32,386 bases of DNA from positions 1 through 32,386 of the forward strand of contig CACXDP010000090.1 in assembly GCA_902766445.1 (NCBI GenBank). Reading direction: 5' to 3'. Below the pieces are notes generated by a model. The model did no database searches and was not told the DNA's origin. It saw nothing but the letters and a program-made list of their open reading frames with translations. Positions within the stretch are counted from its first letter, which is position 1. Each line of letters starts with the position of its first letter. This DNA comes from an uncultured Coriobacteriaceae bacterium. Lineage in GTDB: Bacteria > Actinomycetota > Coriobacteriia > Coriobacteriales > Atopobiaceae. The position numbers were made by a program, and so were the translations under genes. Positions 1-32,386 of this stretch are shown here, piece by piece.

Positions 1-1
1 C

Positions 2-85
2 GCGGGCGTGGCGAAACTGGCAGACGCGCTGGATTTAGGTTCCAGTGGGGGAGACCCCGTGAAGGTTCGAGTCCTTTCGCCCGCA
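2..85 (+). tRNA. tRNA-Leu, anticodon UAG
   Basis: The acceptor strand GCGGGCG at 2-8 pairs perfectly with CGCCCGC at 78-84. The anticodon stem CTGGA/TCCAG (29-33 and 41-45) closes a seven-base loop whose central triplet, TAG at 36-38, reads CUN leucine codons. A long variable arm (GGGG-GAGA-CCCC) marks a class II tRNA, as expected for Leu, and the T-loop TTCGAGT is present. After the discriminator A at 85 the DNA reads CCT, so a full CCA end is not encoded. It lies 57 bases upstream of the trigger factor start with no terminator between, so the two may share a transcript. Confidence 0.97.
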
Positions 86-141
86 CCTACGCATACGAGG
101 GGCGTAAGCCCTTGAGCAAGACACGAGACACTGGAGGAACG

Positions 142-1491
142 TTGAAGATCACCGTCACCACCGAGAAGCCCGAGAGCGGGCAGCTGGTCGCCACGCCTAC
201 GATTGCAAAGAAGGACGTTGACGCGGCCATCGCCAAAACCTATCGCGAGATTGCTCGCAAGTACGCATTCCAGGGCTTCCGTCGCGGACGCGCGCCTCGA
301 CCCGTGATTGACGGCATCGTCGGGCGCAACGCCGTTCTCGCAGAAGCCACTAATGGTCTTCTGGTCGAGGCTGAGCCGCTTATGATTGAGCAGCTCGACA
401 TCGTGCCGTTGGGTCAGATTGACTACGGCGAGAATCCCGAGCTCGCCACAGAGAAGCAGGACTACACAGTCGTGGCAAAGATTGCCGTGAGGCCCGATGT
501 CGAGCTTGACTCCTACGACGCTCCGGCTATCGAGATGCCGCCCGAGGAAGCAACCGAGGCCGAGATTGACCGTCAGATTCAGGTGCTCCTCTCGTACCAG
601 ACTACCTTCCAGGACGTTGAGGAGGATCGTGGTGCCGAGTCTGGGGACATGATTCTCGCGGACGTGGAAAACATCAGCAATCTGCGTGAGTACGAAGGCG
701 AGAACCGCATGTTCTCCCTCAATGACCAACGTCTGCACGAGGAATGGCGTGAGGGTCTTTTGGGGATGCGCAAGGACGAGGAGAAGGAGATTCGTTGGAC
801 TCGCTCGCATGATCGCGAGGATGACGAGCCGCTGTCCGTAGACTTTGCCGCCAAGGTTAAGGTCAACGCCATTCGCAAGGCCGTGACTCCCGAGCTCACG
901 GAGGAGAACGTCAAGGACGACTTCGGCTTTGACTCCATCGAGGAGCTGCGCAACGCGGTCAAGGAGGAGGTCGAGGCGGACAAGAGCGCGAGCCTGCCTC
1001 GTCTCAAGGAGGATCGCGTCGTAGAGGCCATTGGCGAGCACCTCACCCTCGAGGAGGTTCCCGAGGCTTACGGCAATCAGGTTTTCCAGGAGATGGCCAA
1101 TCAGTTCCTCACGCAGCTGCAGGGTCAGGGCATGTCGTTCGATAGCTACCTGCAGGCTCGTGGCCTCTCGTCCGAGGATTTCTTGAACGACTTACATACG
1201 CAGGCAGACGAGCGCGCCCGCCAGTCGCTCGCCCTCGATGCCTTGGCAGCTCATCTGAACGTTGAGGTTACGGATGACGACCTCAAGGCAGAGTTCGAAA
1301 ATGCTGGCGTGGAGGATGTCAAAGCCGCGATGCGTGAGTTTTTCGCCGAGGGCAGGATGCCCGCAGTGCGCGAGTCCATCCGTCGCACCAAGGCGGTCGA
1401 GTGGCTCGTCGAGAACGCCGATGTCACCATCGTGGACGAGATTGCCCGCATGAGTGAAGAGAATGCTGACGGCGAGAGCGACGCCGAGTAA
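142..1491 (+). CDS. tig: Trigger factor, ribosome-associated folding chaperone
   Basis: Trigger factor docks at the ribosomal exit tunnel and shields nascent chains; it also has prolyl isomerase activity. The 449-residue product has the family's three parts. The N-terminal ribosome-binding domain carries the signature GFRRGRAP, then comes an FKBP-like domain (around AESGDMILADV), then a long helical C-terminal chaperone region with an acidic tail. The TTG at 142 is preferred over the upstream TTG at 112. It has GGAGG four bases upstream and gives the family-like N-terminus MKITVTTEK; the longer version adds ten residues that do not look like the family. It is followed by clpP and clpX, the common bacterial tig-clpP-clpX order, which links folding to proteolysis. 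Length is close to the usual 430-460. Confidence 0.96.
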   Translation: MKITVTTEKPESGQLVATPTIAKKDVDAAIAKTYREIARKYAFQGFRRGRAPRPVIDGIVGRNAVLAEATNGLLVEAEPLMIEQLDIVPLGQIDYGENPELATEKQDYTVVAKIAVRPDVELDSYDAPAIEMPPEEATEAEIDRQIQVLLSYQTTFQDVEEDRGAESGDMILADVENISNLREYEGENRMFSLNDQRLHEEWREGLLGMRKDEEKEIRWTRSHDREDDEPLSVDFAAKVKVNAIRKAVTPELTEENVKDDFGFDSIEELRNAVKEEVEADKSASLPRLKEDRVVEAIGEHLTLEEVPEAYGNQVFQEMANQFLTQLQGQGMSFDSYLQARGLSSEDFLNDLHTQADERARQSLALDALAAHLNVEVTDDDLKAEFENAGVEDVKAAMREFFAEGRMPAVRESIRRTKAVEWLVENADVTIVDEIARMSEENADGESDAE

Positions 1492-1520
1492 CGTGCTGAT
1501 TCAGTTGACGTAGTTATTGG

Positions 1521-1560
1521 CGGGCATGGCAGGGTATATACCCTTCCATGCCCGTATTTC
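1521..1560 (+). terminator. Hairpin between tig and clpP (terminator or attenuator)
   Basis: The arms CGGGCATGG (1521-1529) and CCATGCCCG (1546-1554) are perfect complements. Inside them lies a second perfect dyad, AGGGTAT/ATACCCT (1531-1544), so almost the whole 34 bases fold, with one C/T mismatch. A U-rich stretch TATTTCT follows. The clpP ribosome binding site starts only about six bases later, so this could stop tig transcripts or attenuate read-through into clpP. Confidence 0.65.
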
Positions 1561-1576
1561 TAGACAAGGAGACTCC

Positions 1577-2194
1577 ATGAACAATCCCACAAGCATTCCG
1601 CTCATTCCTTACGTGGTAGAGCAGACGCCTCGCGGGGAGCGCAGCTATGACATCTACTCCCGCCTGCTCAATGACCGCATCGTCTTTTTGGGCGAGCCTA
1701 TCACGCGTGAGAGCGCCAACCTCGTAATCGCGCAGCTTCTTCACCTCGAGAGCCAGGATCCCGACAAGGACATCTCGCTCTACATCGACTCGCCCGGTGG
1801 CGAGGTGTACGCAGGTCTTGGCATCCTCGACACGATGAACTTCATCAAGCCGGAGGTCTCCACCATCTGCGTGGGCATGGCGGCTTCTATGGCCGCAGTC
1901 CTGCTCGCATGTGGCGCAAAGGGCAAGCGTCTGGCGCTTCCCAACTCCATGGTTCTCATTCACCAGCCCAGCTCTGGCGTACAGGGACAGCAGACCGACA
2001 TCCAGATCGTCGCCGACGAGACCAAGTACATCCGTGAACATCTCAACCAGATTCTCTCCGATGCCACTGGCCAGCCCATCGAGAAGATTCAGGCGGACAC
2101 CGAGCGCGACAACTACCTTCGTGCGGACGCAGCTCGCGAGTACGGCTTGGTTGACCGCGTGATTCGCTCGCGTTCCGAGCAGGCGGAGGAGTAG
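1577..2194 (+). CDS. clpP: ATP-dependent Clp protease proteolytic subunit
   Basis: ClpP is a serine protease that forms a 14-subunit barrel and degrades proteins fed to it by ClpX or another Clp ATPase. The 205-residue product has the complete catalytic triad at family spacing: Ser104 in GMAASMAA, His129 in VLIHQPSSG and Asp178 in DTERDNYL, with 25 and 49 residues between them as in E. coli ClpP. The IDSPGG oxyanion motif is also present. The ATG at 1577 is chosen because AAGGAG sits six bases upstream; an in-frame ATG at 1517 would translate through the preceding hairpin. clpX follows after five bases. Only one clpP is in this window, whereas many actinobacteria have a clpP1-clpP2 pair. Confidence 0.97.
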
Positions 2195-2199
2195 CCCAC

Positions 2200-3498
2200 A
2201 TGGCAAACAAATCAGAGTACCGTTGCTCGTTCTTCGGGAAGCCGCGTCAGGCGGCGGGTAGGCTCATCAAAGGCAATGAGGGCATCTATATCTGCGACGA
2301 TTGTGTCCATGCCTGCGTCGACCTCATCAACGAGGCGGATGCAAGAGACGCCCAGGATGGGGCGATAGGGGCGTCTGCCTTGGAGAGCGAGTTTGACGGT
2401 GGCATCGAGAACGGCATCCTGCCCACACCCCACGAGATCTATGAGGAGCTTTCCCGTTACGTGATCGGCCAGGAGCGCGCAAAGCGCGCCATGAGTGTTG
2501 CCGTCTATAATCATTACCGCCGCATCGAGTCGGGCGACGATTCGGTGGCGGAGGACGAGGAGCGCGTCGAGCTCGCAAAGAGCAACATCTTGCTGCTTGG
2601 CCCTACGGGCACGGGCAAGACCCTGCTTGCCCAGACGCTTGCCCGCTTCCTGCAGGTTCCCTTTGCCATTGCTGATGCGACGACGCTTACCGAAGCCGGT
2701 TACGTCGGTGAGGATGCGGAGAACATCCTGCTCAAGCTCATCAATGCGGCTGACGGTGACGTCGAGCGCGCCGAGGTAGGCATCGTCTACGTGGACGAGA
2801 TTGACAAGATTGCCCGAAAGGCAGAGAACCTCTCCATCACGCGTGACGTGAGCGGCGAAGGTGTTCAGCAGGCACTGCTAAAGATTCTTGAGGGCACCGA
2901 CGCAAGCGTGCCCCCGCAGGGAGGACGCAAGCATCCTCAACAGGAGCTCATCCACATCAACACAACTAACATCCTCTTCATCTGCGCAGGCGCGTTCGTG
3001 GGGCTCGACAAGATCGTCGCCGATCGCATTGGCAAGCGCGGCGTGGGCTTTTCTGGTGTCTTGGCGCGCAAGGTGGAGGACGCCACCGACGAGCTCATGG
3101 CGTCCGTCATGCCGCAGGACCTGCAAAAATTCGGCATGATTCCCGAGTTCGTGGGACGCATACCTGTCATAAGCTCCACGACCGAGCTTACTGAGGACGA
3201 CCTCGTGCGCATTCTCACCGAGCCGCGCAACGCCATCGCAAAGCAATACCGTCGCATGTTTCAGATTGAGGGCGTCGAGCTCGAGTTCGAGGAGGATGCC
3301 CTCAGAGCGATTGCGCATCGCGCCATCGAGCGCGAGACGGGTGCACGTGGCCTGCGGTCGATATGCGAGGACGTGCTACAGGACGTGATGTTTGACCTGC
3401 CAAGCGACCTCAGCATCACGCGAGTCATCGTGACGCGCGAGTCGGTGCTCGGGGAGGAGCCACCGCGCATCGAACGTGCAGAGAGCACTCGGGCCTAG
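2200..3498 (+). CDS. clpX: ClpX, AAA+ unfoldase of the ClpXP protease, with a variant zinc domain
   Basis: ClpX recognises, unfolds and translocates substrates into ClpP. The 432-residue product has the N-terminal zinc-binding domain followed by the AAA+ module. Visible AAA+ motifs are Walker A GPTGTGKT (134-141), Walker B IVYVDEID (Asp199, Glu200), the pore loop GYVG, and the VGF version of the ClpP-docking IGF loop in KRGVGFSG. The zinc domain is unusual. The family pattern is CxxC then CxxC, but here it reads CSFF (Cys9, Phe12) and CDDC (Cys32, Cys35), so one ligand is missing; codon 12 is TTC at 2233-2235, one base from TGC. Cys39 is nearby and might substitute. The start is five bases after the clpP stop, with GGAGGAG inside the end of clpP. 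A terminator follows. Confidence 0.95.
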
Positions 3499-3533
3499 GG
3501 ATTTGCCGCATTTGAGTATGGATGTCGCGACAG

Positions 3534-3568
3534 GGCACGCGGAGAGGTGGTTCCCGCGTGCCTTTTTT
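3534..3568 (+). terminator. Rho-independent terminator after clpX
   Basis: A perfect nine-base stem, GGCACGCGG (3534-3542) with CCGCGTGCC (3554-3562), has an 11-base loop and is followed directly by six T at 3563-3568. This is the clearest canonical terminator in the window and closes the tig-clpP-clpX unit. Confidence 0.9.
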
Positions 3569-3665
3569 ACACGCCCACAGCATCCTGATGGTACTTCGCC
3601 GGTGTTTCTAATCGTAACTGAAAGACAAAAAATGCGGGATGCAAACCCCCAATGCGAGCGTCACA

Positions 3666-3674
3666 TGCTATCCT
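3666..3674 (+). promoter_or_regulatory. Candidate extended -10 promoter for the coiled-coil gene
   Basis: TGCTATCCT fits an extended -10 element (TGn then TATCCT) about 70 bases before the chosen start, and no -35 box is recognisable 17 bases upstream. The identical nine bases occur upstream of valS at 5403-5411, which raises confidence in both. Confidence 0.4.
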
Positions 3675-3743
3675 TGTGTGACTAATACGGACCTCGCCCG
3701 ACATGTCGCGTCAGTATCGGGCTTCGCTTTGGTTGGGGGTATT

Positions 3744-5351
3744 ATGAGCATGACTTTGGAAGAGGCACGAAGCAAGGAGAAGGCAGCCCGAGCCATCGTG
3801 GCGAAGAAAGCGGCAGCCCGAGCCGATGCGCAGAAGGCACTCCTTGAGGCTCGCGAAGCTCTGGAAGCGGCTGATGTCGCGCGGAAGCAGGCGAGGCATT
3901 CTCTTGAAGACCTTCAGACAAAGTTACGCTATACCCGCGAGGATATCATGCCAAGCGAAGCTGCCGACAAGCGCGCTCAGCTCGAGTTAAAGACGGCTCA
4001 AGAGGAGTTGAGCGCTTCACGTGCTGCGCGCGAGCAGGCCGAGGAGGACATCAAGAACTGCGTCCAGGCATGCGACGACGCTGAGCGGCTGCTGAGCGAG
4101 GCACAATCAAGGGCCGAGGATGCTGGAGTCGAGGAGTCGACCTCGCGCATGGATCTCGACAGGACGGTCCAGCGTGCCACGGACGCGCAGCGCGATCTCG
4201 ATGCCGTGCAGAAGGCATTCGAGGAGTCGAAGGCGGATCTCGAGGAGGCACGTGCGCAGCTTGCGGAAGCACTCGAAGCGGAGCAAGCGTTGCCCGATGA
4301 CAAGAATCCGCTTGCCCAAGCGATTCGGGTCTGCGAGGAGCGTCTCGCACAGGCGGAAAGCCGGTCAAACGAGGCGGCAGAGTTTCTGGAGGCCGAGCGC
4401 GAGCGTCTTGAGATTGCCGAAGCAGAGGCTGAGGACGCAAAGAAGGCCTACGATAAGGCCCAAGCAAATCTGCGGACGGCGATTGCCGCCTCGGATCGTG
4501 CAGAGGCCCGCTTCAATGAAGCGCGTGAGTCGAGCAACGGAACCGATGAGGACGAGCAGACGGAGCGCCAGGCGCAGTCGGAGTACACCTCGGCATCCGA
4601 GGTTCGCAAGGCAGCGATGGCAGTCAATGCCCAGGCACTCACGACCTTGGCGGATGCAGACGTAGAGGCGATTCGCGTGCGTCTCTCTCGTGATGCCGCA
4701 ATCTCTGCGCTCGATGCCGCAAATGCCGAGCGAGCGCGCGCCGAGCGCGAGCTGCGCGAGGCCAAGGAGGCATCCGAACGTGCGGAGATGACTCGCAGGG
4801 AGTCGAGCGATGTCGTGCGCAAATGGCGAAAGAGGTGTGAAGAGCTCGAGGCGAATCTCGCTGAGGTCGAAAAGCGCGTGCAGGAGGCCACTGAGGAGAA
4901 CGAAGCAGCACAGGAAGGGCTCAAGGATGTCCAGGATGCCACCGTTCGCAGCGGTAAGGCGAGCATCAGCGCCTCGAGTACCCTTGACGAGCGTCGTCAT
5001 GCACTGACAGAGGCCCTCTCGGCGGTTGAGGCTGCGCGCAAGCATCTGGAGGAGTGCAAGCGCCGCGAAGACGAGTGCGCGATTCACGTCGACCTTGCGT
5101 TCACGTCGGCGGAAGAGACCGGACGCTCCCTCGCCGCGGCAAGAAGCTTCATCGAGGATGCCGAGGGTCGTATCGACCGTGGGCGCGAGGAGCTTCAGGT
5201 GGCCGAGCAGCGGGCGGTGGACCTTGCGGCGTCGTTCCGACGCAAAGACGAGGAGCTCTCTCGGGCGCAGCGCGAGTACGATGTGGCGAAGTCCGACCTC
5301 ACCGACGCCGAAGTGTCGGTGATCATGGCCGAGATCGACTCACACATGTAG
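3744..5351 (+). CDS. Large coiled-coil protein of unknown function
   Basis: No enzymatic family is recognised. The 535-residue product is almost entirely Ala/Glu/Arg/Lys/Leu-rich helix with heptad-like spacing from about residue 5 to the end. It has short breaks near PDDKNPLAQ (about residue 190), near SSNGTDEDEQ and near VRSGKASISASS. There is no signal peptide, membrane segment or nucleotide-binding loop, so it is probably cytoplasmic and rod-like. This composition is seen in bacterial filament-forming and scaffold proteins, but also in unrelated coiled coils, so no role can be assigned. The ATG at 3744 follows GGGGG; an in-frame ATG at 3639 would add 35 residues unlike the rest and would include the candidate promoter. 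It is flanked by a terminator upstream and a hairpin downstream, suggesting a single-gene transcript. Confidence 0.85.
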   Translation: MSMTLEEARSKEKAARAIVAKKAAARADAQKALLEAREALEAADVARKQARHSLEDLQTKLRYTREDIMPSEAADKRAQLELKTAQEELSASRAAREQAEEDIKNCVQACDDAERLLSEAQSRAEDAGVEESTSRMDLDRTVQRATDAQRDLDAVQKAFEESKADLEEARAQLAEALEAEQALPDDKNPLAQAIRVCEERLAQAESRSNEAAEFLEAERERLEIAEAEAEDAKKAYDKAQANLRTAIAASDRAEARFNEARESSNGTDEDEQTERQAQSEYTSASEVRKAAMAVNAQALTTLADADVEAIRVRLSRDAAISALDAANAERARAERELREAKEASERAEMTRRESSDVVRKWRKRCEELEANLAEVEKRVQEATEENEAAQEGLKDVQDATVRSGKASISASSTLDERRHALTEALSAVEAARKHLEECKRREDECAIHVDLAFTSAEETGRSLAAARSFIEDAEGRIDRGREELQVAEQRAVDLAASFRRKDEELSRAQREYDVAKSDLTDAEVSVIMAEIDSHM

Positions 5352-5355
5352 GGGT

Positions 5356-5385
5356 CGTGCCGTGATGGGATGCCCCTACGGCACG
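5356..5385 (+). terminator. Hairpin after the coiled-coil gene
   Basis: CGTGCCGT (5356-5363) and ACGGCACG (5378-5385) form a perfect eight-base stem with a 14-base loop, five bases after the stop codon. No T-run follows, so it is either a weak or factor-assisted terminator or a transcript-stabilising 3' end. Confidence 0.5.
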
Positions 5386-5402
5386 TCATAGGTTCTCGCC
5401 TG

Positions 5403-5411
5403 TGCTATCCT
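5403..5411 (+). promoter_or_regulatory. Candidate extended -10 promoter for valS
   Basis: TGCTATCCT, identical to the element at 3666-3674, lies 33 bases upstream of the valS start. No good -35 box is seen. The region between the preceding hairpin and valS is too short for a T-box leader, so valS does not appear to be controlled that way here. Confidence 0.42.
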
Positions 5412-5443
5412 ATTGCAATTGTTGTCTAGAGAAGGTGGCGATC

Positions 5444-8128
5444 GTGGAAGAGATGCCAAAGACGTATGACCCGCAGACGAGCGAACCAGAGCTCGTCGAG
5501 CGGTGGATGGAGGGTGGCTGCTACCAGCGCAGCGAAGGGAACGAAGACTGCACGGTCGTCATTCCGCCGCCTAACGTGACGGGTGTCCTTCACATGGGCC
5601 ACGCCATGGACGATACCATTCAGGATACATATATCCGCTTCAGCCGCATGCGGGGCAAGTCTACGCGCTGGATTCTGGGCACTGATCATGCGGGCATTGC
5701 CACGCAGACCAAGGTGGACAAGAAGCTCAAGGAAGAAGGCATTTCGCGCCTAGAGATTGGCCGCGAGAAGTTCCTCGAGGCATGTCAAGACTGGCGTCGC
5801 GAGTACGGTGGCATCATCGTCGAGCAGATTAAGCGCATGGGTTGCTCCATCGACTTCGATGACGAGAAGTTCACGATGAGCGATGAGTATGCCAAGGCTG
5901 TGCGCAAGGTCTTCTGTGACTGGTATCACGATGGCCTCATCTATCGCGGAAAGCGTATCGTCAACTGGTGCCCGAGCTGCACAACGGCCATTAGTGACGA
6001 CGAGGCGGAGTATCAGGACGAGAAGGGTCATCTCTGGCACCTACGCTATCCGCTTACCGAGCCGGTGGATGGTATCGAGTACATCGAGGTCGCCACGACC
6101 CGTCCAGAGACGATGCTTGGTGATACGGGCATCGCTGTGAGCCCGGAGGATCCGGACAAGGCCAAGTTCGTGGGAAAGACCGTTATGCTTCCCATCGTGG
6201 ACCGTGAGATTCCCATATTCTCCGATTGGCACGTGGACGCGGGCTTTGGCACCGGCTTTGTCAAGGTCACGCCGGCACATGACCCCAACGACTACGCGAT
6301 GGGCCAAGCGCATGACCTTCCTCAGATCAACGTCTTTGACGAGCATGCGGTCGTGGTGGACGGCTATGGCGAGTTCAGCGGCATGGATCGCGATGAGTGT
6401 CGCAAGGCCGTAGTCAAGTGGTTCGAGGAGCATGATCTCCTCGGCGAGATCGAAGAACATCAGCATTCCGTCATGCACTGCTATCGCTGCGACTCGACGC
6501 TGGAGCCCTGGCTCTCCGAGCAGTGGTTTGTGGCGGTGGACAAGCTCAAGGAGCGTGCAACGCAGGTCGTGCTCGACGGTGAGGTGACGTTCCATCCCGC
6601 GCGTTGGACACAGACCTACCTCACGTGGATGGACAACCTCAAGGACTGGTGCATCAGCCGCCAGCTGTGGTGGGGCCATCGCATCCCCGTCTTTACCTGC
6701 GACAAGTGTGGCTGGGAAGACGCCCTCATGGAGGATGTCGAGGTGTGCCCGCACTGTGGCGCGCCTGTGCATCAGGACGAGGACGTGCTCGACACTTGGT
6801 TCTCTTCGCAACTCTGGACCTTCGCCACGCAGGGCTGGCCCGATCATCCCGAGCAGATGCAGGGACACCATCCCACCAAGGTGCTCGTCACGGCTCGAGA
6901 CATCATTGCGCTCTGGGTGGCCCGCATGATTATGAGCTCGCTCTACTTCTGCGACGAGGTTCCCTTCCACGACGTGTATATCTACGCGACCATCCTCGCC
7001 AAGGATGGCAGCCGCATGAGCAAGTCCAAGGGCAACGGCGTCGATCCCATGGACCTCATGGCGAAGTACGGCGCCGACGCCATGCGCTTTGGCCTGCTCA
7101 CGCTCGTGACGGGCAACCAAGACGTTAAGTTCGACGCAAACATCGACAAAGATACTCACGAGCTCATCGACTCGCCGCGCACAGAGCAGGCGCGCTCCTT
7201 TGTGACGAAGATTTGGAACGCGAGCCGTTTCGTGCAGATGAACCTCGAGGGCTATGAGCCGGGTGCGCCCGTGGCAGAGACACCGGAGGACCAGTGGATG
7301 CTCAGTCGCCTGGCACGCGTGTGCGCTTCGGCCACCGAGCAGCTCGAGAGCTACGGTTTCGGTGATTATGCGCGCTCCATCCAGGCATTCTTCTGGAACG
7401 AGGTGTGCGACTGGTACATCGAGCTCTGCAAGGGGCGCCTGCTCGGTGGTACCCCCGAAGAGCGTCTGCAGGTACAGCGAAACCTCGTCTACGTGCTCGA
7501 CGTCAGCATGCGTCTGCTACATCCCGTCATGCCGTTCGTCACCGAGCGCGTGTGGGATGCTCTGCCCGCGAGTGGCCTTGACGCACACGACAAGCCCTTC
7601 CTCATGGTTTCGGCATGGCCCGACCCTGCTGAGCTTGCAGGTTTCGTCAACGAGCAGGCTGAGCGTGACTTCGAGCTTGCCCGCCGTGTCATCTCTGCCG
7701 TGCGTTCTACCCGCGCTCGCTACCGTCTCTCGCCAAAGACCCCGCTTGACGTGCGGGTTCGCGCCCTGGCAGAGGATGCTGCGGCACTCGCGAGTCAGGG
7801 TGACTTCGTGCGCAACGTGGGACGTGTGGGCGAGATTCTGGTGAGCGAAGATGCCGAGAAGCCCGAGGCCTCCATATCCATCGTTGACGGCGACCTGCAG
7901 ATCTTCGTGTCGCTGGGTGGACTCGTAGATTTGGCTGGCGAGGCGAAGCGCATCGAGAAGGAGATTGCCAAGGCCGAGAAGCAGCTTGCGGGCGTCGTGC
8001 GAACCTTGGGTAACCCTGGATTCGTCGCAAAGGCCGCCGCTGCCGTGATTGCAAAGAAGCGCGAGCAGCAGGCAGAGCTCGAGCGCACGATGGCCCAGCT
8101 CAAGGAGCAGCTGGCAGACCTGTCGTAG
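5444..8128 (+). CDS. valS: Valyl-tRNA synthetase
   Basis: It attaches valine to tRNA-Val, with editing of mischarged threonine. The 894-residue product is a class I synthetase. The HIGH motif is HMGH at 50-53 after PPPNVTGVL, and the KMSKS loop is RMSKS at 524-528 before KGNGVDP. The connective editing domain includes TTRPETMLGDT. Cysteine pairs in CDKCGW and CPHCG suggest a zinc site. The C-terminal 60 residues form the usual tRNA-binding coiled coil (EAKRIEKEIAKAEKQL). The GTG at 5444 is chosen because AGAGAAGG lies eight bases upstream; the ATG at 5453 is the alternative and would lose three residues. It is flanked by hairpins and is probably transcribed alone. Confidence 0.97.
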   Translation: MEEMPKTYDPQTSEPELVERWMEGGCYQRSEGNEDCTVVIPPPNVTGVLHMGHAMDDTIQDTYIRFSRMRGKSTRWILGTDHAGIATQTKVDKKLKEEGISRLEIGREKFLEACQDWRREYGGIIVEQIKRMGCSIDFDDEKFTMSDEYAKAVRKVFCDWYHDGLIYRGKRIVNWCPSCTTAISDDEAEYQDEKGHLWHLRYPLTEPVDGIEYIEVATTRPETMLGDTGIAVSPEDPDKAKFVGKTVMLPIVDREIPIFSDWHVDAGFGTGFVKVTPAHDPNDYAMGQAHDLPQINVFDEHAVVVDGYGEFSGMDRDECRKAVVKWFEEHDLLGEIEEHQHSVMHCYRCDSTLEPWLSEQWFVAVDKLKERATQVVLDGEVTFHPARWTQTYLTWMDNLKDWCISRQLWWGHRIPVFTCDKCGWEDALMEDVEVCPHCGAPVHQDEDVLDTWFSSQLWTFATQGWPDHPEQMQGHHPTKVLVTARDIIALWVARMIMSSLYFCDEVPFHDVYIYATILAKDGSRMSKSKGNGVDPMDLMAKYGADAMRFGLLTLVTGNQDVKFDANIDKDTHELIDSPRTEQARSFVTKIWNASRFVQMNLEGYEPGAPVAETPEDQWMLSRLARVCASATEQLESYGFGDYARSIQAFFWNEVCDWYIELCKGRLLGGTPEERLQVQRNLVYVLDVSMRLLHPVMPFVTERVWDALPASGLDAHDKPFLMVSAWPDPAELAGFVNEQAERDFELARRVISAVRSTRARYRLSPKTPLDVRVRALAEDAAALASQGDFVRNVGRVGEILVSEDAEKPEASISIVDGDLQIFVSLGGLVDLAGEAKRIEKEIAKAEKQLAGVVRTLGNPGFVAKAAAAVIAKKREQQAELERTMAQLKEQLADLS

Positions 8129-8146
8129 ATTCTCAAACGCTTCGGA

Positions 8147-8179
8147 AATGCCCTGTCGTGCTGTATGCGGCAGGGCATT
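8147..8179 (+). terminator. Hairpin after valS
   Basis: AATGCCCTG (8147-8155) and CAGGGCATT (8171-8179) form a perfect nine-base stem with a 15-base loop, 18 bases after valS. There is no clear U-tract (GTGCTG follows), so termination here may need help or be partial. Confidence 0.5.
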
Positions 8180-8217
8180 GTGCTGATTGTCGTGCGGGGA
8201 CATAAGGGAGAAGGCAT

Positions 8218-10074
8218 ATGCATAGGGAATTCCTAATGGGCAACGAAGCGATAGCGCTTGGGGCTCTGGCTGCTGGTGTGCAGGTTGTGGCTGGCTATCC
8301 TGGCACTCCGTCTACCGAGGTGCTCGAGACAGTCGCAAAGCGTCGCGGAGAGAGTGCTGGTGAGGTGTATGTCGAGTGGTCCATCAACGAGAAGGCTGCC
8401 ATGGAGGTGGCGGCAGGTGCTGCCTATGCGGGTGCGAGAGTCATGGTCACCTGCAAGCAGGTGGGTCTCAACGTGGCATCTGACCCGTTGATGAGTCTGG
8501 AATACATCGGTGTCAAGGGTGGCATGGTGATTGTGGTCGCCGATGACCCCGGTCCCATATCGAGCCAGACGGAGCAGGATACGCGCACCTTCGCGGAGTT
8601 CTCAAAGATACCCGTCCTTGATCCATCGACGCCGATGGAGGCCTATGTCATGGCACAGGATGCTTTCGAGATATCCGAACAGTATGGCACGCCTGTCATC
8701 CTGCGGCCCACCACGCGGGTGGATCATGGCTATGCTTCCATCGATGTGCTCGATCCCAGCGAATGGCGTACGCATAGTGCCGAAGGCTTTGTCAAAGACC
8801 CTCTACGCTGGGTCATTTTCCCACGCCTCTCGACAATGGCTCATGCGCGTATCGAGGAGCGCAATGCGGGGTTGGCCGATGAACTTGCGGACTCACCATA
8901 CAACACCATAATGGGCGAAGTCGGGGAGTATGCGACAGCTGAACGACGTGTGGGCATAGCGACGCAGGGCATAAGCTATACCTATGTGAAAGACTGCCTG
9001 AGCGAAGGGGATTCGCCTCGACTACTGCGTGTGGGTACACCATTCCCATTTCCAGAACGCCAAGCCGTTGAGTTCTTGCAAGGCTTGGAAGAGGTACTCT
9101 GCATCGAGGAGTTGGATCCCGTTGTCGAGCGGGCACTCATTGCCGTATGTGGCCAACATCATTTGGATGTCCGGATACGTGGCAAGCTCACGGGCGACGT
9201 GGCTTTCTCAGGTGAGAATACACCCGACTCCGTAGCTGCCGTCCTTGCGAGATTCCTTGGCCATGAAGACGAAGCGGCGCTTGCAGCCCCGCACGATATG
9301 CCAGCAGACGTTCCCCAGCTCCCGGTCCGACCACCGGTGCTCTGCGCAGGCTGCCCACATAGGGCGAGCTTCTATGCGGTCAAGCGTGCCATGCGAGGCC
9401 AAAAGACCATCTATTGCGGCGACATCGGTTGCTACACGCTTGGGAACGCCCAGCCGCTCGACATGGTGGACACCTGCCTTTGCATGGGCGCGGGGATTGG
9501 CATCGCGCAGGGTGTCTATCACGTGGAGCCTGACACGACCTGCTTCGCCTTCGTGGGCGACTCGACCTTCTTTGCCAGTGGCATCACGGAAGTCATCAAC
9601 GCCTACTACAATCAGGCGAACCTCACGCTCGTCGTCCTTGACAATTCGACCACGGCCATGACAGGCCACCAGCCGCATCCCGGCACGGGTCGCACGATGA
9701 TGGGCGAGGTGGTCAAGGAGGTGAGCATCGAGGCCGTGCTGCGTGGCATTGGCCTGACGACGGTCGAGACGATCGATCCACTCGAGCATGAGCTCGCTGT
9801 TCAGACGGTACAGCGCGTGGCGGCAGAGCCTGGCGTCAAGGCAATCATCTTCAAGAGTCCCTGTGTCGTGCTCGCCCGTCCTCAAGCCCACAGTTGCGTG
9901 GACGCAAACAAGTGCGTCGGGTGCCAGCGCTGCGTGCGTGAGCTCGGCTGCCCGGCACTCGTGCCCGCAGATGGAAAGGTGCGCATCGACCAGTCCCTCT
10001 GCACGGGTTGCACGCTTTGTGAGCAGGTCTGTCCGTTTGGGGCCATCGGTGGGGGAGAGAGGATCGTCTCATGA
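8218..10074 (+). CDS. iorA: Indolepyruvate:ferredoxin oxidoreductase, alpha subunit
   Basis: The enzyme oxidatively decarboxylates aryl pyruvates (indole-, phenyl- and hydroxyphenylpyruvate from Trp, Phe and Tyr) to aryl-acetyl-CoA and passes electrons to ferredoxin. The 618-residue product has the N-terminal pyruvate-oxidoreductase domain (GYPGTPSTEV). A thiamine-diphosphate-binding domain follows, with CGDIGCYTLG and FVGDSTFFASG. The C-terminus is a two-cluster 4Fe-4S ferredoxin domain, with Cys560, 566, 569, 572 and 578 and then Cys595, 598, 601 and 605 in CTGCTLCEQVCP. The ATG at 8218 is preceded by AGGGAGAAGG. Its stop overlaps the iorB start (ATGA), so the subunits are translationally coupled. 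This is the oxygen-sensitive, anaerobic type of keto acid oxidoreductase. Confidence 0.95.
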   Translation: MHREFLMGNEAIALGALAAGVQVVAGYPGTPSTEVLETVAKRRGESAGEVYVEWSINEKAAMEVAAGAAYAGARVMVTCKQVGLNVASDPLMSLEYIGVKGGMVIVVADDPGPISSQTEQDTRTFAEFSKIPVLDPSTPMEAYVMAQDAFEISEQYGTPVILRPTTRVDHGYASIDVLDPSEWRTHSAEGFVKDPLRWVIFPRLSTMAHARIEERNAGLADELADSPYNTIMGEVGEYATAERRVGIATQGISYTYVKDCLSEGDSPRLLRVGTPFPFPERQAVEFLQGLEEVLCIEELDPVVERALIAVCGQHHLDVRIRGKLTGDVAFSGENTPDSVAAVLARFLGHEDEAALAAPHDMPADVPQLPVRPPVLCAGCPHRASFYAVKRAMRGQKTIYCGDIGCYTLGNAQPLDMVDTCLCMGAGIGIAQGVYHVEPDTTCFAFVGDSTFFASGITEVINAYYNQANLTLVVLDNSTTAMTGHQPHPGTGRTMMGEVVKEVSIEAVLRGIGLTTVETIDPLEHELAVQTVQRVAAEPGVKAIIFKSPCVVLARPQAHSCVDANKCVGCQRCVRELGCPALVPADGKVRIDQSLCTGCTLCEQVCPFGAIGGGERIVS

Positions 10075-10640
10075 GTACGAACGTCATTTTGTGCGGGGTC
10101 GGAGGCCAAGGAACGATTCTTGCCTCGAAGCTCATCGCGGACGCGGCGCTTGCCAAGGACATTCCCGTAAGCACGGCTGAGACCATTGGCATGGCGCAGC
10201 GTGGTGGCAGCGTCTTCAGTCACCTGCGCCTGGGGACGGGGTTCATGTCGCCGCTCATGGCGCACGGTAAGGCCGATCTCATACTGGCCTTCGAGCCAGC
10301 CGAAGCGGCGCGTCAGCTTCCCTTCCTGCGTGAGGGCGGCTCGCTTGTCACCTGTATCACGCCGCAGGTGCCCGTGAGTGCGATGACGGGGGGGCCTGCC
10401 TACGACCTCAACGGGATTCTCACCTACCTGCGCGAGCGAGTCGACCACCGCGTGGAGATAGATGCGGCGCGTGTGGAGTCGGAGCTTGGGACTGCGAAGT
10501 GCCTCAACGTCGTGCTGCTCGGCGCGGCGGCGCGTACCGGTGCGCTAGGGCTGTCGGTGGATGACCTGCGCGCGGCAGTGCGCCGGATTCTTCCCGAGCG
10601 TTTTCACGAGCTCAACCTACGTGCCCTCGACTATGCATGA
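10071..10640 (+). CDS. iorB: Indolepyruvate:ferredoxin oxidoreductase, beta subunit
   Basis: This is the gamma-type pyruvate-oxidoreductase subunit that completes the enzyme with IorA. The 189-residue product has the family's opening glycine motif CGVGGQGTILASKLIADAA and the conserved AETIGMAQRGGSVFSHLR. Residues near LILAFEPAEAAR match the usual LLGFEPLEALR region. Length is normal (about 190-200). It begins four bases before the iorA stop. The gap to the next gene, paaK, is 69 bases and holds only a weak six-base hairpin (GCTGGG/CCCAGC), so the operon probably continues. Confidence 0.93.
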   Translation: MSTNVILCGVGGQGTILASKLIADAALAKDIPVSTAETIGMAQRGGSVFSHLRLGTGFMSPLMAHGKADLILAFEPAEAARQLPFLREGGSLVTCITPQVPVSAMTGGPAYDLNGILTYLRERVDHRVEIDAARVESELGTAKCLNVVLLGAAARTGALGLSVDDLRAAVRRILPERFHELNLRALDYA

Positions 10641-10709
10641 GGCGCCAGAAAGTATCTTGCTGGGTTGCCAGAAGCCCAGCGTCACATCAACTCATAGAAA
10701 GGTCTATCC

Positions 10710-11948
10710 ATGCAGATAAGTGACAGCCAACTTGCGCAAGTCAACACACAGATTCAGCGTCTCATCGCCTCAGACAACTTCTATGGTCGTCGGCTTAAGG
10801 AAGCCGGTATCACGGGGATTTCCTCCATCGAGGACTTCTTGGCACTGCCATTCTCCGAGAAGCAAGATCTGCGCGAAGCATATCCACTCGGACTCTCGGC
10901 AGTTTCGCAGTCCGAAATCGTGCGCATTCACAGCTCGAGTGGCACTACGGGTACGCCCGTTATTATTCCCTATACCCAGAAGGACGTGGACGACTGGGCA
11001 ATCCAGTTTGCACGTTGCTACGAGTTCGCGGGTGTAACACCTGAGGACCGCGTGCAGATTACGCCGGGTTACGGCCTGTGGACCGCAGGTATCGGATTCC
11101 AAGCTGGATGCGAACGGTTGGGCGCCATGGCCATCCCCATGGGTCCGGGCAACACCGAGAAGCAGCTGCAGTTCATGATTGACATGGAGTCCACGGTCCT
11201 CACCGCAACTGCGAGCTACGCGCTCCTGCTCGCCGAGGAGATCGAGCGCCGTGGCATCAAGGACCAGATCAAGCTGCGCAAGCTCATCACTGGTTCCGAG
11301 CGCTCGGGCGAGAAGATTCGCAAGCGTATCTGTGACGCTTTGGATGTCGAGTTCTACGATATCTACGGCCTCACCGAGGTGTATGGCCCCGGCATCGGCA
11401 TCAACTGCGCGCACGGTCATGGCATGCACGTTTGGAGCGACTACGTCTATCTCGAGATCATCGACCCAAAGACTGGCGAGGTGCTGCCGGACGGAGAGTG
11501 GGGCGAGATCGTACTCACGACGCTCGTCAAGGAAGGCGCTCCGCTCATCCGTTTCCGCACTCACGACCTCTCGCGCATCATCCCCGGCTCCTGTGAGTGC
11601 GGCCATGACGAGCACCCGCGCATCGACACCATCACCGGCCGCTCCGATGACATGATGAAGATTCACGGCGTGAACGTCTTCCCGGCCCAGATCGAAGAGA
11701 TTCTCGCCACCTTCCCCGAAGTCTCAAGCGAGTATCAGATTCGTCTCTCGCACCTTGATGGGCGTGACACCATGCGCATTTACGTCGAGACGAACGGATC
11801 GGTGGCGTGGGAGGATCTGCGCGGACGTATCGCCCGTCGCGTCAAGCACGTAATCGGTTTCACACCGCTAGTAAAGATCGTCGAGCTCGGCGTTCTGCCG
11901 CGTAGCGAAAAGAAAACCAAGCGCGTGTACGACGAGCGCTACGACTGA
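10710..11948 (+). CDS. paaK: Phenylacetate-CoA ligase family adenylating enzyme
   Basis: Family members activate aryl acetates to their CoA esters with ATP, via an acyl-adenylate. The 412-residue product has the phosphate-binding motif SSSGTTGTP (75-83) and the AMP-binding region YGLTEVYGPG. The C-terminal hinge region contains RSDDMMKIHGVNVFPAQIEE, characteristic of PaaK rather than other acyl-CoA synthetases. It is slightly shorter than typical PaaK (about 430-440). Position directly after iorAB suggests its substrate is the IOR product or its free acid. The ligase could recapture aryl acetates or run in reverse to gain ATP from aryl-acetyl-CoA; the direction cannot be read from sequence. 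AGAAAGG precedes the ATG. Confidence 0.9.
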   Translation: MQISDSQLAQVNTQIQRLIASDNFYGRRLKEAGITGISSIEDFLALPFSEKQDLREAYPLGLSAVSQSEIVRIHSSSGTTGTPVIIPYTQKDVDDWAIQFARCYEFAGVTPEDRVQITPGYGLWTAGIGFQAGCERLGAMAIPMGPGNTEKQLQFMIDMESTVLTATASYALLLAEEIERRGIKDQIKLRKLITGSERSGEKIRKRICDALDVEFYDIYGLTEVYGPGIGINCAHGHGMHVWSDYVYLEIIDPKTGEVLPDGEWGEIVLTTLVKEGAPLIRFRTHDLSRIIPGSCECGHDEHPRIDTITGRSDDMMKIHGVNVFPAQIEEILATFPEVSSEYQIRLSHLDGRDTMRIYVETNGSVAWEDLRGRIARRVKHVIGFTPLVKIVELGVLPRSEKKTKRVYDERYD

Positions 11949-11980
11949 GCGTAAAGCGAGGCTAATACGTGAGGGCGAGT

Positions 11981-13141
11981 ATGACAAGGCGGTCCTTCGC
12001 TGGGTTGGCGGTCGGTGCCATCGCGGGACTTGCCGGCTGCAAGGCACGGGAAGAAGAATCCGAAGGGGGAGAGTCTGACGTGGATGCGCAGACTGCACAT
12101 GGCAATCCCGATGATGAGACATCGACGGAGCCGAATGCAGAGGAATCGGACGACTCCAAGGAGAACGCCATGCCGTGTACTTTTGACATGCATGCCGACA
12201 CCATCGATACGATGTGCATGAGCGACATCGAACCATACTCGACAATCTATGCTGACGAGTGTCATACGGGGACGCTTGCAGACACCGATGCGAGTGTCTC
12301 TGCAAGTCGCATGGGCAAGATGGGCTGGGCGCAGTGTTATGCAGTGTGGACACCTGACGACTGTCCCTCGGTAAGCCATCTGGAGTTCTACCGTCGAGGT
12401 GCGAAGTTCTTCCGCGACCAAATGAAGAAGTACGGTGACAAGTTCGCGTACGTCAAAAAGGGTACCGACATTCGTCCTGCCATCAAAGAAGGCAAGGTGG
12501 CGGCGATTCTCACCGTAGAGAATTCTTGTGCTTTGGAAGAGGGCATCGAGGTGCTGGATGAGTTCGAGAAGGACGGCGTGCTCGTGTGCGGTCTCACCTG
12601 GAATGCGGAAAACGCTGTCGCAGGTGGCGTGGGCACCGAGCTGGGTCTTACGGACCTCGGACGGGAGTACATCTCGGAGCTTGAGCGACGTCAGATGATA
12701 GTGGACGTCTCGCATCTCAGCGATAAGGGTTTCTGGGAGTTGGAGGAGCTGGTGTCGCGGCCTTATATCGCGACACACTCGAACGCGCGCGACGTCTGTG
12801 CTGCGGCGCGCAACCTCACCGACGACCAGTTCAAGGTCATTGCCGAGCGTGGGGGTCTGGTTGGGCTCAATATGCACACGGGTTTCGTGTGTGACGACGC
12901 GCATCAGTACACCTTCGAGGAGCTCATGAAGCATGTTGACCATTGGTTGGACTTGGGCGGGGAGGACGTAATCGCACTCGGTAGCGATCGCGATGGGTCG
13001 GACCTTCCCGCATGGATTCGCGATTGCTCGATGCAGCAGGGATTCTACGAACAATCGGTGGAATATCTTGGCGAGGAGCTGACCCGCAAGCTTTTCTTTG
13101 ACAACGCAGCTGACTTCTTTGAGCGCTACGCACGAGCCTGA
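11981..13141 (+). CDS. Membrane dipeptidase (peptidase M19) with Tat-like lipoprotein signal
   Basis: M19 enzymes are zinc dipeptidases related to renal dipeptidase. The 386-residue product opens with MTRRSFAGLAVG, a twin-arginine motif, leading to a lipobox LAGC, so it is predicted to be exported and lipid-anchored. An acidic, Ser-rich linker (EEESEGGESDVDAQ) follows. The zinc-site motif DMHADTID (His71, Asp73), a Glu in LTVENSCALEEG, THSNARD and GSDRDGSD fit M19. A GTG at 11969 is an alternative start; the ATG has GAGG six bases upstream. It lies 32 bases after paaK with no terminator, so it may supply amino acids to the upstream fermentative enzymes. The stop codon is part of a large inverted repeat. 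Confidence 0.9.
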   Translation: MTRRSFAGLAVGAIAGLAGCKAREEESEGGESDVDAQTAHGNPDDETSTEPNAEESDDSKENAMPCTFDMHADTIDTMCMSDIEPYSTIYADECHTGTLADTDASVSASRMGKMGWAQCYAVWTPDDCPSVSHLEFYRRGAKFFRDQMKKYGDKFAYVKKGTDIRPAIKEGKVAAILTVENSCALEEGIEVLDEFEKDGVLVCGLTWNAENAVAGGVGTELGLTDLGREYISELERRQMIVDVSHLSDKGFWELEELVSRPYIATHSNARDVCAAARNLTDDQFKVIAERGGLVGLNMHTGFVCDDAHQYTFEELMKHVDHWLDLGGEDVIALGSDRDGSDLPAWIRDCSMQQGFYEQSVEYLGEELTRKLFFDNAADFFERYARA

Positions 13142-13204
13142 CCACAATCCCGCTGTGGGAACGTGGTCAGTTTTGACCACGTTCCCACAGCGGGATCGTG
13201 GTCA
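13139..13204 (+). repeat. Long hierarchical inverted repeat overlapping the dipeptidase stop codon
   Basis: Two 31-base arms (13139-13169 and 13174-13204) are complementary at 30 of 31 positions around a four-base loop GTTT. Each arm is itself a dyad: TGACCAC...GTGGTCA outside and TCCC-n5-GGGA inside. The left arm includes the TGA stop of the dipeptidase. It may act as a bidirectional terminator-like hairpin, although no U-tract follows, or be a REP-type repeat. No transposase is adjacent. Confidence 0.9.
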
Positions 13205-13220
13205 CCTCGCCACTCTCTCA

Positions 13221-13249
13221 TTGTGACTCGTTGCCTTTGCAAGTAAAAT
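13221..13249 (+). promoter_or_regulatory. Sigma-70-type promoter for the oxidoreductase cluster
   Basis: TTGTGA (13221-13226) and TAAAAT (13244-13249) are separated by exactly 17 bases, about 35 bases before the start of the first oxidoreductase gene. This is the best two-box promoter in the window. It lies just after the inverted repeat, which separates the two transcription units. Confidence 0.65.
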
Positions 13250-13283
13250 GGCTTGTGAAGGGCGTTTATCAGGAGGTGGTTTG

Positions 13284-14738
13284 ATGACAGATAATCTCTA
13301 TGATGTGGTGGTCATCGGTGCGGGGGTCTCCGGTTGCGCGATCGCACGCGAACTGTCGCGCCTGGACGCGCGGGTATGCGTGGTCGAGCGCGAGGAGGAC
13401 GTATGCTGTGGCACGTCAAAGGCGAACTCCGCCATCGTGCACGCGGGCTTCGACGCGCAGCCAGGCACGCTCATGGCGCGTCTCAACGTCGAGGGCAACC
13501 GCCTCATGTACGAGTGGGCGACCGAGCTCGAGTTTGCTGTCATGCAAGTGGGCTCCCTCGTCGTCTGCGTGAGCGAAGACACGCGTGCGGGCCTGGACGT
13601 GCTGCTCGAGCGAGGCAAGGAGAACGGTGTGCCCGACCTGCGCATCATCGAGCGCGACGAGCTGCGCGAGATGGAGCCCAACATCTCGGATGATGCCGTG
13701 GCGGCTCTCTGGGCACCGACGGGCGGTATCGTGGACCCCTTTGGCCTCACGGTGGCTCTTGCCGAGAACGCTGCGGCCAATGGTGTCGAGTTTTGTTTCA
13801 ATGCGCCTGTGAGCGAGATCGAGCGCGACGGTGATATCTGGGTAGTCACAGCGGGCGAGCGGCACCTGCGTGCGCGTGCAGTGGTCAACGCGGCAGGTGT
13901 CTATGCCGATGAGATGCACAACCTCGTCGCTACCCCCGACGACCAACTGCGTATCATACCCCGCAAGGGGGAGTACTTCCTGCTCGACACCACGGCTGGC
14001 CCGCACGTGCGTCATACCGTCTTTATGCTTCCGACAAAGATGGGCAAGGGCGTGCTCGTGAGCCCTACGGTCCACGGCAACCTCATCGTGGGGCCGACGG
14101 CAACCGATGTGGACGACAAGGAGTCGACAGACACCACGGCGGAGGGTCTTGCCGAGGTGGCGACAAAGAGTTCGCTTACCGTGCGCGACGTGCCCCTACG
14201 CGAGGTCATCACGAGCTTTGCCGGTCTGCGGGCACACCAGGAAGCGCATGACTTCGTGATCGGCGAGGTGAGCGGAGCGCCGCGATTCTTCGACTGCGCG
14301 GCCATCGAAAGTCCAGGCCTTACGAGCGCCCCTGCCATCGGCGTGATGGTGGCGGGTCTTGTGCGCGAGGGACTGGACTTGGAAGAAAAACCTGCGGGGG
14401 AGTTCGAACCCACGCGCAAGGGGTATGTCAACCTCATGGCGCTGAGCTTCGACGAGTGGTCGGAGCTGTGTGAGAAGGACGCTGCCTACGGCCACATCGT
14501 CTGCCGTTGCTGTCGCGTAAGCGAGGCTCAGATCGTGGATGCGATTCACCGCGTGCCTAGCGCCCGCTCACTCGATGCCGTGAAACGGCGTGTAGGTGCC
14601 ACGATGGGACGTTGCCAAGGCGGCTTTTGCTCGCCAAAGATCATGGAATTGTTCGTGCGAGAGTCCGGCATGCGCCCTGAGGAGATAACCAAGCGCGGAC
14701 CTGGTTCGCAGATTCTGATCGAAGAGGGGAGGGCCTAG
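13284..14738 (+). CDS. FAD-dependent glycerol-3-phosphate dehydrogenase-like oxidoreductase with BFD-type 2Fe-2S domain
   Basis: The 484-residue product starts with the FAD-binding fold VVVIGAGVSGCAIARELSR and a DAO-type oxidoreductase domain (residues about 5-370). It ends in a BFD-like domain with CRCCRV and GRCQGGFC, whose four Cys should bind a 2Fe-2S cluster. This is the architecture of anaerobic GlpA-like dehydrogenases. With the next two genes it matches the gene order I recall for Thermotoga glycerol-3-phosphate oxidation (GlpA-like, NAD/FAD oxidoreductase, DUF1667). The substrate is therefore probably glycerol 3-phosphate, but no glycerol kinase or facilitator gene is in view, so a different hydroxy acid is possible. 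The ATG follows AGGAGGT by six bases. Confidence 0.85.
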   Translation: MTDNLYDVVVIGAGVSGCAIARELSRLDARVCVVEREEDVCCGTSKANSAIVHAGFDAQPGTLMARLNVEGNRLMYEWATELEFAVMQVGSLVVCVSEDTRAGLDVLLERGKENGVPDLRIIERDELREMEPNISDDAVAALWAPTGGIVDPFGLTVALAENAAANGVEFCFNAPVSEIERDGDIWVVTAGERHLRARAVVNAAGVYADEMHNLVATPDDQLRIIPRKGEYFLLDTTAGPHVRHTVFMLPTKMGKGVLVSPTVHGNLIVGPTATDVDDKESTDTTAEGLAEVATKSSLTVRDVPLREVITSFAGLRAHQEAHDFVIGEVSGAPRFFDCAAIESPGLTSAPAIGVMVAGLVREGLDLEEKPAGEFEPTRKGYVNLMALSFDEWSELCEKDAAYGHIVCRCCRVSEAQIVDAIHRVPSARSLDAVKRRVGATMGRCQGGFCSPKIMELFVRESGMRPEEITKRGPGSQILIEEGRA

Positions 14739-14739
14739 C

Positions 14740-16032
14740 ATGGAGTCACGTGACATCGTGATCATCGGCGGGGGACCGGCGGGTCTGGCGGCAGCGATTG
14801 CCGCTCATGAGGCCGGCTGCACTGACGTGCTCGTCCTCGAGCGCGATGTGCAGCTCGGTGGCATCCTCAACCAGTGCATTCACAACGGCTTTGGTCTCCA
14901 CACCTTCAAGGAAGAACTTACGGGGCCTGAGTACGCCGCTCGCTACGTGGATAGAGCTCGAGAGCTGGGAATCGAATGCCGTTTAGGCACCATGGTGGTG
15001 GAGCTCACGCCCGAGCACGTCGTGTGGACGGTCAGCCCCGATAGGGGCGTGCATGCCATCTCTGCTAAGGCGGTCATCCTTGCCATGGGATGCAGGGAAC
15101 GTCCTCGCGGTGCGCTCAACATACCGGGCTTCCGTCCTGCTGGCATCTTTAGCGCAGGTACGGCTCAGCGCTTGGTCAACATCGAGGGCGAGATGCCCGG
15201 GCGCGAGGTCGTTATCCTGGGGTCGGGTGACATCGGCCTCATCATGGCCCGTCGCATGACGCTCGAGGGGGCGCACGTAGCCTGCGTGGCAGAGCTCATG
15301 CCCTACTCGGGTGGACTCAAGCGAAACATCGTTCAGTGCCTGGACGACTATGGAATTCCGCTGCTCCTCTCGCATACGGTCACGCGTGTCGAGGGAATCA
15401 ATCGCGTAGAGGCGGTGTGGGTGGCCGAGGTCGACGAGTCGCTGCGTCCCATCGCGGGCACAGAAGTGCGCTACCCCTGCGACACGCTGCTCCTTTCGGT
15501 GGGCCTCTTGCCCGAGAACGAACTCTCGCGTGACGCGGGCGTCGAGTTGAGCCCCGTCACACGCGGACCGGTGGTGGACGATGCGCTACAGACGAGCGTC
15601 GAGGGCGTCTTTGCCTGCGGCAACGTCCTGCATGTGCACGATCTTGTCGATTACGTGAGCCAGGAGGCGGCGGCTGCGGGTCGCGCTGCCGCACGATACG
15701 TGGCGAACAGCTCGTCCGAAGCCGAATCGCAAACGGAGGGCACGCGCGAGGACGAGCGCTGTCTCTCCGTGGTCGCCGAAGGCGGCGTGCGCTATACGGT
15801 TCCATCAACCGTGTACCCTGCGCGCATGGACGAGAAGCTCCTCGTGCGCTTCCGCGTAGACAACGTGTATCGCGACCGCTTCGTGAGCGTGTACGTGGGA
15901 AACAAGCGCGTGTGGCATCGCAAGCGGCGCGTGATGGCGCCGGGCGAGATGGAAGACGTGTCGCTCAAACGTGCCGACCTCGAGGCCGCGGTCGGTGCAA
16001 CGACGATTAGGGTCACGTTGGAGGAGGAGTAG
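14740..16032 (+). CDS. NAD(P)/FAD-dependent oxidoreductase, partner of the dehydrogenase
   Basis: The 430-residue product has an N-terminal FAD motif IIGGGPAGLAAAIAAHEAG. A second Rossmann motif for NAD(P), VVILGSGDIGLIMARR, lies mid-protein, followed by a closing FAD motif CGNVLHVHDLVDYVSQE. This is a pyridine nucleotide-disulfide reductase-like fold. The C-terminal 90 residues (after about residue 330) look like an added small domain. In this cluster type it likely moves electrons between the GlpA-like subunit and NAD(P) or another carrier, in place of the quinone-linked GlpB/GlpC route. The start lies one base after the preceding stop, with GAGGGGAGGG as ribosome binding site, so translation is coupled. 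Confidence 0.87.
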   Translation: MESRDIVIIGGGPAGLAAAIAAHEAGCTDVLVLERDVQLGGILNQCIHNGFGLHTFKEELTGPEYAARYVDRARELGIECRLGTMVVELTPEHVVWTVSPDRGVHAISAKAVILAMGCRERPRGALNIPGFRPAGIFSAGTAQRLVNIEGEMPGREVVILGSGDIGLIMARRMTLEGAHVACVAELMPYSGGLKRNIVQCLDDYGIPLLLSHTVTRVEGINRVEAVWVAEVDESLRPIAGTEVRYPCDTLLLSVGLLPENELSRDAGVELSPVTRGPVVDDALQTSVEGVFACGNVLHVHDLVDYVSQEAAAAGRAAARYVANSSSEAESQTEGTREDERCLSVVAEGGVRYTVPSTVYPARMDEKLLVRFRVDNVYRDRFVSVYVGNKRVWHRKRRVMAPGEMEDVSLKRADLEAAVGATTIRVTLEEE

Positions 16033-16033
16033 C

Positions 16034-16399
16034 ATGGCGCGCGAAACACGCTCTCTCATCTGCATAAACTGTCCTCTGGGCTGCCCGCTCGAGGTCGTTG
16101 TTGACGGCGGCGAAGTCCTGTCTGTGACGGGCAACACCTGCAAGCGCGGTGAGACGTACGGACGCAAGGAGGTGACGAACCCTACGCGCATCGTCACTAG
16201 CTCTGTGCCAGTCGTTGGTAGCGCGATAGGCCGCATGGTGTCGGTAAAGACTGCATCCGACATCCCCAAAGAAAAGATCTTCGATGTAATGGCCGCGCTC
16301 GAGGGCGTTCAGATGACGGCACCTGTCGAGATTGGCGATGTGGTTGTGGCCGATGTCGCCGGCACGGGTGTGGACGTCGTTGCCACGCGTCGAGCATGA
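16034..16399 (+). CDS. DUF1667 family small cysteine protein
   Basis: The 121-residue product has CINCPLGCPLEV at its N-terminus and TGNTCKRGETYGRKE about 20 residues later. The pattern CxxCxxxC...C resembles the N-terminal Fe-S cluster motif of molybdopterin oxidoreductases. The family is regularly encoded next to the two preceding oxidoreductases and is presumed to be an Fe-S electron carrier in the complex. The ATG at 16034 follows GAGGAGGAG and is one base past the preceding stop. An in-frame start at 15971 would overlap the upstream gene and is rejected. Confidence 0.85.
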   Translation: MARETRSLICINCPLGCPLEVVVDGGEVLSVTGNTCKRGETYGRKEVTNPTRIVTSSVPVVGSAIGRMVSVKTASDIPKEKIFDVMAALEGVQMTAPVEIGDVVVADVAGTGVDVVATRRA

Positions 16400-16444
16400 G
16401 ACATCCCGTGAATGCCAACGGCAGCTGATAGGAAGGGAAGCAAC

Positions 16445-17008
16445 ATGAATATAGACCCCAAGACGACAGCAGTTCTCGTGATCGACCTGCTCGTGACGGG
16501 CAACACCGACACGCTCTACAAGCCGAGTCCTGCAGAGGCGGGCGTCGTGCGAAACGCCAAGCGCGTGGTGGATGCGGCACGCAAAGCCGGCATGCCTGTC
16601 ATGTTTTGCAACGACCAGCACATTCCCGGCATAGACAAGGAGCTCGAGCTGTGGGGAGAGCACGGCATTCGCGGCATGGCTGTCACGAATCCGGCGCTGC
16701 GTGCCGGTACCGGCAAGCTCGACTTCATCATCCCCAAGCGTCGTTACTCGAGCTTCTTTGGCACTGACCTCGACCTCTTGCTCCGTGAGCTCGGTATCCG
16801 AACCGTCGTGGCGGTAGGGGAGGATACAAACATCTGCGTGCTTCACACGCTTGCGGACGCGTTCTACCTGGGCTACGAGTCAGTCGTGGTGGAGGACGCC
16901 ACGCGCACCTTCCTCTGTGGCACGCAAGAGGCGGGAATCGAGCACTTCGTGAAGTGCTACGGTTCGACAATCGTCTCGACAAGCGAGTTTACCGAGGTCC
17001 TGGCGTAG
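16445..17008 (+). CDS. Isochorismatase-like cysteine hydrolase (nicotinamidase-related)
   Basis: The 187-residue product carries the family's catalytic triad: Asp14 in VLVIDLLVTG, Lys98 in IIPKRRYSSF and Cys131 in EDTNICVLHT. The NDQH motif (56-59) followed by ELELWGEH resembles the metal-binding region of nicotinamidases. Substrates in the family include nicotinamide, isochorismate, carbamoyl sarcosine and ureas, and the sequence does not decide between them. It lies 45 bases downstream of the DUF1667 gene with no terminator and AGGAAGGGAAG as ribosome binding site, so it is probably the last gene of the operon. A nicotinamidase role would fit NAD recycling near an NAD-linked oxidoreductase, but this is only inference. 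Confidence 0.85.
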   Translation: MNIDPKTTAVLVIDLLVTGNTDTLYKPSPAEAGVVRNAKRVVDAARKAGMPVMFCNDQHIPGIDKELELWGEHGIRGMAVTNPALRAGTGKLDFIIPKRRYSSFFGTDLDLLLRELGIRTVVAVGEDTNICVLHTLADAFYLGYESVVVEDATRTFLCGTQEAGIEHFVKCYGSTIVSTSEFTEVLA

Positions 17009-17034
17009 CCACCAGTAAGTGCGAAAGGGGGAAA

Positions 17035-17093
17035 GGGGGGACAGTCCCCTCGGTACCCAGGGGACTGTCCCCCCAGTCACGGTGACAGGGGGG
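17035..17093. repeat. G/C-run inverted repeats between convergent genes
   Basis: The 16-base arms at 17035-17050 and 17059-17074 are perfect complements built around GGGGACAGTCCCC, with loop CGGTACCC. The right arm's CCCCCC can alternatively pair with GGGGGG at 17088-17093 across a second small dyad (GTCAC/GTGAC), so two folds compete. It sits between the isochorismatase-like gene and the convergent GH32 gene. It could terminate both, or be a member of the dispersed GGGGACAGTCCCC repeat type I recall from several anaerobes. Confidence 0.8.
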
Positions 17094-17130
17094 CGAGACC
17101 CTTTTGTACCAAAAAAGAAGAAGCTTAGCG

Positions 17131-18600
17131 TTAGCGCGTCACGAGGTAATTGACGGTGACCTCGTCCATGGGATACCAGGTCTGGCTAGCGGCCTTGAGG
17201 TCGTGGCTGATGACGAGCTCGTCGCTCTCCTCAAAGAACCGCGTGCCAAAGACGTAGCAACCGTCATTCACAAAGATCTCGAGCACGGAAGTATCGACGA
17301 GGATGCGAACGTTGCGCACGTCATCGATGGGTGCTTGGCGCAGCTTGCGGTCACCGCTCTTTGACATGTCGAGGAACTGGAGCTTGGCAACGCCGTCCTC
17401 CTCGAAGCGCAGCTCGAGGAAGTCGCCGAACTTGATGGTGCCCTTGCCCTCGATGCCCTCGATGACGACGTCTGACGGCTTGGGCAGGGTTGCCGTGCCG
17501 TCGAACGTGACCGCCTCGCCGCGCAGGGCGTCAATCTCTGCAGGTGGGGCCTGCAGGATGCGTCCGCACTTCTCGCAATAGGTGAGCACGCGCGGAATGG
17601 TGAGGCAGCCACGCCAGGTGTTCGTGGGGTTGTCGTAGGCGCGAACGTCGTCCTCGTCGTGTGGCAGGCTCATCCAGCCGACGAGCAGGGTGCGGCCCTT
17701 CTCGTCCAAAAGGCTCTGACACGCATAGAAGTCGAAACCATAGTCCCAGTCAACGTAGCTTCCCTCGTCGATGGCTGCGCGTGGAGCCTCGGCGTCCATG
17801 AGCTCCGTGTCCTTCTTCATGAGGTCCACGATGGTGCCGTCGATGGGGAAGTAGCCCGCCCCATGGACGTTCTGAGCGGTCGTGCGGGTGGAGTTTTGCG
17901 ACTCGATGCCCTTGGCCATGCCTTGCGGGCAGGTCGAAAGGAACTCATGGCCATCGAGCACGATGCGGTCTGGGCACTCCCACATGTAGCCGAAGGGGGC
18001 ATCGCCGGTGTTCGTCATGGAACCCGACATCGTCCACTCGATGCCGTCAGGCGAATCGTACATCATGATGGCGCCGCGCGAGTCGGCACGGGTGCGAGCG
18101 CCGAGCAGCATGTGCATGACGCCGTCCTGTTTCCACACCTTGGGATCGCGCACGTGGTTGGAGCAGTATGCGGGATAGCCGGAGTTGTCAAGCACGACCT
18201 GCTTCTGGCCCATGTTGATGCCGTTGTAAGACTTCATGAGCGTCTGGTTGGCATCGCGGCCAGAATAGGTGCCGTCACCCTCGCCATCGCGCACGTTGCC
18301 CGTGTAGTAGAACCAAGCCTCGTCCGTGTCCTCGTTGATGAAGGCACCGCCCGAGTAGGCACCGTCACGGTCGCCCGGGAAGTCGGGCATGATGTGACAT
18401 CCAAGGAAGGTCCAGTTCACGAGGTCGCGGCTCGCGAAGTGTCCCCAGCCATGCGGGGAATCGACGTCGGGCGGATAGGTGGGAGCGTTCTGGCAGAAGA
18501 AGTGATAGGTTCCCTTAAACTGGCACAGGCCGTTGGGATCAGAAATGGACCCGTCGTGCGGTGCTACGTGCAGCTTGGGACGCCAAGACTCGTTGCTCAT
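17131..18600 (-). CDS. Glycoside hydrolase family 32 (sucrose/fructan hydrolase)
   Basis: GH32 enzymes cleave beta-fructosidic bonds in sucrose, sucrose 6-phosphate or fructo-oligosaccharides. The 489-residue product has the nucleophile motif SDPNG (Asp21), the transition-state motif RDP (151-153) and the acid/base motif WECPD (Glu208). The beta-sandwich C-terminal domain follows, ending with the family-typical DTSVLEIFVNDG. The first motif is usually NDPNG; Ser replaces the first Asn here. No signal peptide is present, so it is cytoplasmic and acts on imported sugar. No transporter or regulator is adjacent. The ATG at 18600 has GAGAGAGG six bases upstream; an upstream in-frame ATG at 18624 is poorer. 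The Shine-Dalgarno sequence lies in a dyad that may control translation. Confidence 0.92.
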   Translation of the reverse strand: MSNESWRPKLHVAPHDGSISDPNGLCQFKGTYHFFCQNAPTYPPDVDSPHGWGHFASRDLVNWTFLGCHIMPDFPGDRDGAYSGGAFINEDTDEAWFYYTGNVRDGEGDGTYSGRDANQTLMKSYNGINMGQKQVVLDNSGYPAYCSNHVRDPKVWKQDGVMHMLLGARTRADSRGAIMMYDSPDGIEWTMSGSMTNTGDAPFGYMWECPDRIVLDGHEFLSTCPQGMAKGIESQNSTRTTAQNVHGAGYFPIDGTIVDLMKKDTELMDAEAPRAAIDEGSYVDWDYGFDFYACQSLLDEKGRTLLVGWMSLPHDEDDVRAYDNPTNTWRGCLTIPRVLTYCEKCGRILQAPPAEIDALRGEAVTFDGTATLPKPSDVVIEGIEGKGTIKFGDFLELRFEEDGVAKLQFLDMSKSGDRKLRQAPIDDVRNVRILVDTSVLEIFVNDGCYVFGTRFFEESDELVISHDLKAASQTWYPMDEVTVNYLVTR

Positions 18601-18606
18601 GCTATT

Positions 18607-18651
18607 CCTCTCTCGCAATGCCAAAGGTAGATATATTCTACGTGAGAGAGG
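18607..18651 (-). promoter_or_regulatory. Nested dyad covering the GH32 ribosome binding site
   Basis: CCTCTCTC (18607-18614) is the complement of the GH32 Shine-Dalgarno sequence, and GAGAGAGG (18644-18651) is its perfect eight-base partner. Between them lies a second perfect dyad, GTAGA-TATAT-TCTAC (18627-18641). In the minus-strand RNA the outer pair would hide the ribosome binding site. Alternatively the inner dyad is a DNA operator; it also contains TAGAAT, a possible -10 box, which would place the outer partner outside the transcript. Confidence 0.5.
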
Positions 18652-18684
18652 TCTGTCGGATGGGGTGTATTATGCGAGCGGTTC

Positions 18685-19668
18685 TTATAGCGGGAACGGC
18701 ATCTGCTCGGTGTCTCCAAAAACTGGGGACGTGTGCCTCATCGCCTCGTGCGCGTAGTGCGAAAGGGCGTCTACCACGAGGCGATTGCACTTGGGGATAG
18801 CACGCGCATAATAGGACTTCACGCGGCCTTCCATGGGGTCGCCGTCAATCTCGATCTCCATAGCCCCGCTGGCCACGACGCGAACCTCTCGGCCCTGATA
18901 GCTCGTGATATGTGGTCGCTTGGACCCCTTGCCGTCATGGTCCATGAAACCCACCACGAGCGGACTCAAGAGCTGTGCTGTGGCTTCTGCTTCGACGACG
19001 AACACATCGAGCACGCCGTCGGTCATGGTGGCGTCTGGTACGAGAACGATGTCGCCCTGAATCATGGCGTTGTTTGCCACGAGACAAGATATGCCAGTAT
19101 GCTCGTGGACCTCACCATCGACCGTGATCTTGAACGTCTGGACCTCGGGACGGGGATTTGCAAGCGCTGCCGCGAAGTAGGCGGCTTGTCCCATGGACCT
19201 CTTTGCGGGAATGGCTGCCTTCATGATCTGTGCGTCGAAGCCGAGGCCGACCATGATGGAGAAGCCCTCCCGATGACGCCTGCCCCACTCGTCGCGCCAA
19301 GAGACCTCCCCGAGGTCCGACCGCACCGAATGCCCGATGCGGCACGCACGGGCAAGCGCGCTCGGCTCAGCCGTGTTTCCGATGTTGGCAAAGAGGAGAT
19401 TTGCGGTGCCAGAGGGAAAGATGCAGGTGAGCACGTCGCGCCCGCGCAGGAGGTACAAGAGCGTGGCGACGGTGCCGTCCCCACCTGAAATGACGACGAT
19501 GTCGAAGCTCTCGGCATCTTCGAGCAGCGACTTGCCCTTGTCCGCCGCATCCTTGGTGAGAAGGCGCATGACGCATTCGTCACCCTCACGTACGATTGCT
19601 CGCTGGAATTCAAAAATGGCGTCAGACCCGAATCCCGAGGCAAGGTTGTGAATAATGAGAATACGCAC
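18685..19668 (-). CDS. Diacylglycerol kinase/YegS family lipid kinase
   Basis: Family members phosphorylate lipids such as diacylglycerol using ATP, at the inner face of the membrane. The 327-residue product has the nucleotide-binding motif SGGDGT (61-66) in the DAGK catalytic domain (about residues 1-130). The conserved SGTANL is also seen, and the C-terminal beta-rich domain contains GLGFDAQIMKA. The start is GTG at 19668 with AGAGGGGG upstream. It is divergent from ribonuclease D and lies upstream of GH32 on the same strand with an 84-base gap. A substrate other than diacylglycerol cannot be excluded. Confidence 0.88.
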   Translation of the reverse strand: MRILIIHNLASGFGSDAIFEFQRAIVREGDECVMRLLTKDAADKGKSLLEDAESFDIVVISGGDGTVATLLYLLRGRDVLTCIFPSGTANLLFANIGNTAEPSALARACRIGHSVRSDLGEVSWRDEWGRRHREGFSIMVGLGFDAQIMKAAIPAKRSMGQAAYFAAALANPRPEVQTFKITVDGEVHEHTGISCLVANNAMIQGDIVLVPDATMTDGVLDVFVVEAEATAQLLSPLVVGFMDHDGKGSKRPHITSYQGREVRVVASGAMEIEIDGDPMEGRVKSYYARAIPKCNRLVVDALSHYAHEAMRHTSPVFGDTEQMPFPL

Positions 19669-19688
19669 GGATTACCCCCTCTTTGGTG

Positions 19689-19728
19689 ATGTGGGCCACA
19701 TGATACCTGTTTCTTCGGTACCATGGTA
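19689..19728. promoter_or_regulatory. Divergent promoter region between the lipid kinase and rnd
   Basis: On the minus strand TATCAT (19705-19700) is a plausible -10 box for the kinase gene. Directly downstream lies a 13-base dyad, ATGTGG-G-CCACAT (19689-19701). On the plus strand TACCAT at 19719-19724 lies in the palindrome TACCATGGTA (19719-19728) and may be the -10 box for rnd. No good -35 boxes are seen, so this is tentative. Confidence 0.3.
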
Positions 19729-19764
19729 GCCGTTTTGAAGCAGAGCCGAACGAATCGAGAGTAC

Positions 19765-20895
19765 ATGTACATATGCAAAGCGGAGGAACTGGAATCGTTT
19801 TGCGATCGTGTGCGCCGGCACAGGGTCATTGGGGTCGACACGGAGTTCCTGCGCGAACGAACATACCATCCCAAGCTCTGTCTCGTGCAGGTCGCGACGT
19901 CCGAGGAAGTGGCCGCGATAGACCCATTGCTCATTGAGGATCTCTCTCCGCTCGCCGCCATCTTTGAGGACAGCTCAATCACCAAGGTGTTTCATGCGTG
20001 CGACCAGGATCTCGAGGTCATCAGCGATGGCATGGGTTGCATGCCGACGCCTGTCTTTGACACGCAGCTTGCGGCAGCCTTCCTTGGGCATCGCATGCAG
20101 ATGGGTCTTGGTGCGCTCGTGCAGGCCTACGAGGGAGTACACCTCGACAAGGCGGATGGCCTTACGGATTGGTCGCGTCGTCCGCTCGACGACGAACAGC
20201 TGCGCTATGCGGAGGAGGACGTCCTCTACCTGCCAAAGATTTACAAGACGATGATGGATGACCTCATCTCCCGCGACAGGCTCAGCTGGCTTGTTCCTGA
20301 GCTGGAGGCGACCTGCGATCCTCAGCGATTCACGCGAAATCCGCGTGAGGCATACGTGCATCTCAAGCGTTCGTCCACGCTTACGAGACGACAACTAGCC
20401 ATTGCGCGCGAGGTGTGCGCGTGGCGCGAAGCCTGTGCCGAGCGTCGTAATCTCCCTCGTAAGTGGGTGCTCTCTGACGAAGTGGTAGTGGAAGTGTGCC
20501 GACGCGCTCCACGTACGCCCGATAGACTTATGCGCATTCGTGGTACCGACCAGCTTTCGTCCAAAGATGTGCACGACGTCGTGCGTGCCGTTCGCAATGG
20601 AGTGGCATGCGATCCTGTGGAATACCCGTATATCAAGCACCGTCCGCGCCCGACGGCCGAGCTCGACAGCGTCATCGACCTTATGTATGCCATGTTGCGG
20701 CTCATTGCCGATACCTGCGGAGTTGCCGTGCCTCTCATTGCCACGCGTGATGACCTCTACGATTTCGTGGGGGGCGATGCGTCATCGCCCCTTCGCTCTG
20801 GCTGGCGCCATGAGGTGGCTGGGAGTCGCCTTGAGGGGTTGCTTGCTGGCGAGGTCGGCCTCACGGTGAAAGACGGTCGGGTCGAGATGCTATAA
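19765..20895 (+). CDS. rnd: Ribonuclease D
   Basis: RNase D is a 3'-5' exoribonuclease that trims tRNA and other structured RNAs. The 376-residue product has the DEDDy exonuclease residues: Asp25 and Glu27 in GVDTEF, Asp82 in HACDQDLEV, and Tyr148 and Asp152 in RYAEEDVLYL. A helical HRDC domain follows (about residues 195-280, around RRQLAIAREVCAWREACA). The ATG at 19765 gives the family-like N-terminus MYICKAEELESFC. The in-frame ATG at 19723 would add 14 residues, has no ribosome binding site and overlaps a candidate -10 box. It is 95 bases from the next gene, which may have its own promoter. Confidence 0.92.
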   Translation: MYICKAEELESFCDRVRRHRVIGVDTEFLRERTYHPKLCLVQVATSEEVAAIDPLLIEDLSPLAAIFEDSSITKVFHACDQDLEVISDGMGCMPTPVFDTQLAAAFLGHRMQMGLGALVQAYEGVHLDKADGLTDWSRRPLDDEQLRYAEEDVLYLPKIYKTMMDDLISRDRLSWLVPELEATCDPQRFTRNPREAYVHLKRSSTLTRRQLAIAREVCAWREACAERRNLPRKWVLSDEVVVEVCRRAPRTPDRLMRIRGTDQLSSKDVHDVVRAVRNGVACDPVEYPYIKHRPRPTAELDSVIDLMYAMLRLIADTCGVAVPLIATRDDLYDFVGGDASSPLRSGWRHEVAGSRLEGLLAGEVGLTVKDGRVEML

Positions 20896-20918
20896 GCGCG
20901 TGGATGAGAGCTGTGGCA

Positions 20919-20962
20919 TTGAAATAATGTCCCATGGTTCGGGTATAAACCTATGGTATGAA
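20919..20962 (+). promoter_or_regulatory. Candidate promoter for the YugP-xseAB operon
   Basis: TTGAAA (20919-20924) and TATAAA (20944-20949) are 19 bases apart. A further extended -10-like TGGTATGAA lies at 20954-20962. Either would place the transcription start beyond the ATG at 20958, which supports the later GTG start at 20991 for the next gene. Confidence 0.35.
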
Positions 20963-20990
20963 AGCTGGCAAGAGAGGAGAGGAGCTCGTA

Positions 20991-21668
20991 GTGTTTATGT
21001 ACGACAGTGGCTATCTACTTATCGTGGTTGCCTCGCTGGTGCTCGGCGGCATCACGCAGGCCTACATCAAGAGCACCTATCGCAAGTGGTCACAGGTACC
21101 GAGCGGTCTTGGCACGGACGGGGCATCCGTGGCGCGAAAGATGCTCGTCGAAGGTGGTGCCGGTGGTGTTGGCATCACGCGCGTTGCTGGTCAGCTAACG
21201 GACCACTACGATCCGCGCGACAATTGTCTGCACCTATCCGACGAGAACTACCAGGGCGGGTCGGTTGCCTCGGTAGCTGTTGCCTGTCATGAGGCCGGAC
21301 ATGCGGTGCAGACGGCGAAGGGCTATATGCCCGGTATGATTCGGACGGCACTGGTACCCGTGGTTAACATCTCGCAGCAGGGATGGATGCTCGTCTTTAT
21401 ACTCGGCATGTGGATGGGCCTTGTGGGTCTCATGCAGTTCGCTGTGCTGCTCTTTGCGTTCACGGTGATATTTCAGCTGGTCACGCTGCCAGTTGAGATA
21501 GATGCGTCGCGCAGGGCCGTGAAGTATCTCTCTGGCAGCCTGGGTCCGAACGAGCTTGCAGGTGCGAGGAAGGTGCTCATCGCAGCCGCTCTCACATACG
21601 TGGCATCGGCATTGGTCTCCATCCTCAACTTGGTCTATCTCATGGCCAGAACCAACAACAGGCGCTAG
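20991..21668 (+). CDS. YugP-type membrane zinc metallopeptidase
   Basis: The 225-residue product contains the zincin motif HEAGH (100-104) with hydrophobic segments at the N-terminus (GYLLIVVASLVLGGI) and after the motif. Those later segments are GWMLVFILGMWMGLVGLMQFAVLLFAFTVI and LIAAALTYVASALVSIL, given here in parts. The following VEIDASRRAV is also typical of this family. Its substrate is unknown. The GTG at 20991 follows a strong AGGAGAGGAG with six bases spacing; the ATG at 20997 is equally in frame. It ends two bases before xseA. Confidence 0.85.
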   Translation: MFMYDSGYLLIVVASLVLGGITQAYIKSTYRKWSQVPSGLGTDGASVARKMLVEGGAGGVGITRVAGQLTDHYDPRDNCLHLSDENYQGGSVASVAVACHEAGHAVQTAKGYMPGMIRTALVPVVNISQQGWMLVFILGMWMGLVGLMQFAVLLFAFTVIFQLVTLPVEIDASRRAVKYLSGSLGPNELAGARKVLIAAALTYVASALVSILNLVYLMARTNNRR

Positions 21669-21670
21669 CC

Positions 21671-23077
21671 ATGGCTATGGGATCCAATCCGCTGGCATCT
21701 GCCAGAATCATGGAGATTGACGAGGTTCGTGAGCCATCTCACGCTCCGATGTCGGTCAGCGAGGCAGTAGGCGCAGCAAAGGCGCAAGTTGGTGCCATGC
21801 CCGTCCTTGCTGTTGCTGGTGAGGTTACAGGCTTTCGTGGGCCGAATGCACGCTCGGGGCACTGCTACTTCCAGGTGAAGGACGACTCCTCCGCGATGGA
21901 CGTCATCATCTGGCGCAATACCTACGCATCCTTGGGCATGCAGCTGAGAGACGGCATGGCTGTGGTGCTCAAGGGCAAGTTCGACGTGTACGTGGGCACG
22001 GGAAGGCTCTCATTCATTGCGCGTGGCGTAGAGCTCGCGGGCGAGGGCCTGCTTCGTCAGCAGGTGGCGGCGCTAGCCCGCAAGCTAGAGGCCGAGGGCT
22101 TGATGGCGCCGGAGCGAAAGAGACGCATACCGCGCTTCTGCGTGCGTGTCGCGGTCGTCACATCGCTCTCGGGTAGCGTAATCGACGACGTCAAGCGTAC
22201 GCTCAAGCGGCGCAATCCCTTGGTCGAGCTAGACGTGGTGGGATGTGCCGTGCAAGGGCCTGGCGCCCCCGTCACCATCATGCGGGCTCTTGAGGTCGCG
22301 GCACAAGCCCGTCCTGAGGCCATCCTGCTCGTACGCGGAGGTGGGTCGTTCGAGGACCTCATGACCTTTAATGACGAGGCGCTTGCGCGTGCTGTCGCGT
22401 CCTGTCCCGTGCCCGTGATTACGGGCATCGGGCATGAGCCAGACACGAGCATCTGCGACATGGTGAGCGATCGGCGCTGCTCTACACCGACGGCAGCCGC
22501 GGAGTCTGTGGCACCCGCTATCGACGAGATGGTTGCTGCCATCGAGGGGCGGAGGTTGCGTATGGGTGCCGCCATGGGCGCGCTTGTGAGCGACAGGAAC
22601 CAGACGATGCTTGCCCTTGACGCTCGCGCTCGCCAGGCTATGGTGACGCGCGTGTCGCATGAGCGAACCCTGCTCGACTCATTGGCACGGAGACGTTGCC
22701 TGGAGGACCCCATGTCCCTCGTGGAGGATCGCGCCACGCAGCTTATGCAGAGCGAGCAGCGGCTGCATGATTCCGTGCCACGGATTCTTGATCGCGCCGT
22801 CCATGACCTCTCTGCGCAGGCCGTGCGGATGAGGACGGTGGGAGAGGGTCTGCTACGTCCTCATGAGGCCGTGCTCGGTCGTGCTGCGGCCTCGCTTGAG
22901 GCACTCTCGCCGCTTGCGGTGCTTTCGCGTGGCTACGCCATGGTGCGTGACGCAGAGGGACACGTACTGTGCAATGCTGCGGATCTAGAGGTGGGCCAGG
23001 ACGTGAGCGTGCTCCTCGGACGAGGAGGGTTCGAGGCGACAGTGACTGCTTGCAAGGAAGAATCGACAGAAGGCTAA
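21671..23077 (+). CDS. xseA: Exodeoxyribonuclease VII large subunit
   Basis: With XseB it forms the exonuclease that degrades single-stranded DNA from both ends. The 468-residue product has the N-terminal OB fold (VAGEVTGFRG, then CYFQVKDDSSAMDVIIWR). The catalytic domain shows VVTSLSGSVIDDV, LLVRGGGSFEDLM and TGIGHEPDTSICD, then TPTAAAESV. A long helical stalk to the C-terminus follows. About 20 residues before the OB fold look extra. The start at 21671 has only a poor ribosome binding site but lies two bases after the YugP-type gene, so translation is probably coupled; ATGs at 21677 and 21710 are alternatives. Confidence 0.93.
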   Translation: MAMGSNPLASARIMEIDEVREPSHAPMSVSEAVGAAKAQVGAMPVLAVAGEVTGFRGPNARSGHCYFQVKDDSSAMDVIIWRNTYASLGMQLRDGMAVVLKGKFDVYVGTGRLSFIARGVELAGEGLLRQQVAALARKLEAEGLMAPERKRRIPRFCVRVAVVTSLSGSVIDDVKRTLKRRNPLVELDVVGCAVQGPGAPVTIMRALEVAAQARPEAILLVRGGGSFEDLMTFNDEALARAVASCPVPVITGIGHEPDTSICDMVSDRRCSTPTAAAESVAPAIDEMVAAIEGRRLRMGAAMGALVSDRNQTMLALDARARQAMVTRVSHERTLLDSLARRRCLEDPMSLVEDRATQLMQSEQRLHDSVPRILDRAVHDLSAQAVRMRTVGEGLLRPHEAVLGRAAASLEALSPLAVLSRGYAMVRDAEGHVLCNAADLEVGQDVSVLLGRGGFEATVTACKEESTEG

Positions 23078-23115
23078 GGGATGGTTGCCCGTATCTGGGC
23101 GAGATTGGAGGAACG

Positions 23116-23388
23116 ATGGCAGAGAAGCCGACGTATCGCAACACCGAAGAGATGAGTTTCAGGGATGCCTCGACCGAGCTCGAGCAGATCGTGCGTGCGC
23201 TCGAGGCGGGCGACCTCGAGCTTGAGGATGCGCTTGACCGCTATGCGCGAGGTGTGGAGCTGCTGAGCAGTCTCAAGGCGCGGCTTTCGGATGCGGAGCA
23301 GCGCGTGCGCGTGCTTTTGGACGCCTCGCAGGAGGTCATGGCGCCGGACACGACCGCTGCGCCTTCGACGGCATATCTCAACGATTAG
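23116..23388 (+). CDS. xseB: Exodeoxyribonuclease VII small subunit
   Basis: XseB packs as short helical copies on the XseA stalk. The 90-residue product has the family core SFRDASTELEQIVRALEAGD followed by LELEDALDRYARGVELL. The ATG at 23116 follows GGAGG by four bases; the longer in-frame version starting inside xseA is rejected. It follows xseA by 38 bases and precedes the HIT gene by 18, so it is in the same operon. The Ala/Thr-rich tail (APDTTAAPST) is variable in the family. Confidence 0.92.
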   Translation: MAEKPTYRNTEEMSFRDASTELEQIVRALEAGDLELEDALDRYARGVELLSSLKARLSDAEQRVRVLLDASQEVMAPDTTAAPSTAYLND

Positions 23389-23406
23389 AAAGGACGAGCG
23401 AGAGCA

Positions 23407-23748
23407 ATGAAGGACGACTGCATTTTTTGCAAGATAGCCAATCACGTCATCGAGTCGGACTACGTCTACGAGGATGACCTCGTAGCAGCATTCCGCGACA
23501 TGAGTCCTGCGGCCCCAACGCACGTGCTCGTGGTGCCCAAGGAACATTACGCGCATATGGCCGACAACGTTCCTGGAGAGACGATTGCCGCGATGGCCCA
23601 TGCGGTAGATGAGATTGCCAAGGCGGAGGGCATACAGGAGTCGGGTTTCCGTGTGGTGGCAAACTCCGGTCCCGATGCCGGACAGGTAGTCCATCACCTT
23701 CACTGGCATGTCCTTGGCGGCAAACGTCTCGTTGACGACTTTGCCTAG
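23407..23748 (+). CDS. HIT family nucleotide hydrolase (HinT-like)
   Basis: HinT-type proteins hydrolyse purine nucleoside phosphoramidates and adenylylated conjugates. The 113-residue product has the histidine triad at His97, His99 and His101 in HHLHWHVLGG. The N-terminal CIFCKI has a Cys pair (Cys5, Cys8) that binds zinc in some members, and the conserved VVPKEHY is present. Length is typical. It lies between xseB and the CmpB-like gene at 18 and 12 bases, so it is part of the same operon, with AGAAAGGACGAGCGAGAG upstream. Confidence 0.93.
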   Translation: MKDDCIFCKIANHVIESDYVYEDDLVAAFRDMSPAAPTHVLVVPKEHYAHMADNVPGETIAAMAHAVDEIAKAEGIQESGFRVVANSGPDAGQVVHHLHWHVLGGKRLVDDFA

Positions 23749-23760
23749 AGAGGAACGCCA

Positions 23761-24828
23761 ATGAATGTGCTTGTAGGCAAAGGACCGAAGCGTGCGCGCG
23801 GGGCGTCGGATTCCACATCACGCGGAATCATGATTTGCGAGGGCTACTTCGCGTTGTACCTGCTGGCGTCGTTTGCCTACGCAGCGCTCTGCCCGCCCAG
23901 CAGCTTTGCGTACGACCTTTCCCTGCTGCGTGCGGTTTTGGTGGCGGCTTCGTCTGCCGTGGCGCTGTGGCTGTTGCATGAGCGCCGCCGAGTTGCCAGA
24001 TGGTGGTCGTTGGGTACGGTTGCTCTCTGCGTCGCGCTTTCCGCAGCTGATTTGTTGGGTCTCGGGGCGATAGCGGATGCGGCGCAGATTGTGAGCCTTC
24101 CGGTGGCGGTAAGCGTCACTGCCATCGAATGGTTCGGGGCTGGTGTCGTGAGCTATGCCCTTCTCTTTGATGCGGGAGTCATAAGCCAGCTCACGACAGA
24201 GGTCGACTTAACGCCCGCGCACGACAGCGGTCATACCTGGGATATGCCGTGGCGCACTCGCGTTCATTCATGGGAGTTTTGGCGTGACCTTGCGATCTAC
24301 TTCATCGTCTTCTCCTTCCTCGGGCATTGGGCAGAGATACTCTTTTGCCGACTCATTGTGGCGGGAGTGTTTATGGGGGACTACGATCCGACCAATGCCA
24401 TGCTGTGGGATCAATGGCTTTTCCCGTTCTCTGCGGAGGGTACGGCACTAGCCTGCGTTGTGCTGATACTTCACCCCGTCAAGCTATGGCTGCTCAAGTC
24501 TTTCAAGGGTGACTGGAGAAAGGCGCTACCGCTGAGCTTCCTGCTCAACATGGCCGTCTGTACATCCATCGACTTTGGTACGGGCATGGTGGCAAACCAG
24601 CATTATGAGCTTTGGGACTACAGGCGCATGCCCTTCAACTTCATGGGCCAGGTATGTCTACAAAATTCGCTCGTGTACTCCATTGCAGCTACCCTCATCG
24701 TCTGGGTGGTCTACCCAGCCATGGACACGGGCCTGAGACGACTGCCGCGTGACGTGGCTGACGGCCTCTTTTGGGCACTTGTGGGGACGTACGGCTTCTT
24801 GTCTCTTTTGCATTTCATCGGCGGCTGA
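23761..24828 (+). CDS. CmpB-family polytopic membrane protein (annotated as putative ABC transporter permease)
   Basis: The 355-residue product has about nine or ten hydrophobic segments. The C-terminal half carries family-typical motifs: FSFLGHWAEILFCRL, SIDFGTGMVANQ, and WDYRRMPFNFMGQVCLQNS. The database name for this family implies ABC transport, but no ATPase or binding protein is nearby and there is no permease signature, so the function is unknown. The N-terminal 170 residues form additional membrane segments that short members lack. It is the last gene of the closely spaced series from the YugP-type gene onward; the next gene is 125 bases away. Confidence 0.75.
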   Translation: MNVLVGKGPKRARGASDSTSRGIMICEGYFALYLLASFAYAALCPPSSFAYDLSLLRAVLVAASSAVALWLLHERRRVARWWSLGTVALCVALSAADLLGLGAIADAAQIVSLPVAVSVTAIEWFGAGVVSYALLFDAGVISQLTTEVDLTPAHDSGHTWDMPWRTRVHSWEFWRDLAIYFIVFSFLGHWAEILFCRLIVAGVFMGDYDPTNAMLWDQWLFPFSAEGTALACVVLILHPVKLWLLKSFKGDWRKALPLSFLLNMAVCTSIDFGTGMVANQHYELWDYRRMPFNFMGQVCLQNSLVYSIAATLIVWVVYPAMDTGLRRLPRDVADGLFWALVGTYGFLSLLHFIGG

Positions 24829-24953
24829 CGAGCATCATCACATAATCATCACATCTCGCGTATTGTTGTCCACCCATCAGACCATGCTTGCATTGAGCCT
24901 ATGGCCATGGGTGGGCAATGCAGCGTCAGGTGGTGAGAGTGAGGTGAGATGAA

Positions 24954-25376
24954 ATGGATAAGCGACGGTTTGTGCGGCTCGAAGTGGTTGAACCGGTATT
25001 ACGCGAGGTCATGCTCGTCGGGTACTATCTATTGGAGCCAAACGACAAAGATTCGTGGTTCAGGACCGTGGATGACTATCTCTTTAGCTTGAGTCCGCAC
25101 AAGGTCACGTACTACAGCGAGGAGCACCATGCGCTCTGCTCTCGTTATTGCTTTCGGCACGGTCTGGTCAGTGCGAAGCTTCGTAGGTTCTTTCTGCTTG
25201 CAAGCCTTTCGGTCGATAAGTTGCCGCATAGGCATCGGCTGGAGGTGGAGATGCAGCTCAATCGCATGGAGGCGTCAGACAGGACGCGTGATGCCGGAGA
25301 CTTCGGACACGACCGCAGAAGCGAGATGCCCATAGAGGGGACGCAGGGGTACTGGGCCTATCTGATGGGACGATAG
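24954..25376 (+). CDS. Small hypothetical protein, no family recognised
   Basis: The 140-residue product is rich in Arg, Leu and His, has no signal peptide or clear membrane segment, and shows scattered Tyr/Trp/Phe (GYYLLEPNDKDSWF, TQGYWAYLMGR). The ATG at 24954 is preceded by GAGGTGAG, which supports translation, and base composition is like the neighbours. The reading frame is the only sizeable one in its interval on this strand that starts after a ribosome binding site. The last five codons plus stop (TGATGGGACGATAG) are repeated exactly at 25422-25435, suggesting a past local duplication. It could be a lineage-specific protein; no function is proposed. Confidence 0.6.
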   Translation: MDKRRFVRLEVVEPVLREVMLVGYYLLEPNDKDSWFRTVDDYLFSLSPHKVTYYSEEHHALCSRYCFRHGLVSAKLRRFFLLASLSVDKLPHRHRLEVEMQLNRMEASDRTRDAGDFGHDRRSEMPIEGTQGYWAYLMGR

Positions 25377-25435
25377 TCGGAAGAAAGGGCCATCAGACTC
25401 GGCAGTGCGTTCGTCGTGGGATGATGGGACGATAG
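25363..25435 (+). repeat. 14-base direct repeat at the end of the hypothetical gene
   Basis: TGATGGGACGATAG occurs at 25363-25376, covering the end and stop codon of the small hypothetical gene, and again at 25422-25435. The second copy runs into GACGATAGACAAAAA (25428-25442), which recurs upstream of the NADH oxidase gene at 26885-26899. Confidence 0.75.
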
Positions 25436-25437
25436 AC

Positions 25438-25469
25438 AAAAAGTGGGCCACCTCAACGAGGTAGCCCAC
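25438..25469 (-). terminator. Rho-independent terminator of the NADH oxidase gene
   Basis: Read on the minus strand, GTGGGC/GCCCAC closes a stem (25443-25469) extended by CCTC/GAGG around a three-base loop, with one internal mismatch. Five T follow (complement of A at 25438-25442). It lies about 50 bases after the NADH oxidase stop. Confidence 0.82.
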
Positions 25470-25519
25470 CTCCTTGCCTTACGCAGCAGAGCCTACCACG
25501 CGGCCGTGGTTGCCTTTGA

Positions 25520-26863
25520 CTACTCAGCCTTGAGCGCTGCGACGGTCATGTAGTTGTACGGGGCGTTGAAGTGCGGGAGGAAGAAGATGTCGAGCAGCGC
25601 AAGCTCGTCGATGGTCACGCCCTTCTCGACGGCAAGGCTAAACATATTGATGTTTCCGCTCATGTCGTAGGTGGAGGCGAGCTGCGCGCCGAGAATCTTG
25701 CGGGAATCCTTGGCATAGACGATCTTGATGGTGGTGTCGGGGTTGTCGTGCTCTATGAAGGGGGCCTTCTGGCAATCGGTGACGGTGGTCGTGAGCACGT
25801 CGATACCTGCGCGTGCTGCGGCGCTCTCGGTGAGGCCCGTGGAGACCATTTTGAGGTCAAAGATGCAGATGCCGGAGGAACCCTGCACGCCCGGTGTCTC
25901 GAGCGGGGTGCCGCAGATGTTGTGGCCGGCAACGATGCCCGAGCGGACGGCGTTGGATGCGAGTGCGATGTAGCCTGGCTCGCCGCCCTGGCCGTTGTAG
26001 AAGATGGTCGCACAGTCTCCGACGGCATACACGTCGGGTATGCTTGTCATCTGGTGGCGGTCCACCAGGATGGCACCATTGCGGAAGAGCTCCATGCCCG
26101 AGTCCTTGACGAGCTCGTTGTTGGGCCGGAATCCGATGCAGACGCAGACCATGTCAACGTCGTAGGCGCCTTTGTCTGTGACGAGCTTAGTCACCTTGCC
26201 GTCAACACCCTCGAAATGATCGACGCCCTCGCCGTAGTGGGCCTCGATGCCGTTGTCGGTGAGGTTCTGTGCCATCATAGCCGAGAACTCTGGGTCGAAG
26301 TTGTTTGCCATGCAGGTGGGGGCCATGTCCACGAGCAAGGTTTGGCGGCCGTTGCGTTGGAAGGCCTCGGCGAGCTCGACGCCGATATAGCCGGCACCCA
26401 CGACGGCGACGGTCTTGATGGCCGGATCCTTGAGCTTGTCGACGACCTCCTGAGCGTTCTGGAAGAGCTTGACCTGCTGGATGTTCTCGAGGTCGCCGCC
26501 TTCGAAGCGCGGGATGATGGGGAGCGAGCCCGTCGCGAGTATGAGCTTGTCGTAGGACTCCTCATAGGTCGTGCCATCTTTGTCCTCGGCATAGACGACC
26601 TTGGCATCGAAGTCGATGCGCTTGACGGGGCACTCCATGTGGATTGTTGCGCCCTTGGCCTCGAACTGCTCCTTGGTCTGGTAGAAGAGGCCGTCGGGGC
26701 CACTGATCTGGTTGCCAATCCAGAGGGCCATGCCGCAGCCCAGGAAGCTGATGTTCGAGTTTGCGTCGAAGGCGACGACTTCGTTGCCCTCGTAGTTGTC
26801 GAGGATGGTATTGATGGCAGCGGTACCCGCGTGGTTGGCACCGACGACGACAATCTTGCTCAT
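25520..26863 (-). CDS. nox: FAD-dependent NADH oxidase
   Basis: The enzyme belongs to the family of water-forming NADH oxidases, NADH peroxidases and CoA-disulfide reductases. The 447-residue product has the FAD motif [12 protein letters not shown] with His11, the single redox Cys43 in [10 protein letters not shown], the NAD-binding motif [13 protein letters not shown] and a second FAD motif YAVGDCA. His11 and Cys43 match the active-site pair of the enterococcal enzymes. Its likely role is removing oxygen while regenerating NAD+ in an oxygen-sensitive anaerobe; sequence alone cannot separate oxidase from peroxidase. The ATG at 26863 follows AGAGAGGG. It is transcribed alone and is bracketed by a 15-base direct repeat. 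Confidence 0.92.
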
Positions 26864-26884
26864 GATGAATCCCTCTCTCTGCGA

Positions 26885-26899
26885 GACGATAGACAAAAA
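26885..26899. repeat. Second copy of the 15-base repeat flanking nox
   Basis: GACGATAGACAAAAA here is identical to 25428-25442 and in the same orientation. The pair encloses the nox gene and its terminator hairpin, 1457 bases apart. Confidence 0.8.
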
Positions 26900-27015
26900 C
26901 AGCTTATCATGAGTGGGGTGATATCGCGCTATGCTATTGGGCGAGCGCGCTAAACGAAATGCGACATGGGTTATTGCATACGGTATGTGAGGTTACGACA
27001 ATTGTTGAGGGAGTC

Positions 27016-27534
27016 ATGACTGAGCGGGAGAGTGAGCTGATAGCTGCGCTTCGTAGGAAAAACTTGGTGCGGGGCGAGCTCTCGCGATGGGGAAGGCCGG
27101 CCCTGCGTCATATCCTGACAGGACATGAACCCCAGCGTACGGCCGAAGCGACGTCGCTGCAAAAGCGCTTCGTTGCCTGTGCGCACGCTACGCCGTCACC
27201 TGGACGAGACCTGTGTGCGAGTTGGGTGGAGCAGTCGTTCTCGCGACTTGGCCTTGGTGTCGTTCTGGGAGATGCCCGCAGCCTCTGCAACTGGTACTGT
27301 GCGCTTACGGATACCGCTGACCTCAAGGTTGGCATGATCGTGGCGACGATGGCGCATCCCTTCACATCGCAGGGAATGGCCCATGGTCACGTAGGCATCT
27401 ATGCGGGAGATGACATGGTTATGGACTGCGTGGCTGAGGGGGTACGCAAGGTACCACTCGGCTTGTGGCTCAGCGTCTATGGTCTCATGGAAGACCCGCG
27501 TTGGGGTTGGCTGGGAAGCATCCGGCTGGGCTAG
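27016..27534 (+). CDS. NlpC/P60-like cysteine peptidase domain protein without signal peptide
   Basis: The 172-residue product has a catalytic-Cys-like motif GRDLCASWVEQSFSRLG (Cys67) and, about 55 residues later, a His motif AHGHVGIYAGDDMVMDCV (His125). This is the order and local pattern of the NlpC/P60 (papain-like) peptidases that cleave cell-wall peptides. No signal peptide, transmembrane segment or wall-binding domain precedes it; the first 50 residues are charged (TERESELIAALRRKN). It may therefore act in the cytoplasm or leave the cell by another route. The ATG at 27016 lies just after GAGGGAG; an ATG at 26959 would add 19 residues. It is divergent from nox and stands alone. Confidence 0.65.
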   Translation: MTERESELIAALRRKNLVRGELSRWGRPALRHILTGHEPQRTAEATSLQKRFVACAHATPSPGRDLCASWVEQSFSRLGLGVVLGDARSLCNWYCALTDTADLKVGMIVATMAHPFTSQGMAHGHVGIYAGDDMVMDCVAEGVRKVPLGLWLSVYGLMEDPRWGWLGSIRLG

Positions 27535-27562
27535 CAGACGTTGAGTGGCTTTCCGTCTAACG

Positions 27563-27603
27563 CATCGAGCGCGTGGTTCTTTCACAGAACCACGCGCTCG
27601 ATG
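27563..27603. terminator. 18-bp perfect hairpin between convergent genes
   Basis: The arms at 27563-27580 and 27586-27603 are perfect 18-base complements around the loop TTCAC, 29 bases after each of the two converging genes. No T-run follows on either strand. It probably marks the transcript ends of both. Confidence 0.75.
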
Positions 27604-27631
27604 GGCCTATATGACTAAAGTCGCGTACTCG

Positions 27632-28720
27632 CTAGAGCGACTTAACGTACGCGTCGAACGTCTCCTTGGTGTCAGGAACCTCAATCTCGCCGTTCTTGAT
27701 GGCGTCAAAGAGATCGAGCGCCTCCTGGTACACGTCATCCGGTAGCTTGTCGTGTGTCTCGGCGATGCCCACGGCGTCCTCGGCTGCACCGAGTACGAGG
27801 TTCTGTCCGCCCTTGACACTCCCGTCAATGAGGCCTTTTGTTACGCTGACTACGGCAACGTCGACCTTCTTGAGAGCGGAGGTGATGACGGAATCGGGAA
27901 ACAGCTTCGACTGATCCTGGTCAACACCGATGCTGTAGATCTTCGCATCGTTGCAGGCCTCGAGCATGCCCACGCCAGCGCCACCGGCGGCATGGAACAG
28001 GACGTCGCAGCCATCCTTGATCAGTTTTTGTGCAATGGACTTGCCCTTGGCGGCGTCTGAGAATGACTCTGCGTACTGACCGGTGTAGGTGACGGACTTG
28101 CCCTTCTGCTTGTTCGCGTATTCGACGCCAGCATAGTAGCCGTACTCGAACTGTTCGATGATGGCAGACTTCTGGCCGCCCACAAAGCCGACCTTGCCCG
28201 ACTCGCTCATGCATGCCCCGATGTAGCCCACGACGAATGAGGACTCGTGAGACTTGAACGCGACGGCGACAAGGTTCGAGATACCGCTATCGTTCGAACC
28301 CTCGATGGAGCCAAAGAGTACGTCGGGGTTCTGGTCTGCAGCAGTGTTGACGGCATCGCTCATGGCATAGCCTATGCCCCAGATGACCGTGGCATCATCG
28401 TCGACGGCCTTGTCGAGATTGGTCGCATAGTCGGCTTCCTGCTTCGACTCGATGTAGGAGACTTCCCAACCGTTCTCATCCCTGAGGTCTTGCAGGCCTT
28501 TCCATGCCAGCTCGTTGAAGGACTGATCGTTGACGCCGCCCGTGTCAGTAACCATTTCGACCTTGGCGTCTTCGGTGCTCACGGCACCAGCATCGCTCGA
28601 CGCATCGCTCGACGCCTCGGTCTCGGTGCCGGAAGAGCTGCCTCCGCACGCGGCAAGCGAGAGGCCAGCTGCCCCAAGCATGCCCAACATCGAACGGCGC
28701 GTCATCGAACCCATAGCCAT
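27632..28720 (-). CDS. BMP-family substrate-binding lipoprotein (nucleoside-type ABC uptake)
   Basis: Family members (Med/BmpA/PnrA) bind nucleosides outside the membrane and deliver them to an ABC permease. The 362-residue product has MTRRSM and a lipobox LAAC (Cys25), then a low-complexity Ser/Gly/Glu/Asp linker. The periplasmic-binding fold follows, starting VEMVTDTGGVNDQSFNE and containing GFVGGQKSAIIEQFEYGY and LFHAAGGAGVGMLEAC. The ATG at 28720 follows AAGGAG by six bases; the longer in-frame version is rejected. It follows deoD by 64 bases on the same strand, supporting a nucleoside ligand. No permease or ATPase gene is adjacent; a hairpin follows. Confidence 0.92.
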   Translation of the reverse strand: MAMGSMTRRSMLGMLGAAGLSLAACGGSSSGTETEASSDASSDAGAVSTEDAKVEMVTDTGGVNDQSFNELAWKGLQDLRDENGWEVSYIESKQEADYATNLDKAVDDDATVIWGIGYAMSDAVNTAADQNPDVLFGSIEGSNDSGISNLVAVAFKSHESSFVVGYIGACMSESGKVGFVGGQKSAIIEQFEYGYYAGVEYANKQKGKSVTYTGQYAESFSDAAKGKSIAQKLIKDGCDVLFHAAGGAGVGMLEACNDAKIYSIGVDQDQSKLFPDSVITSALKKVDVAVVSVTKGLIDGSVKGGQNLVLGAAEDAVGIAETHDKLPDDVYQEALDLFDAIKNGEIEVPDTKETFDAYVKSL

Positions 28721-28784
28721 ACCAATCTCCTTCACATTCGTCGCCCCCGCTACATGCGGGAACACACTGCCAAACCTACCCGCA

Positions 28785-29501
28785 CTACCTATCATACTCC
28801 CTGACGGCCACATTGAGCGCGACTTCCATCATCTGGGTGAAGGTCGTCTGGCGAGCGTGGGCATCGAGCGACTCTTTCGTGAAGACATGGTCTGAGATCG
28901 TGGCTATCGCCAAGGCCTTCTTGCCAGATGACATCGCGTTGAGGTAAAGCGCCGCCGCCTCCATCTCGCTCGCAAGTACACCGAGGGATGCCCAAGCACG
29001 ATACGAATCGGTGTCGCGATAGAAAACGTCTGTCGTGACGAAATTTCCCACGTGGTAGCGGACACCGAGCTCCTCTGCCGCCTGCACCGCACGGCGGAGC
29101 AGGCCAAAGTCGCAGATTGGCGCAACCGTTCCCGGAAGGTGGTACTGCGCAGGGAAGTTCGAGTCCGTGCAAGTCGCTTGACCAATCACGAGGTCTCGCA
29201 ACTTGACGTTCTCGCCGATACCACCCGCTGTCCCGATACGGATGATGGCATCCACATCGTAGAAGTTATACAGCTCGTAGCTGTAGATGCCCATGGAGGG
29301 CATGCCCATGCCGCTGCCCATGACCGAAATGGGGACCCCCTGATATCTGCCGGTGAAGCCTAGCATGTTGCGTACCTCGTTGAAGCAGTGCACGTCTTCT
29401 AGATAGCTATCGGCAATGAATTTCGCGCGTAAAGGATCTCCAGGCATGAGCACGACCTTTGCGATGTCGCCCTTTTCCGCTGCGTTGTGTGGTGTTGGCA
29501 T
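28785..29501 (-). CDS. deoD: Purine nucleoside phosphorylase, DeoD type
   Basis: DeoD splits purine (deoxy)nucleosides with phosphate into free base and (deoxy)ribose 1-phosphate. The 238-residue product matches the usual 235-239. It carries MPGDPLRAKFIA (phosphate site), GSGMGMPSMGIYSYEL and RIGTAGG, SEMEAAALY (Glu binding the ribose) and TISDHVF, whose Asp is the catalytic acid position in E. coli DeoD. The ATG at 29501 follows AAAGGAAC; six extra codons upstream are rejected. It is upstream of the nucleoside-binding lipoprotein gene, so uptake and cleavage are probably co-expressed. Confidence 0.95.
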   Translation of the reverse strand: MPTPHNAAEKGDIAKVVLMPGDPLRAKFIADSYLEDVHCFNEVRNMLGFTGRYQGVPISVMGSGMGMPSMGIYSYELYNFYDVDAIIRIGTAGGIGENVKLRDLVIGQATCTDSNFPAQYHLPGTVAPICDFGLLRRAVQAAEELGVRYHVGNFVTTDVFYRDTDSYRAWASLGVLASEMEAAALYLNAMSSGKKALAIATISDHVFTKESLDAHARQTTFTQMMEVALNVAVREYDR

Positions 29502-29603
29502 GGTATGTTCCTTTCGCATGGACGCTCAGTCGAATGGCATTATCCCACGGAACATGCTTCCTGTCGATGTGCTAAGGTCGCTCTACGCGACGAAGGAGGC
29601 ATC

Positions 29604-30089
29604 ATGTCTGGAACTGGCAATGCGAACGAGCTGCGCGGCGACTATCACGATACCTTGGAATATCGGATGGCCTCGCCCCAGCGGCGCAGACAGATCAATC
29701 GCTACAAGAAGGATTGCGGCATCGCTGATGACCATATGTTTCTTCTTTTGTTCAAGCGCGAACTCGATACGGTTCCCCTCGAAAAGCGCAGGCAAGCCGA
29801 TCAGTCCGGATTGTTCATGGTCACGCTGGGGGTGCTCGCGCTTGTTAACTCACTGCGTATGATCTGGGACGGAAGCGCGAGCCAGTCCTTGCTCTTGACC
29901 GCATTGGGTTTTGTTGCGTTCGTGATGGCGGTCGTCGCGTATGTGACGGGCATGCTCAACGAGCATAAACGAGCGTACAAGAAGGTCACCAAGCTCCTCA
30001 AGGAGATGCCCGAGGTGCCCGACATGGACGCGTGGATGGAGGAGCATCCCGCTCCAGCCACTCCCACTGCCAAACGACGCAGGAAGTGA
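29604..30089 (+). CDS. Small membrane protein with two predicted helices, unknown function
   Basis: The 161-residue product has a charged N-terminal half (RRRQINRYKKDCG). Two hydrophobic helices follow, about residues 69-88 (GLFMVTLGVLALVNSL) and 95-117 (SLLLTALGFVAFVMAVVAYV). The C-terminal tail is charged with EMPEVPDMDAWMEEHPAP and a terminal KRRRK. AAGGAGG lies four bases before the ATG at 29604; a longer in-frame version from 29487 has no such site. No family is recognised. It is divergent from deoD and converges on the thioesterase gene with only four bases between stop codons. Confidence 0.8.
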   Translation: MSGTGNANELRGDYHDTLEYRMASPQRRRQINRYKKDCGIADDHMFLLLFKRELDTVPLEKRRQADQSGLFMVTLGVLALVNSLRMIWDGSASQSLLLTALGFVAFVMAVVAYVTGMLNEHKRAYKKVTKLLKEMPEVPDMDAWMEEHPAPATPTAKRRRK

Positions 30090-30093
30090 GGAC

Positions 30094-30813
30094 TTACTCG
30101 GCTCGTAGCATGCGCACGATGGCGAAGCTCCCGCCATCGACGTTCGCGAGGTCAACCCCGTAGCCGTCAGTCTCCTCATGAACGAGCATGCGCATGGTGT
30201 CGCCAAGGTGTGCGGCGAGCTTGTACTGGACGAGGATTGTGCCCGCTCTGAAGTTCGCATCTTGCATGCGGATGGCGTCCTCGGCCAAGGCGATGTACTG
30301 TACGTTGTTTACGTGGCCATTGCTGTCTAGGAGCTGACGGCCCACCTCGACGGAGAAAGCCTCCCTGCCCTCGCCGCCAAGCCGCAGCTTGCGTCGTGTG
30401 GGCGGCAGGCCTAGTGACGGCTCATCCGTCAAGAAGGCCTGTTCTTCCGCGGGAATGCGCTGGGCTTTGCCTGTCTGGGTGTTGACAGTCACGCAGAGAG
30501 ACTCCGCCTCCACGAGATGCTTACCATTCTCCGCCTGCATGAGGAAGTGTCGCGTGGCTAGCGTATTGCCCATCTGATTGCACCAAGTGCTCACACGGAT
30601 GTAGTCGCAGAAGGTGGGCAATTGCAGCAGGCGAATCTGCCAAGCAGCGACGAACCATGCGAAGTGGTGCTCCGCACAGTACGCTTGTCCGTGTCCGATG
30701 TGCTCGCAGTGAAACATCGAACAATCCTGGAGGTAGTTGATGGTTGCCGGTATGCTCAGGCGCAGGCGCTCGTCGCATTCGCTGTAGCGCACGCGGCTCT
30801 CGAATGAATACAT
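30094..30813 (-). CDS. Acyl-ACP thioesterase
   Basis: The enzyme releases fatty acids from acyl carrier protein. The 239-residue product is a double hotdog: the first repeat opens with the substrate-side motif VRYSECDERLRLSIPATINYL, shown here in part as RYSECD. The second has DSNGHVNNVQYI, whose Asn/His region carries catalytic residues in this family. Length fits the bacterial FatA-like members. The ATG at 30813 follows AGAGAGG by six bases. It is 47 bases downstream of the P-loop/CYTH gene on the same strand, so the two may be co-transcribed; no functional link is obvious. Confidence 0.87.
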   Translation of the reverse strand: MYSFESRVRYSECDERLRLSIPATINYLQDCSMFHCEHIGHGQAYCAEHHFAWFVAAWQIRLLQLPTFCDYIRVSTWCNQMGNTLATRHFLMQAENGKHLVEAESLCVTVNTQTGKAQRIPAEEQAFLTDEPSLGLPPTRRKLRLGGEGREAFSVEVGRQLLDSNGHVNNVQYIALAEDAIRMQDANFRAGTILVQYKLAAHLGDTMRMLVHEETDGYGVDLANVDGGSFAIVRMLRAE

Positions 30814-30860
30814 GCGTTGCCTCTCTGGAAATAGCTGCAGATTATTGCCTTCTCATGTGC

Positions 30861-31964
30861 CTAGTGCGTGGCGCCTCGAGGGTGGGCGGCGATGGAGGCG
30901 TTCCGGTAGCGCGGGTCGCCGGTAACCTCGCGAATCACGTGCAACTCGGGCGGGAAGGCGACCGGGGTGTCCTCGCTCGAAAGCTCGATCTCGGCGATGG
31001 CCTGGTCGCTCCAGCAAGGAAAGACGTCAATCTCGAAGTACTGGTTCTTGTAGGTGAGACAGTAGCGCGTCTTGACAATCTCGCGACGCTTGGGGTCAGC
31101 CTGCACGAGCAGCATGTGATACTCGCCCTCGGTGAGGCGGCGCTGCATACGCATCGTCTTGTGACCATCTACGAGGCGCTTCTCCGTGAGGTAGTACATG
31201 CTGCTCTCGCCGCTGCCACGACGACGAATGCGAATCTCCTCGTCGGGGTCAGAGCGCAGGTAGTGCTGTGATATCTCCACGCGCTCGCACGCTTCCATCC
31301 CCTCGAGCCAGTCGAGATCGGGGAATTCCACGAGGAACTTGCGCTCGATCTCGTAGGGATGCAGCTCGCCCAGGAAGTAGGCGATCTCGCGGATGAGACG
31401 GCGCATCTTGCCCTCGAAGTCGGTGGAGTTGTCGATGACACGCAGGTAGGGATGACCCGTCCAAGCCGCTATGAACTTGTCGTCCATCTCCGCCGCCTGC
31501 TCGACTGTCTCGTAACGAGCTTCGTTGTTTTCGAGGCTGTAGAATTCCTCGGCACCCTTTGCGGCGGTCACCAAGTGAAACACCGCGTCATAACCGTCGC
31601 GCAGCTCGGCCTCGTTGAATCCCAGTTGCTCCAAGACACTCGCGAACTCGCCGTCGCTCATGTAGACCTTGTTGTCCATCTCGCCTCGGTCGCACACGAT
31701 GAGGATCTTTTTGTCGCCCATGGTGCGCGCTGCCCGTTCAAAAATCTCCTCTTTTTGGCGCTGCAGCGTCATCTGAAAGAGCTGGTAGTCGCTGTTGGTC
31801 CCACAGGTCCAAGGAGCGACGCCGCCCGAGATGAGCGAGGTTGCGGTCTCGGGAACGATGAGGACGGTGTAGCCGAGGTGCGAGAGGTCGCGCTGGATGC
31901 GGCTGAGCGCGGTCGTCTTGCCGCCGCATGGCCCGCCGGTGATAACGATCTTTGAGATGGACAT
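30861..31964 (-). CDS. P-loop NTPase fused to a CYTH (triphosphate tunnel) domain
   Basis: The 367-residue product has an N-terminal P-loop kinase-like ATPase domain (about 5-180) with GGPCGGKTT at 10-18 and VCDRGEMDN as a Walker B-like strand. A CYTH domain starts at the hallmark EIERK (205-209), with acidic/basic tunnel strands such as EEIRIRRRG, YYLTEKR and EIDVF. CYTH enzymes act on triphosphates or make cAMP; the N-terminal domain resembles ATPases grouped as AAA_28. The substrate is unknown. Plant TTM proteins also pair a P-loop kinase with CYTH, but family relatedness is not established here. The ATG at 31964 follows CGGAG; an in-frame upstream ATG at 32027 overlaps the promoter. Confidence 0.87.
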   Translation of the reverse strand: MSISKIVITGGPCGGKTTALSRIQRDLSHLGYTVLIVPETATSLISGGVAPWTCGTNSDYQLFQMTLQRQKEEIFERAARTMGDKKILIVCDRGEMDNKVYMSDGEFASVLEQLGFNEAELRDGYDAVFHLVTAAKGAEEFYSLENNEARYETVEQAAEMDDKFIAAWTGHPYLRVIDNSTDFEGKMRRLIREIAYFLGELHPYEIERKFLVEFPDLDWLEGMEACERVEISQHYLRSDPDEEIRIRRRGSGESSMYYLTEKRLVDGHKTMRMQRRLTEGEYHMLLVQADPKRREIVKTRYCLTYKNQYFEIDVFPCWSDQAIAEIELSSEDTPVAFPPELHVIREVTGDPRYRNASIAAHPRGATH

Positions 31965-31998
31965 GATGCTCCGAGCGTCGAGAAGAATAGACGCAACC

Positions 31999-32027
31999 AT
32001 TGTAGCAAAGGCCAGCAGACCTTTCAC
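31999..32027 (-). promoter_or_regulatory. Promoter for the P-loop/CYTH gene
   Basis: On the minus strand GTGAAA (32027-32022) and TACAAT (32004-31999) are 17 bases apart. TACAAT is preceded by TGC, giving an extended -10. It lies 35 bases before the chosen start and overlaps the alternative upstream ATG. Confidence 0.6.
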
Positions 32028-32060
32028 CGATAACGTATTCGTGCCGTATGATAAGTCCAG

Positions 32061-32386
<326 letters not shown>

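Follow-up and report, generated by a model that had tools for sequence, protein, structure and literature searches.

The window, meaning the whole stretch of DNA that was analysed (32,386 nucleotides from an uncultured Coriobacteriaceae bacterium), carries between clpX and valS a gene for a long coiled-coil protein. The gene and its flanking signals are as follows:

3744 to 5351, + strand: open reading frame of the coiled-coil protein, predicted to be a hairpin (535 aa; ATG at 3744, stop codon ending at 5351)
3532 to 3564, + strand: terminator-like hairpin with six T, between clpX and the coiled-coil gene (−23.3 kcal/mol, z −4.3)
5354 to 5387, + strand: hairpin 3′ of the stop codon, with no T run (−20.2 kcal/mol, z −2.0)

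The start, stop and length agree with those given in the earlier note on this DNA. An alternative in-frame ATG at 3639 would give a protein of 570 aa; the homologs start at 3744 instead. Comparison with the nearest relative (G009) gave a dN of 0.012 and a dS of 0.456, and with 17 intact members the frame is not the decaying, single-genome one for which the earlier note had allowed: the open reading frame is real and under strong purifying selection. The protein is acidic in all 17 members (pI 4.5–5.7). As had been claimed, it is soluble, with no membrane stretch (the highest 19-residue Kyte-Doolittle mean among the members is 1.17) and no P-loop (0 of 17), and a signal sequence was not seen. 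The claim that the gene has its own promoter-like element was not borne out by a sigma-70 scan of positions 3400 to 5560, which gave none. The hairpin at 3532–3564 is absent from the list of a simple scan; its strength argues that the coiled-coil gene is a transcription unit separate from clpX. A hairpin does lie 3′ of the gene as proposed, but it is modest (equalled by 10 of 200 shuffles) and lacks a T run. Palindromic elements of the GGACAGGTACC / GGGACAGTCCCC type, which resemble dispersed intergenic repeats, lie 3′ of the gene in several members (L003, L004, L006, L012).

Full-length members were found in 17 of the 395 genomes of the order, all in two Atopobiaceae genera and all adjoining clpX and/or valS. 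The family search itself returned full-length matches in 17 of 140 genomes, the three outside the own genus all coming from a second genus, g42. Thirteen further genomes of the order gave weak profile matches, to a short coil only or within long frames, and were left out of the count of 17. Within the genus the gene is present in 14 of 16 genomes, the source genome included; in one of the remaining two the contig (G007:C61) stops 187 bases past the clpX match, and in the other (G005) clpX itself is cut by the contig end. All 17 members have clpX upstream on the same contig, and valS is directly downstream in 11 of the 14 same-genus members. In two others (G001 and G002) two genes separate the coiled-coil gene from valS (L050, 2743–7340; L051, 3239–7761); by eye, one has a LacI-like sensor start, and the other encodes a protein of ~520–540 aa. 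In G004 (L052) valS was not found before the contig end; this genome is rated 100% complete, its contig ends after other genes, and no close valS was seen genome-wide (best row 8e-24). In the second genus the gene adjoins valS in 3/3 members, one of which has ~4 kb between clpX and the coiled-coil gene. The location between clpX and valS is confirmed, and the gene neighbourhood is conserved. At 8 loci of other genera tblastn gave no match to the protein between or beside clpX and valS, and a coiled-coil stand-in at the same site was rejected (0/8 loci, with the open reading frames in the gap unrelated by eye). Ten named loci are metagenome assemblies, several labelled as sheep-gut isolates or of the RUG (rumen) type; their record titles read Atopobiaceae, Coriobacteriaceae, Coriobacteriales, Olsenella or ‘uncultured actinobacterium’.

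Two observations were made on the neighbouring clpX. In the ClpX of the window (2200–3498) Phe replaces the second Cys of the first zinc CxxC (CSFFGK), and in 11 of 11 other same-genus ClpX N-termini that were compared the sequence is CSFCGK. In G009 (contig C361; L059, L078) an in-frame gap takes out the end and stop codon of clpP together with the beginning of clpX, its CxxC included, such that clpP and clpX form a single open frame of 635 codons. In this one metagenome assembly the joined frame is either a natural ClpP-ClpX fusion or an error of assembly.

Searches for known domains bore out the view that the protein has none. Pfam gave nothing up to E 1 except a weak phage capsid row, with neither a DivIVA domain (DivIVA/Wag31; also absent from NCBIfam) nor the MCP signal domain of chemoreceptors among its matches. 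NCBIfam gave only SMC and Rad50 coil rows far below cut-off (best SMC score 35.6 bits for TIGR02168, against a cut-off of 567). A sequence search of solved structures returned two rows, both weak matches to coils, from colicin Ia and tropomyosin (E 0.002–0.003). Together with PADLOC and PHROGs, these searches contain no confident match to a known family of the sort that the earlier note had held in reserve. Assignment to a defence system was rejected, PADLOC having returned weak JetC coil rows alone (best E 0.0065), as was an origin from a phage or plasmid (tblastn of both collections found no match, nor did PHROGs). Titles and opening lines of abstracts published on coiled-coil proteins of Atopobiaceae or Coriobacteriia, cytoskeletal ones included, yielded none on this protein.

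The heptad repeat is exact, with a period of 3.50 over the whole length (power 42.7 at 3.5, and 0.5 at the LEA-like 11/3 period of 3.67); for the single sequence the power was 30.1 against a maximum of 11.3 in 1000 shuffles. In both halves core position a is rich in Leu (0.37 and 0.33) and d is mostly Ala (0.63 and 0.62). The heptad phase is near-constant to residue 262, shifts once at ~263–300 and is then constant to the C-terminus. The earlier description of a near-continuous coil therefore holds in that almost all of the protein is heptad helix, but AlphaFold models of the window protein and of a second-genus member both break the helix near residues 182–187 and 263–268. Length is tightly kept: the members span 532–539 aa, the sole gap in the 14-member alignment lies beside the start codon of one member, and the 17-member alignment, with identities as low as 27%, has a single indel inside the coil, at ~residue 270, at the tip of the proposed hairpin. 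The parts of that hairpin are:

3756 to 4529, + strand: N-arm, residues 5–262 (heptad a at residue mod 7 = 5, d at 1)
4287 to 4304, + strand: elbow-like loop, residues 182–187 (length kept in 17/17 members)
4530 to 4544, + strand: hairpin tip loop, residues 263–267 (the family's only internal indel lies beside it)
4545 to 5345, + strand: C-arm, residues 268–534 (heptad a at residue mod 7 = 1, d at 4)

Charge pairing and covariation both indicate that the C-arm pairs antiparallel with the N-arm such that i+j = 534. If the a-d′ layers of an antiparallel coil satisfy i+j = K, its e-e′ pairs must sum to K+5 and its g-g′ pairs to K−5; the heptad phase permits K = 2 mod 7 only. Charge complementarity of e-e′ pairs was best of 44 sums at 539 (z −4.5, next −1.8) and that of g-g′ pairs best of 44 at 529 (z −4.0, next −1.9); both peaks mean K = 534 (534 ± 5). 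In the combined test register 534 ranked first of 39 (z −5.2), and sequence by sequence it came first in 15 of 16 and second in the remaining one, these sequences being related and hence not independent. The e-e′ sum of 539 was best in all three axial segments (residues 5–100, 101–179 and 190–262), and of the 36 e-e′ pairs in the window protein, 12 join opposite charges and 1 joins like charges. Column covariation, computed without a heptad assumption in bands 15 wide, peaked at 533–536 in 6 of 7 overlapping separation slices and at 528 in the seventh. Entropy-matched, column-centred scans placed the band at 534–535 in 4/4 cases; without column centring another band came first in 2/4, and the single lines 482 and 487 equal 538 in strength. 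The conservation mirror peaks at 540–545, near but not at 534; tests of core side-chain volume and polar-layer correlation do not single out 534, and coarse smoothed-charge stagger tests gave no clear register, which emerged from the heptad-resolved e/g pairs alone.

The coiled-coil and structure predictions that the earlier note had proposed are consistent with a hairpin. AlphaFold placed helices at 5–181, 188–262 and 268–534 in the window protein (pLDDT 88.8, with a low pTM of 0.37) and at 2–181, 186–264, 269–391 and 394–534 in the second-genus member (pLDDT 89.8, with a low pTM of 0.36); the two models share both break sites, and in each the tip is a loop of 4–5 residues. Their topology was read from structural-alignment ranges: hairpins or arm pairs whose centre falls near residue 265 make up many of the top structural matches (for example 5xg2 at 141–389, 5nnv at 136–396 and 2ch7 at 110–422), with Z values of 11–16 that long helices can attain through common arrangement. 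A three-helix bundle of residues 107–342 was rejected, mirror conservation around its two loops showing approximately zero correlation and the alignments centring near 265. The chain very probably folds as an antiparallel hairpin rather than as a straight crescentin-like rod. At the elbow loop the register is unchanged, with 539 the best e-e′ sum on both sides, and the C-arm partner of the loop (~347–352) falls in a pLDDT dip at 341–360. Computation supports the position of this N-arm loop, opposite an unbroken C-arm and ~12 nm from the tip, as that of an SMC-like elbow, which would be a fixed bend or a flex point.

A short motif, LxDA[DE]VxxI, occurs twice:

4647 to 4673, + strand: motif copy 1, LADADVEAI, residues 302–310 (near the tip, on the most conserved surface)
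5298 to 5324, + strand: motif copy 2, LTDAEVSVI, residues 519–527 (at the base)

The copies are 217 residues apart, which is 31 heptads, and share the same heptad phase. In the family profile the windows starting at 302 and 519 were the top match among 127,260 pairs of 12-residue windows, a score that may partly reflect the high scoring of conserved windows generally. The strict pattern is found for copy 1 in 14 of 16 sequences and for copy 2 in 12 of 16, and the spacing is 217 residues in all ten sequences that carry both. Although they sit at outward f and b positions, V307, I310 and V524 do not vary among the 16 sequences; surface entropy is at its minimum around copy 1 and is low at the C-terminal end too.

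Hairpin topology, register, elbow position, repeated motif and strict length conservation are thus supported by computation. In the structure we propose, the N-arm would extend for ~38 nm (258 residues × 0.1485 nm), turn tightly at 263–269, and be met by a C-arm (268–534) returning in register i+j = 534, which would bring both termini together at the base. In the core, Leu (a) would alternate with Ala (d), so that each layer holds a large and a small residue in a tight, Alacoil-like packing. Both motif copies would be exposed on the C-arm's outer side, one close to the tip and the other at the base ~32 nm away, where two like sites could dock partners, or other copies of the protein, at a fixed distance. 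Taken as a whole, with a probability of roughly 55%, the protein is read as a cytoplasmic, free-standing, single-chain strut of ~38 nm with docking sites, resembling an SMC arm without head or hinge. That it acts in the cell as a strut or spacer forming a structural scaffold is a role to which we would give even odds.

Among other readings, an accessory arm of an SMC/Rad50-type machine, packing along SMC arms or the nucleoid to stiffen or space them, is unlikely: the fold of an antiparallel arm with an elbow matches SMC arms and the NCBIfam scores, weak as they are, point the same way, but the structural matches are to generic coil, and the acidic pI makes bulk DNA binding unlikely. We think still less of a proteostasis accessory (an adaptor, tether or holdase for ClpXP or trigger factor), which is suggested by the site after tig-clpP-clpX. 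The ClpX zinc domain is an adaptor binding site. It has lost a cysteine in the window species, and clpX is upstream in every member, once across the ~4 kb gap; however, the zinc domain is intact in other members, the terminator-like hairpin parts the gene from clpX, and other genera have other genes or nothing at that site.

A straight, parallel rod of the crescentin/FilP, intermediate filament-like kind, with two chains of ~79 nm assembling into filaments, is what the earlier note's mention of cytoskeletal filament formers implied, and it now appears very improbable. In its favour, the heptad phase shifts only once along the chain, and the protein falls within a loose definition of rod proteins as having >80 coiled-coil residues and no known functional domain (PMC2680258). 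However, g-e′ pairing in the parallel, in-register arrangement does not exceed chance (z −0.01; best at a stagger of 77 residues, z −2.8), whereas the antiparallel register came first in nearly every sequence, and in PMC10873595 the intermediate filament-likeness of crescentin depends on parallel dimers. What is encoded is an antiparallel hairpin, which may still act as a scaffold or in the cytoskeleton, though as another kind of building block. Least probable of all is an antiparallel homodimer of straight ~79-nm chains with a two-fold axis at residue 267, which would give the same pair statistics, the register depending on which residues pair and not on their sharing a chain, but whose axis would have to fall on a helix-breaking loop that is also the sole indel site, where the register leaves only the length of a tight turn (last layer 264/270) and where AlphaFold closes the chain; these same features of the register centre favour the hairpin.

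A coil score by itself is the usual ground for classing a long bacterial coiled coil as a filament former. For this family, pair statistics over 16 sequences yield both register and topology, which allows the protein to be handled as a hairpin whose crosslink pairs are predicted. An SMC-like arm that stood alone, without head or hinge, would show that such arms work by themselves as struts or rulers, and the hairpin protein offers a small soluble target for testing stand-alone arms. A further proposal, which we hold to be doubtful, is a new class of scaffold in which fixed 38-nm hairpin struts are joined tip-to-base through the two motifs into a lattice or filament; if true, SMC-arm-like hairpins, rather than parallel dimers, would be the units of such a cytoskeletal element.

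Several known systems share parts of this architecture. The best structural row of both models was enterococcal PrgA (6z9l; Z 14.9 and 16.2, rmsd 18.8 and 14.5 over ~500 residues), which shares a long coiled-coil stalk; PrgA is an anchored surface protein, whereas the coiled-coil protein has no signal or anchor. The cytoplasmic hairpin of chemoreceptors (2ch7; aligned at 110–422, Z 11.6, rmsd 9.2) is likewise a long antiparallel heptad hairpin, but the protein has no MCP match in Pfam, no HAMP and no membrane part. With SMC arms (the Smc5/6 arm, B. subtilis Smc 5nnv and the MukB elbow 6h2x) it shares an antiparallel intramolecular coil of tens of nm, an elbow and termini that lie together, and the B. 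subtilis Smc middle fragment (5nnv_D) matched over two strands (Z 12.9, 252 residues, rmsd 8.8). Compared with SMC and Rad50 it lacks an ATPase head (Walker A, GxxxxGK[ST], in 0/17 and the ABC signature, SGG, in 0/17 members) and has no hinge or zinc-hook domain at the tip; the arm is antiparallel, but sequence likeness is at background level and the family scores lie below cut-off. Having no head and no hinge, it is not an SMC member. Crescentin and FilP are, like it, soluble bacterial coiled-coil rods without another domain, but crescentin is built of parallel coiled-coil dimers (PMC10873595), and the pairing computed here is antiparallel. The hairpin protein is thus a rod that lies outside the crescentin class as defined by parallel dimers. 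The part from tip to elbow resembles the two-helix hairpins of the RipA/SteB type and of colicin E-type receptor domains (6ewy; Z 13.5, rmsd 2.9, residues 181–362). Those hairpins are domains of exported proteins, whereas here, with no other domain present, the hairpin is the whole protein.
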